Origin: an uncultured Pseudomonadota bacterium
GTDB lineage: Bacteria > Myxococcota_A > UBA796 > GCA-2862545
Direction of reading: 5' to 3'
Assembly (NCBI GenBank): GCA_913061235.1
Contig: CAJXTB010000003.1
Coordinates: forward strand, 62,001-126,000
Length of the DNA: 64,000 bases
Made by a program: the position numbers and the translations under genes. This document shows positions 1 through 64,000 of this stretch, one piece after another. Numbering within the stretch: position 1 is the first letter of the stretch; each line of letters starts with the position of its first letter. Under the pieces are notes generated by a model, which saw only the letters and a program-made list of their open reading frames with translations, was not told the origin of the DNA and searched no databases.

Positions 1-1
1 G

Positions 2-673
2 CGCATTGCCGTTGTCATTCCCGCACTCAACGAAGCGGGCAACATCGCTCATGTACTGGGCGATATTCCAGCTGGTGTGACCATGATTGTGGTGGACAAT
101 GGCTCTACGGACGACACCGCCAAGGTCGCTGCCGATTGCGGAGCCGTGGTTCTTCATGAATCGCAGAAGGGCTACGGCAGCGCAGTGCAGGCAGGGTTCC
201 GCTACCTCGAACGGTATCCACACGACATTGTGGTCATCCTAGACGCCGACCATGCTGACGACCCCTCGCTAATGCAGCGATTGACCGACCCCATCGCCAA
301 TGACGAAGCGGACTTTGTCCTGGCCAACCGCACACTCACGGCAGACTCCGGCGCACTCGAACCCGCACAACGGGCCGGAAACTGGCTTGCGACGCGGCTG
401 ATGAAGCTAGCCACAGGCTTCCGCTACCAGGACATGGGCCCTTTCCGGGCCATGCGCTGGAGCAGTATGCAAGCGCTGCAGATGGAAGACCCGACATGGG
501 GCTGGAACGTTGAGATGCAGATGAAGGCCGTGCATCATGGCCTACGCATTCGCGAGGTTTCACTCCCCTATCGAAAGCGACGCAGTGGGCGCAGCAAGAT
601 CAGCGGCTCGGTCCGAGGCACAGTCAAAGCAGGCACGCGCATCCTCTGGGCGGTGCATCGCTATCGCCGCTGA
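2..673 (+). CDS. Glycosyltransferase family 2 protein (5' end outside window)
   Basis: The frame is open from base 2, so the start lies left of the window; 223 residues are visible. It is a GT-A fold family 2 glycosyltransferase: VIPALNEAGNI near visible residue 5, the nucleotide-sugar motif VVDNGSTDDT at about 30-39, the metal-binding DADH at about 81-84, QDMGPFRAM near 143 and WGWNVEM near 166. No membrane segments are seen after the catalytic domain, so it resembles the soluble dolichol-phosphate-mannose-synthase or UgtP-like type acting on a lipid carrier at the inner membrane face. It lies 49 bp before mpl on the same strand, which suggests a cell-envelope role. The sugar donor and acceptor cannot be told from sequence. 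Confidence 0.88.
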   Translation, partial: RIAVVIPALNEAGNIAHVLGDIPAGVTMIVVDNGSTDDTAKVAADCGAVVLHESQKGYGSAVQAGFRYLERYPHDIVVILDADHADDPSLMQRLTDPIANDEADFVLANRTLTADSGALEPAQRAGNWLATRLMKLATGFRYQDMGPFRAMRWSSMQALQMEDPTWGWNVEMQMKAVHHGLRIREVSLPYRKRRSGRSKISGSVRGTVKAGTRILWAVHRYRR

Positions 674-722
674 GGTGTGATAGGTGGGCCTCCCCGCTGC
701 CCTCCCTCCCCAGGTCCCGCTG

Positions 723-2165
723 ATGCCCCTCGTCTCCGAGTTTCCCGAGAATGCCAAGACCATCCATCTGATGGGCGTCGCTGGTACCGCCATGGGTGCC
801 CTCGCCGGTCTGCTGTCGGACGCGGGCTACATCGTCACAGGCTCTGACAAAGCGGTCTACCCGCCCATGTCCACGTACCTAGAGAAGCTGGGCATCACGG
901 TCATGGAAGGGTTCGTTGCCGAGAACCTGAACCACAAACCCGACCTGGTCATCGTCGGCAACGTCATGCGCGCCTCATACGAGGAGTCCGTAGCGCTGTT
1001 GGCGTCGGATCTGCCGTACATGAGCTTCCCTAGCTTGCTCGGCTCACGGTTCATCAATGACGCACACAGCATTGTTGTAGCGGGTACCCACGGCAAGACC
1101 ACCACCACGGCCGTGACCGCGTGGTTGTTGAGCTCGGCCGGCCTGAACCCTGGGTGCTTGGTCGGTGGCATTGCGAAGAACTTCGACCGCACAGCCTTTG
1201 CTGGGGCTGGAACCCACTTTGTGGTCGAGGGAGACGAGTACGACACCGCCTTCTTCGACAAAGGCCCAAAGTTCCTTCACTACCGGCCGAACACGGCCAT
1301 CCTGACGTCTATTGAGTTCGACCACGCGGACATCTACCGAGACTTGGCGCATGTCCGTGAGAGCTTCGACAAGCTCGTCAGCATTCTCCCCGAAGACGGC
1401 CTGCTCGTGGCACGCACCGACCATTCCGTGGTGCGCGAGACCGCCGCTGCTGCACCCTGTGAAGTGTGGGGGTACGGCGAAGACCAACTGTGGGACGGCC
1501 GCATGGAAGACGTAGACACCACGCGTGGTGTGATGCGCTTTGCAGTGCTGCGGGACGGGAAGTCCCTCGGCTCCTTTGAGAGCAGCTTGGTCGGCGAACA
1601 CAACCTGTACAACCAGGTCGCTGCCGCTGCTGCCGCAACACGGGCGGGCCTAAAGCCCGAGCAGCTGGCCCAGGGTTTTGCCACTTTCCAAGGCATCAAG
1701 CGGCGGCAAGAAGTCATTGGAGAACCGGGTGGTGTCACCGTCGTCGACGACTTTGCCCACCACCCCACCGCCGTCAGCCTGACCCTACAAGCCCTGCGCA
1801 AGCGCTTCGGTCAACGCCGCTTGTGGGCCGTGTGGGAGCCGAGGTCCGCCACGAGTCGCCGCAACACCTTCCAGACCGAGTACGCCCGGTCCTTCGGTGA
1901 CGCCGACCGAGTCGTCATTGCTCGGCCCTACGACCAATCGAGCATTCCCGAAGACGAACGCTTCAGCAGCGACCAGCTCGTGCGAGACCTTGCCGACAGA
2001 GGCATTGACGCCATGGAGATAGACGGCGCCGAAGCCATCACTGCTGTCGTCGCCGCACAGGCCCAACCCCATGACGTGATTGCGGTCCTGTCGAACGGTG
2101 GATTCGGTGGCCTTCACAAGAGCCTTCTTGAACGCCTCGAACAGCGTCTAGGAGACGCGTCTTGA
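723..2165 (+). CDS. mpl: UDP-N-acetylmuramate:L-alanyl-gamma-D-glutamyl-meso-diaminopimelate ligase
   Basis: Murein-recycling ligase that joins recovered tripeptide to UDP-MurNAc using ATP in the cytoplasm. It shows the Mur-ligase layout: N-terminal Rossmann part with HLMGVAGTAMGALAGLL, VTGSDKAVYPPMS typical of Mpl rather than MurC, P-loop GTHGKTTTT at about 121-129, EGDEYDTAFFDK and SIEFDHADIY in the central domain, then a C-terminal domain with VWEPRSATSRR and FAHHPTAV. The length of 480 residues is slightly above E. coli Mpl. I chose ATG 723 because MPLVSEF leads straight into the fold. An in-frame GTG at 684 would add 13 proline-rich residues. Its last codons overlap the next gene by TTGA. 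Identity is firm; the start is less certain. Confidence 0.93.
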   Translation: MPLVSEFPENAKTIHLMGVAGTAMGALAGLLSDAGYIVTGSDKAVYPPMSTYLEKLGITVMEGFVAENLNHKPDLVIVGNVMRASYEESVALLASDLPYMSFPSLLGSRFINDAHSIVVAGTHGKTTTTAVTAWLLSSAGLNPGCLVGGIAKNFDRTAFAGAGTHFVVEGDEYDTAFFDKGPKFLHYRPNTAILTSIEFDHADIYRDLAHVRESFDKLVSILPEDGLLVARTDHSVVRETAAAAPCEVWGYGEDQLWDGRMEDVDTTRGVMRFAVLRDGKSLGSFESSLVGEHNLYNQVAAAAAATRAGLKPEQLAQGFATFQGIKRRQEVIGEPGGVTVVDDFAHHPTAVSLTLQALRKRFGQRRLWAVWEPRSATSRRNTFQTEYARSFGDADRVVIARPYDQSSIPEDERFSSDQLVRDLADRGIDAMEIDGAEAITAVVAAQAQPHDVIAVLSNGGFGGLHKSLLERLEQRLGDAS

Positions 2166-2938
2166 TTCCGTTCGTCCTACCGCCAATGACCGTCGAAGCG
2201 CCAGAACTAGCCGCTCACTATGCCGAGGTACGCCCACTTCACGCGGTCACCGCTCAAGTCAGCCCAGGTGGCCTGCCACCACGCCCACGCGACCTGAACG
2301 ACTTCACTCCAGGAACGATTGACGTACGTGGAAAGCTGTCGTTCAACGGTGTCGGCAACGGTCCGTTTTCGCTGGTTGGCTCGTTCATTGGCTGGAACGA
2401 AATTGGCTTTGGCGTGGACGTCGGCGTCGTTGGCCAGGACGACGTCACCGTTGGCATTGGCGGCGAGATCTATGCCTCGAGTCCCGTCATCTTCTTCCTG
2501 TTCAGCGAGCTGCTGTTCGACCTGCTCTCGCCTAGCGCCCAGGTCGACTGGTCTGCTGCAGAGACAGGCATGCTCGGCCGGGTCACCATTCACTACAACG
2601 CGCTGAAGACGTTCGAGGTGTACGCTGCCGGCCTAATCGGCCCGAACACCTACGCCTTCCGAGCCACCGTCACAGACGAAGACGGCGACCAACTCCGGGC
2701 TCGGTTCCGCACGTTTGGTGTTCGCACAGGCATCGCTGGTGGCGCCCTACATGCATGGGAGAGCGGCTGGACCTTGTCTGGAGAGCTGCGCTACCTCATC
2801 ACGCCACGTGCACGCAGCGCCGGCGAGATTGACCTGGTCAATGGTGCCGGAGACGTCATCTCCGTTCTGGACACCGTCTTGTATCAGCGAGGTCCAAAGG
2901 GATTCTCGTGGCAGCTCATGGCCGGCCGCCGCTTCTAG
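2162..2938 (+). CDS. Hypothetical beta-rich outer-membrane-type protein
   Basis: 258 residues from a TTG start that overlaps the mpl stop (TTGA), so translation is probably coupled; an in-frame ATG at 2186 is an alternative. After about 55 residues, alternating hydrophobic and polar stretches rich in Gly and aromatic residues follow, as in outer-membrane barrels, and the chain ends in Arg-Arg-Phe. A C-terminal Phe is the usual BAM recognition feature. No clear Sec signal peptide is seen at either start, which is odd for a barrel and could mean the start is misplaced. I recognise no family. A structural cell-envelope role is inferred only from fold pattern and its position after mpl. Confidence 0.6.
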   Translation: MIPFVLPPMTVEAPELAAHYAEVRPLHAVTAQVSPGGLPPRPRDLNDFTPGTIDVRGKLSFNGVGNGPFSLVGSFIGWNEIGFGVDVGVVGQDDVTVGIGGEIYASSPVIFFLFSELLFDLLSPSAQVDWSAAETGMLGRVTIHYNALKTFEVYAAGLIGPNTYAFRATVTDEDGDQLRARFRTFGVRTGIAGGALHAWESGWTLSGELRYLITPRARSAGEIDLVNGAGDVISVLDTVLYQRGPKGFSWQLMAGRRF

Positions 2939-3459
2939 GCCACCTTCAGATAGGGATGCCACTCTTCCGGCGGCACCGTCACCACTAGGGCTCGGTGAGA
3001 CGTTGCCAAGAACGTTGGCTTTCGTGGCTGCGTGGTGAGAGGCATGCGCGCCTGTGCAGGTAGACGGGCGCCCTTTCGACGATTGCACGGACCGCAGGCC
3101 AACACCACGTTCTCCCAGGTCGTAGGCCCTCCTTTGCTACGAGGAATGACGTGGTCCATCGTCAGCTCCCGGCCCGACGGACAGCCGCCACAGTACTGAC
3201 ACGTCCCACTGTCACGCAGAATGAGGTTGCGACGCGTCAAGGCGACCGTTCGGTTCCGCATACGCAAGTATTGACGAACACGAATCACAGCTGGAAGTGG
3301 CCACTCATCGTGCGCTGTCCGCACAACTTGGTCGTAGTACTCCATGACGTCCACACGGTCAGAGAGGTCCAAGACCAACCCCCGAGTCCATGGAATGGCG
3401 CACATTGGCCGACATCCAGAGTCCAACATCAAGGTCCTGTACGCATCCAATTTCGACAA
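2935..3459 (-). CDS. HNH endonuclease
   Basis: 174-residue HNH nuclease of the stand-alone type common in soil bacteria. After a beta-rich N-terminal region, it has zinc-knuckle CQYC at about 87-90, the catalytic DHVIPRSKGG at about 102-111, ENVVLAC, and a second knuckle CGPCNRRKG at about 122-130. I chose TTG 3459 because a full GGAGGT Shine-Dalgarno sits four bases upstream (3464-3469 on the plus strand) and the family alignment begins just after it. An upstream-extended reading to 3627 would overlap the divergent aminotransferase gene. The 3' end overlaps the convergent barrel-like gene by 4 bp. Its target is unknown; nothing nearby suggests an intein, intron or restriction system. Confidence 0.82.
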   Translation of the reverse strand: MSKLDAYRTLMLDSGCRPMCAIPWTRGLVLDLSDRVDVMEYYDQVVRTAHDEWPLPAVIRVRQYLRMRNRTVALTRRNLILRDSGTCQYCGGCPSGRELTMDHVIPRSKGGPTTWENVVLACGPCNRRKGARLPAQARMPLTTQPRKPTFLATSHRALVVTVPPEEWHPYLKVA

Positions 3460-3497
3460 GGGTACCTCCAATGCTAGAAAAAACTCCATCATTTGCA

Positions 3498-3509
3498 TTG
3501 ACCCGTCAA
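3498..3509. promoter_or_regulatory. Palindromic operator candidate TTGACCCGTCAA
   Basis: A perfect inverted repeat TTGAC-CC-GTCAA lies in the 84-bp gap between the divergent HNH gene and the aminotransferase operon. A further half site TTGACT begins at 3518, exactly 20 bp (two helical turns) from the first TTGAC. This is the geometry of a dimeric repressor site. No regulator gene is adjacent, so the binding protein is unknown. Confidence 0.35.
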
Positions 3510-3543
3510 GTACTCTTTTGACTCCATCGCGATATGCGGTCGC

Positions 3544-4833
3544 ATGACTGGCTCCGACCTCCCAGCGCTGCGCACCGCACTTCCGGGACCCAATTCCCGC
3601 GCGCGTGTTGATGAGCTTGCAAAGCACGAGTGCCCCGCTGTGACCGCACGCAGGGCGCGTAGGGCAGCATCCCTAGGAACTGATCAGGACGACCCAGTGG
3701 TTTGGGCCAGTGCTGTCGGCGCAAATGTCGAAGACGTGGACGGAAACCGCTTCGTTGATCTAATGGCCGGCTTCGGTGTGGCGTTCGTCGGTCACCGTCA
3801 TCCAGCGGTCGTGGCTGCCGCAACGCGCCAGACCCACACGCTTATCCACGCCATGGGAGATGCCTGGCCGGACCGCTCACGCATTGCCCTGCTCGGCTTA
3901 CTCGCAGGTGTTGCCCCGGGTGATCTGTCGGTGAGCATCCTTGGATTGTCGGGCTCTGATGCGGTGGACGCAGCGGTCAAGACCGCCGTCTTAAAGACGG
4001 GTCGCTCCGGCGTCTTGACCTTCGACGGTGGCTACCATGGACTCGCGACCGGCGTGCTGCCACTACAGGGCTACAAGAGCGCGTTCAGCGAACCCTTCGC
4101 CGGGCTGCTGCGTGACCCCGGGCCTCGCCTCGCCTTCGGCTGCCCCATCGCAGACGTAGACGCGGCTCTAGCGGGCGGAGACGTCGGCCTTATCTTGGTA
4201 GAGCCTGTACAAGGGCGCGGTGGCATGCGTCCCGCACCAGACGGTTGGCTGGGCGACCTTCGAGACGCCGCACACCGCCACGGAGCGCTGCTGTGCTTTG
4301 ACGAGATTCAGTGCGGCATGGGTCGGACTGGCTACTGGTTTGCCTGCGAGCATGACAACGTTGTTCCCGACCTCATGTGCATTGGAAAGGCCCTCGCTGG
4401 CGGCTTCCCACTGTCCGCGTGCATTGGAACCCCAGAAGCGATGAACGGGTGGGCCGCATCCACCGGTGAAGCGCTTCACACCCAGACCTTCCTGGGTCAC
4501 CCGGTCGGATGTGCGGCAGCTCTCGCCACTATCGAGACGATTGACGACGGAGACCTCATCGGCTGGGCCAAGCGACGTGGTGACTTCCTCCGCACAGCTC
4601 TTGAGAGCACAGGGGTCTCGGTTCGCGGACGCGGCCTGATGCTTGGCATTGAGCTTGGGGATTCCTCGTTCGCTGTCTCGCGCGCACTGCTACGACGTGG
4701 ATGGATCTGCCTTCCTGCTGGCATGCGCGGCGAGGTCATTGGGCTCACTCCGCCCGTCTGCATGACACAAGCGCAGATGGAGAGCCTGTCCGTTGCGCTG
4801 ACCGAGGCCATTGTGGAAGTTCGCAATGCGTGA
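3544..4833 (+). CDS. Class III PLP-dependent aminotransferase
   Basis: 429-residue fold-type I aminotransferase of the omega-aminotransferase class. Visible marks are NRFVDLMAGFGVAFVGHRHP at 68-87, a pyridoxal-phosphate phosphate-binding GLSGSDAVDAA at about 134-144, FDGGYHG near 160, the ring-stacking Asp253 in CFDEIQCGMGRTG, and Schiff-base Lys282 in CIGKALAGGFPLSA. The class uses amines, terminal amino acids or aldehydes as partners. It is the first gene of a coupled operon: its stop overlaps the start of the LuxE-like gene. That context suggests it aminates an aldehyde made by the two downstream enzymes. Known class III enzymes such as ornithine or GABA aminotransferases remain an alternative. 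Confidence 0.88.
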   Translation: MTGSDLPALRTALPGPNSRARVDELAKHECPAVTARRARRAASLGTDQDDPVVWASAVGANVEDVDGNRFVDLMAGFGVAFVGHRHPAVVAAATRQTHTLIHAMGDAWPDRSRIALLGLLAGVAPGDLSVSILGLSGSDAVDAAVKTAVLKTGRSGVLTFDGGYHGLATGVLPLQGYKSAFSEPFAGLLRDPGPRLAFGCPIADVDAALAGGDVGLILVEPVQGRGGMRPAPDGWLGDLRDAAHRHGALLCFDEIQCGMGRTGYWFACEHDNVVPDLMCIGKALAGGFPLSACIGTPEAMNGWAASTGEALHTQTFLGHPVGCAAALATIETIDDGDLIGWAKRRGDFLRTALESTGVSVRGRGLMLGIELGDSSFAVSRALLRRGWICLPAGMRGEVIGLTPPVCMTQAQMESLSVALTEAIVEVRNA

Positions 4834-5845
4834 TGCTGCCGGAGTCCTGCTGGCACAGCGGGTCCACACACTGATCACAGCCGCAGTCAGTGGCCAAACC
4901 TACGAGCCCGTTGGGCCACTAGCCATCGACATCTGGGACTACCAAGTACAGCGCGACGCGGTTGCGGCGCGCTTAGTAGACGGCCCCGTCGCCACCTGGC
5001 AAGACATCCCAGCTGTACCCGTTGCTCTGTTCAAACAACTTGAGGTAGGCACGGTCGCTCGTGACGCCGCGCCGGTCGTTTTTCGCACCTCTGGGACCAC
5101 GCACACGGGACGCGGTGTACACGCCATGGCCTCAGCGGACCTGTACGAGTTCAACGCAAACGCATGGGCGTCTAAGTACTTGGGCGAGCTGCCCGCCGAA
5201 CACGTCGCCCTACTGTCAGACCCGACCCGCGTCCCAGATGCCAGCCTGTCGCACATGGTCGCAGGCATGCGCGACATCTGCACGCCTGGGAAGACCACCT
5301 GGCACATTCACGACGGCGTACTCCAACGACGCGCGCTCAACGAGCGAGTCGCCCAGCTCAAACACCCCTGCTTCATTGCAACCACCGCCTTTGCCCTTGC
5401 CGAGTGGCTGGACGGTGACTGCGCTCTGCCGCCAAAAGACAGCCTGATGATGGTCACCGGCGGCTTCAAAGGCCGCGTTCACAAGCTGGACGGCGACCAG
5501 TTGCTGTCGATTGCGAGCCAGAGACTCGGCTGCCGCATTGTCACCGAGTACGGAATGACCGAGCTGTCTTCGCAGCTGTGGGGACAGCCGGGTGAGCCGT
5601 TCACGCCGCCACCATGGCTGCTAGCAACCGCCGCAGACCCCATCACCGGCGTGGACCTTGCCCCCGAGACTGTGGGCCAGCTGCGATTTCTCGACCTCTG
5701 CAACCTGGACTCTGCTGTGCGAATAGAGACCTTGGACCAAGGCATTGTGCATGCAGATGGGCGAGTGACCTTGCACGGTCGACTTCCCGGTGCGCCCGCT
5801 CGTGGCTGCTCGCTGACCATCGAAGACGCTTGGCAAGCCCGATGA
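4826..5845 (+). CDS. LuxE-like acyl-protein synthetase
   Basis: 339 residues, LuxE (acyl-protein synthetase) superfamily, an adenylate-forming enzyme that activates a carboxylic acid with ATP and hands the acyl group to a reductase thiol. Seen: IPAVPVALFKQLEV at 61-74, ATP-loop-like FRTSGTT at 86-92 followed by GRGVHAM, MMVTGGFKGR at 208-217 and the adenylation motif EYGMTELSSQLW near 241. ATG 4826 overlaps the aminotransferase stop by 8 bp; a TTG at 4811 is the only longer alternative. The 3' end overlaps the LuxC-like start by ATGA. No luciferase genes luxA or luxB are present, so light emission is unlikely. The substrate acid is unknown. Confidence 0.86.
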   Translation: MRDAAGVLLAQRVHTLITAAVSGQTYEPVGPLAIDIWDYQVQRDAVAARLVDGPVATWQDIPAVPVALFKQLEVGTVARDAAPVVFRTSGTTHTGRGVHAMASADLYEFNANAWASKYLGELPAEHVALLSDPTRVPDASLSHMVAGMRDICTPGKTTWHIHDGVLQRRALNERVAQLKHPCFIATTAFALAEWLDGDCALPPKDSLMMVTGGFKGRVHKLDGDQLLSIASQRLGCRIVTEYGMTELSSQLWGQPGEPFTPPPWLLATAADPITGVDLAPETVGQLRFLDLCNLDSAVRIETLDQGIVHADGRVTLHGRLPGAPARGCSLTIEDAWQAR

Positions 5846-6807
5846 GAATCGCAGACGTCAAAGCCTGGCGGGACCACTTGCTCGCGCTCCCGGTCCCTTC
5901 GTCTCACCTGTCCCCGGCGGGAGCAGAAGAGGTCTGGCTCGGAGCCCTCGCGGCGCTGAGCAATGAAGCTCTGGACGCCATTGATGACGGACCTGCTTAC
6001 AAGACAGCCGTTCTCGTCTGCGCACGTACAGTGCTGACCGCTCCCCTAGAGTGGTGTGCCGTGTTGTTGGCGCGAGGGACCCGTGTCACCCTGAAGGTAC
6101 CGTCAGCGTCACCGGGGTGGACGGACGCAATGGTCAACGCGGCAGCGCACGTCGGCCTGCCCCTGACCGCTACGACAGACAGGAGCGTGGTCGCAAACGC
6201 CGAGCTCGTCGTCGCCATGGGAACAGACGAGACGATGGACGCTGTCCGCCCCCTCATCAGCGGGACGTTCATCGAGCTGGGTCACCGGTTCTCCGTCGCC
6301 TATGTCACCCAAGACTGGCAGGCGGTTGCCCAGGATGCCGCACGCCATGATGGACGCGGCTGCTTTTCGCCCACTGTTGTCTTGTCCAGCGACCCGAACG
6401 CTATCGAACACCTCGCCAAGGCTATGGCGGCGACGCAGGAACAGTGGCCTCTTGGCGACGTCAGCCCGATTGAAGGCGCAACCTCTCGCGCTCGCGGCGC
6501 ATTGGCTCGCGTCACCGGACGCTGCCTGTCTGGGGACGGCTGGTCGGTACACCAGCTGCCGGTCGAGCACCTAGAGCCCACGGCACTGCCACGCTCCATC
6601 GCTCTGATTGCAGTGGCCAACGAGCAAGAAGCCGTAGACATCATCGCCCGATTCGGACGCTGGCTGTCTTGTGTGTCAACGGACGGCGACCCCGCACTGT
6701 GGCAGGGCCTGCAGCCGTCTCGTATTGTGGCGCCAGGTGACCTGCAGCGCCCTGTCCTTCACCGCATTCATGACGGTCTGGACTGGGTGCGCGCGACGCG
6801 CCCTTAG
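5842..6807 (+). CDS. LuxC-like acyl-thioester reductase
   Basis: 321 residues, LuxC / acyl-CoA reductase family with an aldehyde-dehydrogenase-like fold, reducing an acyl thioester to the aldehyde with NAD(P)H. The catalytic Cys is Cys174 in GRGCFSP, the same setting as in LuxC. It is clearly shorter than the Vibrio enzyme (about 480 residues), mainly at the N-terminus. The start overlaps the LuxE-like stop by ATGA, which argues for a stable reductase-synthetase pair. With the upstream aminotransferase this gives a plausible acid to aldehyde to amine route. It ends 24 bp from the convergent sigma factor gene. Confidence 0.82.
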   Translation: MRIADVKAWRDHLLALPVPSSHLSPAGAEEVWLGALAALSNEALDAIDDGPAYKTAVLVCARTVLTAPLEWCAVLLARGTRVTLKVPSASPGWTDAMVNAAAHVGLPLTATTDRSVVANAELVVAMGTDETMDAVRPLISGTFIELGHRFSVAYVTQDWQAVAQDAARHDGRGCFSPTVVLSSDPNAIEHLAKAMAATQEQWPLGDVSPIEGATSRARGALARVTGRCLSGDGWSVHQLPVEHLEPTALPRSIALIAVANEQEAVDIIARFGRWLSCVSTDGDPALWQGLQPSRIVAPGDLQRPVLHRIHDGLDWVRATRP

Positions 6808-6831
6808 AGCGCGCTGACCCCTGGCCGGCGA

Positions 6832-7848
6832 CTACTCGCGTTCGGACAGACGGTCGCGAATCGTGCTCTGATCGCGCATCTTGAGAAGCGCTTCACGCTC
6901 GATCTGACGAACGCGCTCGCGGGACAGGCCCATCTCCTTGCCGACTTCGGACAACGTGCGGAACTCGCCATCATCCAAGCCGTAACGGCGGGTCAGGACG
7001 AACTGCTGGCGCTCGGTCAACACACCGGTGAACGCTTCCTTCATCCGAGCCAGCTCTTGGCTCTGAATGGCTTCACCGTCTGGGGTGACCGCGTCATGAT
7101 CGGACAGAAAGCGCTCTAGAGGACGCGGACGCGGACCGTCATCAACGGGCTGCTCTAGCGAGATAGTGCTGCCTTGCGACAACAACAGCTCCGCTCGTTC
7201 CTTGTCAATGCCGACTTCAGCCGCCAAATCTACGATACCGTAAGCCATGCCTGCCGCTTCGAAGCGCTTCATGGCCTTACGCAAGTTGCGAGTCTGCTCC
7301 ACAGCACAGCCGGGAAGACGAACCGGACGACCGGTGTGATCGATGGCACGCGTCATCTGCGCGCGCACCCACCAGCGGGCGTAGGTGGAGAAGCGGATGC
7401 CGCGGTTCGGGTCGAAGCGCTTGGCAGCACGCAACAGGCCAATGTAGCCCTCTTGCACCAAGTCTTCTTCGTCCATGAACGGACCGGCGAGCTTGCGCGC
7501 TTCACCGTGTGCGATGCGTCGACCACTCATGGCCAGCTGCCAGCGCAAGGTCTCGGCTTCCGCCCATGCACCCTTGGCTTCGCGACCGTTCTTCTTGAAC
7601 GTGGGGTCCTTCTTGGACATCTTCCACACCAATTCAACGGCCGACTCCAAGCGGTCAACGGAACCAGCACGGGTGCGCTCTGCACGGTCAGGACGACGGG
7701 TAAGGATGTCCGTGGCCTCTGGAATATCCGTGATGGCGTCCATGGCACGCATCTCCGCACTGCGGATGGCGCGAGCGATTTCTTTCTCCTCTTCCGCGGT
7801 CAGACGCTCGGAACGTCGGCTGGAGGACGAGAATGAGGCAAAAGCCAT
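6832..7848 (-). CDS. RNA polymerase sigma-70 family factor (group 2)
   Basis: 338 residues. A basic Ser-rich N-terminus leads to region 1.2 (LTAEEEKEIARAIRSAE, 17-33), a charged insert to about 120, then region 2 with DLVQEGYIGLLRAAKRFD at 129-146 and the promoter-melting and -10 recognition helix FSTYARWWVRAQMTRAI. Region 3 and region 4 follow, the latter with LSEVGKEMGLSRERVRQIE as the -35 helix-turn-helix. It lacks the long acidic region 1.1 of a primary RpoD, so it is a stress- or development-type factor such as RpoS or RpoH relatives. SD AGGGAG sits just after a perfect hairpin in its leader (7862-7884). It lies 77 bp downstream of trpS on the same strand. Confidence 0.9.
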   Translation of the reverse strand: MAFASFSSSSRRSERLTAEEEKEIARAIRSAEMRAMDAITDIPEATDILTRRPDRAERTRAGSVDRLESAVELVWKMSKKDPTFKKNGREAKGAWAEAETLRWQLAMSGRRIAHGEARKLAGPFMDEEDLVQEGYIGLLRAAKRFDPNRGIRFSTYARWWVRAQMTRAIDHTGRPVRLPGCAVEQTRNLRKAMKRFEAAGMAYGIVDLAAEVGIDKERAELLLSQGSTISLEQPVDDGPRPRPLERFLSDHDAVTPDGEAIQSQELARMKEAFTGVLTERQQFVLTRRYGLDDGEFRTLSEVGKEMGLSRERVRQIEREALLKMRDQSTIRDRLSERE

Positions 7849-7861
7849 GTTTGGGCTCCCT

Positions 7862-7884
7862 GTCGAATGTCTAGAGCATTCGAC
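7862..7884 (-). promoter_or_regulatory. Leader hairpin directly before the sigma factor ribosome binding site
   Basis: Perfect 8-bp inverted repeat GTCGAATG / CATTCGAC with a 7-nt loop in the trpS-sigma gap. In the minus-strand transcript the stem ends immediately before the Shine-Dalgarno AGGGAG of the sigma gene. It could control translation or stability of the sigma mRNA, be a DNA operator, or be a weak trpS terminator. No U-run follows the stem. Confidence 0.45.
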
Positions 7885-7925
7885 GTGTGGCGACTCGTTA
7901 TTGCGAAATCATGAATGGGGTTCGT

Positions 7926-8894
7926 CTAAGTCAGTCCCGTGCGAGAACGCACCCGGTCGACTGTGGCGGCGGCGACCTCGCGAGCCCGCTCGGAGCCGCG
8001 TTGTAGGACCTGTTTGACGCTGTCCGGTTCATCGACCCAGCGTTGGTACTCTTCACGTGGCCCTGCGAGCAGCGCATCGAGTGCCTCGAACAAATCCTGC
8101 TTGAAGTGTCCATGGCCAAAACCACCGGACAGGTAGCGCCCACGAAGGGCTGCTGTGTCTTCGGCGCTCGCCAGAAGCTTGTACAGCTCGAACACCGTAT
8201 CGCCGTCTGGATTCTTTGGCTCTTCAACTGGGGTGCTGTCGGTGACAATCTTCATCAGCAGCTTGCGCAGCTTCTTGGGCGGCAGCCACAGCGGAATCTC
8301 ATTGCCGTACGACTTGCTCATCTTCTTGCCGTCGAGCCCCGGAATGGTGGCCACACTGTCCTTGATAGAGACAGTCGGTACGGCTAGTGTTCCTTCACCA
8401 AAGTGATGGTTCATCTTAACCGCTAGGTCGCGAGCGACCTCCACATGCTGCTTCTGGTCGCGACCGACCGGTACAATGTCCGAGTCGTACAGGAGGATGT
8501 CAGCCGACATGAGCACTGGGTAGTACCAAGTGCCTACGTTGACGTCTAGCCCGCCATCTTTGGCAGACTTCACGGCATGCCCGCGCTCCAACACTCCGGT
8601 CGGAATCTGACACGACAGAATCCACGCGAGCTCGCACACTTCTGGGACGTCCGACTGACGGAACAGCGCCGCCCGGTCTGTATTGAGTCCTAGGGCAAGC
8701 CACGTAGCTGTAGTTTCTAGGGTGAATTTACGGAGCTTGGCAGGGTCCCGCACTGTGGTCATCGCGTGGTAATCGGCGATGAAATAGAACGCCTCGTACT
8801 CATCTGCCAATGCCAATGCAGGGTCAATCATGCCAAGCCAGTTTCCGACATGAACGTTGCCGGTGGGCTTGATGCCGGTCAGGGCGCGCTTCAC
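7926..8894 (-). CDS. trpS: Tryptophan--tRNA ligase
   Basis: 322-residue class Ic aminoacyl-tRNA synthetase charging tRNA-Trp. Seen: ALTGIKPTGNVHVGNWLG at 4-21, containing the HIGH-type motif as HVGN; YFIADYHAMT; FRQSDVPEV; GRDQKQH; and the KMSKS loop at 191-195 in GKKMSKSYGNEIPL. Its length matches bacterial TrpRS. I chose GTG 8894 because AGAGGA lies six bases upstream and family proteins begin here. The frame remains open upstream to 9203, but that segment overlaps the divergent hydrolase start and has no homology. The window holds no other trp gene. Confidence 0.95.
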   Translation of the reverse strand: MKRALTGIKPTGNVHVGNWLGMIDPALALADEYEAFYFIADYHAMTTVRDPAKLRKFTLETTATWLALGLNTDRAALFRQSDVPEVCELAWILSCQIPTGVLERGHAVKSAKDGGLDVNVGTWYYPVLMSADILLYDSDIVPVGRDQKQHVEVARDLAVKMNHHFGEGTLAVPTVSIKDSVATIPGLDGKKMSKSYGNEIPLWLPPKKLRKLLMKIVTDSTPVEEPKNPDGDTVFELYKLLASAEDTAALRGRYLSGGFGHGHFKQDLFEALDALLAGPREEYQRWVDEPDSVKQVLQRGSERAREVAAATVDRVRSRTGLT

Positions 8895-9005
8895 AACCAA
8901 TCCTCTTGCGGGTGCGCCGGGTATGGTGTTGCAGCAGTGGCTGCTCATGGCGCGGCGCACCATACCGGAAACGCCAGACGCTATCCACCGCAATTGGAGG
9001 CACAG

Positions 9006-9698
9006 ATGTCGGACATGAGGGTGAACCTGGGACGTGTGGCGTTGCGAGAGGCCATTGCCACTGTGCGCACAGGGCTGTGGCCGGTGGCTCGGTTGCGCCC
9101 GCTGCCAAAACCGACACCGCGCCCCACCCGCGGACTCGCCCCCGTCGTGTTGGTGCACGGGTTCCTCGGTCATCCCGACTGCTTGCGTAATCTGGCCCGA
9201 CACCTACTGATTAGCGGCGTGCCACTTGTAGAACGCGTGGCATATCCGTCCACCACCAGCGACCTGCCCCACATCATGGGCGCCATTGGCGATGTTGTGC
9301 GTAGGGTCCATGCGGAGTTCGGTCCGGTAGACCTGGTTGGACACTCCCTTGGCGCGGTCGCATGCCGGGCATGGCTCAAGACGGAAGGCGGCGACGCCTA
9401 CACCCGACACTTCATCGCTCTCGGCGGCCCGCACGCCGGAACGGCCTGGTGGCGATTGACCCCGCCGTGGCTACACGACGTTCTACGACCCGACGGCCCC
9501 TGGGTGCGCAACCTGTCGGTGGGTCCCGAACCCGTGCCCACAACCGTCATTCGTGCGCGGTACGACCAACAGGTCTTCCCTCCCCAGCGCGCCCAGATCC
9601 CAGGTCTTCATGAAGTCGTGCTCGACGGCCTGGGCCACAACGGATTGTTGTGGGACCGCCGCTGCCACCAGGCCATCCTTCAGGTTCTCACCGAGTAG
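9006..9698 (+). CDS. Alpha/beta-hydrolase, lipase or PGAP1-like
   Basis: 230-residue alpha/beta hydrolase. Seen: oxyanion-hole motif VVLVHGFLGHPDCL at 47-60, nucleophile elbow VGHSLGAVACRAW with Ser114, IALGGPHAGTAWW, a likely acid Asp in VIRARYDQQVFP and the C-terminal catalytic His in DGLGHNGLLWD. This pattern fits triacylglycerol lipases and palmitoyl-type esterases of the PGAP1/LipA group. No signal peptide is seen; residues 1-45 are basic. ATG 9006 has GGAGG five bases upstream and a divergent gap of 111 bp from trpS, so it likely has its own promoter. The substrate is unknown. Confidence 0.85.
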   Translation: MSDMRVNLGRVALREAIATVRTGLWPVARLRPLPKPTPRPTRGLAPVVLVHGFLGHPDCLRNLARHLLISGVPLVERVAYPSTTSDLPHIMGAIGDVVRRVHAEFGPVDLVGHSLGAVACRAWLKTEGGDAYTRHFIALGGPHAGTAWWRLTPPWLHDVLRPDGPWVRNLSVGPEPVPTTVIRARYDQQVFPPQRAQIPGLHEVVLDGLGHNGLLWDRRCHQAILQVLTE

Positions 9699-9737
9699 GT
9701 TCGGCATCGCTCACCGCAACGCAGTGCACGCCAATCG

Positions 9738-10736
9738 CTACAGAATGTCGCGCTTGCTGGGCTTGGCAAGGGAGACGGCTAGCCTGGCCAGCGCTCGACG
9801 GTGTGGGCTGTCAGGCAGCGTGCTCAGCAACCGCTGAGCCGCCCAGCTCTCCCGAGCAACAATACGCCGCGTCGCACTCACGCCACCTGCCAACGACAGT
9901 TGGTGGACCAACAGCTCAGCAGCCTCGGGCGTGGGATCATGAACCAGAGCAGCCCATGACTCGCCCATGGATGGGTCGAACTCGGTCGCCAGAATCAACG
10001 GCAACACCGGACGGCCTGCGCAGGCGCGGCCAAGAAGGTGGGCAGTTCCGTTGCCCAGTCGCAGCGCCGACAGGTCCTCTGCCACATGCCACATGCGTCC
10101 GAGGTGCCGACCATAGCGGCCCAAGGAGGACACGGTGGCCTCATCCGCTCCCGCCAAGTGCGCACCGGCGCGGCAGCAAAAGCTGAACAGAGCTCCGGTC
10201 GTGGCATCTGCATGTTCGAGCCAGTCATCACGGTTGGGAATGTGTCCATCATGTACCGCTCGGCTGATGCCCTGGCCTTCCGCAAAGGCTCGCAAGGTGT
10301 CGACCACTTCGCCCATGATTTCCGCATTGGACGTATGACGGGTGAGCTCTAGGGCACGCAGTCCCACCTGGTTCCCGGCGAGCCAGCCCACCGAACGTTT
10401 CGCCAGACGACGAGCCACCCGACGACGACGACCACCTTGCTGTCCCAGGGCCAAGTCATGTACCGAGAGGGCGAGATGTAGAAGCTCGGCCGCATGCAGC
10501 GCGTGTCGGTCAACATCCGACGCTCCCGCGGTTCGGGCGGACAGCGCGAGCAAGATGGGACGCACACGCGGAACGTGCTCGCGGGCGTCAAAGAGCGCCC
10601 GAACATTGGCCCCTTCTCCGCCGAGAAGGTCACGCAGTTCCTCGTCAATCGCCCCGTCTGCGCCCGCCAAGTCGGAGGCCGCACCCAGTTCTACACCGGA
10701 GGGAATGGAGTCGAGGAATGGCGAGTCACTGGCCAC
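9738..10736 (-). CDS. Polyprenyl-synthetase-like protein lacking both Asp-rich motifs
   Basis: 332 residues, predicted all-helical isoprenoid-synthase fold. HAAELLHLALSVHDLALG corresponds to the first Asp motif region of prenyl transferases, and YGRHLGRMWHVAEDLSAL to the second, but DDxxD is lost at both (HDLALG and AEDLSA). The Arg-rich RRRRVARRLAKRSVGWLAGNQ replaces the usual RRG...AVLAGD block. It is therefore probably not a catalytic chain-elongating synthase; a partner subunit or a diverged enzyme is possible. GTG 10736 follows the thiolase stop by one base, so the two are cotranscribed and likely coupled. The family call is moderate and rests on motif spacing. Confidence 0.6.
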   Translation of the reverse strand: MASDSPFLDSIPSGVELGAASDLAGADGAIDEELRDLLGGEGANVRALFDAREHVPRVRPILLALSARTAGASDVDRHALHAAELLHLALSVHDLALGQQGGRRRRVARRLAKRSVGWLAGNQVGLRALELTRHTSNAEIMGEVVDTLRAFAEGQGISRAVHDGHIPNRDDWLEHADATTGALFSFCCRAGAHLAGADEATVSSLGRYGRHLGRMWHVAEDLSALRLGNGTAHLLGRACAGRPVLPLILATEFDPSMGESWAALVHDPTPEAAELLVHQLSLAGGVSATRRIVARESWAAQRLLSTLPDSPHRRALARLAVSLAKPSKRDIL

Positions 10737-10737
10737 G

Positions 10738-11877
10738 TTAGATGTGCGTGTCGATGATGGTGGTCGTGGCCTGGCCAAATCCAATGCACATGGTCTGCAG
10801 CCCGTACCGTCCACCTTGGCGTTCTAGTACATTGAGCAACGTCGTCATGAGCTTGGCTCCCGAGGCACCGAGCGGGTGACCATTGGCGATAGCGCCGCCG
10901 TAGACGTTCGTTTTTTCCCAGTCCACGCCCAACGCGTTGCCGCAACCGAGAGCCACGCTTGCGAAGGCTTCGTTGATCTCCACAGCATCCATCTGAGCCA
11001 TGGTCAAGCCGGCTTTGGCGAGCGCTTTTTCCGACGCAGGCACCGGTCCCGTCAACATGATGGTTGGGTCCACACCCGCCGTCACCGCTGTCACAATTCG
11101 AGCGCGCGGCGTGAGGTTGTACTTCTTGACCGCAGCTTCCGAGGCGACAAGGATGGCAGCGGCACCGTCGCTAATCTGCGAGCTACTGCCTGCGGTAATG
11201 ACGCCGTCTTCGATGAACGCAGGCTTGAGGCCAGCAAGTCGTTCGAGCGTGGTGTTCCGACGAATGCCTTCGTCCATGTCGAGCACGCCGTCTACCGTGA
11301 CAAGCTCACCGTTGACGTAGCCCGCATCAATCGCCGCAGCAGCGCGCTCATGCGACCGCAGGCTGTACGCATCCAGTTGAGCGCGGGTCAAGCCGTAGCG
11401 CTGAGCCACGAGCTCGGCAGACTGCCCCTGGGGAATGATGGAGTAGCGCCAAGACAGTTCCTTGGAAAAGCCAGCCATCTCGCCGTTCAGAAACATGTCC
11501 GAGCCCATAGGAACGCGGCTCATCACTTCCACACCGCCGGCGAGCACAATGTCCTGGAAGCCAGAAGCGACGCCCATTGCCGCGAACGCCAGTGCCTGCT
11601 GACTTGAGCCACACATGCGATTGACCTGAACACCGGTCACTGACACCGGAAACCCAGCCTCTAGCGCACACATGCGGCCAATATTTGCACCCTGCTCTCC
11701 AACCGGAGTCACGCAGCCATACACCACATCATCTACCGCAGAAGCGGGAACACCGGTTCGTTCCAGCAGCGCCCGTAGCGGAAGAGCGCCGAGCTCGACG
11801 GGGTGCTGGGTAGCGAGCGAACCGTTGCGCCGACCGACGGGGGTACGGACGGCATCGACAATGTAGGCGTGGGACAT
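10738..11877 (-). CDS. Acetyl-CoA C-acyltransferase (thiolase)
   Basis: 379-residue thiolase. Nucleophile Cys89 is in VNRMCGSSQQAL, the substrate-loop SSQISDGAAA is present, NEAFA near 290 carries the first conserved polar site, catalytic His334 is in NGHPLGASG, and the general-base Cys364 is in MCIGFGQAT. It either degrades 3-ketoacyl-CoA or condenses two acetyl-CoA. The CIGFGQA form is common in FadA5- and FadI-like degradative thiolases. ATG 11877 has GGAG upstream. The downstream gene resembles a prenyl synthase, so a link to isoprenoid supply from acetoacetyl-CoA is possible but unproven. A palindrome at 11909-11928 could be its operator. Confidence 0.9.
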   Translation of the reverse strand: MSHAYIVDAVRTPVGRRNGSLATQHPVELGALPLRALLERTGVPASAVDDVVYGCVTPVGEQGANIGRMCALEAGFPVSVTGVQVNRMCGSSQQALAFAAMGVASGFQDIVLAGGVEVMSRVPMGSDMFLNGEMAGFSKELSWRYSIIPQGQSAELVAQRYGLTRAQLDAYSLRSHERAAAAIDAGYVNGELVTVDGVLDMDEGIRRNTTLERLAGLKPAFIEDGVITAGSSSQISDGAAAILVASEAAVKKYNLTPRARIVTAVTAGVDPTIMLTGPVPASEKALAKAGLTMAQMDAVEINEAFASVALGCGNALGVDWEKTNVYGGAIANGHPLGASGAKLMTTLLNVLERQGGRYGLQTMCIGFGQATTTIIDTHI

Positions 11878-11908
11878 CTCAGTTCTCCAACTAGTGCGGG
11901 GTCTCTAT

Positions 11909-11928
11909 CGTGTTTGCATGGGAACACG
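11909..11928. promoter_or_regulatory. Operator-like inverted repeat upstream of the thiolase
   Basis: CGTGTT-N8-AACACG, a perfect 6-bp inverted repeat, lies 31-51 bases before the thiolase ATG, about where a promoter would sit. Its geometry fits a dimeric TetR- or GntR-type regulator. No such regulator gene is nearby. The rest of the 335-bp gap 11878-12212 holds a stem-loop at 12004-12041 and no convincing gene. Confidence 0.3.
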
Positions 11929-12003
11929 AGCATGAACACCGTCACCAAACGCCTCTGAACCGTTCGAAAATTCGCCCAGATATCTTCAGATTGAGAGTGC
12001 AAA

Positions 12004-12041
12004 GGCCTAATGAACTCTCCAGTCCTACGGAGCTTTAGGCC
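12004..12041 (-). terminator. Stem-loop, possible terminator of the 13456-12213 gene pair
   Basis: GGCCTAA at 12004-12010 pairs with TTAGGCC at 12035-12041, and an inner CTCC/GGAG stem shortens the loop. On the minus strand the hairpin follows the hypothetical gene that ends at 12213 and is followed by TTTGC, a weak U tract. It is the only notable structure in the 335-bp non-coding gap before the thiolase. Confidence 0.4.
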
Positions 12042-12212
12042 AAGTTCTATCGATGTTTGCATGCTTGGCCTGAGCACTGCCTCCGCCCAAGACACCCGCG
12101 ACGAGGCCTGGCCAAATGGCTGCGTCTGCACAGGCGCGTTCGTCGCTGCAAGCACAACGGTGGCCACGGACCGTCATTCGCATAGGCGTCGCGGTCAGGT
12201 CAGCGGCGCGCC

Positions 12213-12923
12213 CTAAGGTTCGCGAAGTAGGTGCGCATAGCGGGCAGCGAAGCCCGCATCATTCAATGTCTGGGCGAACAGCGCCTGCGCCCAAGCATCC
12301 ACGTTGGGCCCAACAATCGCCGCAACGGCCTCGACGACGAGCAAGTTGGGGTCGGCGGCGACGGTTGCCGCTGCAATCGGTAACGCCGGGTAGGCGCCCA
12401 TCGCATGAACAGCCGCGACAAGAGGTTCTAGGTCTGGCTGGGCCTGTACAGTCTCCGTCAGCGCCTCAACAAAACCAGCTTCTGCACAGCGTTTGCAGGC
12501 AGAGTGGTAGTGAGAGGTTCCCCGGGTAATCCCGAGCAGTGCGCGTCCTGGAACGGCCTCTGCTCGGCGGGAGAGAGCGGTGGTCCACGACGACGCCGGA
12601 TGCCGAGCAACAGCCACAGCCAGCACCTCTCGGCCGCACTCGGGCTGAAGAATCATCAGCCGGTTGTACAGTCCCGACGCAGACATCACCCGTTCCAGCT
12701 GCTCGGCCACTGCGAGACTCGCACGCACCAAGCCCGGATGCCCGACCGCGCGGGGCCCCGCACACAGCTCGGCCAGCGCCACCGCATCGAGCTCGGCAAA
12801 GGCCTTGAAGAAACGCGTGAGGTCTTCCCCGGCCTGTGCCGACTCCACCGCAAACGCCCGAAGGACCTCCAGCTCTTCACGCGGCGACACACCGCTTAGG
12901 TCTCCACGAAGCCAGACCCTCAT
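12213..12923 (-). CDS. Hypothetical alpha-helical protein
   Basis: 236 residues, Ala/Leu/Glu-rich and predicted nearly all helical, with repeated hydrophobic heptads that recall HEAT-like arrays. No catalytic motif, signal peptide or membrane segment is seen. Two Cys in HSACKRCAEAGF form a CxxC. ATG 12923 overlaps the stop of the upstream gene as ATGA, so I prefer it to the open frame that extends to 13097. It is the second gene of a two-gene unit. I do not recognise a family. Confidence 0.6.
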   Translation of the reverse strand: MRVWLRGDLSGVSPREELEVLRAFAVESAQAGEDLTRFFKAFAELDAVALAELCAGPRAVGHPGLVRASLAVAEQLERVMSASGLYNRLMILQPECGREVLAVAVARHPASSWTTALSRRAEAVPGRALLGITRGTSHYHSACKRCAEAGFVEALTETVQAQPDLEPLVAAVHAMGAYPALPIAAATVAADPNLLVVEAVAAIVGPNVDAWAQALFAQTLNDAGFAARYAHLLREP

Positions 12924-13456
12924 CGCCACACCCCACTGCCCAGTCGCAATGCGTCCGGGTCTCTTGGGAAGGTCGGCATGGGGTCGCCGTGGGCCACAGC
13001 AATCAACAGCGGCGGTGCGACGTCTACCGACAAGGCCCCGGGACGTGTGGCTGGAACGCCCGGAGCAGACAGCAAGGGATGGCCTGGGGGAATCCACTCT
13101 CTTGCCGGCCCCTGCCCACCGGCCCAGACGGCCGCCAATCCAACGCCGGTGATCGACACACCATCACCATCGGTTGCGGTCATCAGCAGCGACAGCGTGC
13201 CCGCAAACTCCCCGAGTTCTACAGCCACAACGCGCTCCCATGCCGCGGCAAGCGTGCGGAGGCGGTCGGTCGGCTGTGGGTCTGACAAGGCATCATCCAC
13301 CGCCCTGCCAGCGCGAAAAGCCACATCCAACGGTGCATTACCAGCGACTCGCCCCGCCCATGCCAGACCGACCTGACGGCCATTGCTGGTGTTTCCGAGG
13401 AACGAGCCGCGAAACGGCCAGGGCGACGGGCTCCCCCACAAGATGGGCTCGGTCAT
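12920..13456 (-). CDS. Hypothetical protein
   Basis: 178 residues from ATG 13456, the start that leaves a normal 106-bp divergent gap to the plus-strand gene at 13563. The chain begins MTEPILWGSPSPWPFRG and looks beta-rich with Gly turns, including FAGTLSLLMTATDGDGVSI and a Pro-rich C-terminal third. The alternation of short strands with acidic turns faintly resembles a PP2C phosphatase core, but the metal-binding Asp set is not visible, so I assign no function. It is translationally coupled (ATGA) to the helical protein downstream. Confidence 0.55.
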   Translation of the reverse strand: MTEPILWGSPSPWPFRGSFLGNTSNGRQVGLAWAGRVAGNAPLDVAFRAGRAVDDALSDPQPTDRLRTLAAAWERVVAVELGEFAGTLSLLMTATDGDGVSITGVGLAAVWAGGQGPAREWIPPGHPLLSAPGVPATRPGALSVDVAPPLLIAVAHGDPMPTFPRDPDALRLGSGVWR

Positions 13457-13562
13457 GGACTCTCCGCATGGGCCCACACCCGTATCACCCCGCAACCATC
13501 GCGTGCGCTTGCCACGGCAGTGCAGCGAGATACGCACGCCACCTTGATCCTGTGAGGACCCC

Positions 13563-13847
13563 ATGGCTGACCAAACCGCAGAAAAAACTGACCGCCTTCA
13601 AACTCTACATCTGGCATTGTTCCTGATTGGTGGAGCGTGCGCAGGAACCGGTATTGTCAACCTACTCGGAGCCTTCGGAGCTCCCAGCGGTGACATGAAC
13701 CAGAACTTCGCCGTCATTGGCGCAGATGCGTTGGACAACATTGGCGCAGGTCCAACCTTCGACTTCGCGATTCCACTCGTTGTTGTCGGCGTTCTCTGCC
13801 TCATCTTCGCCAACGCAATCGCGTGGCGCAAGACCGGCGGCTACTAA
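13563..13847 (+). CDS. Small two-helix membrane protein
   Basis: 94 residues with two hydrophobic segments, about 17-37 (LALFLIGGACAGTGIVNLLGA) and 68-88 (AIPLVVVGVLCLIFANAIAW), joined by a loop of some 30 residues. Both ends are charged and predicted cytoplasmic. GAGGA precedes ATG 13563. The next frame is strongly coding from the base after its stop, and no canonical start codon exists there, so the two may be one protein joined by a +1 frameshift or split by an error. No family recognised. Confidence 0.65.
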   Translation: MADQTAEKTDRLQTLHLALFLIGGACAGTGIVNLLGAFGAPSGDMNQNFAVIGADALDNIGAGPTFDFAIPLVVVGVLCLIFANAIAWRKTGGY

Positions 13848-13848
13848 A

Positions 13849-14370
13849 ATCCCGGGCGATCAGCCCGCGGATGACGACTACGAAGACCTACCCCTCGTAG
13901 ACGACGACGAAGGCACAGACATTCTGCCTCTACCGCAGTCCACAGTCGACGAATCCGTCTCCATTCCAGACGACGACGTCTCCTTGGACATTGGTGAGCT
14001 TCCGGATTCGCTCCGAGCTGAGACGGTCAGTGTGATCACCGTCGACGACAGCGAGACCAGCGGCCTCGACCCTTTTGACTCGCTCGCGGCAGAAGTGGCT
14101 CCCCCTGTGGTTATCCCGTGGAAGACCAAGGCCCGCTTTCCAGCGTTGGCCCGTACTATCCCATGCACTTGCGACCCAACTGCGGCCACATCACGGCTCG
14201 TTGTCGCTGACGGGCCTGACACGCCGACCCGAGAGCTGCAGTTCATCGTAGGCGCGCTCAACGACACGTTCATTCTGCCTGTGGTCATTGGCTCGCCCGA
14301 GCACCTCACCCTCGGCCGCGACGTGCTGGCTGGCAGAGTCTGGGTCGATAGTTCCGTGTCCGAGGACTGA
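13849..14370 (+). CDS. Acidic protein with degenerate RimB-like aspartic-protease domain (start uncertain)
   Basis: About 173 residues: a very acidic N-terminal half, then a domain resembling the pepsin-like RimB / ATP-dependent zinc protease family (DUF785). VIPWKTKARFPAL matches the entry strand. CDPTAATSRL occupies the place of the VDTGARTSAL active-site loop, keeping Asp but losing Thr-Gly, and TLGRDVLAGRVWVD matches the C-terminal LGRDFLKGRFLVD pattern. Proteolysis is therefore doubtful; peptide binding is possible. Coding composition starts right after the stop of the small membrane gene. The nearest ATG (13717) lies 131 bp inside that gene. An ATC start with GGCGG eight bases upstream, or a +1 frameshift, are the options. 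Confidence 0.55.
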   Translation: MPGDQPADDDYEDLPLVDDDEGTDILPLPQSTVDESVSIPDDDVSLDIGELPDSLRAETVSVITVDDSETSGLDPFDSLAAEVAPPVVIPWKTKARFPALARTIPCTCDPTAATSRLVVADGPDTPTRELQFIVGALNDTFILPVVIGSPEHLTLGRDVLAGRVWVDSSVSED

Positions 14371-14399
14371 CCGGAGCCCCAGTCCTTCACATCCGGTCA
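14368..14399 (+). terminator. Stem-loop overlapping the stop codon of the protease-like gene
   Basis: TGACCGGA at 14368-14375, which includes the TGA stop, pairs perfectly over 8 bp with TCCGGTCA at 14392-14399; the loop is 16 nt. No T run follows, so if it terminates transcription it is not a classical intrinsic terminator. The following 62 bp lead to the ABC exporter gene. Confidence 0.4.
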
Positions 14400-14461
14400 A
14401 AGTCTGACCGCACGGACGCGATGCCATGCGATAGGCACCGACGGCATCCCCCCGAGGCACT

Positions 14462-16195
14462 TTGAACGCAGTCTTCAAGTTCTACCGCACCCACGGTCCA
14501 CCGCATTGGCGGTGGTATCTCGCTGGTGTGGTGACACTTCTGTGCACCAACTTCCTTTCAGTACGCATTCCTGTGTACTTGGGTCGGGCCATTGACGTGA
14601 TCAAGGTCGGCGGCGACAACGTACAAGCGGACGTCAGCTTCTACGCCGGGGTCATCGCCGCCATGGGCGTGGGAATCATTGTGGTTCGCACCCTGTCTCG
14701 CGTCGCCTTCTTCACTCCCGGTCGACTGGTCGAAGCCGAGGTCAAACGCAACTTGTTCGCCAAGCTGCTGCGCCAACAATTGCCCTTCCATCAGACCTAT
14801 CCGGCGGGCGACCTCATCAGCCGCTCCTCCTCAGACGTGGGCTACGTCCGGCTCTTGGCGGGCTTCGGCGCGTTCGGCATCGTCAACACTGGCATCGCAC
14901 TGGTGATGGCCATTGCCCAGATGACCGAGATCAACGCGTTCTTGGCCGCCGTCACCATGGTGCCCGTCGTCTTGGCCCTCTTGTCGGTGCGGGTGTTCAT
15001 CAAGCGCATGTTCCGCCTTGTGCACAAGATGCAGAAGGAGCTCGCACAGCTGTCCGACCACGTGCTCTCGACCTACCAAGGCATTGCCACGGTCAAGAGC
15101 TTTGCCGCAGAAGAAGCCTTTGCCGAACGGTTCGACGTCACCAACCGCGATTACCTACGCACGAGTGAACAGCGTGCCGACATGCGCGCCATCATTGGGC
15201 CCATCTTGGCCTTTGCCGCCACCTTGAACGTGTTCGTCCTGCTGTACTTCGGCGGGCCAATGGCCATTCGCAACGAGATCAGCGTAGGCGAGCTGGTCGC
15301 GTTCATCGCCCTCACCGGATTCCTTGCCGGTCCAATCCGAGGCGCGAGCTTCTTGCTGTCGGTGTTCAAACAAGCAGAAGCCGCACTTCAGCGCATTGAT
15401 GAAGTCGCTGACCCACTTCCCGAACGTCCGGACCTTCCCAACCCGGTCGCCGTTCCAACATCATGTCCCGAGCTACGCGTTGAGCACCTGACCTTCGCCT
15501 ACCCAGACGCACCCGACGTTCCCGTGCTGCACGACATCCAGCTGGTTGTCCCACCAGGAACCACCCTCGGCATCATGGGAGCTACCGGCTCAGGCAAGAC
15601 CACGCTGGTTCGCATGCTGACCCGACTGTTCAATCCGCCAGCTGGCACGGTATTCGTGGACGGCATCGACATCCGCTCGCTCGACCTCGATGGCTGGCGT
15701 CAATCCCTCGCCGTGGTCCCACAGCGCGCCTTCTTGTTCAGCGAGTCGGTACGGGACAACATCCTGCTCGGCGCCCCGGATGACGGCCGCCTGGAGCAGG
15801 TACTGACCACCACCACAATGGACGTAGACATTGCTGCCCTGCCCCAAGGAACCGAGACCCTTGTGGGCGAGGCCGGCGTGATGCTGTCCGGTGGTCAACG
15901 CCAGCGAACAGCCTTGGCACGCGGCTTGGTGCGCGACCACACCTTGCTGGTCTTGGACGACGTGCTGTCCGCCGTTGACCACAAGACCGAACACCAACTC
16001 ATTGCGGCCATGCGCTCAGGCGGCCCGTCTACCAGCATCATTGTGACCAACCGCATCTCTGCTATCCAGCATGCGGACCAGATCATCATGCTCGAAGACG
16101 GCGCCATTGTGCAGCGGGGAGACCACGCGAGCCTCGTCCTTGAAGAGGGCCTGTACCGCGACATCTGGGAACGCCAATCGGACAGTGCCGCATGA
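14462..16195 (+). CDS. ABC exporter half-transporter, degenerate-site subunit
   Basis: 577 residues: six-helix type IV exporter domain (about 15-310) followed by a nucleotide-binding domain. Walker A GATGSGKTT is at 373-381, canonical signature LSGGQ at 475-479, and Walker B LLVLDD at 495-500 carries Asp500 instead of the catalytic Glu. Such a Walker B change marks the non-hydrolysing side of heterodimeric exporters such as TM287/288 and BmrCD. TTG 14462 has GAGG four bases upstream. It overlaps the partner gene by ATGA. The heterodimer probably exports lipid, peptide or drug across the inner membrane; the substrate is not evident. Confidence 0.9.
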   Translation: MNAVFKFYRTHGPPHWRWYLAGVVTLLCTNFLSVRIPVYLGRAIDVIKVGGDNVQADVSFYAGVIAAMGVGIIVVRTLSRVAFFTPGRLVEAEVKRNLFAKLLRQQLPFHQTYPAGDLISRSSSDVGYVRLLAGFGAFGIVNTGIALVMAIAQMTEINAFLAAVTMVPVVLALLSVRVFIKRMFRLVHKMQKELAQLSDHVLSTYQGIATVKSFAAEEAFAERFDVTNRDYLRTSEQRADMRAIIGPILAFAATLNVFVLLYFGGPMAIRNEISVGELVAFIALTGFLAGPIRGASFLLSVFKQAEAALQRIDEVADPLPERPDLPNPVAVPTSCPELRVEHLTFAYPDAPDVPVLHDIQLVVPPGTTLGIMGATGSGKTTLVRMLTRLFNPPAGTVFVDGIDIRSLDLDGWRQSLAVVPQRAFLFSESVRDNILLGAPDDGRLEQVLTTTTMDVDIAALPQGTETLVGEAGVMLSGGQRQRTALARGLVRDHTLLVLDDVLSAVDHKTEHQLIAAMRSGGPSTSIIVTNRISAIQHADQIIMLEDGAIVQRGDHASLVLEEGLYRDIWERQSDSAA

Positions 16196-17943
16196 GCGAT
16201 AACAAACCCAGCAACTGGAGTCTGTACAAGCGGATGTGGCCGTATATGAAGCCGTACTGGTGGATGTACCTGCTCGCGATGCTGTGTGCGCCACCCACCA
16301 CACTGCTGACCGTATACCAGCCCATTCTGCTAAAGCGCGCGATTGACGACCACATTCGAGTCGGCGATATCGCTGGCGTGCAGAGCGTAGCCCTGTGGTA
16401 CCTGGGAGCGCTGCTGGCTTCCTTTGTGCTGCAGGTCGGCTTCTCCGTGCTGATGTCGTACGCCGCACTGCGAACCATCACCCGTCTGCGTGAAGGTGTG
16501 TACCGTCACACCATGGCGCTCAAGCAGTCGTTCTACGATGTTCGACCCACTGGACAGCTGCTCACCCGAGCCACCAACGACATTGAGTCGCTAGGTGAGA
16601 CGCTGACTGCAGGTGCGGTGACGATTGTCCTCGATGTGCTGCTTATCATCGGCATTCTCGTCGCCATGTTCTTCTACGAGCCGCGCCTGACGCTCGTTTT
16701 GCTGTGCATGGCGCCGGTCATCGCCATCATCCTGGACAGGCTCCGCCGCGTCTTACGCCGCTTGTACCTGGAGATCCGCGAGAGCTTGTCAGCTGTAAAC
16801 GCCTACTTGGCGGAGCGGCTTCAAGGAGTCGCGGTGGTTCAGCTGTACTCGGATGAAGCGCGCAGCAATGCCGAATTCACAAGCCGCGTGGACCGCTACC
16901 GAGATGCCACCGTTCGCAGCAACATCTGGGATGCCCTGATCTACGCCATCATGGACGGACTCACCTCTGTCAGCGTGGGGCTCATCCTGTGGGCTGGAAC
17001 GGGTGCAGTCCTTGCCGAGCCCATGAACCCAGGCGTCTTGGTCGCATTCGTCGACTTTGTCGGCAAGCTCTTCCGCCCCATCCAAGAGTTCAGCGGCAAG
17101 CTGTCCATCTTGCAGCGTGCCGCATCTGCCCTCGAGAAAATCTTCGGCCTTCTAGACGAGAAAGCGTTCATCGAAGACGGTGATGCGTCGCTCGCGACCG
17201 TCGAAGGCCACTTGGTCCTCAAGAATGTCCAGTTCGCGTACCGAGACGGCTCCAAGGTCCTACACGGAATCGACCTAGAGCTTCACGCCGGCGAGGTCGT
17301 GGCACTGGTGGGACGCACTGGCTCCGGCAAGACCACCATTGGAAAGCTGCTGACCCGCGCCTACGACGGCTACACAGGCTCCATCACCCTAGACGGCGTT
17401 GAGCTCTCCGACCTGTCCAAGGCAGCGGTTCGCCGGTCCATCGGCATGGTTCGACAAGACGTCCAGCTGTTCCCTGGAGATGTGCGCTTCAACCTAGCCC
17501 TAGGCGCAGACCTCACAGATGACGCGCTCATGGCCGCAGTCGATGTTGCCAATGCCGGTCCTGCGGTCGAGGCCCTCGGGGGTCTAGACGGCCGTGTCGC
17601 ACACAAGGGCAGCAACCTGTCGGTGGGTGAAGCACAGCTACTGTCCTTCGCGAGAACCATCGCGCACAATCCGCCGCTGGTCATCTTGGACGAGGCCACC
17701 GCAAGCGTGGACACCATGACCGAAGCACGCATTCAAGCCGCAACCGACGCCATCCTGGCGCGAAAGACGGTGCTGGTCATCGCTCACCGCCTGTCGACCA
17801 TTGTGGGCAGTGACCGCATTGTGGTGTTGGACGCCGGCCGAGTCATTGAAGTGGGCAGCCATGCCGAGCTGCTCGAAGCGGACGGGGTGTACGCAGAGCT
17901 GTACCAACAGCAGTTTGCCGAGCCCGGCGAACAGATCGCATGA
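16192..17943 (+). CDS. ABC exporter half-transporter, catalytic-site subunit
   Basis: 583 residues, membrane domain then NBD. Walker A GRTGSGKTT is at 374-382, Walker B LVILDEATA at 496-504 has the catalytic Glu501, and the signature is altered to LSVGEAQ at 476-482. Because each ATP site pairs one subunit's Walker motifs with the other's signature, this altered signature faces the Asp-type Walker B of the upstream subunit. The pair therefore has one good and one degenerate site, as in known heterodimers. Start and stop overlap both neighbours as ATGA. The MdlA/MdlB pair of enterobacteria is a fair comparison for the arrangement. Confidence 0.9.
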   Translation: MSDNKPSNWSLYKRMWPYMKPYWWMYLLAMLCAPPTTLLTVYQPILLKRAIDDHIRVGDIAGVQSVALWYLGALLASFVLQVGFSVLMSYAALRTITRLREGVYRHTMALKQSFYDVRPTGQLLTRATNDIESLGETLTAGAVTIVLDVLLIIGILVAMFFYEPRLTLVLLCMAPVIAIILDRLRRVLRRLYLEIRESLSAVNAYLAERLQGVAVVQLYSDEARSNAEFTSRVDRYRDATVRSNIWDALIYAIMDGLTSVSVGLILWAGTGAVLAEPMNPGVLVAFVDFVGKLFRPIQEFSGKLSILQRAASALEKIFGLLDEKAFIEDGDASLATVEGHLVLKNVQFAYRDGSKVLHGIDLELHAGEVVALVGRTGSGKTTIGKLLTRAYDGYTGSITLDGVELSDLSKAAVRRSIGMVRQDVQLFPGDVRFNLALGADLTDDALMAAVDVANAGPAVEALGGLDGRVAHKGSNLSVGEAQLLSFARTIAHNPPLVILDEATASVDTMTEARIQAATDAILARKTVLVIAHRLSTIVGSDRIVVLDAGRVIEVGSHAELLEADGVYAELYQQQFAEPGEQIA

Positions 17944-18644
17944 GCGACACACCGCGAGCCGTCACCGTCTTGTCGGGAGCTGGACTGTCTGCCGCGTCCG
18001 GTGTGCCAACCTTCCGCGACGCCGACGGACTGTGGGAAGGCCACAAGGTGCAAGACGTCGCCACACCCGAAGCATGGCTGCGAGATGCCGAGCTGGTACG
18101 CACCTTCTATGATGAGCGGCGCATTGCCTGCGCCAAGGTTGTGCCTAATCCAGGCCACACGGCTCTGGCGGAGCTTCAGCGCGCCTGGGGTTCGGACCGA
18201 GTCGTTCTGGTCACCCAGAACATCGATGGACTGCTACAAGCGGGCGGATGCAGCAATGTCATTGAGATGCACGGCAGCCTGTTTCGACTGCGGTGCGAGC
18301 ACGATGAGACGCACCCGCACGTTGCCGTCAAAGGGGCGCAGTCGCGGACAGCCACCTGCCGAGTCTGCGGCGGACGCCTGCGACCGGCGGTGGTGTGGTT
18401 CGGTGAAATCCCAAACCACATGGAGCGAATCCAAGAGGCAACGTGGTCGTGCGACACGTTCATCAGCGTAGGCACGAGCGGCGTCGTCTACCCGGCGGCT
18501 GGCCTGTCGCAGATTGCCAAAGCGGGTGGTGCAACCACCATTGAGGTCAACCCCAACCCGGTTGGCGGTGGCTTCGACTACGTGCTGAACCAAGGGTCCG
18601 AGGTCGCCTTGCCCAAGCTCATCGCCACCTGGCTGGACGCGTAG
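17940..18644 (+). CDS. cobB: Sir2-family NAD-dependent protein deacylase, class III type
   Basis: 234-residue sirtuin. NAD-binding VLSGAGLSAASGVPTFRDADG at 10-30 is split here as LSGAGLSAASG and PTFRD, followed by TQNIDGLL at 92-99, catalytic His111 in IEMHGS, and VVWFGE after the zinc site. Tyr57 and Arg60 in FYDERR match the Tyr-x-x-Arg pair that lets class III sirtuins (SIRT5, E. coli CobB) remove succinyl or malonyl groups. The zinc site shows Cys140 and Cys143, but the first pair is only Cys119 followed by His, as in CobB-like enzymes that lack the full set. It is coupled by ATGA to the ABC exporter and lies 4 bp from the response regulator. Confidence 0.9.
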   Translation: MSDTPRAVTVLSGAGLSAASGVPTFRDADGLWEGHKVQDVATPEAWLRDAELVRTFYDERRIACAKVVPNPGHTALAELQRAWGSDRVVLVTQNIDGLLQAGGCSNVIEMHGSLFRLRCEHDETHPHVAVKGAQSRTATCRVCGGRLRPAVVWFGEIPNHMERIQEATWSCDTFISVGTSGVVYPAAGLSQIAKAGGATTIEVNPNPVGGGFDYVLNQGSEVALPKLIATWLDA

Positions 18645-18648
18645 CGCC

Positions 18649-19332
18649 ATGACAGATGCACTGCGAATCCTGCTCATTGAAGACGAAGCTCGCATTGCTG
18701 ACCTTCTCGTCCGCGGTCTTGAGGAAGAGGGCCACGCGGTCCGGGTTGCTGGGACGCTGGCCCAAGCCCGACAAGCACTCGCAGAGGCGGTCCCCTTCCA
18801 CGTCATGGTCGTTGACCGTATGCTTCCAGATGGCGATGGCTTGCAGCTGGTTCGACAGTTGCGGGCGGGTGGCGACGCAACCCCAATCTTAGTCCTGACC
18901 GCACGCGACGCCGTCAAGGACCGGGTCGACGGCCTGCACGGTGGAGCCGACGACTACCTGGCGAAGCCCTTTGACTTCTCTGAGCTCTTGGCGCGAGTCG
19001 GCGCCATCTGCCGTCGGTCCCGCCCAGCGGAGGTGATGCAGTGTGGTGACCTGACCGTCGACACGAAGTCCCTGCGCGTTCATAGAGACGGGTCGGAGAT
19101 TCGGCTGACCGCGCAGGAGTACCGCTTCTTGGCTTATCTGATGGAGAATCGGGGCCGAGTGGTCAGTCGTGCGCAAATCCTAGAGGCCGTGTGGGAGACG
19201 ACCAACGACCCGGGAACCAACGTGGTCGATGTGTACATGAGCTACTTGCGCACCAAGATCGACCGCGGACATGAGAACAAGCTGCTGCACACGGTCCGGG
19301 GCCTCGGATACCTGCTGGAAGACGGACATTGA
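18649..19332 (+). CDS. OmpR/PhoB-family response regulator (CusR/CopR type)
   Basis: 227 residues: receiver domain with acidic pair Glu11-Asp12, phospho-acceptor Asp56 in VVDRMLPDGDG, a Thr in LVLTARD and Lys in LAKPFDF, then a winged helix from about 125 with RLTAQEYRFLAYLMENRG and VDVYMSYLRTKID. It is coupled to the histidine kinase gene by TTGA and precedes a CusCBA-type pump, the layout of copper- or silver-responsive cusRS/copRS systems. It likely activates the pump operon on metal stress in the envelope. Direct binding sites were not identified. Confidence 0.92.
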   Translation: MTDALRILLIEDEARIADLLVRGLEEEGHAVRVAGTLAQARQALAEAVPFHVMVVDRMLPDGDGLQLVRQLRAGGDATPILVLTARDAVKDRVDGLHGGADDYLAKPFDFSELLARVGAICRRSRPAEVMQCGDLTVDTKSLRVHRDGSEIRLTAQEYRFLAYLMENRGRVVSRAQILEAVWETTNDPGTNVVDVYMSYLRTKIDRGHENKLLHTVRGLGYLLEDGH

Positions 19333-20624
19333 CGTCGTTGCGAACGCGACTGCTTCGCATCTTTCTGGTGTTCGCAGCGCTGACCCTTGTGGGTTCCGCG
19401 CTGGGCACAGCGACGGTGCTGCACCTACGAGCTCTCGCATCGCTTGACCGCACGCTGATGGCCGCCGCCTTGGCGGAAGCCCATCCATGGCAAGACGAGC
19501 GGTACGACAACACCTTCGCCCGCAGCTCCGTGCGCGTCTTCCCCTGGGACGCTGACAATCCCGTTGTACCCACAGAATACATCGAACATGCTCTCGAATA
19601 TCACCTGCCTGTCTGGGTAGACCAACCACCCGAGCGGGTCCTACTGCTCGCCGTCCAGTCCGAAGACGGTCAGCTAGGCGACGACAGCGAGTTCGTGGTG
19701 GTCGCTGCAGCACCCGCCGTTCGATTGACACAGACGGTTGTGCCGTTTCTCCTGTCGTATGGTGCAGTGGCTTCGGTGGCGCTGCTTGCCGCTGGAGCAC
19801 TACTGTGGGTGGTCCTGTCTCGAGCAATGGGACCGTTAGAGCAGGCGTCTCGGCGCATTGGCGAGGTTGGGCGCCTCGATGCCCAGTCACGGCTTGAGCT
19901 CGAAGGCCCACCCGAAGTTCGCGGGCTGCTGGAAGCCACCAACCAGCTCTTGGCCCGGTTGGAAGCCGCCTACCAGTCGCAGATCAGCTTCACAGCACTC
20001 GCAGCACACGAGCTTCGCACGCCAGTGACCGTACTCAAGGGAGAAGTAGACGTGGCCTTGCGCCGTGAGCGAACGCCATCAGACTACAAACAGGTCCTAC
20101 AGCGTCTGCAGGCCGAGTTTGACCGACTGCACGCACTGGTCGATGGCCTGCTGCTGCTCTCACGCGTCGACGCCGGACAGGTCGAGCAAGGCAAGCAGGT
20201 CGAGCGTCTCTCCCACCCCATTCACCGCGCCCTCGGCCAAGAACGAACCACGCTGGACCACGCTGGATGCCACCTTCAGCTGGACCTCCAGGCAGACCCC
20301 GAGCTGTCCATCCACGTGGCACTGCTCACCAGTGCTGTGGCCACGTTGCTGCGCAATGCGGCGGAACATGCACCGGGGTCCACCGTATGGGTCACCACAA
20401 CGTCGACCCCAACCGAAGCGACGATTTGTATCCACGACGACGGACCTGGCATTGTCGACCCACAACAAATGATGGAGCGATTCAGCCGGTCCAACACCGC
20501 CGGAATGGGACTCGGTCTTCCGATTGCCGCTGAGGTCGCCCGAAGACATGGGGGCGACTTGGCGGTGACATCCGACGGCGGCACCCGCGTCACACTCTCG
20601 CTGCCACTTCTAATGCAACTCTAA
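19329..20624 (+). CDS. Sensor histidine kinase of the metal-efflux locus
   Basis: 431 residues from TTG 19329, overlapping the regulator stop. First membrane helix is about 8-30, periplasmic sensor about 40-135, second helix about 137-163, then a HAMP-like linker, the dimerisation helix with phospho-acceptor His227 in AAHELRTPVTVL, and an ATPase domain with N box LLRNAAEHAPG, DDGPGI and GMGLGLPIAAEVARRHGG. The periplasmic part has several His and acidic residues but no clear Met cluster, so the metal it senses is open. Partner of the upstream response regulator; the efflux genes follow 54 bp downstream. Confidence 0.92.
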   Translation: MTSLRTRLLRIFLVFAALTLVGSALGTATVLHLRALASLDRTLMAAALAEAHPWQDERYDNTFARSSVRVFPWDADNPVVPTEYIEHALEYHLPVWVDQPPERVLLLAVQSEDGQLGDDSEFVVVAAAPAVRLTQTVVPFLLSYGAVASVALLAAGALLWVVLSRAMGPLEQASRRIGEVGRLDAQSRLELEGPPEVRGLLEATNQLLARLEAAYQSQISFTALAAHELRTPVTVLKGEVDVALRRERTPSDYKQVLQRLQAEFDRLHALVDGLLLLSRVDAGQVEQGKQVERLSHPIHRALGQERTTLDHAGCHLQLDLQADPELSIHVALLTSAVATLLRNAAEHAPGSTVWVTTTSTPTEATICIHDDGPGIVDPQQMMERFSRSNTAGMGLGLPIAAEVARRHGGDLAVTSDGGTRVTLSLPLLMQL

Positions 20625-20678
20625 GGTCGGTCTCACCTGCCTCCAATGTACCGCTCATACAGCGGGCCTGGAGGTAGG

Positions 20679-21839
20679 ATGACGTGGACCCTGATCTGGC
20701 TTGCTGTCGCGTCGGCGCAGACCGTCGAAGACGAGGTTCTGGCACGCGCGGCTGAGGTGTGGTCTGCCCAGGCCGGCCGTGCGCCAGTGGCTCGGGAACG
20801 TGCGGCACAGCAGGCAGCCCGGCGCTCCGGCATTGGGCCGTCGTCCGTGTTCGTGGCCAGCCAAGTCGGTGAGCCCACACAGCGACAGCTAGAGGTCGGT
20901 GTGGAGCAACCGCTGGACCTGGGTCTGTCGCGCTATCGAGTGAGCCGACTAAGCCGTGGGGTCGCGTCAGCAGAGCTTCAGGTGGACCAGTTTCATGCGC
21001 AACTCCAGGCATTTGAGGCCTGGAGTGAGTGGTGGGTGACGGCGTCCGTTGTTGCCCATGTCGAAGAACACATCACCGAGCTCGAAGGTCAGATGGCCCC
21101 CTTCTTAGCGGCCGAAGAGGCGGGCACGGTGGCCCCGGCATCGCTCGCAGACCTCCAGACCGGCCTGTGGATGGCGCGTGGAGAGCTGCTGGGACTGCAG
21201 CGCGACTTGGCGGCGCAAGAGGTGGTCGCCCATCAACGCCTCGGCTCTGCTGTCCTTCCGCGCGGACAAGATGTCGATGCCCTCTTTCCACAGCAATCTC
21301 CATGGGGCAGCCGTCCGCCGAACAGCGTTCCGGTGTCCGCCGAAGCGCAGTCCGAGCTACGCCGCGCACAGGCTGCACAGGCCAGTTTTGAGCGACTGCC
21401 CACCATTCGCGGCGGCGTGATGTGGGCCCCGAACGGCCAGGACGAGCTGGTCCCCTTCGCACTCCTAGGCGTCTCCATGCCTCTACAAGCGGGTCTTGGT
21501 GCCGAGCGCGCTCGTCTGCGCGGTGAAGCCTCCGCTTGGCAAGCGCAGGCCGAGTGGGAGGCAGTCCAGTTTGAGCAGCAGTGGACTGCCGAGAACCAGT
21601 CTTGGCTGGCAGGACGGGAGGAGGTCGAGGCACGGCAGGAACAGATGGTCACGCCTCTGGCTGACCGCGCGGAACGCCTGCGTCTGGCCGCAGAACAAGG
21701 CCTCGTCCCACTGTCTCGCTGGGTTCAAGCGAGCCGAGACGCCCGTGAAGCGGAACATGAAGAGATTCACCTGCGCGCTGAACTGCACCGGAGTTCAGCC
21801 AGAGCTCACGCCCTCAAAGTCCTGTTGGAGACCCCATGA
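20679..21839 (+). CDS. TolC-like outer-membrane efflux protein (CusC/CzcC type)
   Basis: 386 residues with a short signal peptide, WLIWLAVASAQ-like (MTWTLIWLAVASAQT), then long amphipathic helices with many Gln, Glu and Ala, as in TolC tunnel barrels. The C-terminal helix hairpin contains ERLRLAAEQGLVPLSRWVQA. I chose ATG 20679 because GGAGG sits four bases upstream and the signal peptide begins there; a CCGCT/AGCGG hairpin precedes the site. It is somewhat shorter than E. coli TolC or CusC (about 440 or more). It is coupled to the adaptor gene by ATGA and completes a cell-envelope-spanning pump with it and the RND protein. Confidence 0.82.
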   Translation: MTWTLIWLAVASAQTVEDEVLARAAEVWSAQAGRAPVARERAAQQAARRSGIGPSSVFVASQVGEPTQRQLEVGVEQPLDLGLSRYRVSRLSRGVASAELQVDQFHAQLQAFEAWSEWWVTASVVAHVEEHITELEGQMAPFLAAEEAGTVAPASLADLQTGLWMARGELLGLQRDLAAQEVVAHQRLGSAVLPRGQDVDALFPQQSPWGSRPPNSVPVSAEAQSELRRAQAAQASFERLPTIRGGVMWAPNGQDELVPFALLGVSMPLQAGLGAERARLRGEASAWQAQAEWEAVQFEQQWTAENQSWLAGREEVEARQEQMVTPLADRAERLRLAAEQGLVPLSRWVQASRDAREAEHEEIHLRAELHRSSARAHALKVLLETP

Positions 21840-22855
21840 TTCTCTGGTTATTCCTCGTCGCATGCGGTCACCCCGAAGCTCCTGAAGCCCCCAAGCCGTC
21901 GTACGCAGAGCGAACCGAGTGGTCGGCGGTACAGAGCCCAACGACCGTTCCGATTGTCACCCTTCCCGCTGAGGCCGTGCCAGCGCCGTCGTCAGAGGTA
22001 CAGCTCGCTCCACCAGCAGCCGGACGCATCTTGCGATGGCATGTCTCTCCTGGAGACACCATCACCGTCGACACCCCGTTGGCTGACCTCGCCAGTCCAC
22101 AGCTCACGGCCCTCCGAGCCCGAGTGTCCACCCTGTCTGGCCGGGCGCAACAGGCGCGTACCCAGCGCGACCTTATGCAAGCCAGTGCTGCCAGTGGCGT
22201 GGTCAGCCGCATGGACCTTCAGGCAGCCCAGGCCACCCTGCGCGAGACTGAGTCCGAGCTTGCAGGCACTCGCAGTGAGCTCGCCGCCTACGGCGGGCAG
22301 AGCGGCGCTGGACTGACATGGACCTCCGCCTATGACGGCATTGTCGGGGAAATCCACTGTCCTGTCGGACCGGTGCAAGACGGCGTCTCCTGCCTGACCG
22401 TACAACGCGACCGTCAGGTTCTTCTCGAGGTCCGTGTGCCCGCCCGCCACCTCGCTGCACTCGAAGGCCCCCTGCGCGCGGACTTTACGTCCCTCGATGG
22501 CTCACACAGTCCGTTCGTTGAGGTGTCACGGGCGCCAGCAATCGACCGCCACACCCGAAGTCTGCTCGTTCAGTTCCGCACACAAGACGATGTCATGCCG
22601 GGAGCAGCCGGTCGAGCCGTGCTCTCCGCTCCGCGTGCCCAAGACCTCTTCCTCATTCCGCGCTCCGCCCTCACCCGCTCTGACGGCGTGCCCTCGGTCT
22701 TTGTGGGTAGTGCAGACGCCCCCGAATCGCGCGCTGTCCAGGTACTCGGAGGCGACGATGCCAGCGCACTCGTGCGTGGGGTTGAAGCCACCGACCAGGT
22801 GGCCACCCGGGGCGTGTTCTTGCTGAAGAGTCTGATGGCTCAGGAGGCGCAATGA
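21836..22855 (+). CDS. RND efflux periplasmic adaptor lipoprotein (CusB/CzcB type)
   Basis: 339-residue HlyD-type membrane fusion protein. It starts MILWLFLVAC, a lipobox with Cys10 for lipid anchoring. A lipoyl-like half at about 60-80 (RILRWHVSPGDTITVDTPLADL) is followed by a helical hairpin (LSGRAQQARTQRDLMQAS), the second lipoyl half, then beta-barrel and membrane-proximal parts. No CusB-type N-terminal Met trio is visible. ATGA overlaps join it to the outer-membrane gene before it and the RND gene after it. It links the two in one complex. Confidence 0.88.
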   Translation: MILWLFLVACGHPEAPEAPKPSYAERTEWSAVQSPTTVPIVTLPAEAVPAPSSEVQLAPPAAGRILRWHVSPGDTITVDTPLADLASPQLTALRARVSTLSGRAQQARTQRDLMQASAASGVVSRMDLQAAQATLRETESELAGTRSELAAYGGQSGAGLTWTSAYDGIVGEIHCPVGPVQDGVSCLTVQRDRQVLLEVRVPARHLAALEGPLRADFTSLDGSHSPFVEVSRAPAIDRHTRSLLVQFRTQDDVMPGAAGRAVLSAPRAQDLFLIPRSALTRSDGVPSVFVGSADAPESRAVQVLGGDDASALVRGVEATDQVATRGVFLLKSLMAQEAQ

Positions 22856-25800
22856 ACCTCGTCGCAGGGCTCATCGCCGCCTCCGTCCGCCACCGCTGGA
22901 TGGTCCTCTTTCTCACTCTGCTCGCAGCGGTCGGCGGCGTCTTCGCAACCCAGCGAATGACATTCGACGCGTTTCCGGACATCACAAATGTCCAGGTACA
23001 AATCCTGACCACAGCCGCTGGCCTAGGCTCGGAAGAGGTCGAGATGCTGGTGACATTGCCTGTGGAACGCTCCCTCGGCGGCGTGGACGGCATCACCGAA
23101 TTGCGCAGCATCTCGCGCCCCGGTGTGTCATCCGTCACCGCTGTCTTTGAAGACGGGACCGACCGGTGGCTCGCACGCCAGAAGGTGAAGGAGCAGGTAG
23201 ACATCGCCCGTGGCGAGATTCCCGAGTCCGCAGGAACACCGGAGCTCGCACCGCCCACCACGGGCCTTGGAGAGGTGTTCCAGTTCACGGTTGGCAGTGA
23301 CTCCATGCAGCCACATGAGCTGTACCGCGTCTTCGAGCGCGACATTGCGCCACGCCTGCGGTCCATTGAAGGCGTGGTCGAGGTCAACGCCTGGGGCGGC
23401 GCCATCCCACAAGTGGACGTGCGTCTAGACCCGTACGCCTTGGTCGCTCACAACATCTCCATGACCGAGGTCGCGAGCGCGCTTGAGGACGCTGTGGCCA
23501 TTACCTCAGCGGGTGACCTGTCATCTGGCGAGGAGCGCGCAAGCGTTCGAGCGAGCTCAAACCCAGAGACCCCGGAGGCCCTCGCAGACATTGTGGTCCG
23601 GTCCGACAGCAACGGCGCCGTGTTGCTCGGTCAGCTCGGTACCGTCGGCATGGGCGGCGGGCTCACGGTCGGTCTCGGCACCGCAGACGGCGAAGGCGAA
23701 GTCATCTTCGCCATGGTCCAGCTGCTGGCCGGAGCCGACGCCTTGTCCGTGGTTGAGGAGGTTCGTGCCACGTTGCCGCAGATCACAGCAGCCATCCCCA
23801 CCGACGTCCACATCGACCCCATCTACGACCGCGAAAAGCTGGTCGGAAGCACCCTGGAGACGGTGTCGCACTCGCTGCTTGAGGGCGCATTGCTCGTGGT
23901 GTTCATCCTGTTGCTGCTGCTCGGAAACCTGCGCGCCGGGCTGCTTGTCGCCTCGGTGATTCCCTTGTCCATGCTCGGCGCCTTTGTCGGACTGGCCGCG
24001 CTGGGCTTCTCCGGCAACCTCATGAGCCTGGGCGCGGTGGACTTTGGCCTGATTGTCGACGGCACCATTGTGGTCGTTGAGAGCATCCTAGCCATGCAGC
24101 TTGTTGGCCAATCACACCGGCAGAACGTGGTGAAGACCACCCAAGCCGTGACCCGACCCGTGCTGTTCGCCGTAGGCATTCTCATTCTCGTGTACCTGCC
24201 CGTCTTGATGATGTCGGGCACCGAGGGCAAGCTGTTTCGGCCCATGGCCGTCACGGTTCTGTTCGCGCTGGTGACCGCACTCTTCCTGTCGTTCACCTAC
24301 ATTCCAGCGGCGGCCTCGTTGCTACTCAAGCCAACCGGTGAGCACCATACGTTCGTCGTTCGCCTGCTGCGACGCGTGTACGACCCGGTCATGCGACGCC
24401 TGCAGAGCTTTCCCAAGACCGTCGCCAGTCTTGCTGCGGTGTGGATTGTTGTGAGTCTGGCTCTCGTGATGACCCTCGGCGTTGAGTTCGTTCCGCGGCT
24501 TGAGGAAGGCGACCTCGTTGTTCAGACTGCGCGGCTGCCATCCATCTCACCACAGATGGCTGCACAAGAAGTGGCGCGTATCGAGCGCATCCTCGGCAGC
24601 TTTCCCGAGGTAGAGCGGGTCGCCTCACGAACCGGTTCTCCCGCACTTGCGACCGACCCCATGGGACTCGAAGAAACCGACATCTTGATCCGGCTGCGCC
24701 CACGAGACGAGTGGCAGGCTGAGTCGACTGAAGCACTGGCGACAGCCATGGCCACACGCCTCGCAGTCGATGCTCCCGGTCCCGAGTACACGTTTACGCA
24801 GCCCATTGAGATGCGTTTTAACGAGCTGCTGGAGGGCATCACCGCAGACGTCGGAATCCAGATCCATGGCCACGACTTAGACGAGCTGCTCGCCCTTGGA
24901 CAGCGGTACGCCGCCGAGCTGGACACCATCCCCGGTGCCGCCGATGTCACAGCACCAACGGTCGATGGCATGCCCGGCGTAGACATCCAGATCGACAGCA
25001 TGGCCCTCGCCGCCGCCGACCTAGACGCCGCCGCTATTCACCAGATGGTAGCGGCTGTCCAGCGCGGTGTGACCGTCGGAAGCTGGCGTCGTGGCCAATA
25101 CCAAGAGCCCATCGTGCTCACCCTCGACATTCGCCAGTCGACTGCCCTCGCCGACCTGCCCATCGTGCTTCCGCAAGGTGGGCACATGACGCTGGGCGAC
25201 GTAGCGACGGTCGTCGAGACCACGACCCCCGCCGCCATTCGTCGTGCCGGCGGCTCACGTCGCGTGACGGTGCAGGCCAACGTGCGCGGACGTGACCTCG
25301 GCTCGTTCGTCGAAGAAGCCCGGTCGCGAATCGACGCCGTAGAGCGCCCTCAGGGCACCTGGATCAGCTGGGCCGGCAAGTACGAGCAACTGCAAGCCGC
25401 CGCACTGCGCACCGCCGTCTCTGTGCCATTGGTGCTGTTCCTCATTGTTGTCGTTCTGTACTACGCATTCGGAGCGTGGCGCCCCGCTTGGCTCATCTTC
25501 CTCAACGTCCCGGCAGCCGCGTCTGGCGGAGTGCTGGCTCTCGTCGCCCGTGGTTTGCCGCTGTCCATGAGCGCCATTGTCGGCTTCATCGCCCTCTTCG
25601 GCGTGGCCGTCATGAACGGCATCGTCCTGTTGTCCCGCACACGCGAGCTGCACAAGAACGGCACCAGCCAACAAGCCGCGATTCGCAGCGCCAGCGAGCG
25701 CTTCCGTCCCGTCTTGACCACGGCACTGGTCGCCGGCGTAGGATTCGTTCCCATGGCTATCGCGACCGGCATGGGCGCCGAAGTCCAGCGCCCTCTGGCC

Positions 25801-25944
25801 ACTGTCGTCATTGGCGGGCTGTGCACCAGCACGCCACTGACGCTGCTGGTCCTGCCTACGTTGTACGGCTGGTGGTTTGCAGACGAGGATGTGACGGCGG
25901 AAGACGCACCGCCAGACCCGCTACTCCCAGGAACGCTGGTCTAG
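22852..25944 (+). CDS. Heavy-metal-type RND efflux transporter (CusA/CzcA family)
   Basis: 1030 residues, the proton-driven inner-membrane pump. HME-subfamily marks are the N-terminal FDAFPDITNVQVQILT, GLGSEEVEMLVTLPVE and SRPGVSSVTAVFEDGTD, and in helix 4 DFGLIVDGTIVVVE with the proton-relay Asp. Twelve membrane helices form two repeats, the second ending with VGFIALFGVAVMNGIVLLS. The metal cannot be fixed from sequence: cus-type (Cu, Ag) and czc-type (Co, Zn, Cd) share these motifs, and no CusF-like protein is near. The 3' end overlaps the convergent lipoprotein gene by 24 bp. Confidence 0.92.
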   Translation: MNLVAGLIAASVRHRWMVLFLTLLAAVGGVFATQRMTFDAFPDITNVQVQILTTAAGLGSEEVEMLVTLPVERSLGGVDGITELRSISRPGVSSVTAVFEDGTDRWLARQKVKEQVDIARGEIPESAGTPELAPPTTGLGEVFQFTVGSDSMQPHELYRVFERDIAPRLRSIEGVVEVNAWGGAIPQVDVRLDPYALVAHNISMTEVASALEDAVAITSAGDLSSGEERASVRASSNPETPEALADIVVRSDSNGAVLLGQLGTVGMGGGLTVGLGTADGEGEVIFAMVQLLAGADALSVVEEVRATLPQITAAIPTDVHIDPIYDREKLVGSTLETVSHSLLEGALLVVFILLLLLGNLRAGLLVASVIPLSMLGAFVGLAALGFSGNLMSLGAVDFGLIVDGTIVVVESILAMQLVGQSHRQNVVKTTQAVTRPVLFAVGILILVYLPVLMMSGTEGKLFRPMAVTVLFALVTALFLSFTYIPAAASLLLKPTGEHHTFVVRLLRRVYDPVMRRLQSFPKTVASLAAVWIVVSLALVMTLGVEFVPRLEEGDLVVQTARLPSISPQMAAQEVARIERILGSFPEVERVASRTGSPALATDPMGLEETDILIRLRPRDEWQAESTEALATAMATRLAVDAPGPEYTFTQPIEMRFNELLEGITADVGIQIHGHDLDELLALGQRYAAELDTIPGAADVTAPTVDGMPGVDIQIDSMALAAADLDAAAIHQMVAAVQRGVTVGSWRRGQYQEPIVLTLDIRQSTALADLPIVLPQGGHMTLGDVATVVETTTPAAIRRAGGSRRVTVQANVRGRDLGSFVEEARSRIDAVERPQGTWISWAGKYEQLQAAALRTAVSVPLVLFLIVVVLYYAFGAWRPAWLIFLNVPAAASGGVLALVARGLPLSMSAIVGFIALFGVAVMNGIVLLSRTRELHKNGTSQQAAIRSASERFRPVLTTALVAGVGFVPMAIATGMGAEVQRPLATVVIGGLCTSTPLTLLVLPTLYGWWFADEDVTAEDAPPDPLLPGTLV

Positions 25945-26634
25945 CTCCGCGGTCTTGCGACCACCGAACAAGATGCCGAAGGACACTTGGTAAAGCATGC
26001 CGTTCGCGAATCCAGAGACGATCTGCGAGCCCTCACCCGACGCTCCAGCGCCACCAATGACAGGGACGACGAACGCGAACTCGGGCATCAGCCGAACGCT
26101 CGGCGCGACCTTCGCCGAGAAGCCAACGCTACTACCGATAGAGCCGATGAACACAGCCCCCGTCTCACCACCGCCACCGCCACCCGCGACGATGGCGTGC
26201 AGCTTGGGCGCAACGACAAACTGATGTTCACCGACGGGAATTCCGACAATCAGAGGCACCTGGAAGTTGAACACCCCGGCACCGGAACCTCCGAGCGCCA
26301 AGAAGAACCCACCACCACTTGGTGCAATCGACACAATGGTGCCGTCCGGCTTGCTCGGGTCGGTCAACATGAACTTCGTGGTCAGCTCAATACCCGACGT
26401 TCCAAAGCGGCCGCCAATGTCGACTCTGTCGTTGACGCCGTAGCGGCCAGAGACGTTGAAATACCCAAAGCCACCGCCTCCAGCGTCACCGGCGAAACCA
26501 AGGAATGCTGGCTCAATGGCGCCTTGAAACTGACCAGCACCGTTGGTCTCGGCGGTCTGAAGCGTACCGAGAGTGGCGCAACCCGACAGGGCAACAGCGA
26601 GGACTGAGACAGCGAGGCGGGACAGGCGATTCAA
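25921..26634 (-). CDS. Gly-rich putative outer-membrane lipoprotein
   Basis: 237 residues. TTG 26634 is preceded by GGAGGT four bases upstream and gives a clean lipoprotein signal with lipobox ALSGC at Cys19. The mature part is beta-rich and full of Gly, with GYFNVSGRYGVNDRVDIGGRFG typical of outer-membrane beta-barrels that report as DUF-type porin-like proteins. Its function is unknown. It is transcribed towards the RND gene with a 24-bp convergent overlap and diverges from motA across a 119-bp gap, so it may share regulation with the flagellar operon only by position. Confidence 0.65.
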   Translation of the reverse strand: MNRLSRLAVSVLAVALSGCATLGTLQTAETNGAGQFQGAIEPAFLGFAGDAGGGGFGYFNVSGRYGVNDRVDIGGRFGTSGIELTTKFMLTDPSKPDGTIVSIAPSGGGFFLALGGSGAGVFNFQVPLIVGIPVGEHQFVVAPKLHAIVAGGGGGGETGAVFIGSIGSSVGFSAKVAPSVRLMPEFAFVVPVIGGAGASGEGSQIVSGFANGMLYQVSFGILFGGRKTAELDQRSWE

Positions 26635-26700
26635 AACGACCTCCAGAAGGGCCGCCACGCTAACACCCCGTCTCGCAGGCTGTGTCACGCTGGCAAATCG

Positions 26701-26726
26701 CACTGTCTACATTTCCGCCAACAGTG
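26701..26726. promoter_or_regulatory. Inverted repeat in the gap before motA
   Basis: CACTGT at 26701 and ACAGTG at 26721 form a 6-bp inverted repeat with starts 20 bp apart (two helical turns), in the 119-bp divergent gap between the Gly-rich lipoprotein gene and motA. I see no sigma-54 (GG-N10-GC) or sigma-28 promoter here, so the operon promoter is unresolved. The repeat is a candidate operator only. Confidence 0.25.
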
Positions 26727-26753
26727 TGAGCACGATGGTCCGATGAGCGTGCC

Positions 26754-27518
26754 ATGGATCTTGCGACCATCATTGGCTTCATTGCTACCTGCCTCCTTCT
26801 GGTGGCGGCCATCCTCATTGGTGGCCCCCTCAGCGCCTTCCTCGACTACGCCAGTGTGGCCGTCGTTATCGGTGGAACCATGGGGGCGGTCTACATTGGT
26901 TTCCCCGGGTACCAAGTCAAGAATGCCCTAGGCGCAGGCAAGTTCGCTCTCAAGCCAAACGCCTACCCTCCGGCTGAGACCGTCAAGCTCCTTCAAGACC
27001 TCTCGGCCAAGGCCCGCAGTGAAGGATTGCTCTCGTTGGAAGCGGCAGCGGAAGAGGCCAGCGACCCATTCCTCAAGCGCGGCCTCCAGCTCATGGCAGA
27101 TGGCCAAGATCAAGACACCGTTGAGTCCGTCATGTACGGCGAGATGGACAAGATCAGCGAACGCCACAAGAGCAATGTGGACGTCTGGGACGGCATTGGC
27201 TCGTACGCACCGGCAATGGGCATGATCGGAACCCTGATTGGACTGGTGCAGATGCTCCAGAACATGAGTGACCCGGCAGCCATTGGCCCGGCCATGGCTG
27301 TGGCACTGTTGACCACATTCTACGGCTCCCTCATTGCCAACATGATCGGTATTCCTGTCGCCAACAAGCTCAAGCTGCGCAACAAAGAAGAGGTTGCGCA
27401 CATGGAACTCATTGTCACCGGCATGAGCTCCATCTTGGCCGGCGAGAACCCACGCTTCCTAGTTGAGCGCCTCAACTCCACACTCGCACCGGGCGACCGT
27501 CTCAGTGAGGCTGCCTAG
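26754..27518 (+). CDS. motA: Flagellar motor stator protein MotA
   Basis: 254 residues, four membrane helices, inner-membrane proton or sodium channel subunit that turns the rotor. N-terminal LATIIGFIATCLLLVAAILI, the cytoplasmic loop with charged residues that contact FliG (about 60-145), then GSYAPAMGMIGTLIGLVQML and the last helix VALLTTFYGSLIANMIGIPVANKL. It heads a plus-strand run of ten motility genes. Its stop overlaps the GTG start of motB by one base. A GTG/ATG in a short upstream frame (26743) is less likely. Confidence 0.94.
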   Translation: MDLATIIGFIATCLLLVAAILIGGPLSAFLDYASVAVVIGGTMGAVYIGFPGYQVKNALGAGKFALKPNAYPPAETVKLLQDLSAKARSEGLLSLEAAAEEASDPFLKRGLQLMADGQDQDTVESVMYGEMDKISERHKSNVDVWDGIGSYAPAMGMIGTLIGLVQMLQNMSDPAAIGPAMAVALLTTFYGSLIANMIGIPVANKLKLRNKEEVAHMELIVTGMSSILAGENPRFLVERLNSTLAPGDRLSEAA

Positions 27519-28255
27519 TGGGAAAGCGGGAGAAGAAGCCCGACGAGCCACCCGCAGGTCTGCCTGGCTGGTTGGCGACCTACTCCGACATGGTGACCTT
27601 GTTGCTCACCTTCTTCGTCATGCTCATGGCCATGGCCAGCTTCGATGACCCAGCCAAGGTCAGCGCCGTCGTGGAGTCCATCCAGATGGCGTTCGGCGTC
27701 AACGGATTCGACGAGGCCCTACTCGGCAGCATGGATGCCGAGGCATTGTCCGAGGCCATTCGTCGCGAAGTCTCCGTACAACCTGTCTATGCAAAAGTAC
27801 GCCAGGCAATGAGCGCGCACGTCAGCGACGAGCTGGTGAGCATCTCCCAACAGGAAAACGAAGTCCGCTTACGTCTAGATGACCGCGTCTTCTTTCGACC
27901 TGGCAGCACGACCTTGCACCCATCGGCCTTCGCGATTGTGTCGGACCTCGCCAAGATTGTGGCCGAGTTCGAGTCCGAGCTTGTCGTTGAGGGCCACTCG
28001 GACGCCTCTGGAAACGAACAGCAGAACTGGGAGCTCTCAGCGCTACGGGCCGTCGCCGTCGTCCAGGCCATGCGCATTCGCGGCCCGGTCCCCGGAGAAC
28101 GCCTGACCGCCGCATCCTTCGGTTCCCACCGACCTTCTTCGCTCTTCAGCGAAGACGAAGCGTGGAATCGACGTATTGAATTTGTGATTCGAACCGATGA
28201 CGTCGGTGCGGCTGGCGCCAGTCGCTCACTGATGGAGGTGCAAGATGGACGATGA
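27518..28255 (+). CDS. motB: Flagellar motor stator protein MotB
   Basis: 245 residues from GTG. A short basic N-terminus is followed by one membrane helix with the ion-binding Asp24 in TYSDMVTLLLTFFVMLMAMA, then a linker and a C-terminal OmpA-type peptidoglycan-binding domain (about 125-240) with VVEGHSDASGNEQQNWELS and RRIEFVI. It anchors the stator to the cell wall. The single Asp in the helix is as expected. The fliL start overlaps its 3' end by 11 bp. Confidence 0.94.
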   Translation: MGKREKKPDEPPAGLPGWLATYSDMVTLLLTFFVMLMAMASFDDPAKVSAVVESIQMAFGVNGFDEALLGSMDAEALSEAIRREVSVQPVYAKVRQAMSAHVSDELVSISQQENEVRLRLDDRVFFRPGSTTLHPSAFAIVSDLAKIVAEFESELVVEGHSDASGNEQQNWELSALRAVAVVQAMRIRGPVPGERLTAASFGSHRPSSLFSEDEAWNRRIEFVIRTDDVGAAGASRSLMEVQDGR

Positions 28256-28748
28256 AGAAGTCGACGAGTACACCCCAAAAGCCTCGAAACTCCCTATGAT
28301 AATCGCTGCCGTCGTTGCCCTACTTGTCGGCGCAGGTGGCGGCTTCGGTGCCTCAATGATGATGGGCGGTGACGCGGAAGCGGCGGATGTGGATGCGGAC
28401 TCGGACACCGGCGACGAGGAAATGGAAGAAGACGACACGGGAGACCCCGAAAACGCCATCACCAGCCTCGGAAAGTTCACCATCAACCTGCGCGGTGCGT
28501 CCGGCGGGCGCATTCTGCACTTCCAGGTCGATGTGGAGACCAAATTCCAGCACACCGAAGATGTGGAACGCGACATGGCCATCCTTCGCGATGGCGTCAT
28601 CTTGCTCGCCTCTGACTACACCTACGCCGATGTCGACGGTCTCGACGGCAAGCTGCGACTTCGCGACGAGCTGCTCGCTCGTCTCAATACCCTTACCGAA
28701 CGACCGCGCATCCGCCGGGTGTTCTTCACCGAATTCGTGGTGCAATAG
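28245..28748 (+). CDS. fliL: Flagellar basal body-associated protein FliL
   Basis: 167 residues, single-pass inner-membrane protein that rings the stator. An acidic cytoplasmic tail is followed by the helix LPMIIAAVVALLVGAGGGFGA at about 17-37 and a very acidic periplasmic linker (35 residues, mostly Asp and Glu), then the FliL domain with LGKFTINLRG, LHFQVDVETK and a C-terminal RIRRVFFTEFVVQ. It overlaps motB and abuts fliM (GTG overlaps the last base). The acidic linker is longer than in enteric FliL. Confidence 0.92.
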   Translation: MDDEEVDEYTPKASKLPMIIAAVVALLVGAGGGFGASMMMGGDAEAADVDADSDTGDEEMEEDDTGDPENAITSLGKFTINLRGASGGRILHFQVDVETKFQHTEDVERDMAILRDGVILLASDYTYADVDGLDGKLRLRDELLARLNTLTERPRIRRVFFTEFVVQ

Positions 28749-29611
28749 TGGCTAGTCAAGACGTCTTTCCCCTCGCCCGCTCCGAAGGCCCGCCGATTGA
28801 GTTGGTCCGTGAGCTGTTCCGAACCGCTACCCGCAACCTGCATGTCCGACTGGCCGACTTGTACGACGTCGACGTTCCCGCGCGTACCGCTGCCGTCAGC
28901 TATTCGCACCTTGGAGACGTCATCAATCGCGTTGGCCGCGACCAAGGTTCGGTCTACGTCAGCTTCCTTCTCGCACCGAGCAATCTGCCAGGCCTACTGT
29001 CTGTCGACGGTGAGCTTCTCTTCCGACTCGCCGGTCTGCTTCTCGGCGAAGACCCCAACGGCGAACTGCCCCTGTACCGTTCACGCGCCCCCTCACGAGT
29101 GGACATGCAGATTGCTCGACGCCTTGCGCTCGACGTCCTGCGCTGCATCGAACAGTCGGCCATGCCTGGCGTTGACCCGCACTTCGGGGTTCAGACAGTC
29201 GGCACCGCGTCACGCCCCCCCACGACCATGCCGAAGAGTGCGGGTGTTGTAGAAGTCAGCTTGGACTTTGGCCCCCCCGACAAGCCGTACGGACTGATGA
29301 CCCTGATGCTGCCGGCGCGTATGAGCGGCATCTTGTGGCCGTCGCAGATCATTGTTCCCGAGCCCGATGTCTCACATGCGACCTCGATCAACCGTGTGCT
29401 TCCCCTTCCCGTCGAGATCACCGCCGAGCTGGGACGCATCCAGATCTCACTCGCCAAGCTGCGGTCCCTGGAAGAGGGCTCGGTCATCGACCTGGGTCAG
29501 CAAGGCGACGTGATTCTACGCGTGGGCGACCGGGCCATGTTCTCCAGCGAAGCCGGAGAGCGCGGCGCTGCCCGGTGCGTCAGAGTCATCGATAGACTCG
29601 TTGACCTATAA
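28748..29611 (+). CDS. fliM: Flagellar motor switch protein FliM
   Basis: 287 residues from GTG. The middle domain (about 35-225) contacts FliG and contains the expected pattern with LFRLAGLLLGED and ARRLALDVL; the C-terminal SpoA domain reads LPVEITAELGRIQISLAKLRSLEEGSVIDL. It lacks the N-terminal LSQxEIDxLL peptide that binds phospho-CheY in chemotactic bacteria, and is about 40 residues shorter than E. coli FliM. This suggests switching not controlled by CheY through that peptide. No che gene lies in the window. Confidence 0.9.
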   Translation: MASQDVFPLARSEGPPIELVRELFRTATRNLHVRLADLYDVDVPARTAAVSYSHLGDVINRVGRDQGSVYVSFLLAPSNLPGLLSVDGELLFRLAGLLLGEDPNGELPLYRSRAPSRVDMQIARRLALDVLRCIEQSAMPGVDPHFGVQTVGTASRPPTTMPKSAGVVEVSLDFGPPDKPYGLMTLMLPARMSGILWPSQIIVPEPDVSHATSINRVLPLPVEITAELGRIQISLAKLRSLEEGSVIDLGQQGDVILRVGDRAMFSSEAGERGAARCVRVIDRLVDL

Positions 29612-29674
29612 TCATGCTTAAGACTCAGACCGACTGACCGATGGTCTTGCAAGCGGGAACGCTTGGGAGTCCAC

Positions 29675-29956
29675 ATGAGTGACGACAACAGTCTGGTCGA
29701 GCTTTCGTTTCTTGAGAACATCACTATCGAGCTCATCATTGAGCTTGGTCGAACCCAAATGACGGTTCGCGAACTCGCGACACTCGAAAAGGACGATGTG
29801 ATTGAGCTCAACCGCTTGGTCAACCAGCCCTTGCTGATTCGTACGGGCGACCAAGTCGTCGCCAAAGGCGAGGTCTTCTTGGAAGGTGAGCGCGTTTGTC
29901 TGCGTGTTGCCCAAGTGCTCAGCCCCTCCTCCAATGCACTCGCAGAGATTGCATAA
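29675..29956 (+). CDS. fliN: Flagellar motor switch protein FliN
   Basis: 93 residues, essentially one SpoA domain: ENITIELIIELGRTQMTVRE, DDVIELNRLVNQPLLIRTGD, then GEVFLEGERVCLRVAQVL. It forms the lower C ring with FliM. ATG 29675 has GGGAGT upstream; the longer TTG frame at 29663 would place that Shine-Dalgarno inside the coding region. A 63-bp gap separates it from fliM, the largest in the operon apart from the fliQ-fliR element. Its stop TAA shares one base with fliO. Confidence 0.92.
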   Translation: MSDDNSLVELSFLENITIELIIELGRTQMTVRELATLEKDDVIELNRLVNQPLLIRTGDQVVAKGEVFLEGERVCLRVAQVLSPSSNALAEIA

Positions 29957-30672
29957 TGTGGTGGCTCCTCTTCATGGTGATGGCCAGTGCCCAGGACGGG
30001 ACGCTCGAACAGCGTCTTCTCGGTCCACAAGCACCGATCGTTGGCCCGTCTGCACCTCTGGTCGGTCCCGCACCGCCAGTTGTTCAGGCAGTACTTCCCA
30101 ACACTCCCGCTGAGGCGCCAGCCCCGACCCAAGTCTCTCCCCTGTCATTCATGGACACCCTCGAGACCGACGGCACCATGAGCGCCACATCCGACGCACC
30201 CGGACTTCCGTGGTGGGTACCCCTCGTGGCGCTCGCTGGAGCCGGAGCGTTCTACTGGACCCGACGCAAGACAGCCGTCGAAGAAGGTGAGCTGGCCCCC
30301 GCGATTCGCGTCATCTCCCGCGCCCCCCTCGGGGGTTCCGCCGGCATCAGCATTGTTGAGGTTCTCGATGGCGACCGTTGTCGCCGCTTGGTCATCGGCA
30401 CTGGCGACAAGCAGCCGGTCCTGCTCACTGAGCTCGCTCCAAGCGCCCGCCTAGAGCCGGTTCGAGACGACCGTCCGGTCAGCGGACGAGCCAGCGTTCT
30501 CGCTCGTGCACTGTCGCGGCCCAAGGCAGCGTCGTCTGCCAAGTCTGCGCCACGCACTCCGCGTCCCGCCAATGACTGGATGGCAGCAGACCCCAGCTCA
30601 GAGATTGGCCCCCGCAAAGCCGCAGCCCGCGTGCTCATCCACCAAGAGATGAACCGCAGGAGCAACGCCTGA
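29956..30672 (+). CDS. fliO: Flagellar export apparatus assembly protein FliO
   Basis: 238 residues. A cleavable signal-like start MWWLLFMVMASAQDG, a Pro-rich periplasmic stretch, one membrane helix WWVPLVALAGAGAFYW at about 75-92, and a cytoplasmic domain with IRVISRAPLGG and ISIVEVLDGDRCRRLVIGTGD, the conserved FliO core. A low-complexity Ser/Ala/Arg tail follows. FliO is a chaperone for FliP assembly, and fliP follows with a one-base overlap. ATG 29956 overlaps the fliN stop. Confidence 0.85.
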   Translation: MWWLLFMVMASAQDGTLEQRLLGPQAPIVGPSAPLVGPAPPVVQAVLPNTPAEAPAPTQVSPLSFMDTLETDGTMSATSDAPGLPWWVPLVALAGAGAFYWTRRKTAVEEGELAPAIRVISRAPLGGSAGISIVEVLDGDRCRRLVIGTGDKQPVLLTELAPSARLEPVRDDRPVSGRASVLARALSRPKAASSAKSAPRTPRPANDWMAADPSSEIGPRKAAARVLIHQEMNRRSNA

Positions 30673-31436
30673 TGTCTCCCGTACTGCGACGCTTTCTGCT
30701 CAGCGCACTGTTGCTGGTTCCCGCGGTCGCCTTCGGGCAAGACGTCGAGCCTGAACTGCTGAGCGTAGCCGACGGTATCGAGACCGCGATGTCCGCCGCA
30801 GAAGGCGGCGAAGGCACAAGCCCGCTTCAGCTCATCATTGCGCTGACCACGCTGAGCTTCATTCCGGCCGCCCTCCTGGCAATGACACCGTTCACGCGGT
30901 TCATCATCGTCTTTGCCCTGCTGCGCCAAGCCCTTGGCTTGCAGCAATCGCCGCCCAACCAAGTGTTGGTCGGACTGGCCTTGATGCTCACTCTGTTGGT
31001 GATGCGTCCAACACTGTCAGCGGTTCAGGCAGACGCTGTCGACCCGTATATGGCGGGTGAAATCACTACGATTGAAGCCTACGATGCCGGCATTGAACCC
31101 ATGCGAATGTTCATGCTGCACAACGTCGACCGGTCCGACCTCGAAGCCTCCATGCGCATTGCCCGCATCAGCCGTCCGCAGACCCTGGACGATGTGCCTA
31201 CGAGCGCCATCGTCACCGCGTTCATGCTTGGAGAACTGCGCCGCGCCTTCATCATTGGCATCAAGGTGTACATCCCCTTCTTGGTCGTGGACATCGTTGT
31301 CGCCTCCGTCCTCTTGGGCATGGGCATGATGATGCTGCCCCCGGTGGTCATCTCTCTGCCCTTCAAGCTGCTGCTCTTTGTGCTCATTGATGGATGGAAT
31401 CTACTGGTCTTTGGCCTAGTGTCGGGGTTCGCATGA
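30672..31436 (+). CDS. fliP: Flagellar type III export gate protein FliP
   Basis: 254 residues. Signal peptide LLLVPAVAFG, then LALTTLSFIPAALLAMTPFTRF-type first helices (here SFIPAALLAMTPFTRFIIVF), RQALGLQQSPPNQVLVGLAL, and the C-terminal VYIPFLVVDIVVASVLLGMG and GWNLLVFGLV. FliP builds the pentameric core of the export gate with FliQ and FliR. It overlaps fliO by one base and fliQ by ATGA. Confidence 0.95.
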   Translation: MSPVLRRFLLSALLLVPAVAFGQDVEPELLSVADGIETAMSAAEGGEGTSPLQLIIALTTLSFIPAALLAMTPFTRFIIVFALLRQALGLQQSPPNQVLVGLALMLTLLVMRPTLSAVQADAVDPYMAGEITTIEAYDAGIEPMRMFMLHNVDRSDLEASMRIARISRPQTLDDVPTSAIVTAFMLGELRRAFIIGIKVYIPFLVVDIVVASVLLGMGMMMLPPVVISLPFKLLLFVLIDGWNLLVFGLVSGFA

Positions 31437-31693
31437 CCGAAGAAAGTGCCCTATTCCTTGGGCAACACGCCCTTCTCACCGCAATGGCCGTTGCCGGCCC
31501 CATGCTCATGGCAGCCTTGGTTGTGGGCTCGGTCGTCTCCATTCTTCAGGCAGTGACCCAGGTGCAAGAAGTCACCTTGGTCTTCGTGCCCAAGATGCTG
31601 GTCGTGTTCCTGGTCATGGCCTTGGCGGGAGCCTGGATGCTCGACATGATCACAGCATTCGGGACCGAGATGTTCCTGTCGATTGCCCAGTAA
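31433..31693 (+). CDS. fliQ: Flagellar type III export gate protein FliQ
   Basis: 86 residues with two membrane helices: ALLTAMAVAGPMLMAALVVG and FVPKMLVVFLVMALAGAWML, separated by SILQAVTQVQEVTLVFVPK, the conserved FliQ loop. ATG 31433 overlaps the fliP stop as ATGA. The next gene fliR does not follow directly; a 283-bp repeat-bearing element intervenes. Confidence 0.94.
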   Translation: MTEESALFLGQHALLTAMAVAGPMLMAALVVGSVVSILQAVTQVQEVTLVFVPKMLVVFLVMALAGAWMLDMITAFGTEMFLSIAQ

Positions 31694-31739
31694 TCGTGGC
31701 GTCCATCCTTCGCGATGCGGGGCGCGTGGGCGTTGTGGA

Positions 31740-31767
31740 GGTCAGAGGTCAGAGGTCAGAGGTCAGA
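31740..31767. repeat. Left heptamer array, four GGTCAGA units
   Basis: Four perfect tandem copies of GGTCAGA, in inverted orientation to the right array at 31893-31927. Together they frame a 283-bp non-coding segment (31694-31976) between fliQ and fliR. An open frame through it (GTG 31696 to 31980) is repetitive and not a gene. The two arrays could fold into a long imperfect stem in RNA or a cruciform in DNA. Confidence 0.85.
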
Positions 31768-31892
31768 ACAGACGCTGCGCGCCTGCATTCTGCAGACATC
31801 TGGCCACGTGACGAGGTTCTAAGGGCCTCGCAACTTCAAACATCTTCGAGCGGCCAACACTCTCCGCCTCGCAGGCGTCGCAAGACGCTTGC

Positions 31893-31927
31893 TCTGACGT
31901 CTGACATCTGTCTTCTGACATCCGACC
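31893..31927. repeat. Right heptamer array, five TCTGAC-type units
   Basis: Five consecutive 7-bp units, TCTGACG, TCTGACA, TCTGTCT, TCTGACA and TCCGACC: the reverse complement of the left array's GGTCAGA with drift. A further isolated TCTGACC lies at 31952-31958. The centre (31768-31892) has no repeat. The fixed 7-bp period on both sides argues for a specific element rather than chance. Confidence 0.8.
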
Positions 31928-31976
31928 CACCGAGGTCAAAGCCTAGCCAATGTCTGACCGCTAAGACGCGAACAAC

Positions 31977-32732
31977 ATGAACGAGCAAGTCTGGCTCACA
32001 CTGCTGTTGGTGTTCATCCGCATTGGCGCGTTCATTCAGCTGATGCCGGTCATCTCCGCCCGCGGTGTGCCCAAGCATGTGCCTGTCTTTCTTTCCGTCT
32101 TGCTGACCGTCCTGGTCGGGCCGCACGCGCCGCTCACCGAGGTTCCGTCCATAATGTCGCTCATCTTGGCGGCTGGCGGTGAAGTGGCTCTGGGACTGGC
32201 AGCCGGCACGATTCTGGCAACCCTGTTCTCGGCCCTGACCCTCGCCGGCGAAATCGTGGCGCAACAGACCGGCTTCGCCGCCATGCAGCTGTTCAATCCG
32301 GTCATGAAGAGCAACGAAGGCCCGCTGGGTATTCTCTCGGGCTTGCTCGCTGGCGCAGTGTTCTTGACCAGCGGCACCCACCTGAAGTTCTTGATGGTTC
32401 TGGCCCAGAGCTTCACCACCGTTCCTCCAGGAACAGCCGGCCTGTCCGACGACATGGCGCGTACCGTGATTGCCATGGGAGGAGAGGCGCTGTCACTCGG
32501 CGTTCAGCTCGCGGGGCCCGTCGTCGTACTCGTGCTGCTCATCAACATCTTCACCGGCATGCTCACCCGCTTGGCCCCCAAGATGAACGTGTTCTTCAGC
32601 GTGGGAATGTCCATCACCGGTACCGCGGGCATCTTCGTCTTCGCGAGCGCCCTGCCGTGGATGCTCATCACTCACAAAGACTTTCTCGAAGGGGGGCTGC
32701 GCACGGTCGCCCACCTATTCGGGCTGCTCTAG
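31977..32732 (+). CDS. fliR: Flagellar type III export gate protein FliR
   Basis: 251 residues, about six membrane helices. Seen: LLLVFIRIGAFIQLMPVIS at the start, GGEVALGLAAGTILATLFSAL and the conserved AGEIVAQQTGFAAMQLFNP, then GPVVVLVLLINIFTGMLTRLAPKMNVF and the C-terminal SITGTAGIFVFASAL. It completes the FliPQR gate. ATG 31977 has no clear Shine-Dalgarno, unlike its neighbours, because the upstream repeat element separates it from fliQ. It abuts flhB with no gap. Confidence 0.93.
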   Translation: MNEQVWLTLLLVFIRIGAFIQLMPVISARGVPKHVPVFLSVLLTVLVGPHAPLTEVPSIMSLILAAGGEVALGLAAGTILATLFSALTLAGEIVAQQTGFAAMQLFNPVMKSNEGPLGILSGLLAGAVFLTSGTHLKFLMVLAQSFTTVPPGTAGLSDDMARTVIAMGGEALSLGVQLAGPVVVLVLLINIFTGMLTRLAPKMNVFFSVGMSITGTAGIFVFASALPWMLITHKDFLEGGLRTVAHLFGLL

Positions 32733-33803
32733 ATGGCTGAAAACTCCGACGGCCAAGAGAAAAAACACGACCCCAGCGAGAAGAAATGGAAGGAAGCAGC
32801 CGAAAAAGGAGAGCTTCCGAGGTCTCAGGACCTCTCCGCGTCGGTCATCTTGACCGCTGGCGGCATTGCGCTTCTCATCGCAGCTCCGGGCATGCGCGAC
32901 GCCATGCATGGACTGTGGACCGACCTGTTCGCGACCACCGGACCGCCAACGCTTGACCGAAGCGAAGTCTTCACACTGTTCTATCGGGCTGGACGCGCCG
33001 TACTCGAAGCCCTTGCCCTGCCGTTCTCGGTGTTGGTCATGGCCGGACTTGTGGTCAACTTGGGGCAGACCCAAATGCAGCTCGCCCCCAAGGCACTGAC
33101 TCTGAAGTGGGCACGCCTCAACCCGCTCAGTGGCTTCAAGCAGAACTACATGAGCAGCCAACCGCTCGTCGAGCTGGGTAAGGGGCTGGCGAAGCTAGTG
33201 CTCCTAGGCGGTGTCGCCTACTTGGCCATTCGTGAGCCAGCACGACTACTCCCGCTGCTCGCCACAACGTCTGCCGCCGACCAAATCCGAGTCATTGGCG
33301 AGCTATGCCGGGCTATGTTGACCAGCTCGGTCATTGTCTTTGCGGCACTGTCCGCCGCGGACTTTAGCTACAGCTACTACAAGAAAGTCGAAGACATGCG
33401 CATGACCGACAAGGAAATGCGCGATGAGTCGAAAGAGCGCGACGGAGACCCACAGTTCAAGGCCCGTCGTCGTCAGCGCGCCCGAGAAATCGCCATGGGC
33501 AACCTGCTCGCTGCGGTTCGCGAAGCAGACGTCGTCATCACCAACCCCACCCACTACGCCGTTGCCCTCAAGTACGACCGCGCATCGGGTCACGCCCCCA
33601 TCGTGGTGGCCAAGGGCTTCGATGCCGTTGCGCTCAAGTTGAAGGAAGAAGCACGCAAGGCCGGGGTTCCACGCATCGAGAACCGCCCCCTCGCCCGTGG
33701 ATTGTATGCCAAGGTCAAGATGGGCCACCCCATCCCAGAGGAGTTCTATGGACCCGTCGCTCGCGTACTCGCCGTGGTCTACAGAAAGCGCAATCGCAGT
33801 TAG
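32733..33803 (+). CDS. flhB: Flagellar export substrate-specificity protein FlhB
   Basis: 356 residues. A charged Lys-rich N-terminus, four membrane helices to about 210, then the cytoplasmic domain with YKKVEDMRMTDKEMRDESKE and the autocleavage site Asn271-Pro-Thr-His in VVITNPTHYAVAL. Cleavage between Asn and Pro switches export from hook to filament substrates. The C-terminal PIVVAKGFDAVALKLKEEA and IPEEFYGPVARVLA are typical. Nine bases separate it from the FHA gene start. Confidence 0.95.
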   Translation: MAENSDGQEKKHDPSEKKWKEAAEKGELPRSQDLSASVILTAGGIALLIAAPGMRDAMHGLWTDLFATTGPPTLDRSEVFTLFYRAGRAVLEALALPFSVLVMAGLVVNLGQTQMQLAPKALTLKWARLNPLSGFKQNYMSSQPLVELGKGLAKLVLLGGVAYLAIREPARLLPLLATTSAADQIRVIGELCRAMLTSSVIVFAALSAADFSYSYYKKVEDMRMTDKEMRDESKERDGDPQFKARRRQRAREIAMGNLLAAVREADVVITNPTHYAVALKYDRASGHAPIVVAKGFDAVALKLKEEARKAGVPRIENRPLARGLYAKVKMGHPIPEEFYGPVARVLAVVYRKRNRS

Positions 33804-33812
33804 GTGGGGCTG

Positions 33813-34724
33813 ATGACGTCCCCAGCACTACCGTCCGTCCTCGTTCGCGTTGGCGATTCGCCCGCCCAAGTCCTCCTTCCTGGCGAGGTCATCGGTCGCT
33901 CGGCATCCGTTGCCATCAGCATCGACGACCCCGGCGTCTCCGAAGTGCACGCCTATGTCAGCCTGCGCGGAGGGAAGCTGATCTTGCTCGGTCTACGCGG
34001 ACGCCTGGGTCACAACGGGCACGTCGTACCGAAAGTGGTGCTGCAGAAGGGCGACATCATCCAGCTCGCCCGAGACATCCACCTGACCGTCGTAGACGTC
34101 AACCTTCCGCCTATGGTCTTGGCTATCGAAGGTGACAACCTGGCTCGTCAGGTCCTCCCAGGCACCTGTTCGCTTGTCTTCGACCCCGACCCAACTCTCG
34201 CTCCAGGAAGCATCAGTGGTGCGGCCTTGCAGCTGTGGACGTATGGCGATGACTGGCATGCACGCCTACCGACCGGCCAGATCGCTCAGGTCTCTGACGA
34301 CGATGAATGGTCGCTCTCCGGCGGTACCTACCGTCCAGTGTGGGTGTCCACAGAGGTCGCCGGCGCCGACGTTACGGTCACCGCGTCCAAGATCAACAGC
34401 CCGCTGACCCTGCGCGCTCAGTACGACGCTGTGCAGATTGAGCGAGGTGGTGAGTCGATTATTGCGCTGTCCGGTCGGTCCGCACGACTGGTCTCAGAGC
34501 TCATTGCCTTCGATGGTCCCGTGGCGTGGGAGCTGCTCGCGCGCGAGGTCTGGCCAACGGGCGAGCCGGTCGAGACTCTGCGTCCAAAGCTAGATGTCAC
34601 TCTCAATCGCCTACGCAAGAAGCTGCAAGCCGTAGGCATTCGCCGCGACTTGGTGAAGCCAGATGGCTGCGGAATGATGGTGCTGACGCTCGGTCCAGGT
34701 GAAACCGCCCTGTCGGAGGGCTGA
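33813..34724 (+). CDS. FHA domain protein with C-terminal winged-helix domain
   Basis: 303 residues. The N-terminal FHA domain (about 10-90) has GEVIGRSASVAISIDDPGVS and EVHAYVSLRGGKLILLGL, the phosphothreonine-recognition loops (Arg and Ser conserved). A middle beta domain follows, and the C-terminal 75 residues form a Trans_reg_C-like winged helix with LVSELIAFDGPVAWELLAREVW and RPKLDVTLNRLRKKLQAVG. It is the type of regulator that reads a Ser/Thr kinase signal. It sits between flhB and a Ser/Thr kinase gene with no gap to the latter (TGA then GTG). ATG 33813 follows GGTGGGG; a GTG at 33804 is possible. Confidence 0.85.
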   Translation: MTSPALPSVLVRVGDSPAQVLLPGEVIGRSASVAISIDDPGVSEVHAYVSLRGGKLILLGLRGRLGHNGHVVPKVVLQKGDIIQLARDIHLTVVDVNLPPMVLAIEGDNLARQVLPGTCSLVFDPDPTLAPGSISGAALQLWTYGDDWHARLPTGQIAQVSDDDEWSLSGGTYRPVWVSTEVAGADVTVTASKINSPLTLRAQYDAVQIERGGESIIALSGRSARLVSELIAFDGPVAWELLAREVWPTGEPVETLRPKLDVTLNRLRKKLQAVGIRRDLVKPDGCGMMVLTLGPGETALSEG

Positions 34725-37562
34725 GTGCCGGCGGGCTCCGACGACCCCTGGGACGACGCCAAGAGCGTAGCTGCCCCGCTCACCGCTTGGGTTGACGACG
34801 ACACGGCCCATGTCGTTGCCACCGAGCGCTACGAGGTACGCGGCAGCGTTGGCCAAGGCGGCATGGGGCAAGTGGATGTGGTCCGCGACCGCTGGTTGGA
34901 CCGAGACGTCGCCAAGAAAGTCCTGCACGAAGGTGCTCGTGACGCCCGGCTGGCACGCGAAGCTGCGATTACGGCGCGCCTCGAACACCCAGGCATTGTG
35001 CCCATCTTCGATACCGGTCTAGATGACGACGGGCGCCGCTTCTACACCATGCGCTTGGTGCGCGGTCAGACCTTGATGGACGCACTCAATACACCGTCTC
35101 TGGCCCAGCGCTTGGAGCACGTGCGCGCGTTGTTGGCCGCCGCAAACGCGGTTGCCCACGCGCATAGCGTCGGCATTGTCCACAGAGATTTGAAGCCGAG
35201 CAATGTTCTGCTCGGTCGATTCGGACAGGTCGTGGTTGTGGACTGGGGCATTGCTCATGACGCAGATGCAGAGGGGCGCCCTGAAGGAACACCCGGCTAC
35301 TCCCACCCCGGTCAGCTCACCGGTGACGCAGTCTGCACCACCCATGATGTCTACGCCCTCGGTCGCTGCCTGCTGCACCTTCTGTGTGGCGCAAGGCCAA
35401 CGAACTCTGCGACCTACCCCGTCGACGCACCCGCAGAGCTTGTCGCGATTGCCGACCGAGCGATGGGGCCAGACCCGTACGCAGACGCAGCAGCGGTCGC
35501 TGTGGACCTCGAAGCCTACCTCGACGGCCGCCGCGTCTCGGCTCATGACTACAGCACGCGTGAGCTCCTCTCCCGTTTTGTCGCCACGTTTCGCGCCCCG
35601 CTCGTGGTTGGGGCGACAGGCATTGTTGTTATCGCCATTGTCATTGGCGTCTCCGTTGACCAGACGCGCGCAGAGCGAGACCGTGCGCTCATTGCAGAGG
35701 CCACTGCGAACAATGCGCTGGGAGGCTCACTGACCGCACAAGCCGTGTCCTATTTTGAAGACGGCCAGTTCGCCGAAGCCGAGCGCGCCGCCGCCAAAGC
35801 ACTGTCGTTGGGGGACTTTCCACGCGCTGTTGGCGTGCTCTCAGCACGCCATGGAACCTCGGTCCGCTGGCTCAGCAGCATTGCACCACTGTGCGACGAC
35901 TTCCACATTCAATTCAATGGCGATGTGGGCTGCGTCTACCCCGACCGCGTCGACATTCACGCACCGACCGGCGAGCTGCTGCGAACCCTTCCCGAACAGA
36001 ACTCACAGAGTGTTCGGCGCGTCACCGATGGCTACGTCACCGTCACCTACCTGAACGACCCGCAGGGATTCGACAGCCGAGTGACCTACTACCCAGATGC
36101 CGGAGAGCCGGTATCGCAGGTAGTAGAAGTCGGCCGTGTGGCGATTGGCGGGACCGATGTTCAAGCCCATCACGCCTCGTTGGCACCGACCTTGTGGACC
36201 ATACCGACCAACACACTCGACAGCTGGTTGCCGTGCCCAGACTCCGAATCAACCGCCACCGGCCGACCCGTCTGGCGAGACGACGGCATGCTGAGCTGGA
36301 GCTGCGACGCAGAGCTGGCTTGGGGCGTGCCTCCCAACGCGGATGGCCGGCTCGCCCTCGACTCACCGCTGGCATCCACTGGGTGGTCAGGAAAGCTGCT
36401 GATTGCCAGTACTTACGATGGCAAGCTGCGCGCCTATGACGACGGACAAGTCGTGTGGGCCATCCCGACACCGGGAGGTACACCGGGTGAGCTGACGGCG
36501 ACCGACGACTGGGTCATTGCACAGCCTGAACGTTCTGGTCCGCAGTTCTTCGATACGCAGAGCCAGCTGTGGCACCGCGCGCTGCCGCTTGAAGATGGCG
36601 GGCCCATCCGTCTACACAACGGTCGACTCACCACCATTGGCTCACGCATCAGCACCTGGTCGGTCGGTGCTCCCACCCGTCCACACAGAGTCCCAATGCC
36701 AGGAGGCGTCACCGCCATGACCTGGTCCAACAGCGGCAAGCTGGCCGTCGCGGCAGGCGGTTTTGTCGTCTTCGTTGATGAGCGTGGCAACCGTTCCAGT
36801 CACGAGCAAGAGGGTTGTCGGCCCGTAAAGGACATCGCCTGGCAAGGTGAAGACCGGGTGATTCGCCAATGCTCAGGAAGCACCGCAAGCGTTGCATGGC
36901 TCACGACCAACGCCGACGAGAGACCCGTACACAACGTCTCAATGGGACCCCGCGTGGTGGCGGCAGACGACTGGATCTTGACGGCTAGCTACGGGCATGG
37001 CGTGTTCCGCGTGCACGAAGAGCAAGGCCAAGACGTTGTGGAACCCTACATATTTAACGACACCGTGATTGATGTTGAGATGGTCCGGGGCGGAACCCGT
37101 GCCTTCCTTCTCGAGCAGAACGGCACCCTGTTGAGCCTGGCTAGCCAAGGCGAGCCCATCGCTCACTGGATGCGAAACGGGGTGCGAAGCCTTGCCGTCG
37201 CGGCAACGGACGACGCCGTGGTCGTGGCTACCCGAAGCACCGTGGCACAGGTCTCGCTGACCAACGAAGAACGCTGGCTACTCACCACGCCTAGCCGTCC
37301 CACCGATCTGGCGTGGTCCGACCACGGAGACCTCATCGCTATTGGCATGATGAACGGGCACACTTGGGTTGTGGATGCACGCACTGGTGAGCGAATCGCC
37401 GAGCTTGTGGGCCACAACGAGCGTGTCTCTGCGGTGGCATTTTCCCCAGACGGCGACCTACTGGCCACGGGAAGCTGGGACCGGACCGTCCGCCTGTGGG
37501 ATGCAGACGCCTTCCGCAACCCGCCCGCCCAGGTAGAAATATCGCAACGCTATGGCTGGTAG
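34725..37562 (+). CDS. Membrane Ser/Thr protein kinase with C-terminal WD40-type beta region
   Basis: 945 residues from GTG. Kinase domain about 35-275: Gly loop [14 protein letters not shown], catalytic Lys in [20 protein letters not shown] at 153-163, the Mg motif as [15 protein letters not shown] and [19 protein letters not shown]. One membrane helix near 293-312 ([17 protein letters not shown]), then a short tetratricopeptide-like helix region, and a long C-terminal beta-propeller-like region ending in one clear WD40 repeat ([19 protein letters not shown]...VRLWD). It is the Hanks-type receptor kinase common in Myxococcota. It follows the FHA gene directly, so that protein is a likely substrate or reader. 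Confidence 0.92.
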
Positions 37563-37563
37563 A

Positions 37564-37585
37564 ACCGGTCGCTAGCGTTACCGGT
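37564..37585. terminator. Stem-loop after the kinase gene
   Basis: ACCGGT at 37564-37569 and ACCGGT at 37580-37585 pair with each other (each is also self-complementary), with an inner palindrome CGCTAGCG. It lies in the 37-bp gap between the kinase stop and tatD. No T run follows, so it could slow or end transcription or act as a protein site. Confidence 0.35.
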
Positions 37586-37599
37586 CGGACGAGGACACC

Positions 37600-38409
37600 A
37601 TGGGCTTTTTCGACGTACACGCACACCTGACCGACAAGAGACTCGCCGCTATGGAGTCCGATGTCCTGGACCGCGCACGCGCTGCTGGCGTCACGACCAT
37701 CATCAGCAATGGCCTCAATCCCCTAGACAATCAGCGGGTCGCTGACCTCGCCGCGCGCGCCCCTGACCTGGTGAAACCCGCCTTTGGTCTGTACCCAGTA
37801 GACGCCGTGTTGGCCGACATGCTGGCCATGGGTGTCGAGTACCAGCGAGACGACGAGCCCGTTCCCGATCCCGACGAGAGCGTGCAGTGGGTCGCAGACC
37901 ACGTAGACGAGGCCTTCGCAGTCGGTGAGATTGGCCTGGACCACTACTGGGTACCCGCGGAACTGTGGGACCAACAGGAAGCCATCTTTCGACGCCTCGT
38001 GCGCATTGCAATGGACGCTGACAAGCCCATCATCATCCACACGCGCAAGGCAGAGAAGCGCACCCTCGACGTGCTGCTCGACATGGGTGCCACCCGTGTG
38101 AACTGGCACTGCTTTGGGTCCAAGGTCAAGCTCGCCCAGCGCATCGCCGCCGCCGGCCACTGGATGTCCATCCCCGCGAATGCTCGGCGTAGCGAGTCGT
38201 TTACCAAGATGCTTCGAGTGCTACCGCGCGAAAAAATCTTGCTAGAGACCGATTGTCCGTACCTAGGACCGGACAAAGGTGAGCTCAATGAGCCGATGAA
38301 CATTGCACGCACCGCGGCTTATGCGGCCGAGCTGTGGGAAACGGACATTGATGGCGTGAAGGCACAGCTCGAATCCAACTTCCATGACCTCTTCAGGTGT
38401 CGTCCATGA
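37600..38409 (+). CDS. TatD-family metal-dependent hydrolase
   Basis: 269 residues, TIM-barrel amidohydrolase of the TatD type, usually a 3'-5' DNA exonuclease. Metal ligands are visible in order: DVHAHL near residue 5, GEIGLDHY near 110, IIIHTRKA near 145, NWHCFGS near 170 and the final LLETDCPYLGP near 215. GAGG precedes ATG 37600. It overlaps the PolX-like gene by ATGA, which fits a DNA-repair unit. The Lys-rich start and full ligand set argue for an active enzyme. Confidence 0.92.
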   Translation: MGFFDVHAHLTDKRLAAMESDVLDRARAAGVTTIISNGLNPLDNQRVADLAARAPDLVKPAFGLYPVDAVLADMLAMGVEYQRDDEPVPDPDESVQWVADHVDEAFAVGEIGLDHYWVPAELWDQQEAIFRRLVRIAMDADKPIIIHTRKAEKRTLDVLLDMGATRVNWHCFGSKVKLAQRIAAAGHWMSIPANARRSESFTKMLRVLPREKILLETDCPYLGPDKGELNEPMNIARTAAYAAELWETDIDGVKAQLESNFHDLFRCRP

Positions 38410-40040
38410 CCGACCGCCGTACGGTGGTTCGTGCGCTCAACCGCCTGGCGTGGGCGTACACGGTGCTGGGCGAGAATGACCACAGAATCCGTGCGTATTC
38501 GCGGGCGGCAGAGTCACTCGACGGCATCACCCAAGACTTCGCAGAGGCGCACAAGAACGGTCGGCTAGCAGCGACTCCTGGCGTTGGCGCTGCCTGCATG
38601 GAGGTTGTGGAGGCGGTGATGGCTGGGGCAACGCCTGACGTCTTGGCAAACGTCGAGAGTCGCATTCCAGCGTCGCTCTTCGACCTTCGCTATGTCTCGG
38701 GACTTGGCCCAAAGCGCATCCGCACTCTGTGGTCTGGACTTGCCATCACGAACCTGTTGGAGCTCGCAACGGCCTGCGAGGAGAGCCGCCTGCTCGCCCT
38801 GCCTGGTTTTGGAGCCAAGCTTCAGGACCGCATTGCCCTCGGCGTTCAAAAAGCCCTGCACAACCGAACGTATCGACGCCTCGACCACGCAACAAGTGCC
38901 GCAGCAGACCTACTGTCCATCGACCCGAAGGCCGTCATCGTCGGCGACCTTCGACGTGGCTGCGAAGTCATCATGACCGTCGACGCCGTCTCTCCAGACG
39001 CTCGTCCCTATGGCGTCCAGACCACCGTTCATGGTTTCACCGCCTGGCAGTTCGAGGTCGCTGGTGTCCCCGTCCGGTGGATAAAGGCGGAGCCCACTGT
39101 CGTCACCTGCTGGTGGCTAACAGGCTCCGACGCCCACAGAGACGCCGTTGTCGCTCACGCTCGAAGACGTGGCCTGCGACTCACCGAGACAGGCCTGTTC
39201 AAGCGACGCCAGGCCATTGCAATCACGTCAGAAGACGAGCTGTACGAAACACTTCAGCTCATTCCGGTCGCCCCCGAACAGCGCGAAGGCTCAACCCTTC
39301 AGGTGACGCGGCCACAACACCGGCTGATTCAGCGTTCAGACCTCAAAGGAGCCCTACACAACCACACCGTAGCCAGTGATGGCTCCGCAACACTTGAGCA
39401 GATGCGCGCCGCCGCCGCCGAGCGTGGCCTCAGCTACCTGGGCATCTCCGACCACAGCCCCACAGCCCACTACGCCAACGGACTTGTGCAGAAGCGGCTT
39501 GTCGATCAACGAAGCGCCATTCGTGCACTTCCTGACGGCCCTTGCACCCTGCTGACGGGTGTGGAGTCCGACATTCTGCCCTCCGGCTTGCCCGACCATG
39601 CCATGCCACTGCTCAAGACATTGGACGTCGTCATTGGCAGCATCCACGACCGCGCCAGGCAGGACAACGAGACACTCACCGCGCGCCTGATTCGTGCCAC
39701 ACAGTGGGCGCACATCATTGGCCACCCCACAGGCCGACTACTGCTTGGGCGGGCGGCCTCAGACATCGACATGGAAGCGCTGATTGCGGCCTGCGCAAAG
39801 ACAGGCTGCATCTTGGAGTTGAACGCCAATCCCCAGCGGCTCGACCTCAACGCAACCCACGCCGCAATGGCCAAAGAAGCCGGTGTCTTGGTGTCAATCG
39901 CTGCGGACGCCCACTCCGTCGCAGACCTCGACAACCTGGACTACGGCGTCACAATCGCCAGGCGCGCTGGCCTTTCGGCGGACGACGTACTGAATACCCG
40001 TCCACTCTCCGAGTTGCTCGTTACACTGCGGGCTCTCTAG
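38406..40040 (+). CDS. PolX-family protein with degenerate polymerase site and intact PHP domain
   Basis: 544 residues. Helix-hairpin-helix regions at about 30-140 (AATPGVGAACMEVVEA and LRYVSGLGPKRIRTLW), then a nucleotidyltransferase-like palm near 180, where GDLRRGCEVIMTVDAV replaces the usual GS-RRG-E-DID pattern, so one of the paired catalytic Asp residues is missing. The C-terminal PHP domain is intact: HNHTVASDG near 318, SDHS, HPTGRLL, LELNANP and SIAADAHS. The protein is likely a nuclease (3'-5' or AP-site) with little polymerase activity. ATG 38406 overlaps the tatD stop as ATGA; the GTG at 38397 is less likely. Confidence 0.88.
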   Translation: MTDRRTVVRALNRLAWAYTVLGENDHRIRAYSRAAESLDGITQDFAEAHKNGRLAATPGVGAACMEVVEAVMAGATPDVLANVESRIPASLFDLRYVSGLGPKRIRTLWSGLAITNLLELATACEESRLLALPGFGAKLQDRIALGVQKALHNRTYRRLDHATSAAADLLSIDPKAVIVGDLRRGCEVIMTVDAVSPDARPYGVQTTVHGFTAWQFEVAGVPVRWIKAEPTVVTCWWLTGSDAHRDAVVAHARRRGLRLTETGLFKRRQAIAITSEDELYETLQLIPVAPEQREGSTLQVTRPQHRLIQRSDLKGALHNHTVASDGSATLEQMRAAAAERGLSYLGISDHSPTAHYANGLVQKRLVDQRSAIRALPDGPCTLLTGVESDILPSGLPDHAMPLLKTLDVVIGSIHDRARQDNETLTARLIRATQWAHIIGHPTGRLLLGRAASDIDMEALIAACAKTGCILELNANPQRLDLNATHAAMAKEAGVLVSIAADAHSVADLDNLDYGVTIARRAGLSADDVLNTRPLSELLVTLRAL

Positions 40041-40048
40041 GAGTCCCA

Positions 40049-41506
40049 TTGAGCCGTCTGCCCCACCTGCCTCTGGTTCTCGTTGCTCTCGCATTCGCCG
40101 GCTGCGAAGACCCACCGCTCGAACAACCCACTGGCCCGATTGAGCTGTCGGTTGTCCACCTTGCCGTTGACGGCGGAGACGTCGGCCTGTCTGTGAATGA
40201 CGCAGACCTGCTCGCACAGACACCCCTGACCTACCTCGATGTCGCGCGAGGTCTGACGGTCCAGTCCAACGACTCACTGGTCTTCACCCGCGGTACCAGC
40301 AGCGGCTCCACCTTGTCACTGGACGCCCGGGCCTCTGATGACGTTGCTGCTGTGGTGTTCTCAGATGGTGATGGCGACCTGACGACCGCGGCGTACACCC
40401 TCAACTTCGGCACTCCAGCTTCGGGAATGGCGCGGCTGCGGTTCGTCCATGGTGTGGCCAACCTAGGCAGCATCCAAGTAGACCTAGACGGCGATGGTGC
40501 CGCAGATACCGGCCTTCTGGGCTTTAAGGATGCGAGCGAAGCAGGCGGAGTGGACGTGCCCGCCGCGTCGTCGGTGCGCATCTCCATCATGCGCGAAGAC
40601 GTCGCGATTGCCAGCTTCGACATCTCGACCCCCGCAGCAGGTGAGGCCGAGCTGGTGGCCCTGGGTGGGTTCAACGCGTCGAGCACGCCAAGCGAGACCC
40701 TCACAGTTCTAGGCACGGCAGAAGGCTCGGGAGGCACAGCAGCAGCTCCACAGATTAGCCTGCTTCATACTGTGGATGGCCTAGGACCGATAGACGTGTT
40801 CTCCGGCGAGACCCAAGTGTTGGACAGCGGCTTTTTCGGCGCGCTCTCTGCACCCATCTCGTTTGGTACGGGTCCGCAGACCTTCGACCTCTTCCCGGCC
40901 GCAGACGGCGCCATACGACCGGTTGAGGCTCCGCTACTCAGCCTCACCACGCCGCACTTAACGCTCGGTGACCGCTACCTCGGTGTTGTGACCGCGACCG
41001 AGCTCATTGCGGTTGTCGACCGCGTGCCAGACGCGAGCCTTGCCGCAGTCCATGCCGCTGAACAGACCACCACGCTGACTATCGGTCGGTCATCCGGCAC
41101 CAGTCTGTCCGACACCGCCAATCCGCAAGACATGCTGTTCGGTGAACAGAGCGAACAGCCGATGAGCCTACCGGTCGAAGCCGTCACCTTGGGCATGGTT
41201 GCCGATGGCGTTCACAAGTCGTTCATGCCGGCAAACGCCGCCGCCAATGACCACTGGGTCGGAGTGGGTGTCGACGTCATGGCAGACGACTTCCCAGAGC
41301 TGTGGCTCGTCTCGCTCACAGAGATGCCGTGGTCAGTGACCCGCCGAGTGCGCGACGACATTGATGCCGACACAGACACCGATTCGGACGTGGACACGGA
41401 CGTCGATACCGATACTCAAGCGGACACCGACGTCGATACCGATACTGAAGCGGACACCGACGTGGACACGGACTCAGATACTGACCCCGGCCCAATAGGC
41501 CGGTAG
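40049..41506 (+). CDS. DUF4397-like lipoprotein with Asp/Thr-rich tail
   Basis: 485 residues. TTG 40049 has GGAG six bases upstream and gives a lipoprotein signal, LVALAFAGC, with Cys19. Two to three beta-sandwich units of the DUF4397 type follow: LSVVHLAVDG, ARLRFVHGVANLGSIQVDLDG and ISLLHTVDGLGPIDVF, each with the H-x-V/G start typical of this domain. The last 45 residues are an Asp-Thr repeat (encoded partly by a 30-bp tandem repeat), as in spacer tails of many Deltaproteobacterial surface proteins. It is probably exposed at the cell surface; function unknown. The 12-bp gap to the convergent YceI-type gene is short. Confidence 0.8.
   Translation: MSRLPHLPLVLVALAFAGCEDPPLEQPTGPIELSVVHLAVDGGDVGLSVNDADLLAQTPLTYLDVARGLTVQSNDSLVFTRGTSSGSTLSLDARASDDVAAVVFSDGDGDLTTAAYTLNFGTPASGMARLRFVHGVANLGSIQVDLDGDGAADTGLLGFKDASEAGGVDVPAASSVRISIMREDVAIASFDISTPAAGEAELVALGGFNASSTPSETLTVLGTAEGSGGTAAAPQISLLHTVDGLGPIDVFSGETQVLDSGFFGALSAPISFGTGPQTFDLFPAADGAIRPVEAPLLSLTTPHLTLGDRYLGVVTATELIAVVDRVPDASLAAVHAAEQTTTLTIGRSSGTSLSDTANPQDMLFGEQSEQPMSLPVEAVTLGMVADGVHKSFMPANAAANDHWVGVGVDVMADDFPELWLVSLTEMPWSVTRRVRDDIDADTDTDSDVDTDVDTDTQADTDVDTDTEADTDVDTDSDTDPGPIGR
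41399..41458 (+). repeat. Two 30-bp tandem repeats in the lipoprotein tail
   Basis: A 30-bp unit starting GACGTCGATACCGATACT occurs twice in tandem with one changed base (CAA to GAA) and begins a third, partial copy. Each unit encodes Asp-Val-Asp-Thr-Asp-Thr-x-Ala-Asp-Thr. Copy number is a likely source of length variation among strains. Confidence 0.85.
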
Positions 41507-41518
41507 AGCGTCAGCCCC

Positions 41519-42145
41519 TTACTCGGCTGCCCGCAGGGTCAGCTCGTAGTCCAACAGCACCTCGTCCCCCACGCCGTCGTCTCCAGCTTCCTCGGAATCG
41601 ACGGGGTACAGGCCCCAGTCCCACCGCGAAAAGGTGAGGTTGGCACTGGTTTGAATCACGCCGTCGACCTCGGTGATGACCGTATCCCAGCTGTAGTCGG
41701 CCGTTGTGCCACGCAGGGTGAGTGTGCCGTTGACTTGGTAGTCGTCGCCGCCCTGGTGGACCACCGAGAGCGCGCGGAACTCGGCAAGGGGGTGCCCTTC
41801 TACGTCGAAGAAGTCATCGGTCTTCAGGTGACGGGTGAGCGTTCCATTGCCAGTCTCTACAGAGTCCATCTCAACAATGACCGCAATGTCCAGGTCGGTC
41901 AGCGCCTCTCCACGCTTCACGCCACGAACGTCGTACCGAAGCCACGTCCCTGACTGTGGGCCACCACCCAAGCCGAAGCCAGTGAAGACGAGGGCGGGGT
42001 CGGCGGCTACGTCCAAGTCAAAGACATCCCCGTCACCGGGGGTCTCGAACAAGTCGAGTTCCTCGACATCATTGTTCTCAATCAGCTCTTCCGGCGTGTC
42101 GGACTTGCAGGCGGCGAACAGTAGGACAAGGGCGAGTGCGCGCAT
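41519..42145 (-). CDS. YceI-like lipoprotein
   Basis: 208 residues. Signal MRALALVLLFAAC with lipobox Cys13, an acidic linker, then a YceI-type lipocalin fold: SGTWLRYDVRGVKRG in place of the usual entry strand, TRHLKTDDFFDVEGHPLAEF, the most conserved YceI segment, and GTLTLRGTTADYSWD. YceI proteins bind polyisoprenoid chains in the periplasm. It is probably outer-membrane anchored. It lies downstream of the Tat-exported protein gene on the same strand. Confidence 0.8.
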   Translation of the reverse strand: MRALALVLLFAACKSDTPEELIENNDVEELDLFETPGDGDVFDLDVAADPALVFTGFGLGGGPQSGTWLRYDVRGVKRGEALTDLDIAVIVEMDSVETGNGTLTRHLKTDDFFDVEGHPLAEFRALSVVHQGGDDYQVNGTLTLRGTTADYSWDTVITEVDGVIQTSANLTFSRWDWGLYPVDSEEAGDDGVGDEVLLDYELTLRAAE

Positions 42146-42273
42146 GAGTGCTCCAACGGGGATGCTCCGTCATACAGCCCCCGACTACTCCCTGCCATGC
42201 GGTCGTTCCGGACCGGATTGTTCGGATGGACCGAACGCTGCCTTACACTCGCAGCGCTCGGTGTCCCAGAGCA

Positions 42274-42693
42274 CTAGGCGCAGAGTGCGACGTCCCACGA
42301 GTGTGGATGGGAGTCTGTGCTGTCGATGGTCACTGTGTCGCCATCAGCAATCGACTGCAGCTGTGCTGCGGTGATGGTGAAGGTGTGCGTGTGGTCGCCT
42401 TCAATCGACGTGACCGTGATGTCTGCGGCGCCATCGAGGTCTGCTTGAGTCACGCAGGCGATATGGCCGTGGCTGTTGGACTCGCCTTCGGCGGCCGAGT
42501 CTGCACAGTCCAAGCAGGCATCTGCCTCGCTAGTGTCGTCGTCACCGGTGTCATCACCCGTGTCGTCGTCACCGGTACCCGAATCGCCATCGGTGTCATC
42601 ACCACTGTCATCACAGCCGCCCAACAGGCTTGGGGCAATACTCAAAACTAGGGCTGCCTGGGCAGCTCGTGTCAAAAACTCGCGTCGCTTCAT
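42274..42693 (-). CDS. Tat-exported lipoprotein with His-rich C-terminus
   Basis: 139 residues. Twin-arginine signal RREFLTRAAQAALVLSIAPS with lipobox LLGGC (Cys27), an Asp-Thr-Gly low-complexity spacer, a CLDC pair, then a beta domain with DHTHTFTITAAQL and STDSHPHSWDVALC. The paired HxH motifs and Cys residues suggest metal binding, and folding before Tat export fits a cofactor protein. GGAGG lies five bases before ATG 42693. The divergent gap to 42818 has a CGAGT-N2-ACTCG repeat. No family name is certain. Confidence 0.72.
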   Translation of the reverse strand: MKRREFLTRAAQAALVLSIAPSLLGGCDDSGDDTDGDSGTGDDDTGDDTGDDDTSEADACLDCADSAAEGESNSHGHIACVTQADLDGAADITVTSIEGDHTHTFTITAAQLQSIADGDTVTIDSTDSHPHSWDVALCA

Positions 42694-42770
42694 TGTGTCC
42701 TCCTGACGAGGCGGACGGTAAACGCCAACAGGGGCTACCGTCAATGCTAGTGAGAATCAACGCACTCTTT

Positions 42771-42782
42771 CGAGTACACTCG
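42771..42782. promoter_or_regulatory. Short inverted repeat in a divergent gap
   Basis: CGAGT-AC-ACTCG lies between the Tat-lipoprotein gene (minus) and the membrane protein gene at 42818 (plus). It could be an operator serving either gene; the gap is 124 bp and has no better promoter signal that I can identify. Confidence 0.25.
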
Positions 42783-42817
42783 CAACGTGGACGCACGACG
42801 TGGACGGCGGCAGAGCG

Positions 42818-43363
42818 ATGAACCGATTTCGACTTATAGTAGGTTTACTTTGCATTATCACCGTAGTGTGGCTGATCGGACGGGATACGTACGCCAGCTG
42901 GTACGGCGGCAGTACCGTGCACGTGGTCGCAGACGATTTACCGGTTGTACTTTCCGTGGATGGCGGAAACACGCGCACCATCGATGCCGGAGGGGTGACC
43001 GTATTAGCGCTGGAGCGAGGCCTCCACACCCTCACGCTGACGTCGAATGGCATCACCGAGCAGCGCGCCCACATGGCCGAAGGCGACGAACACTGGCTGA
43101 CGGCTCCCCCTGGGCGGTGCATCGTGGAGGTGGATGTGAGCCAAGTGGTCTACGGAGGCGAGCACATTGCACTCGTGCCACAGGCCATCTACGGCCCGGC
43201 GGCATTTACAACGAAGTACCACGCAACGGGTCGAACCCGGAGCGAGCTACCAGACCGAGTCGACCCAGGGGTTGGCGTGGTGCTGACCGTCTTGATGCCC
43301 TGTAAAGACACGACCGACGACGACGCCGTTCAAGACGCGATGTACGAAGCGCTGAGGCGGTAG
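42818..43363 (+). CDS. Membrane-anchored PEGA-like protein, hypothetical
   Basis: 181 residues. An N-terminal anchor LIVGLLCIITVVWLIGRD is followed by beta-rich sequence with VVLSVDGGNTRTIDAGGVTV and LERGLHTLTLTSNG, the shape of a PEGA-type extracellular domain, then a GRC-containing strand and an acidic end. The function is unknown. ATG 42818 is preferred over the GTG at 42800, as the anchor helix follows directly. A palindrome GCGGATCCGC lies just past its stop (43380-43389). Confidence 0.62.
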   Translation: MNRFRLIVGLLCIITVVWLIGRDTYASWYGGSTVHVVADDLPVVLSVDGGNTRTIDAGGVTVLALERGLHTLTLTSNGITEQRAHMAEGDEHWLTAPPGRCIVEVDVSQVVYGGEHIALVPQAIYGPAAFTTKYHATGRTRSELPDRVDPGVGVVLTVLMPCKDTTDDDAVQDAMYEALRR

Positions 43364-43476
43364 CCGAGTCTGTCATCCCGCGGATCCGCAAGGCGACCCA
43401 AAACTGTCCGCCTAGGCGATTCTCACTTGCGGTGCACAGCCAGACCGATACTGAACATACGTTCAATGAGGTCTCC

Positions 43477-44118
43477 ATGGTCGCACTCGCGCTCCCCTTT
43501 CCCACGGCATCGCATCCAACGCTGTGTCCCTACTCGCCTACCCGAACACAGCTGACACAGACAGCGTTCGTCGACCACCATCGCGCGTGGGTCCGCGGTA
43601 CTGAGCCCCTCTTCGAGACTCTACGCAATGGGGTGTCGTGGCACAGTCACCGGCGCACCATGTACGACCGCGTGGTGGACGTTCCACGGTTGCTGGGGTC
43701 GTTCGACGGGGACACGCCCGAGATTGTTCGCGTCATGCAACAGGTGCTCAACCAGCACTACCGAGTGGCCCTCGACCGGGTCTCCCTCGCCCGCTACCGT
43801 GACGGCAACGACAGCGTGGCGTGGCATGCAGACCGCTTGGGCGACAATGTGCCGTGGTCGGTCGTAGCCATCGTCTCCATTGGTGGACCCAGGCGGTTCT
43901 TGCTCCGACCCTTCGGCGGCGGCAAGAGCAGAGCGTTCAATCTAGGCAGTGGAGATGCACTTGTTCTCGGCGGAGATATTCAGGCCACGTTTGAGCACTG
44001 TGTTCCCAAGACAACAACCGCCGCCCCCCGTATTGCCGTGATGTTCCGGCATTCGGCCCCCTGGACCGCCGCTCATTCTCACCCGCGTGCCACCGCAACA
44101 ATCGCGTCGTGCGGGTAA
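43477..44118 (+). CDS. AlkB-like 2-oxoglutarate/Fe(II) oxygenase
   Basis: 213 residues. Iron ligands are His117 and Asp119 in VAWHADRLGD and His174 in ATFEHCVPKT, with the 2-oxoglutarate Arg191 in RIAVMFR. LARYRDGNDSV, SIGGPRRFLLRP and LGSGDALVLGGD are typical of ALKBH2/3-like repair enzymes, which remove alkyl groups from DNA or RNA bases. GAGG precedes ATG 43477. No Ada or AlkA gene lies nearby. Confidence 0.88.
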   Translation: MVALALPFPTASHPTLCPYSPTRTQLTQTAFVDHHRAWVRGTEPLFETLRNGVSWHSHRRTMYDRVVDVPRLLGSFDGDTPEIVRVMQQVLNQHYRVALDRVSLARYRDGNDSVAWHADRLGDNVPWSVVAIVSIGGPRRFLLRPFGGGKSRAFNLGSGDALVLGGDIQATFEHCVPKTTTAAPRIAVMFRHSAPWTAAHSHPRATATIASCG

Positions 44119-44162
44119 CCACTAAGCGGCCATGACGTATGGTGGGGGCATCTGGAGTTCTC

Positions 44163-45446
44163 ATGCACGTCGCTATCATCGGCAATGGCATCGCCGGGGT
44201 CACAGCCGCACGGACCGTGCGAAAGCGCGACCCCAAAGCCCGAATCACGTTGATCTCTGGGGAATCCGAACACCACTGGTCCAGGCCTGCCCTGATGTAC
44301 ATCTACATGGGCCACATGCGGTACCAAGACACCAAACCCTACCAAGACCACTTCTGGGGAAAGAACAGGATTGACTTGGTTCGTGGGTGGGTCACGCAGA
44401 TCGATGCAGACGGCAAGACCCTCACATTGGACGGCCAACGAACCGTTCAATGGGACAAGCTTCTCATTGCTACAGGCAGCAAACCGAACAAGTTCGGCTG
44501 GCCTGGGCAAGACCTCAACCGGGTCTCGGGCATGTACAGCCTGCAAGACATGGACGCCCTAGAGGGCTGGACGCGCGACATCAAACACGGCGTTGTCGTG
44601 GGCGGTGGGCTGATTGGCATTGAGCTGGCTGAGATGCTGCACAGCCGTGGACGTCACGTCACCATGCTGGTTCGCGAGGCGTCGTATTGGGACAACGCCC
44701 TTCCCGCTGAAGAGTCGGCCATGGTCAACGACGTCATCAAGGCCACCGGTATCGACCTGCGTCTTGGTGCAGAGCTGGAGAGTATTGAAGACGACGGGAC
44801 CGGCTCGGTTGGCGCTGTCCAGATCAAAGACGGCGAACGCCTCGATGCCCAGTACGTCGGCTTGACCGCGGGTGTCCGGCCCAACATTGCCGTGACCGAG
44901 GGCTCGTCCATCGAGACAGCCCGTGGCATCCTGGTCAATGACCAGCTTCAGACCAATCACCCAGACATCTACGCGGCTGGGGATTGTGCCGAGATTCGCA
45001 CGCCAGAAGGTCAGCGCAACACCATTCAAGCGGTCTGGTACACGGGGCGCTTCCAAGGGGAACAAGCGGCCAACAACATGCTCGGAGACGCCGGTGACTA
45101 CAACGCTGGCTTGTGGTTCAACTCGGCCAAGTTCGTGGACCTAGAGTACCAAGTCTACGGCAATGTACCCGCCTCCGGTGCCCAGCACACATCCGGTCTT
45201 GACTACGTTTTTTGGAAGCACGACAACGGCAAACACAGCGTTCGCATCTGCCACAAAGATGGGGCAGTCGTTGGGTTCAACCTGATGGGTGTTCGCTTCC
45301 GCCACAAGGTGTGTGAACAGTGGATTCTTGAGGCCAAGCCCCTCGAATACGTGCTGAAGAACCTTCGCAAAGCCGCTTTCGACCCCGAGTTCAGCAAACG
45401 CCATGACGCCGCCATTCGCGCCGTCGCCAAGGGAGCCACCCCATGA
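44163..45446 (+). CDS. FAD-dependent NAD(P)H oxidoreductase (NirB/rubredoxin-reductase-like)
   Basis: 427 residues. N-terminal FAD Rossmann motif IIGNGIAGVTAA at 5-16, a second nucleotide fold with VVGGGLIGIELAEML near 140, and the FAD-binding IYAAGDCAEI near 275. The C-terminal domain is that of the NADH:ferredoxin and nitrite-reductase group. GGAG precedes ATG 44163. It overlaps the polyferredoxin gene by ATGA, so it probably passes electrons between NAD(P)H and that membrane protein. Partner and direction of flow are inferred. Confidence 0.88.
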   Translation: MHVAIIGNGIAGVTAARTVRKRDPKARITLISGESEHHWSRPALMYIYMGHMRYQDTKPYQDHFWGKNRIDLVRGWVTQIDADGKTLTLDGQRTVQWDKLLIATGSKPNKFGWPGQDLNRVSGMYSLQDMDALEGWTRDIKHGVVVGGGLIGIELAEMLHSRGRHVTMLVREASYWDNALPAEESAMVNDVIKATGIDLRLGAELESIEDDGTGSVGAVQIKDGERLDAQYVGLTAGVRPNIAVTEGSSIETARGILVNDQLQTNHPDIYAAGDCAEIRTPEGQRNTIQAVWYTGRFQGEQAANNMLGDAGDYNAGLWFNSAKFVDLEYQVYGNVPASGAQHTSGLDYVFWKHDNGKHSVRICHKDGAVVGFNLMGVRFRHKVCEQWILEAKPLEYVLKNLRKAAFDPEFSKRHDAAIRAVAKGATP

Positions 45447-46855
45447 GTGCCTCAGTTCACCTCGATGCCCTACCGCCACAGCGCGTCGGCACTGAGCCAC
45501 GCTCGCTGACCGTCTTCGAGAAAGTTTGTTTAGCCCTCGTTAGTTTCGGAAGCCTTCTGGTCTTCTTGTCTCTGCTCAGCCCGAATACGCTGTCCACCTA
45601 CACAAGCTACTGGGCCGCCCCTGCGCTGACCATGGGTACGATTGTGCTCGGCAGTCTTGGCTACATCTTCTCGGCCTACATGGGCACCACACCGGGCATC
45701 AAGCACAACGGCATGTTCTTCAGCAGCATGAGCAATCGTGGTGTGTGGGGCTGGATGGCCGGCGTTGCCATGACCAGCTTCTACGTCATCCTGTACTGGC
45801 ACTCCTCCACCCTCGCGGGCGCGATTGCTCTGGTTGAACCCATTTCCTACGCCTTGTCTGGCAAGCACGCGGACCAGTGGTTCTTGTACGGCTTCCTGTA
45901 CACGGTGGCCGTTGTGGTGATGGGCAGTCGGATGTTGATGAAGTACCGCCACAGCCGGTACCAGATCATCCGCACACTGTCGGTCATGTTCTTTCAGCTG
46001 GGCTTCGGGTTTCTTATCCCGAACATCCTCAAAGCCCTGAACCAACCCGAGTTCTACTTCACCTACTTCTGGCCGCTCAAGCCTGAATACCTGTTGCCTT
46101 GGTCGTATGGTGAAGAGCAGCTCGTCACGCAGGGCGCGGTGATTGTGACCGGGCTGACAATGGGTCGCGCCATGCTGTTGTGGGGCGCCATGATGAGTGT
46201 CATTGCCGTACCAACCCTTACTTACTTCTTCGGCAAGCGCTGGTACTGCTCGTGGGTCTGCGGCTGCGGTGGGCTTGCCGAGACCTTAGGCGACCCGTAC
46301 CGCCAGCTGTCGGACAACTCAGACACCGCATGGAAGGTCGAGCGCTGGATGATTCACTCTGTCCTGCTCGCCATTACCGTCATTACCGGTTTGCTCTGGA
46401 TCAATGCAGCAACCGGAAACGCCATCCTTGGCAATGCAAGTGGCCTGTACAGCAAGACCTACGGCTTCTTCATTGGCGCTGCCTTCTCAGGCGTCATCGG
46501 AGTGGGCTTCTACCCAATCCTTGGAAGCCGAGTCTGGTGCCGCTTCGGCTGTCCACAAGCGGCCATCCTGGGCATGTTCCAGCGCTTCTTCAGTCGCTTC
46601 CGCATCACCACCAACGGTGGCCAGTGCATCAGCTGCGGCAACTGCTCGACCTACTGCGAGATGGGCATCGACGTCCGAGCGTACGCACAGCGCGGCGAGA
46701 ACATTGTTCGCGCCTCGTGTGTGGGCTGTGGCGTGTGCTCGGAGGTCTGTCCTCGCGGCGTGCTCAAGCTCGAGAACGGTAGCTTCGGGGACCGCTTCAA
46801 GAACGCCGCCAAGCCCTTCGCCGCCATTGCTGACGCTTTCCGCGGCAAGTCATAG
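45443..46855 (+). CDS. Membrane polyferredoxin (NapH/CcoG-like) with two 4Fe-4S sites
   Basis: 470 residues, six or more membrane helices. A cytoplasmic YCSWVCGCGGLAETLG and WCRFGCPQAAILG (Cys motifs of the NapH/CcoG type) lie in the core, and the C-terminus carries CISCGNCSTYC near 395 and CVGCGVCSEVCP near 427, two ferredoxin-type cluster motifs. It is coupled to the FAD oxidoreductase upstream, so it probably forms a membrane electron-transfer unit. A strong stem-loop follows its stop. Confidence 0.88.
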   Translation: MSASVHLDALPPQRVGTEPRSLTVFEKVCLALVSFGSLLVFLSLLSPNTLSTYTSYWAAPALTMGTIVLGSLGYIFSAYMGTTPGIKHNGMFFSSMSNRGVWGWMAGVAMTSFYVILYWHSSTLAGAIALVEPISYALSGKHADQWFLYGFLYTVAVVVMGSRMLMKYRHSRYQIIRTLSVMFFQLGFGFLIPNILKALNQPEFYFTYFWPLKPEYLLPWSYGEEQLVTQGAVIVTGLTMGRAMLLWGAMMSVIAVPTLTYFFGKRWYCSWVCGCGGLAETLGDPYRQLSDNSDTAWKVERWMIHSVLLAITVITGLLWINAATGNAILGNASGLYSKTYGFFIGAAFSGVIGVGFYPILGSRVWCRFGCPQAAILGMFQRFFSRFRITTNGGQCISCGNCSTYCEMGIDVRAYAQRGENIVRASCVGCGVCSEVCPRGVLKLENGSFGDRFKNAAKPFAAIADAFRGKS

Positions 46856-46881
46856 AACGCACCTCGAAGCCCCCGTGTATT

Positions 46882-46911
46882 GCGCGTCCCTTCCTACTGG
46901 AGGGGGCGCGC
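46882..46911 (+). terminator. 13-bp stem-loop after the polyferredoxin gene
   Basis: GCGCGTCCCTTCC (46882-46894) pairs with GGAGGGGGCGCGC (46899-46911) over 13 bp, two of them G-U, with a 4-nt loop TACT. This is the strongest hairpin in the window. It lies 26 bp past the stop codon and 20 bp before the next gene's start. No U tract follows, so it may be a Rho-independent-like stop, an mRNA 3' stabiliser or a leader structure of the next gene. Confidence 0.6.
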
Positions 46912-46931
46912 GCTGCGTTAGAGAGCTGGCC

Positions 46932-48017
46932 ATGAAGCACGCTGTCGCAATCTCCGTCGTTCTGCCCCTGCTGTTGAGTGGCTGCCTACTGCGCGACCTG
47001 CGCGACCCGCACGACATGAAGTCCCCCTACACACCTCCTGTTTTGGAGGATGTTGTTGTCGACTCCGACCGTCTGCGCATCCTGTTGGTCGGTGATGCTG
47101 GCACCTGCGAGGGGCACTTCGTGGAGGCTGGAGACGTCACCATTCGCGACGCCGTCTTCGAGCGTTCGGTCGAGTTTTGCGAAGAGCGCGGATGTGACGC
47201 TGTCGTTCTTCTCGGAGACAACCTGTACACATTCGGCGTACCGCCAGGCGGTGAAGAAGACGCCGACAGCTGCATTGGCCGGTGGGCGTGGGTTCCGACA
47301 GGACGGCCCGACGGAAGCACCGCACTGCTCACCGGCGTTCTCGGAAATCACGACTGGGGCATGATTCGCCTGCGCCAAGGTCGCGCCGCCCGAGAGATTC
47401 GCTGGGCCTACCAGTTCAGCGAAGAAGAGCCGCCAATCCCAGGGTACTACTGGGACCGCCGCTTCGAGAGTCTGTCCAACTCCCTTCGAATCGTGGGCAT
47501 TGACTCTGAGCAAATGGTCCTGCGCCGCAAGCGCTCCCGTCAGACCGACTGGCTCGATGGACTGACACAGTCGGATGACACGTGGACCCTCGTTGTTGGC
47601 CATCACCCACGCTATTCGCAAGGAGAGCATGGAGATGCAGGCGCCTTCAGGGACTTCGGACGGTTCGGATGGAAGGGCAACCGCTTCGCGAGCCGTCTCG
47701 ACAACGCACTCGAACAGACTGGCGCGCACATATATGCGCACGGCCACGAACACATGATGCAGTACGGCCAAGTCAACGGCGTGATGCACATTGGCTCCGG
47801 CGCCTCAGCCAAAGTGACTGGTGGGGTCAGCCGCTCGAGTGTGGACCTGCATGTGATTGGCGGCTCGGATGACCCGCAACCGGGCGCGTTCTGGCTGGAG
47901 TTGGTTGGCGAAGAGGCCACCCTGATTGCAGTTCCTACAACCGGCCGTGTTCGCCTGGAGCAGTGGTCCCGAGACGAGTCACAGTCCACGTCCGAAGACC
48001 CCGCTCCGGAACAGTAA
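46932..48017 (+). CDS. Metallophosphoesterase lipoprotein
   Basis: 361 residues. Signal MKHAVAISVVLPLLLSGC with lipobox Cys18, then a calcineurin-like fold: LLVGDAGT, VVLLGDNLY, GVLGNHDWG, VVGHHPRYS and YAHGHEHMMQYG, the five metal-ligand motifs in order. It resembles tartrate-resistant acid phosphatases. Probably outer-membrane or periplasmic and active on phosphate esters. ATG 46932 is the only start that gives a signal peptide. The GTG of hrpB follows the stop directly. Confidence 0.9.
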   Translation: MKHAVAISVVLPLLLSGCLLRDLRDPHDMKSPYTPPVLEDVVVDSDRLRILLVGDAGTCEGHFVEAGDVTIRDAVFERSVEFCEERGCDAVVLLGDNLYTFGVPPGGEEDADSCIGRWAWVPTGRPDGSTALLTGVLGNHDWGMIRLRQGRAAREIRWAYQFSEEEPPIPGYYWDRRFESLSNSLRIVGIDSEQMVLRRKRSRQTDWLDGLTQSDDTWTLVVGHHPRYSQGEHGDAGAFRDFGRFGWKGNRFASRLDNALEQTGAHIYAHGHEHMMQYGQVNGVMHIGSGASAKVTGGVSRSSVDLHVIGGSDDPQPGAFWLELVGEEATLIAVPTTGRVRLEQWSRDESQSTSEDPAPEQ

Positions 48018-50399
48018 GTGGCCATTCGCCTACCGGTCGACGACGTCCTCGACGAGGTACGCGCTGCTGTCCGCTCCCACCGTGGAGCCGTCGTCACAGC
48101 CCCTCCTGGGTCCGGCAAGACCACCCGCGTTCCGCCTGCCCTTCTAGACGTGGTCAAGGGTCAGGTCTGGGTTCTGCAGCCACGTCGTGTGGCGGCACGA
48201 TTGACCGCACAACGCATCGCGTATGAGCGTGGCGTGAAGCCCGGCACAGAAGTTGGCTGGCGCGTGCGCTTTGACAACAAGACCTCGCGAGACACCCGGC
48301 TCGTCGTTGTTACCGAAGGGTTGCTGACCCGCCGCATGCAGCAGGACCCCTTCTTAGAAGGTATCGATGCCATTGTGGTCGATGAGGTCCACGAACGCTC
48401 GCTGACCGTGGACCTTGCCCTGGCCCTCCTGGCAGACGTCCGCCGAGATGCCCGACCCGACCTCATTGTTGTCGCAATGTCCGCAACTGTAGACGCCCAA
48501 CCCCTGGCTGACTTCTTCGAGGTCCCAGTCATTCACGCAGAAGGGCGTGCCTTTCCGATTGAGACGGTCTACGCAGGAGAGCGTAGCTACGGCCCACTCT
48601 CCGCCCACGCGGCCCAGGCCGTGCGCGCGCATCACAAGGACGGCAGCACGCTCGTCTTTCTCCCCGGAAAGCGGGCCATCCGGGACACTGCAGACCGTCT
48701 GGCGGGGTTCGGCGCCCCCGTTTTTCAGCTCCACGGCTCCTTGTCTCTCAACGAGCAACAACGCGCCTTGTCCCCCACTGACGAGCCACGGGTCGTGCTC
48801 ACCACCAACATCGCCGAGACCAGCGTCACCGTCCCCGGCGTTCGCACAGTCATTGACGCCGGCCTCGTCAAGACCATGCGCTTTGACCCGGCACTCGGCA
48901 TTGAGCGCTTGGTCACCGAACGGGTCAGTCACGCCTCCGCAGAGCAACGTGCTGGACGGGCCGGGCGTACCGGGCCTGGTGTCGCCGTTCGATTGTGGAG
49001 TTCCGGCGAGCGCTTGTTGCCGTTCACCACACCCGCGCTGCACCGCGAAGACCTCTCCGACCTGCTGCTTCAGGTGTGGGCTTGGGGCGCTCAACCGCGC
49101 CAGTTTCGGTGGTTCGAAGAGCCGTCTGAAGCGCACATGGCGGTCGCCGAAGCGCTGTTGGAACGACTACATGCCGTTAAAGACGGACGACTCACCGCAC
49201 TCGGCCAGACGCTTGCGCAGCTGCCCGTCTCCCCGCGACTCGGGGCCATGCTTGTCGCCGGACACGAACGGGGTGTGCTCACCGATGCCGCCGGTGCCGC
49301 AACCCTCGCCAGCGAACCCGATGCCTGGCCTGGAGGCGTGCCTGGTGCCGCAGAGGCCGACGACATCCGCGCGAGACTTCCACGACTGCGTAGCCACCGG
49401 CGCTTGAGCCAGGTGCGAGACCAGCTGGTGCGTGTCGCCCAGACCGCACTAGGGCCGTGCCCCGACCGCCCCTCTACGGCAAAAGAGTTGGTCCAATGCA
49501 CCATCGCCGGGTTCCCAGACCGTTTGGGTCGACGTACCACAGCGGGGCGCTACCGAATGCCCTTTGGCGGTGCCGTCCTGTCCGAAGGCTCCGTGATTGA
49601 AGATGCGCCACTAATTGTGGCGTTGAACGTGCGAGGGGCACAGCGTGGCGAACGCGTCGAGCACAGCATCGACCTCGCGAGTCCTGTCGACCCGGACTGG
49701 CTGCCCACGCAACAACGCACACGCATTGTCTTCGACCCTGCCGAGCAAGCCATCGTTCGCCGCTACGAGACCGTGTTCGACGACATCGTGCTGACCGCTC
49801 GCAGCGAACCGGCGCACGACGCCGAGCTCCTGGCCAAGCATGCGCGTGTCGAGCATATTCAACGTACCGAACCAGCGGTCAGCCTACTCGCCCGCGTCAA
49901 TCTGCTCGCCACCGCTCTGCCCGAGCTTGAAGCCCAGGTGTTGTCGTGGAACGACCTGCTGCCCGCACTGTGCGACGGTATCCGACGCATTGCACAGGTG
50001 AAAAAGGCCAATGCCGCGCAAGCCATTCGTCAGAGCATTGACTGGCGAATGCGGCAAGCTCTGGACGCTGACGCACCCACCCATGTGCAGCTACCGTCGG
50101 GCAGTCGTCGCACCATCACTTACACTGAAGACGGACCGATTCTGTCGGTGCGCATTCAACAAATCTTCGGCTGGACGCAGACTCCCCGGGTCGCTCGCGG
50201 ACGCGTGCCCATCACCCTGCACCTTCAGTCCCCCGCCAATCGTCTCGTCCAGATCACCGAAGACCTGGCCAGCTTCTGGAGCAACACGTGGCCCGAGGTC
50301 CGCAAGGAGATGCGCGGACGCTACCCGAAGCACGCCTGGCCAGAAGACCCGCTAACGGCCGAGGCAACCGACCGTCCCAAGCGGCGGCGCAAGTCGTAG
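48018..50399 (+). CDS. hrpB: ATP-dependent helicase HrpB
   Basis: 793 residues, DEAH-box family. Motif I PPGSGKTTRVPPALL at 29-43, Ia QPRRVAARLTAQR, II VVDEVHERS near 120 (DEVH rather than DEAH, as usual for HrpB), III MSATVDA, V TNIAETSVTVPGV, VI AEQRAGRAGRTGPG, then the HrpB-specific C-terminal domain. Length and order match HrpB of proteobacteria. GTG 48018 directly follows the upstream stop. Its RNA role is poorly known in general. Confidence 0.95.
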   Translation: MAIRLPVDDVLDEVRAAVRSHRGAVVTAPPGSGKTTRVPPALLDVVKGQVWVLQPRRVAARLTAQRIAYERGVKPGTEVGWRVRFDNKTSRDTRLVVVTEGLLTRRMQQDPFLEGIDAIVVDEVHERSLTVDLALALLADVRRDARPDLIVVAMSATVDAQPLADFFEVPVIHAEGRAFPIETVYAGERSYGPLSAHAAQAVRAHHKDGSTLVFLPGKRAIRDTADRLAGFGAPVFQLHGSLSLNEQQRALSPTDEPRVVLTTNIAETSVTVPGVRTVIDAGLVKTMRFDPALGIERLVTERVSHASAEQRAGRAGRTGPGVAVRLWSSGERLLPFTTPALHREDLSDLLLQVWAWGAQPRQFRWFEEPSEAHMAVAEALLERLHAVKDGRLTALGQTLAQLPVSPRLGAMLVAGHERGVLTDAAGAATLASEPDAWPGGVPGAAEADDIRARLPRLRSHRRLSQVRDQLVRVAQTALGPCPDRPSTAKELVQCTIAGFPDRLGRRTTAGRYRMPFGGAVLSEGSVIEDAPLIVALNVRGAQRGERVEHSIDLASPVDPDWLPTQQRTRIVFDPAEQAIVRRYETVFDDIVLTARSEPAHDAELLAKHARVEHIQRTEPAVSLLARVNLLATALPELEAQVLSWNDLLPALCDGIRRIAQVKKANAAQAIRQSIDWRMRQALDADAPTHVQLPSGSRRTITYTEDGPILSVRIQQIFGWTQTPRVARGRVPITLHLQSPANRLVQITEDLASFWSNTWPEVRKEMRGRYPKHAWPEDPLTAEATDRPKRRRKS

Positions 50400-50405
50400 T
50401 CAATA

Positions 50406-50430
50406 CCCTCCAGAATCACAAAACGGAGGG
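50406..50430 (+). terminator. Short stem-loop after hrpB
   Basis: CCCTCC (50406-50411) and GGAGGG (50425-50430) form a 6-bp stem with a 13-nt loop, six bases past the hrpB stop. It is followed by ACGGGAG and not by a T run. The remaining 200-bp gap to 50603 also carries a perfect 8-bp hairpin GAAGATGC-CCT-GCATCTTC at 50525-50543. Confidence 0.35.
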
Positions 50431-50602
50431 ACGGGAGATCGAACAGCCTTGCCAGTCTTTACAGGCTGCGCTACTTGCGCCGGCCGACTGAGGTCCGTGG
50501 CGACATTTGAGTCCCTCGTCGGCCGAAGATGCCCTGCATCTTCACTTGAATCCGCGGAACCCCTTGTGCCAGCCAACGTTGCTGCCACGCGGAGTTCTCA
50601 CA

Positions 50603-51499
50603 ATGCGTTCCCTCCTATTTGTTCTTCCGCTCGCGTTGAGCGTAGCCGCTTGTTCCCAGCCCACCGAGGTTTCCGGAGCTGTCTACATTGCTGATGGCAC
50701 ACCCGAAGCCATCGGAATCCTTGCGTTGCTCGACGCCGACGTCTCCGACCGCACCTTCTTGGACGACGTTGTCGGCCTTGAAAAGCGTGCCGTTTCACAC
50801 CTTCTCGCCTACCGCGACGGCGAAGACCGCATGCGCGGCACCGCTGACGACCAGTCATTCACCAGCATGGCTGATGTGCAAGACGTCCGATTCGTCGGCT
50901 ACCACGCCATTGACACCCTGCTCGAGTGGTCATTCGCTCTCGGCTTTGTGCCCGGCAGCATCCCCACTGACATCGTTGTAGACGGCGTTGTGTTTGACGC
51001 CCTCGAAGCCTCAACCACCTTGGCCTACATCAACGATGCCCCGATTGACCTGCTCATCGCCACCGGTATCGACCGTCGTGCAGTGACCGGCTTGGTCGAA
51101 GCGCGCCCCTTCCCGCACCTGTGGTCGGTCGGAAGCGCGTGGTTCGTCGGCCCAACGGCCCTTCAGACCCTTCGTCAGACCAGCATGCTGCAAGACGTCG
51201 CCATCACCGACATGCGCTTCGCAAATGACCTTCGGGCAACGCTTGTTCAGCTCTACACCGACAATGGTGACGCGCTGCAAGAAGACGGCGCGGTTCCCCT
51301 CGCCACTGCCTTGGCCGCTGTTCACGTGCGCCGCGTTGAGATGATGACGGACGTCGACCCCTACGGCTACACCCCAGAAGAAGCCGCCGTCTACACCCAT
51401 CCAGATGTGGTCTTTCCAGACGCCAAGCGCACCTGGTACGGCGCCTACGCGTGGGAAACCGGCGTGCCGCTGAGCATGTACTGGTTCTCCGACAACTAG
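50603..51499 (+). CDS. Lipoprotein with two ComEA-like helix-hairpin-helix units
   Basis: 298 residues. Signal MRSLLFVLPLALSVAAC with lipobox Cys17. The mature part has two diverged repeats that follow the ComEA/HhH pattern: LDDVVGLEKRAVSHLLAYRD...SFTSMADVQDVRFVGYHAI and INDAPIDLLIATGIDRRAVTGLVEARPFPHLWSVGSAWFVGPTAL (broken here to show key segments). HhH units bind DNA or RNA backbones without base specificity. The second has lost some Gly residues of the hairpins. An outer-membrane lipoprotein of this kind could bind extracellular DNA. GGAG lies 9 bases before ATG 50603. No pilus or ComEC gene is near. Confidence 0.7.
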   Translation: MRSLLFVLPLALSVAACSQPTEVSGAVYIADGTPEAIGILALLDADVSDRTFLDDVVGLEKRAVSHLLAYRDGEDRMRGTADDQSFTSMADVQDVRFVGYHAIDTLLEWSFALGFVPGSIPTDIVVDGVVFDALEASTTLAYINDAPIDLLIATGIDRRAVTGLVEARPFPHLWSVGSAWFVGPTALQTLRQTSMLQDVAITDMRFANDLRATLVQLYTDNGDALQEDGAVPLATALAAVHVRRVEMMTDVDPYGYTPEEAAVYTHPDVVFPDAKRTWYGAYAWETGVPLSMYWFSDN

Positions 51500-51505
51500 G
51501 AGGCA

Positions 51506-51557
51506 GTGAGCGGAGTTCCTCAACCCGCTTCACGCCAGTTGAGTGAGTGTTGCTCAC
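51506..51557. terminator. Two stem-loops between convergent genes
   Basis: GTGAGCGG (51506-51513) pairs with CCGCTTCAC (51525-51533) with one bulge, and GTGAG (51543-51547) pairs with CTCAC (51553-51557). They lie in the 91-bp gap between the HhH lipoprotein gene (plus) and the MscS-type pseudogene (minus), where termination from both sides would be expected. Neither has a T run. Confidence 0.4.
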
Positions 51558-51590
51558 AAGACCTAGCCCCCAAAGGCGGTAGCCTCGGGG

Positions 51591-52607
51591 CTATTCCTGT
51601 ATCGAGGCGCCTGAGTCGCGCCCCGCCACGTGCACATCGAGCTGGGGGAACGGTACCGTGAGCCCGTGGTTCTGCATCGCCAACAGGAGCGACTGCCGAA
51701 GCTCGCTTTCCTCAAGGGCTGCACGCCAAGGATTGGCAACGGCAACTTCAACACGCCACAATACGCCGTTGTCACCAAGTTCAATCATGAGGGCGCGCGG
51801 TTCGCAGTTCGGAGCTCGACCTGCGAAGGCCCGGGCAGCATCGTGAAGTATGCGCCCGGCCTCGGTCGACGAGTCTTCGTACGAATGAGCGACCACAACC
51901 CGAACCCAGTACCCGCCCGGACTCTTGGAGAGATTGCGAAGGGTGTTCGTCGCCAACTCGTAGTTGGGCACCGTCAGGGTCTCATTGCGCCGGGTCAATA
52001 CGGTCGTGGTTCGCATGCCAACGACCTGCACCTGCACGATTTCACCTTCGATGCTCAGCACATCGCCAGGTGCGACCGCCCCTTCCGCTACAGCGTTGCC
52101 CGAACAGGTTGGTCCGAGGATGCGTCGTTCAGGTGCGTGCATAGCGACCCGGCGCAGCGCCGCTGTGTCGGGACCCAGCAAGCTGTGCCGGGGAGGCTAG
52201 GTGCGTGCATGAGCGATGCAGACCGGGTCAACCTGGAGCGGCCACCGCTGTGACAAGAGCGTTCCGGCCACGAAGCTCTGCACCACCTTCTGAACGGCTA
52301 ATCCAATGCCGACAAAGATGACGGTGCCCGAGGCTACAGCAGCGCCGAGGTCCACACCAAGGTTCACCACCGTGAGTAAGAGTCCCACACCAACGATACT
52401 CCACCGCACCACACGGGTGACGAGCGCTCGCACGCCAGGAGACGTTTGCGGCCAGAACCGCATCACCAACCCTTCGCACACTCGGCCAACCAGGGCAGCG
52501 AGAACAATGGTCAGCAGAAGCAAGAGACACGACGCCAGCAGTGTGGGGGTTCCGGCCCGGGCCAAACCAACTAGGGACGCCAAGAACTCCGTTGTTTGCT
52601 CCATCAT
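51591..52607 (-). pseudogene. MscS-type mechanosensitive channel interrupted by an in-frame amber codon
   Basis: The frame from ATG 52607 to 51591 is continuous except for one TAG (plus-strand CTA 52197-52199). The first part (136 codons) has three membrane helices, the last being the pore helix (AVQKVVQSFVAGTLL). The second part has the MscS beta domain (APGDVLSIEGEIVQVQVVGM, TVPNYELATNTLRNLS). Between LL and PGD lies a stretch of about 60 codons, where MscS proteins have about ten. Two related direct repeats sit there (52131-52167 and 52199-52252). The stop and extra segment suggest an insertion or duplication that broke the gene. The last gene of the five-gene operon; it overlaps the antiporter stop by ATGA. 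Confidence 0.7.
52131..52252 (-). repeat. Direct repeats within the extra segment of the MscS-type gene
   Basis: On the minus strand, CACAGCGG ... ATGCACGCACCT occurs twice: a 54-nt copy (52252-52199) and a 37-nt copy (52167-52131), with starts 68 bp apart at their AGGTGCGTGCAT ends. The ends are identical and the middles differ by indels. The amber codon TAG directly follows the longer copy. The segment separates the channel's pore helix from its beta domain. Confidence 0.6.
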
Positions 52608-53806
52608 TTCTGGCTCCTAGACGCCCAAGCCCCGTAGCGCACTGCAGACACACTAGCAGTCACGCCGTGCAGCATCACGCTTAGCAAGACTGTCAATAGA
52701 ACCACGTTGAAGAACGATTCGCCGCCTTCCAGCTCGCCTTCGACCAACAACAATCCGAACAAAAGCGATGCCAGACCTCGAGGTCCAAACCATCCCAAAA
52801 ATGCGACCGTCGGCCAGCGAAATCCAGTTCCAATCAGAGACAAGGCGACGGGGAGCATGCGCACTACGGTAAGGGAGAGCAGCGCGTACACCCACTGCGC
52901 CGGACTGGCGGACTGCAGGGCAGGTGCGGCGAATACACACCCCAAGAGGGTGAACACCATCCACAACAGGAGCTGGCCTTCGGACTCCAAGAACTCATGG
53001 GTATTGTGACCGATTGTCGGAGCGAACCGCCCAAAGGCCATTCCCCCCACAAACGCCGCCATAAAACCGTTTCCACCAATGGCTTCGGCGCCCACGTAGC
53101 ACAATAGCGCTGTCGCAATACTGCCCGCCGGCAGAGCGCTTGACTCGGCCCATCTACGGCGGCTCCCAACCTCAAGCAGCGTACCCGCGACCGCGCCCAC
53201 CACCGCACCGGCCAATGGTCCCAACACGACCTGTTGGGCCCAGAACCACACCCACGTGGCGCCGTCGTCCACCTGCGACATGGCCAAGGCAAGAAGCACC
53301 AAGACTAAAGGCAAGGTAATCCCGTCATTGAGCCCAGACTCCACGGTCAGTGCCTCGCGAATCGGCGCCGGAACCGCAGGATTACTGACCACTGCCTGCC
53401 CCAGCGCGGCATCTGTGGGTGCAAGGACAGCCGCGACCAACAGTGCTTCTACAGGGGTCCATTCTGGAAAAAGAAGCCATCCAACCAGAGCTCCGAGCCC
53501 CACAGTCAACGGCATTCCAATGCCGAGCAAGCGTCCCGGCACAGTCCAGTGGTGTGTGAGTTGTTTGAGCTGAATCTGGCTGGCATCTGAGAACAGGAGA
53601 AGCAGCAACGTGCCTTCCGTCAGTAGGGTGATGAACTCCCCTTCTGGCTCGAAAACCAACAGGCCCAGACCACCGCTACCGAGGACCAGTCCCACAGATA
53701 CAAAGACCATGGGCGCGGTGAACCACCGGTTGGTGACCCGGCGAGACACCGCGGCAAAGACGAGCACTGCTAGGAAGAACAGTGCCAGCTGGTGGGAGAG
53801 GTCCAT
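52604..53806 (-). CDS. Cation/proton antiporter, CPA1 (NhaP-like)
   Basis: 400 residues, about 12 membrane helices. Seen: LLAVLVFAAV-like first helix (FFLAVLVFAAVSRRV), VGLVLGSGGLGLL, the cluster LAPTDAALGQAVVSNP and the ion-binding Asn160-Asp161 in VESGLNDGITLPL, which define the CPA1 group of Na+/H+ or K+/H+ exchangers. The C-terminal GWFGPRGLASLLFGLLLVEG matches the conserved WGGPRG segment. No cytoplasmic regulatory tail. Start shares one base with the stop of the Rieske-TPP gene, and the MscS-type gene follows with ATGA. Confidence 0.9.
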   Translation of the reverse strand: MDLSHQLALFFLAVLVFAAVSRRVTNRWFTAPMVFVSVGLVLGSGGLGLLVFEPEGEFITLLTEGTLLLLLFSDASQIQLKQLTHHWTVPGRLLGIGMPLTVGLGALVGWLLFPEWTPVEALLVAAVLAPTDAALGQAVVSNPAVPAPIREALTVESGLNDGITLPLVLVLLALAMSQVDDGATWVWFWAQQVVLGPLAGAVVGAVAGTLLEVGSRRRWAESSALPAGSIATALLCYVGAEAIGGNGFMAAFVGGMAFGRFAPTIGHNTHEFLESEGQLLLWMVFTLLGCVFAAPALQSASPAQWVYALLSLTVVRMLPVALSLIGTGFRWPTVAFLGWFGPRGLASLLFGLLLVEGELEGGESFFNVVLLTVLLSVMLHGVTASVSAVRYGAWASRSQK

Positions 53807-55761
53807 CAGATCAAGGCGGCGTCTGTCATCACCTCAACCAATGCCGGACCGGGATGAGCCAGTGCACGACGCAGGGCATCACCGAGGTCTTCTGCAGACT
53901 CCACGCGAATGCCCAACATGCCGCACTCTTCCGCCACCACAGCGAAGTTGGGGTTGTTCAGCGTGGTCTTCCACACGTCAAACTCACCGGCTCGCTGCTC
54001 CTTGCTGATTTTGCCAAGCTGTCCATTGTGCAGCAGTATGTGCGTAATGTTCATATTGTGCAGCGGAAGTGTACTAAGTTCTGCCAGATACTGGCCGAGT
54101 CCGCCATCGCCCGAGACACTCACGACCTGTCGGCCGAAGAACGGGGTGCCTTCTTCCTGTGTGGCAGCCCACGCGCCCATAGCCCCAGGCAACCCAAATC
54201 CAATGGACCCAAGGTAGCCACTCATCAACACAGACTGACGTCGCGTCTCAAAGTACCGGCCAAAGCTGTAGGTGTTGTTGCCCACGTCTACCGAGATGAT
54301 GGCGTCGTCATCAACAGCGTCTGACAGTTCGCGGAATAGGGTGGCGCTATGAATGCCGTCTCCGACCTCTTCCAGCTCGCGCCGTTCCTTTTCAGCACGC
54401 CAGATGGCCCAGCGAGCAGCAACATCCTCCCGTTGGTCGACCGCCTGAACGTCCTCAAGACGCTCGACAATCTGGTCCACAGCCAGGGCAATGTCGGCTT
54501 GCACCAGTAAATCGATGGGATGACGATTACCGAGCGCCATGGCATCGCGGTCGATCTGGATTGTGCGAACTTTGTCGGCGATGCCCGTGTGGTTCGAGAA
54601 GCTCGCACCGCACACCAACAACAGGTCCGCCTCATTCATAAACCAGCTAGCGACCGGTGTTCCGCTACGGCCCAGCACTCCAGCAGCGAGCGCATGGTCA
54701 TCACCAATGAGCCCCTTGCCCTTGAACGTAGTGAGTATTGGACACTTCAATCGCTCGGCCAGGGCGACAACGCCGTCCATCTGGAAACGCGCACCATGAC
54801 CAACAACAATGACCGGACGTTTCGCCTGCGACAGAGCCTCGGCCGCAGCACCAATATCTTCGCGATTTCCGGCGACCCGACGCGACACCATCCGTCCTTG
54901 CGGTCCACCTGCGGGTTCCTCTGAAGGCAGGGTCTGCACCTCATCTGGAAACACCATATGAACTGGACCTTCCTGAATAATCGCATGTTTACATGCCAGG
55001 GTGGTCAGCTCGGCAGGACTCGCGGACGGCAGCATCACTCCCGACCAACGGGCAACTCCTCCAAAGGCGGCCTTCAGGTCCAACTCTTGGAACGCCCCCC
55101 GACCAAACCACTGACTCTCCACCTGACCCGTCAGCGCAATGGCCGGGGCATGGTCTACGTGGGCATCCCACAGTCCGGTGAGCAGGTTCGTGGCACCGGG
55201 GCCGGCAATTGCCAGACACGCAGCAGGACGGCCTGTGAGCTTTCCGTACGCGGAAACGGCGAAGGACGCAGCCCCCTCGTGACGAATCGCCACGTACCCC
55301 ATCTCGCCGTCCAAGACGCGCCGACGCACACCATCCGCGAGACCTAGGTTTGAGTGACCGACCATGCCAAACACCCACTTCACACCCCAGTTCACGAGCG
55401 TTTCCGCTACGACATCACTGGTGGAACGTTCGTGGGTGTCCTCCTCGGGCATGCCTACATACAAACCATCTGCACGCTCTTCGACGGCATAGGTGTCGAC
55501 GCCATCATCATGCCCACCCGGCGAATTGCCGGTCTGCGGATGAAAGTCCCAACCATGCCATGGGCACCGCAACCATCCGTCTTCAATCGATCCCTCACCG
55601 AGAGGCCCCCCTTGATGGGGACAGCGATTGTCGAGGGCGGACACGGTCCCCTCATGATGCGTAAGGCAGACCGATTGGTGCCCACAGGTCACGGTCTTGA
55701 CGCGGCCCTCGGGCAAGTCTTCACGCGTGCCTACACGATGCCAGCGAAGTTTCTGAGACAT
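53806..55761 (-). CDS. Rieske domain fused to a thiamine-diphosphate enzyme (ALS/pyruvate-oxidase-like)
   Basis: 651 residues. The Rieske [2Fe-2S] domain (1-105) has ligands Cys47-His49 and Cys66-His69 in CPHQGG and CPWHGW. A three-domain thiamine-diphosphate enzyme of the acetolactate-synthase group follows from about 112: catalytic Glu162 in IRHEGAAS, GPGATNLLTG, a central domain with KRPVIVVGHGA, and the cofactor motif VSGDGGLGQYLAELST with NGQLG. No FAD-binding motif was identified. The fusion is unusual: it suggests that electrons from or to the TPP intermediate pass through the iron-sulphur domain. It lies 14 bp after the Rieske-FMN gene. Confidence 0.9.
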   Translation of the reverse strand: MSQKLRWHRVGTREDLPEGRVKTVTCGHQSVCLTHHEGTVSALDNRCPHQGGPLGEGSIEDGWLRCPWHGWDFHPQTGNSPGGHDDGVDTYAVEERADGLYVGMPEEDTHERSTSDVVAETLVNWGVKWVFGMVGHSNLGLADGVRRRVLDGEMGYVAIRHEGAASFAVSAYGKLTGRPAACLAIAGPGATNLLTGLWDAHVDHAPAIALTGQVESQWFGRGAFQELDLKAAFGGVARWSGVMLPSASPAELTTLACKHAIIQEGPVHMVFPDEVQTLPSEEPAGGPQGRMVSRRVAGNREDIGAAAEALSQAKRPVIVVGHGARFQMDGVVALAERLKCPILTTFKGKGLIGDDHALAAGVLGRSGTPVASWFMNEADLLLVCGASFSNHTGIADKVRTIQIDRDAMALGNRHPIDLLVQADIALAVDQIVERLEDVQAVDQREDVAARWAIWRAEKERRELEEVGDGIHSATLFRELSDAVDDDAIISVDVGNNTYSFGRYFETRRQSVLMSGYLGSIGFGLPGAMGAWAATQEEGTPFFGRQVVSVSGDGGLGQYLAELSTLPLHNMNITHILLHNGQLGKISKEQRAGEFDVWKTTLNNPNFAVVAEECGMLGIRVESAEDLGDALRRALAHPGPALVEVMTDAALI

Positions 55762-55775
55762 GCTGATTCTCCAGC

Positions 55776-57389
55776 TTAAAGGGGGTAGACGCCGCCGTAC
55801 GAAACGCCAGATAGATAGGCCATGTCGCGCTTGAACGTGGTCAAGTCATCCACGCAGAAGTCCGACAGCTTGTCGTGACCGGTCGCCCTGGCCAACACCT
55901 TCATCAACTCAACGGTGGACTCGAACCACGTCGCAAGCCGCCTAGCGGACAACGCGATTTCAAAGCGAGCGCGTAAATCATCCTTCTGGGTGGCGATTCC
56001 CACGGGACAATTGTTGGTATGGCAGGCGCGCATTCCCAAGCAACCAATGGCTTGAAGGGCACTATTGGAGACGGCGATGCCATCAGCGCCCAAAGCCATT
56101 GCCTTGGCGAAATCGGCTTCTGTCCTCAATCCACCCGTAGCAATGAGCGTGACATCGCGTTGGCCACGTGCGTCTAGGTGCCGGCGTGCCCGAGCAACTG
56201 CGGCAATGGTGGGTACCGAGATGTTGTTGCGGAAAATCGCGGGTGCAGCACCGGTTCCACCACCACGACCATCCATGATGATGTAGTCGCATCCCACAGA
56301 TAGGGCGAAATCGATGTCGAGCTCAATGTGCTGAGCCGACAGCTTGAAGCCAATCGGAATCCCGCCAGACCGTTCACGAACTTCATCCGCGAGACGGCGG
56401 TAGTCAGAGGCATCATTCAAGTCGGGAAACCGCGGGGGCGAGACAGCCGGCTGACCGGGCTCGAGACCGCGTACTTCCGCAATACGTCCCTGGACCTTCT
56501 CTCCAGGCAAGTGACCGCCAGTGCCTGTCTTGGCGCCTTGACCGGCCTTGAAGTGGAACGCTTGGACGAGCTCAACCTTGTCCAGGGACCAACCGAACTT
56601 TCCAGACGCAAGCTCGTAGAAGTAGCGCGCGTTGGCCTGTTGTTCTTCGGGGAGCATGCCTCCCTCACCGGAACATATGCCCGTGCCGGCCATCTGTGCG
56701 CCCTTCGACAACGCCGTCTTCGCCTCAGCCGACAACGCACCGAAGCTCATGTCACTGACAAAGATTGGGATGGCGAGGGACAGCGGACGACGAGCCGCGG
56801 GGCCAATCACCAGCTCGGTCTCAATCTCCACATCTTCCATCAGGGGGAGCCTGTGCAGCTGTGCAGTAACAAACTGGATATCGTCCCAGCTTGGCAACTC
56901 CGTTCGACTCACACCCATGGCGCCGACGGGACCGTGGTGTCCGGTCTTGCTCAGACCGTCTCGGGCCAACTGCTGGATGTGTTGATTGTGCGGTTCGTCA
57001 GCAGTGCCATGGACGTCCTGGTACAGGCCCAGGTACTCGTCTCGCTTGTAGGGCTGCGGGTGAGCGACAGTCCAAGCAGCAATCTCGTCTGCGTCTACGA
57101 CAACATCGTCACCGGATAGCCAACAGGTGAACCGATGAAGCGCCTCGGAGTTGTTGTACTCGCTGACTCCTGTATCGATTCGATAGTCCCACCCGTGAAC
57201 ACCACAAATGAGGTTGTCTCCCTCTACATGGCCGTCTGACATCAGCGCGCCGCGGTGCAGACAACGTCCGTACAACGCACTGACTTGGTCATCATGGCGC
57301 ACCAGGACAAGGTCGACCCCTTCCACCAGGGCGTAGGTCGGCTTTCGGTCAGCGAGGTCAGACCACGCCGCTACTGTGATTTCACGCAT
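55776..57389 (-). CDS. Rieske domain fused to a glutamate-synthase-type FMN domain
   Basis: 537 residues from ATG 57389. The Rieske domain (1-100) has Cys43-His45 and Cys62-His65 in GRCLHRG and CGVHGWD. The rest is the FMN-binding barrel of glutamate synthase large subunit (GltB2/archaeal type): IPIFVSDMSFGALSAEAK, GTGICSGEGGM, VQAFHFKAGQGAKTGTGG, DYIIMDGRGGGTGAAP, LIATGGLRTEADFAKAMALGADG and the [3Fe-4S] ligands Cys450, Cys456 and Cys461. The glutaminase domain is absent. It likely transfers electrons between FMN and a small substrate or partner. A frame open to 57566 exists but lacks similarity. It starts 5 bp after the upstream gene. Confidence 0.9.
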   Translation of the reverse strand: MREITVAAWSDLADRKPTYALVEGVDLVLVRHDDQVSALYGRCLHRGALMSDGHVEGDNLICGVHGWDYRIDTGVSEYNNSEALHRFTCWLSGDDVVVDADEIAAWTVAHPQPYKRDEYLGLYQDVHGTADEPHNQHIQQLARDGLSKTGHHGPVGAMGVSRTELPSWDDIQFVTAQLHRLPLMEDVEIETELVIGPAARRPLSLAIPIFVSDMSFGALSAEAKTALSKGAQMAGTGICSGEGGMLPEEQQANARYFYELASGKFGWSLDKVELVQAFHFKAGQGAKTGTGGHLPGEKVQGRIAEVRGLEPGQPAVSPPRFPDLNDASDYRRLADEVRERSGGIPIGFKLSAQHIELDIDFALSVGCDYIIMDGRGGGTGAAPAIFRNNISVPTIAAVARARRHLDARGQRDVTLIATGGLRTEADFAKAMALGADGIAVSNSALQAIGCLGMRACHTNNCPVGIATQKDDLRARFEIALSARRLATWFESTVELMKVLARATGHDKLSDFCVDDLTTFKRDMAYLSGVSYGGVYPL

Positions 57390-57394
57390 TGAAA

Positions 57395-58162
57395 CTACTC
57401 TCGATTTAGCGATTGAAGGAGTTGCTCGAAGGCGCGACCTAGAAAGGTGTCGACCTGCGATTCCGAAGCAAATTGGCCGGCTTCCAGGACTGCACCGTAC
57501 CAGCCTTCTGTGTTCCATCGACCCACGGGCAGCTCCGGTGTGGCCTGCTCCGACGGATAGGGCCAAGGCGTGGCATAGAAGTACGGTTGGGCAATTCCAC
57601 CGTCTCCGGGCGTCATGCCCGCACCAATACTGCTGGACTTCTCAGGGTCTTCGTCCGCTGTGACCACGTACAAGCGAGCGATATCAAAGTGGTGAGGCCA
57701 CACGCGCGCTGGGTCCCCGCTTCCTACATCTGGGGTCAAGGCAGCGAGCGCCCTTCCGGCCAAGACGTACCACTCGGCAAGCTGTGCCAAGGCCTCGTCG
57801 GACGCTGTGAAGGGCCCATACTCACCCGTTGGACCCGACGGCATGTCCCACTCCGCAAAGGTCAGTTCGCGCCCAAGCTGCTGTGCCAGCCAGTCCGTCG
57901 CGTGGGCCATGGTCTGGCCCTGGAGCGGCAGGTCATGCTCACCCACCGACAGCGTGAGGCACGCGAGGTCCAAGCGAACCCGACGACCGTCTGGCAATGC
58001 CTCACCAACGAGCTGCGTTCCGGCAAAAGTGGTGCTCGAATAATGGAAGTGCGGATCTGCTTCAAGCATCGTGACGCCTGCGGCGGCAACGAGCTGAGCG
58101 GCGTAGTGGGCATCGTTCCTGGCTGTCAGAAAGTCCGCCCGCAAGGGAGTCGGTAGAGTCAT
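57395..58162 (-). CDS. Hypothetical protein, first gene of the double-Rieske operon
   Basis: 255 residues. Predicted mixed alpha/beta fold with DLACLTLSVGEHDLPLQG, a His-containing core VWPHHFDIARLYVVTADED, and SIGAGMTPGDGGIAQPYFYA, in which an acidic and His-rich site could bind a metal. No signal peptide or membrane helix. The WPHHFDIA motif recalls the DUF5996 group, but I am not certain. GAGGT lies four to five bases before ATG 58162. The stop is 5 bp before the Rieske-FMN gene, so the products probably act together. Confidence 0.7.
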   Translation of the reverse strand: MTLPTPLRADFLTARNDAHYAAQLVAAAGVTMLEADPHFHYSSTTFAGTQLVGEALPDGRRVRLDLACLTLSVGEHDLPLQGQTMAHATDWLAQQLGRELTFAEWDMPSGPTGEYGPFTASDEALAQLAEWYVLAGRALAALTPDVGSGDPARVWPHHFDIARLYVVTADEDPEKSSSIGAGMTPGDGGIAQPYFYATPWPYPSEQATPELPVGRWNTEGWYGAVLEAGQFASESQVDTFLGRAFEQLLQSLNRE

Positions 58163-58532
58163 AGAAACCTCGTGTCGGGCTGCCGACGACGTGTGGTGCG
58201 GGAGTGGCCATAGGCGTAACCAGGGCCACGACCCCGCATTGCAAGGAGGATGCGCGCGTTTGCCAGGGAAGTCCGTGCCAAATCTAGAACAGTGTGTCGC
58301 ACAGTCACACACCCGGGTACTGTGGCTATCGAAGGAGGTTACCGAAAAACGGAATCGCCCCCGTGGACGTCCGAATGCCCATGGGCGAGTCGAGCACTGG
58401 CCCTAAACCTGACCAAACTCCCGGAAGCACAGCGACCGTGGTACTTGGACACCGCGCAGGAGAACCGCGCTCGACTGCCCACCCGGGTTGAGGAGCGCAT
58501 GCCACAGCCCTTCTCCGCGCTCGGGAGACCAG
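58163..58532. other. 370-bp divergent region with no convincing gene
   Basis: It separates the double-Rieske operon (minus) from the epimerase gene (plus). Frames here have no recognisable product. One frame from ATG 58250, preceded by AAGGAGG, runs through into the epimerase gene out of frame and is not supported. A second AAGGAGGT at 58334-58341 has no start codon in range. The operon promoter is expected here but I could not single it out. Confidence 0.4.
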
Positions 58533-59552
58533 ATGCGTGCCACTCATGTCCTCGTCACTGGAGCCACCGGCTTTCTCGGGCGTCATGTCTTGGACCAAGC
58601 CAGCGAACGTCGTGTCCTCGCTTTGGTGCGCAACCCCGATGCCTGGCCCTACGAAGACGACACCGAGCGGGTGCACGGGGAGTTGACAGGCTCGGATTGG
58701 TACGACGACCCCCGCTTGCAGGGCGTCGACACCATTCTGCACCTGGCTGGACACGTCCACCACAGCCGAGAGCACAGCAAGGACTCCTACACCATCAACG
58801 TTGACGGCACACTAGGCATGGTTCGCTACGCCGCCCACTCTGGCGCGCGCCTCATCATGATCAGTACATCCGGCGTGGTGGGATGCTTCCGAGACAGCAC
58901 CAAGACCGCCGATGAAGACTCGGACTACGTCACCGACACCATCGCCCGCTGGCCCTACTACCACTCAAAGCTGGTCGCTGAGCAGCAGGCAACGGCGCTT
59001 GCTGAACAGCTAGGCGTGTCCTTGACCATCTTGCGTCCCCCCATGCTGTACGGCCCCGGCGACCACCGCTTCCGCACCACCAACATGGCCGTCAAGATCA
59101 TGAAGCGAAGGTTCCCCGCCCGCATTCCGGGTGGAGTCGCCTTCACTGACATTCGTGATGTCGCTGCCGCCGTGTGGGCCTGTGCCGAGCTGAAATCCCC
59201 ACGGCCGGTCTACCACTTGCCAGGCGAGACCTGGACAGTTCGTGAGTTCTTCGCGAGCATTGCGGACCTTGGTGGCGTCAAACCCCCACGATTCGCCCTG
59301 CCCTACCGCGTTGCGCACACCCTCGCGGTCGCCGTCCGCCCTCTGTCCAGATGGACCGGCAAGAACCTCATGCCTGACCCGGTTGTGGTCGAGATGGGCC
59401 GTCACCACTGGGGCATGACCAGCAAGTACGCCGACGAGCTCAACTTCTCGCCACGTCCTGCCCAGCAGACGCTCTCGGACACCGTTCAGTGGCTACGTGA
59501 ACACCACCCAGACGTCCGCCAGATCAGCGCTCAGCAGACGCCGCCCAACTAA
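58533..59552 (+). CDS. NAD-dependent epimerase/dehydratase family protein (extended SDR)
   Basis: 339 residues. N-terminal NAD motif VTGATGFLGRHV at 7-18, HLAGHVHHSREHS, a SerThrSer in MISTSGVVG, catalytic YYHSK, and RPPMLYGPGDHRF. It is of the 3-beta-HSD/dihydroflavonol-reductase type, acting on a sterol, polyketide or sugar. GGGAG lies five bases before ATG 58533. It overlaps the convergent lipoprotein gene by 29 bp. Confidence 0.88.
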   Translation: MRATHVLVTGATGFLGRHVLDQASERRVLALVRNPDAWPYEDDTERVHGELTGSDWYDDPRLQGVDTILHLAGHVHHSREHSKDSYTINVDGTLGMVRYAAHSGARLIMISTSGVVGCFRDSTKTADEDSDYVTDTIARWPYYHSKLVAEQQATALAEQLGVSLTILRPPMLYGPGDHRFRTTNMAVKIMKRRFPARIPGGVAFTDIRDVAAAVWACAELKSPRPVYHLPGETWTVREFFASIADLGGVKPPRFALPYRVAHTLAVAVRPLSRWTGKNLMPDPVVVEMGRHHWGMTSKYADELNFSPRPAQQTLSDTVQWLREHHPDVRQISAQQTPPN

Positions 59553-60369
59553 TCTCAGCCGAGATGGGGGGATGGTCAGAGAGCGGCTCGCCGTCGTCCC
59601 CAACAAAGTGGGGGGGACGCTGCCAGGACAGCGCATCGAGGGTGAGGGTTGGGGAAGAACGCACAAAGATTCGGTCGATATGGTCGTTCTCTGGACAGTC
59701 GAGCAGGACACAGACGTCTTGCAGTCCCGCGTCCGCGTACCGGGAAAGTGCGGCCACATCCTCAACATCATCGATATGCAGGTTGGTGTCGCCCATAAAG
59801 ACCACCGCATGGCTCTCATCCAGAGCGGCAATGACCTCTTCGACCTGAATGGCTCGTGCCGCGATGTCTTGCTCACCACCGCCGGCTTCATGATGGGTGT
59901 TCACAATGTCCACCCACTCGTTGTCCGCGAGCCTGACAGTGGCCACTTGAAAGCCCTTGCTGGCCAGACAATCCCCTGACCCGTCCAGCGTTCCATGACA
60001 CGACGAGTAGTAGAACTCTCGGTAGACGGTGGCCGAAGGTTGTTGGGACAAGCGTGACAACACGGCGAGTCCGGCGCTGTACACCCGGTCGTCTAGGGTC
60101 TCGTCGGTCCAATAGGCATCCTCATGACTCGCGCCAGCCACCAGGGCATCGTGCCAATCGGGGTCGAAGTCCTCTTGCAGCCCAACAACATCGTAGTCGT
60201 CCAATAGCGGTGCAATATCCTGCATACGGTCGAGGGTCGGGCGTGGAGAGTCCGTCAATGCGTCAGGTAGACCCTGAACATTGTACGTAATGACCGAGAA
60301 GGTACCCTCTTGGGGCACCAGCTCCGCATCGACACACCCAACACACACCAGCAGCAAACACCAACGCAT
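59524..60369 (-). CDS. Endonuclease/exonuclease/phosphatase-family lipoprotein
   Basis: 281 residues. Signal MRWCLLLVCVGC with lipobox Cys12. EEP fold motifs in order: ITYNVQGLPDAL, VVGLQEDFD, VDIVNTHHEAGG, VVFMGDTNLHID, DHIDRIFVRS and LSDHPPISAEI, the full set of catalytic residues. Similar exported proteins act as sphingomyelinases or DNases. It may be on the outer membrane. The 29-bp 3' overlap with the epimerase gene is convergent. Confidence 0.88.
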   Translation of the reverse strand: MRWCLLLVCVGCVDAELVPQEGTFSVITYNVQGLPDALTDSPRPTLDRMQDIAPLLDDYDVVGLQEDFDPDWHDALVAGASHEDAYWTDETLDDRVYSAGLAVLSRLSQQPSATVYREFYYSSCHGTLDGSGDCLASKGFQVATVRLADNEWVDIVNTHHEAGGGEQDIAARAIQVEEVIAALDESHAVVFMGDTNLHIDDVEDVAALSRYADAGLQDVCVLLDCPENDHIDRIFVRSSPTLTLDALSWQRPPHFVGDDGEPLSDHPPISAEISWAASAER

Positions 60370-60387
60370 TGCTCAACTCCGCCGGCC

Positions 60388-60945
60388 TTACCCTAGCCCA
60401 CCCACCAAGCTATCCGCCGCGCAATAGACCGGGACGGGGCCTCCCATCTCTCGAGCACACCCGCGCAGAAAGACAGCCGCCGTATTGGAGACCACACGAA
60501 CGACGGTCCTATCCGTGCAGGACACCAGTACATCGCCCCGGGAATATCTGTTCCCATCCACGCTGACGGCCCCAGCAAGCATCAGACCAATGCAGCTTCC
60601 GTCGCCGTCCCAACCGCCGTTTTCGCCCGTGGGGGCGCGGCGCTCAAGCCACACCGGAGAGCCTCCCTCGCAGGACAGGTCAATGCGCTCGACACCTTGA
60701 GCCACGGTGGACCAACGGGTGCGTTCAGCCCGATCCAACCAATCCGCTAGAATACGAGGCAGGTCAGTGGACTTACGAGAATGGTCCAGTACGGCCGGAC
60801 TATCAGTCCCGATTGCCCGTTCATCACAAACCGCACAAACACTGCGATGACAGTCCACAATCAGTGAAAGACCACCAGGCAGTTCCGCCGTTTGGCGCAG
60901 TGTTAGCCATTCATCTGGAGGGTGCTGAGTGGGCCCCAAGGACAT
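60388..60945 (-). CDS. ChrR-like zinc anti-sigma factor with degenerate cupin domain
   Basis: 185 residues. The N-terminal part has His8, His33, Cys37 and Cys40 in CHRSVCAVC, the zinc-ligand spacing of R. sphaeroides ChrR (H6, H31, C35, C38) shifted by two, and LPGGLSLIVDCH is the ChrR anti-sigma helix. The C-terminal cupin (GSCIGLMLAGAVSVDGNRYSRGD) lacks the expected His-x-His metal ligands, so it may sense something other than ChrR's singlet-oxygen signal or have lost sensing. The cognate ECF sigma factor is not adjacent, making it an orphan. A 43-bp inverted-repeat region lies upstream (61055-61107). Confidence 0.68.
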   Translation of the reverse strand: MSLGPTQHPPDEWLTLRQTAELPGGLSLIVDCHRSVCAVCDERAIGTDSPAVLDHSRKSTDLPRILADWLDRAERTRWSTVAQGVERIDLSCEGGSPVWLERRAPTGENGGWDGDGSCIGLMLAGAVSVDGNRYSRGDVLVSCTDRTVVRVVSNTAAVFLRGCAREMGGPVPVYCAADSLVGGLG

Positions 60946-61054
60946 GAATACTCCGTCGACGTCGATGTCACTCTACAACCGAAGTCACAGAGAGCCAGTG
61001 ACCGCACACTGCGGACCGAGGGCGACCCTATCATGAGGTGAAAGGGGAATGATA

Positions 61055-61107
61055 GTATTCAGAAAGTTTAGAGACTCTGCGCTATCTAACTTCACTATTC
61101 TGAATAC
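61055..61107. promoter_or_regulatory. AT-rich inverted repeat upstream of the ChrR-like gene
   Basis: GTATTCAGAA (61055-61064) and TTCTGAATAC (61098-61107) form a perfect 10-bp inverted repeat, with AGTT and AACT extending inwards. The 70-90 bp around it are AT-rich, in strong contrast with the GC-rich surroundings. It lies in the 277-bp gap 60946-61222 between two minus-strand genes, ygiQ (upstream) and the ChrR-like gene. It could be an operator, a promoter region, a terminator of ygiQ, or a recombination site. Confidence 0.5.
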
Positions 61108-61222
61108 AGAAGGGTAGAAAAACCTGTCAGATGACGCGGCACGAGCAATTCACCACGTACCCAATGTCGTTGCCTACCCAACAGGTTTTGTACTACCCGA
61201 GCTCGGACCCTTCTGGGCGCTC

Positions 61223-63139
61223 TCAGCTGACTTCAGCGACAGCTTCCCAGGTCTCTTCACGCTCTTCCCACTTCGTTGCACGCTCTACCTTAATTCCCAT
61301 GTGCGTATCAAATCGAACGCCCTTGGAGTGCTGGCTCTTGTTCGACCACGCACCATACGAAGGTCCAGGTGGAACCAGGAAATTCTTGCCTCGGCCGATG
61401 TGTTCGCCGAAGCCCCACGCCAGCAGCGCTTCACGAACGTGCGGCCACTCTTCGCGCTTCCAGTAGAACAACAGGGCGCGCTGCCGTGCGCGTTCCTTCG
61501 GGTCCTTCGCTACGTGGACCTCCTTGCCGGTGAAGGGGTCCTTTCCACTGTGGTAGGTGGCGGTGGCCAGCGTTGCGGGTGTGGGCATGAACATCTGAAC
61601 CTGACGCGGACGCAGCTCATGCTGCTTCATGTACAGCGCCAACTCTACCGTTTCCGACGGCCCAATCCCTGGGTGTGCGCACTGGAAGTACGGAACCAGG
61701 AACTGCTTTTTACCCAGGTCTGCATTCGCCTTACGGAAGCGATTCATGAAGGCTGTAAAGTACTCAATCTTCGGCTTCTTCATGTTCGCGAGCGCATTGT
61801 CCGATGCATGCTCAGGAGCCACGGACAGCTGGCCTTGAACATGATGCTCAGCCAGCTCTTCGACGAACTCATCATCGAGTGAGGCCAGGTCGTAGCGGAT
61901 ACCACTGTTGACGTAGACCTTCCGAATGCCAGGAGTGGTCCGTGCCTTGCGAAGCAGCTCAAGGTAGGGCTTGTGGTCGGTGCCGTAGAACTTGCAGCGG
62001 ATGGGGTGAAGGCAGCTGACCCGGCGGCAGACCTTGTTCGCCTCTTCATCATTGCAGGCCATGTGGAACATGTTTGCGGTGGGGCCGCCCAGGTCGCTAA
62101 TAATCCCGTTGAACCCTTTGCGTTGCGGAAGCGCTTCCACTTCCCTCATCACGCTCTCGGTGCTCCGACTGGTGACGTCCTTGCCCTGGTGAATGGTCAG
62201 TGCGCAGAAGCTACAGCCCCCGCTACAGCCACGGTTGACGGTCACGGAGCCCTGCATGGACTGAAGGGCGGCAATGGGCTGGCGGTAGCAAGGATGCGGC
62301 TCGTAGGTGAACGGAAGCTCGTGCAAGCGGTCCATCTCGGCGGTGGTCAGCGGCACAGCCGGCGTGTTCTGCACGACGTGTCGCGAACCGTGAGCCTGCA
62401 CAACAATCCGGCCGCAGTGCGGATTGGATTCTTTGTACATGACCTTGGTGACTTCGTTCATGGCATCACCGCTGGCCTTGCACTCAGCGAGGCTGGGCAC
62501 CGTGATGACGTTTTCGCCTTCAGGAGGCGTCTCCTTTGCACCGAGCGAGTACGCGACTCCGGGAATGTCACGGCAGTCCTGCGGCGTTCCGCCGTCGCGA
62601 AGCCTCTGCGCAATGGCTACGACAGGGTGCTCGCCCATGCCAAACACACACAGGTCCGCCTTGCTGTCGATGAGCATGCTGCCGCGAACCTTGTTCTGCC
62701 AGAAGTCGTAGTGGGCCAACCGGCGCAGCGAGGCCTCAACACCACCAATCACAATTGGAACACCCTTGTGGGCTTGCCGTAGGCGCGACACGTAAGCAAT
62801 CGTCGCCCGGTCAGGCCGTCCACCAATCGTGCCACCCGGTGTGTAGGCATCTTTGCTGCGCAAGCGCTTTGCGGCGGTGTACTTGTTGACCATGGTGTCC
62901 ATGTTCCCGGCGGTCACGCCGAAGAACAGGTTGGGACGGCCCAGTGTGCGAAAGCTGTCGGGGTCTTCCCAGTCGGGCTGCGCAATGATGCCAACGCTGA
63001 AGCCATGGCTCTCTACCCAGCGTCCAATCGCAGACACACCCCAGCTCGGGTGGTCCACGTAGGCGTCTCCAGTGATGAGAATGATGTCGAGCGGCTTTCC
63101 GTTCGTTTCCTCAAGAGTCATCGGAAGGGGGCGTCGCAT
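61223..63139 (-). CDS. ygiQ: YgiQ-family radical SAM protein
   Basis: 638 residues. N-terminal domain with DIILITGDAYVDHPSWGVSA, GVTAGNMDTMVNKYTA and VIGGVEASLRRLAHYDFW typical of YgiQ. The radical SAM Cys motif is CSGGCSFC around residues 303-310 (VTVNRGCSGGCSFCALT). C-terminal part has QVQMFMPTPATLATATYHSG. Size matches family. AGAGGT lies four bases before ATG 63139. The function of YgiQ is not established. A Lys-rich C-terminus is present. Confidence 0.94.
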   Translation of the reverse strand: MRRPLPMTLEETNGKPLDIILITGDAYVDHPSWGVSAIGRWVESHGFSVGIIAQPDWEDPDSFRTLGRPNLFFGVTAGNMDTMVNKYTAAKRLRSKDAYTPGGTIGGRPDRATIAYVSRLRQAHKGVPIVIGGVEASLRRLAHYDFWQNKVRGSMLIDSKADLCVFGMGEHPVVAIAQRLRDGGTPQDCRDIPGVAYSLGAKETPPEGENVITVPSLAECKASGDAMNEVTKVMYKESNPHCGRIVVQAHGSRHVVQNTPAVPLTTAEMDRLHELPFTYEPHPCYRQPIAALQSMQGSVTVNRGCSGGCSFCALTIHQGKDVTSRSTESVMREVEALPQRKGFNGIISDLGGPTANMFHMACNDEEANKVCRRVSCLHPIRCKFYGTDHKPYLELLRKARTTPGIRKVYVNSGIRYDLASLDDEFVEELAEHHVQGQLSVAPEHASDNALANMKKPKIEYFTAFMNRFRKANADLGKKQFLVPYFQCAHPGIGPSETVELALYMKQHELRPRQVQMFMPTPATLATATYHSGKDPFTGKEVHVAKDPKERARQRALLFYWKREEWPHVREALLAWGFGEHIGRGKNFLVPPGPSYGAWSNKSQHSKGVRFDTHMGIKVERATKWEEREETWEAVAEVS

Positions 63140-63198
63140 GCAAACCTCTGGTGGTTGTGGCGTGTAACGCTCCCGAGGGTTGCGTGGCTAAAACCAGT

Positions 63199-63891
63199 CT
63201 ATTCGATGGCGCAGCCGTCGCTGTCGCATGCAACTCCGTCCGAATTCTGGACCGGTACGACTCGCCGTTCAACGGCCTGTTTCATAGCCTGCACCAAGTT
63301 CTCCGGCGGATGGGCTCCCGATACAGCCACCGATTCTTCGAATACAAAGAACGGCACACCGGTCACACCGATTTGTTTGGCGAGCTGCAAGTCCGTGCGA
63401 ACGGCCTCCGCATACGCGTCAGTCTCCAACACGCGGCGGACCTGAGCTTCGTCTAGGCCCACATCTACGGCTAGACCTACAAGCGCCTCAGCCTTGCCCA
63501 CAGCAACCCCTTGCTCGAAGTAGCCGCTGAACAGACGCGCCTTGAGCGCATCCTGAAGACCGTGTTCTGCCGCAAAATGCAGCAAGCGATGGGCGTTGAA
63601 GGTGTTGCCCGGGCGAATCTTGGAGAAGTCGAAAGCCACGCCAACCTCGGCGCCGCGCTCGGACATCTGTTCAATCCAGCCCTGTGCTTCTTGGCGTGTC
63701 TTACCGTACTTGCTGGCCAGTTTCTGAACGTAGTCCCCTTCCACAACCTCTGGCGCAGACGGGTCCAGCTGAAAAGACCGCCAGCGAATCTCAACGGTTT
63801 CCCCATCAAAAGACTCAAGCGCCTTCAACAGGTTGCCACGTCCAACGGAACACCAGGGACACATCACGTCTGACCACACATCCACTCTCAT
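63199..63891 (-). CDS. DsbA-family (FrnE-like) oxidoreductase
   Basis: 230 residues, cytoplasmic DsbA-like thioredoxin fold with an inserted helical domain. Active site Cys11-x-x-Cys14 in DVMCPWCSVG, the cis-Pro loop TGVPFFVFEESVAVSGAHPP, and a second Cys pair at the C-terminus (VACDSDGCAIE) like that of Deinococcus FrnE, which is implicated in oxidative-stress tolerance. ATG 63891 has GGAG six bases upstream. Two GTG codons before it (63897) are possible but worse. The last 109 bp of the window are non-coding or belong to the next gene, and I see nothing in them. Confidence 0.9.
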   Translation of the reverse strand: MRVDVWSDVMCPWCSVGRGNLLKALESFDGETVEIRWRSFQLDPSAPEVVEGDYVQKLASKYGKTRQEAQGWIEQMSERGAEVGVAFDFSKIRPGNTFNAHRLLHFAAEHGLQDALKARLFSGYFEQGVAVGKAEALVGLAVDVGLDEAQVRRVLETDAYAEAVRTDLQLAKQIGVTGVPFFVFEESVAVSGAHPPENLVQAMKQAVERRVVPVQNSDGVACDSDGCAIE

Positions 63892-64000
63892 CACCACTCC
63901 AACAGTTGCCGGTCGAACCTAGTCACCCGAGCACAAGCGTCAGGTCAGGGCTTGTCATGCCCGCAGGTCTACCCGCGAAGGTCAATGAACCACGACGTCT

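Follow-up and report, generated by a model that had tools for sequence, protein, structure and literature searches.

We propose that three overlapping genes in the window (the whole stretch of 64,000 nucleotides that was analysed) form a self-contained pathway which would convert a carboxylic acid into a primary amine, most likely starting from a medium- or long-chain fatty acid; we give this reading a probability of roughly 0.55. The proposal builds on two encoded proteins that match the fatty-acid reductase chains 7xc6_E and 7xc6_A and carry invariant acyl cysteines, on the near all-or-none co-occurrence of the three genes and their retention when unlinked, on an aminotransferase clade of their own, on a LuxE-LuxC fusion, on lipid-gene neighbours and on the precedent of TamA/TamH. 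In the proposed route, the LuxE-like enzyme would adenylate the acid with ATP and hold the acyl group as a thioester on Cys328. The acyl group would then be handed to the LuxC-like reductase, at Cys174, and reduced with NAD(P)H to an aldehyde, which the aminotransferase (Lys282, PLP) would convert to the primary amine. The resulting fatty amine may be used as a lipid or built into one.

The three genes occupy positions 3544-6807 of the forward strand as a single operon. The first encodes a class III PLP-dependent aminotransferase (AT; 3544-4833, 429 amino acids), the second a LuxE-like acyl-protein synthetase of the ANL/PaaK fold (4826-5845, 339 amino acids) and the third a LuxC-like acyl-thioester reductase of the ALDH fold (5842-6807, 321 amino acids). 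The LuxE-like gene begins with the ATG at 4826, so that its first 8 nt coincide with the end of the AT gene, and its own stop shares an ATGA with the LuxC-like start (4 nt overlap at 5842); the mechanically derived open reading frames of these two genes begin upstream of the real starts, at 4811 and 5614, respectively. In luminous bacteria, characterised LuxE-LuxC reduces fatty acids to aldehydes. The first-pass annotation had described an overlapping operon of these three genes lacking a luciferase. Its coordinates are right and its account of the operon agrees with ours, and no luciferase gene (luxAB) was found among the identified neighbours.

The identities of the LuxE-like and LuxC-like proteins, as predicted from family profiles and structure models, are well supported, and the invariance of their catalytic cysteines likewise bears out the family names given at first pass. 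A profile of the LuxE-like family (profile A1) matches the solved LuxE chain 7xc6_E with an E-value of 4.6e-33. The protein itself had no match in Pfam, PF04443 included, and scored 22.2 bits against the NCBIfam LuxE model (NF052244), whose cut-off is 550; because it falls under both family cut-offs, we call it LuxE-like and not a LuxE equivalog. Its AF2 model (pLDDT 91) has a PaaK/ANL adenylating fold (Z 23.8), with PaaK-type aryl and short-acyl ligases as the closest folds; 7xc6_E was listed for this model by neither Foldseek nor VIA, though the sequence profile finds it. The predicted acyl-carrying cysteine, Cys328 in the C-terminal motif RGCS (codon at 5807-5809, forward strand), is invariant in 25/25 aligned family members and in 78/78 untruncated relatives. 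The LuxC-like protein scores 39.1 bits against PF05893, over the gathering score of 21, and its family profile matches 7xc6_A (E = 1.1e-28). This chain is also the best Foldseek match (E = 5.6e-17) of the AF2 model, which has an ALDH fold and a pLDDT of 96.1. The predicted catalytic cysteine, Cys174 (GRGCFSP; codon at 6361-6363, forward strand), is the same in all 27 family members and all 64 relatives.

The AT belongs to class III by its match to PF00202 (E = 1.8e-82) and by its predicted PLP-binding lysine, Lys282 (codon at 4387-4389, forward strand), which is invariant in 24/24 sequences of the A3 alignment and in 47/47 across phyla. A tree built from 57 class III aminotransferases places all 47 ATs of the trio family in a single clade with a support of 0.999. 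The best matches are diamine- and ornithine-type enzymes, namely the putrescine aminotransferase 4uox, which is the closest solved relative (E = 7.8e-60), and acetylornithine models. When the AT is aligned to 4uox, Gly400 (codon at 4741-4743, forward strand) falls in the column that we take, from knowledge of GABA-AT and YgjG, to be that of the flipping arginine (KTIRIEPP in YgjG). This arginine, found in most class III transaminases, usually reads the alpha-carboxylate of glutamate. It occurs in three of the eight other class III ATs of the same genome, the ArgD-like one included, and in none of the 47 trio-family ATs. The AT thus lacks the residue that characterises the glutamate/2-oxoglutarate class III transaminases (GABA-AT, YgjG, ArgD), a point about the amine donor that counts against the proposed pathway.

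Acid-to-amine logic of the same kind is familiar from ornithine synthesis, where ArgB, ArgC and ArgD activate an acid, reduce it to an aldehyde and transaminate the aldehyde with a class III AT, although through an acyl phosphate and not through the enzyme thioester envisaged for the trio. We ruled out the trio as an ornithine/arginine route because ArgC is encoded elsewhere in the genome, beside the ArgD-like AT and away from the trio. Another class III AT of this genome (L168, at G000:C40:8745-9917) has PigE as its closest NCBIfam counterpart (275 bits) and carries Ser in place of the PLP lysine (MMSVSSILSGG), so that it may be inactive or repurposed.

Across the phylum, a genome tends to have either the whole trio or none of it, and this nearly all-or-none pattern, which holds also where the genes are separated from one another, is well supported. 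Absence of joint occurrence elsewhere had been set beforehand as a test that could refute the cassette. The test was run on 94 genomes of Myxococcota and relatives, sampled from the organism's own genome outwards through family, order, class and phylum, and the cassette was not refuted: 78 genomes carry all three genes, 11 carry none and five are partial drafts, counts that rest on cut-offs chosen per profile and are uncorrected for shared ancestry. Among the 78, all three genes are linked in 54, LuxC lies elsewhere in 18, the AT lies elsewhere in five and all three are scattered in one. At least one gene is therefore unlinked yet retained in 24/78 genomes; a few of these cases may be contig breaks, and one single-contig genome has its AT about 0.64 Mb from the rest of the trio. 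The link between AT and LuxE is persistent (72/78 genomes), and LuxE and AT are both counted in 51/53 high-quality genomes of the sample. At the level of neighbourhoods, the trio is complete in 36/40, with the gene order kept in nearly all, as judged by automatic ORF clustering, which merges LuxE and LuxC, followed by an HMM re-check. The four exceptions lack the AT near LuxE (L064, L069) or lack LuxC (L058, L072).

Such a pattern might reflect vertical co-inheritance only, the linkage being functionally meaningless, and a flanking sigma factor and TrpS are indeed also syntenic within the order. We regard this as highly improbable, since the trio persists from family to family with different genes on either side, scattered genes are retained, the reading frames overlap translationally and LuxE and LuxC are fused into one protein of 700 amino acids in one genome (L059).

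At least 574 LuxE relatives were found among named genomes, inside and outside Myxococcota, from which 80 loci were retained for comparison; no LuxE relative was found in viral contigs. Among the matches listed, relatives outside Myxococcota come from Omnitrophota, Gemmatimonadota, Verrucomicrobiota, Planctomycetota, Chloroflexi and others. AT and LuxC lie within 1.5 kb of LuxE at 40 of these 80 loci (themselves 80 of at least 574), where some contigs do not extend far enough for a decision. Genomes of Gemmatimonadota, Verrucomicrobiota, Chloroflexi and Bradymonadia usually do have the AT, but at an unlinked site. Seventeen genomes with a LuxE locus lacking an adjacent AT were searched whole for an AT of the trio family, and 12 encode one elsewhere, scoring above 440 bits as against at most 329 for the other class III ATs there. 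The AT is in two pieces in one of the remaining genomes, two from BRC1/Sumerlaeota have an AT from outside the clade only, and two have none. The two BRC1/Sumerlaeota loci (L129, L138) were considered as the same system and are not counted, because their best ATs keep the arginine and fall outside the clade, and LuxC was not found beside LuxE. In three f16 genomes, the unlinked AT is directly preceded by a member of a 360-amino-acid family (L186:4832-5965, L187:7423-8571, L188:4883-5956) that gave no Pfam match for the two members tested and looks, by eye, exported or outer-membrane.

LuxE-LuxC pairs without an adjacent AT at several loci would also fit a different arrangement, in which LuxE and LuxC make an aldehyde for another use, such as an ether lipid or an alcohol, and the AT acts in the same pathway on something other than that aldehyde. 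Flagellin glycosylation islands of Aeromonas and enterobacteria offer a parallel: they hold LuxE and LuxC amid ACP, FabG and glycosyltransferases, again as a non-luminous pair tied to fatty acid genes, with no claim of an amine and no AT-LuxE-LuxC trio described there (PMC7874193, PMC4875605). We find this arrangement unlikely for the trio, given that genomes without an adjacent AT usually still encode a trio-family AT, that the three genes are kept or lost together in the 94 phylum genomes and that AT and LuxE are so often linked.

For the acid-to-amine reading that we prefer, the question of substrate leads to the gene surroundings. The flanks of intact trios are mostly generic and vary by lineage (HemE, GltB, YchF, FHA-GGDEF), so there is no biosynthetic cluster around them, and we dismissed conserved surroundings as a pointer to the product. 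An HNH endonuclease gene lies divergent from the AT in the window (2935-3627, reverse strand), and the same family is found beside the AT in several other family members. Lipid genes recur at loci where the operon is broken up, next to LuxE, LuxC or AT in several lineages, in cases picked from many loci without a background rate. In g20-type loci (L097, L103, L140, L175-L179), AT and LuxE are divergent and an OleA-like KAS III follows LuxE; LuxC is found at another site, preceded by a PlsC-type acyltransferase gene (by Pfam on one locus, the gene family being clustered in all five). In two Verrucomicrobia-type loci, the AT is followed by plsX-fabH. The Gemmatimonadota AT is preceded by an enoyl-reductase-like SDR and overlapped at its downstream end by a lipase-like hydrolase, and in L104 and L145 a lipase-like hydrolase separates AT from LuxE. 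The window itself encodes a lipase/palmitoyl-thioesterase-like hydrolase at 8766-9698 on the forward strand, 2.2 kb downstream of the trio, whose kin adjoin the trio-family AT in Gemmatimonadota; by analogy with LuxD, and as speculation, this enzyme could supply free fatty acids.

These neighbours in a few lineages, taken with the ancestry of LuxE and LuxC, suggest that the substrate is probably fatty. The same three steps might instead act on a non-fatty acid (for instance a short hydroxy-, amino- or dicarboxylic acid) and yield a diamine, an amino alcohol or a cofactor building block. The diamine- and ornithine-type matches of the AT, the aryl and short-acyl ligases nearest to the LuxE-like fold and a near-universal conservation that fits a small core metabolite all point this way, while the lipid genes beside the trio genes and the reduction of fatty acids by characterised LuxE-LuxC (7xc6 is titled a fatty acid reductase complex) point away from it, and on balance we consider it doubtful. 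With respect to the first-pass proposal of an acid-to-amine cassette that would make fatty or other amines, the cassette itself is upheld by the protein identities, the near all-or-none co-occurrence and the distinct AT clade; the reactions, their order and the fatty substrate are what we infer.

The closest chemical precedent is the tambjamine pair TamA and TamH, which converts a C12 acid to the C12 amine via the aldehyde with L-Glu as donor (PMC9594044). The likeness lies in the activation of a fatty acid with ATP, the reduction of a thioester to an aldehyde and the formation of a fatty amine by a class III transaminase (PMC9594044). TamA/TamH is built differently, pairing an ANL-ACP fusion with a transaminase that has an AAR-type reductase joined to it, and is encoded inside a pyrrole antibiotic cluster. 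In contrast, the trio consists of mostly separate LuxE, LuxC and AT proteins with a LuxC/ALDH-type reductase and without ACP, has no recognised secondary-metabolite cluster around it and is near-universal in the phylum. With LuxC-LuxE of luminous bacteria (7xc6), the trio shares the two enzyme families, the invariant acyl cysteines and a LuxC model whose best match is 7xc6_A. It differs in having no luxAB nearby, a LuxC of 321 instead of 477 amino acids and a LuxE under the family cut-offs; in the proposed pathway, the AT would take the place of luciferase as the consumer of the aldehyde. Our literature search found no paper describing an AT-LuxE-LuxC trio or LuxE/LuxC in Myxococcota. An N-acyl amine spectral match from Corallococcus (PMC10609524) was considered as evidence for the product and set aside as too weak, the match being to a pentylamide. 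As far as could be found, the chemistry is known in kind, and what is new is the combination of enzymes, the fact that it stands alone and how nearly universal it is in a phylum sample.

Scattered antibiotic clusters already provide examples of the enzymatic conversion of acids to amines. In the phylum sample, 51/53 high-quality genomes keep the logic of the trio with no recognised secondary-metabolite cluster around it, and this points to a basic component of the cell. Loci in the named strains Minicystis rosea DSM 24000 and Polyangium sp. 15x6 make the question directly testable, and the trio enzymes may serve as catalysts for making amines from fatty acids. We put forward tentatively, as a possible rather than a probable reading, that a near-core pathway of Myxococcota, found also in Gemmatimonadota, Verrucomicrobiota, Omnitrophota and Chloroflexi, would turn free fatty acids into a long-chain primary amine, and that a cationic amine lipid, or a lipid derived from an amine, may hence have gone unrecognised in these bacteria.
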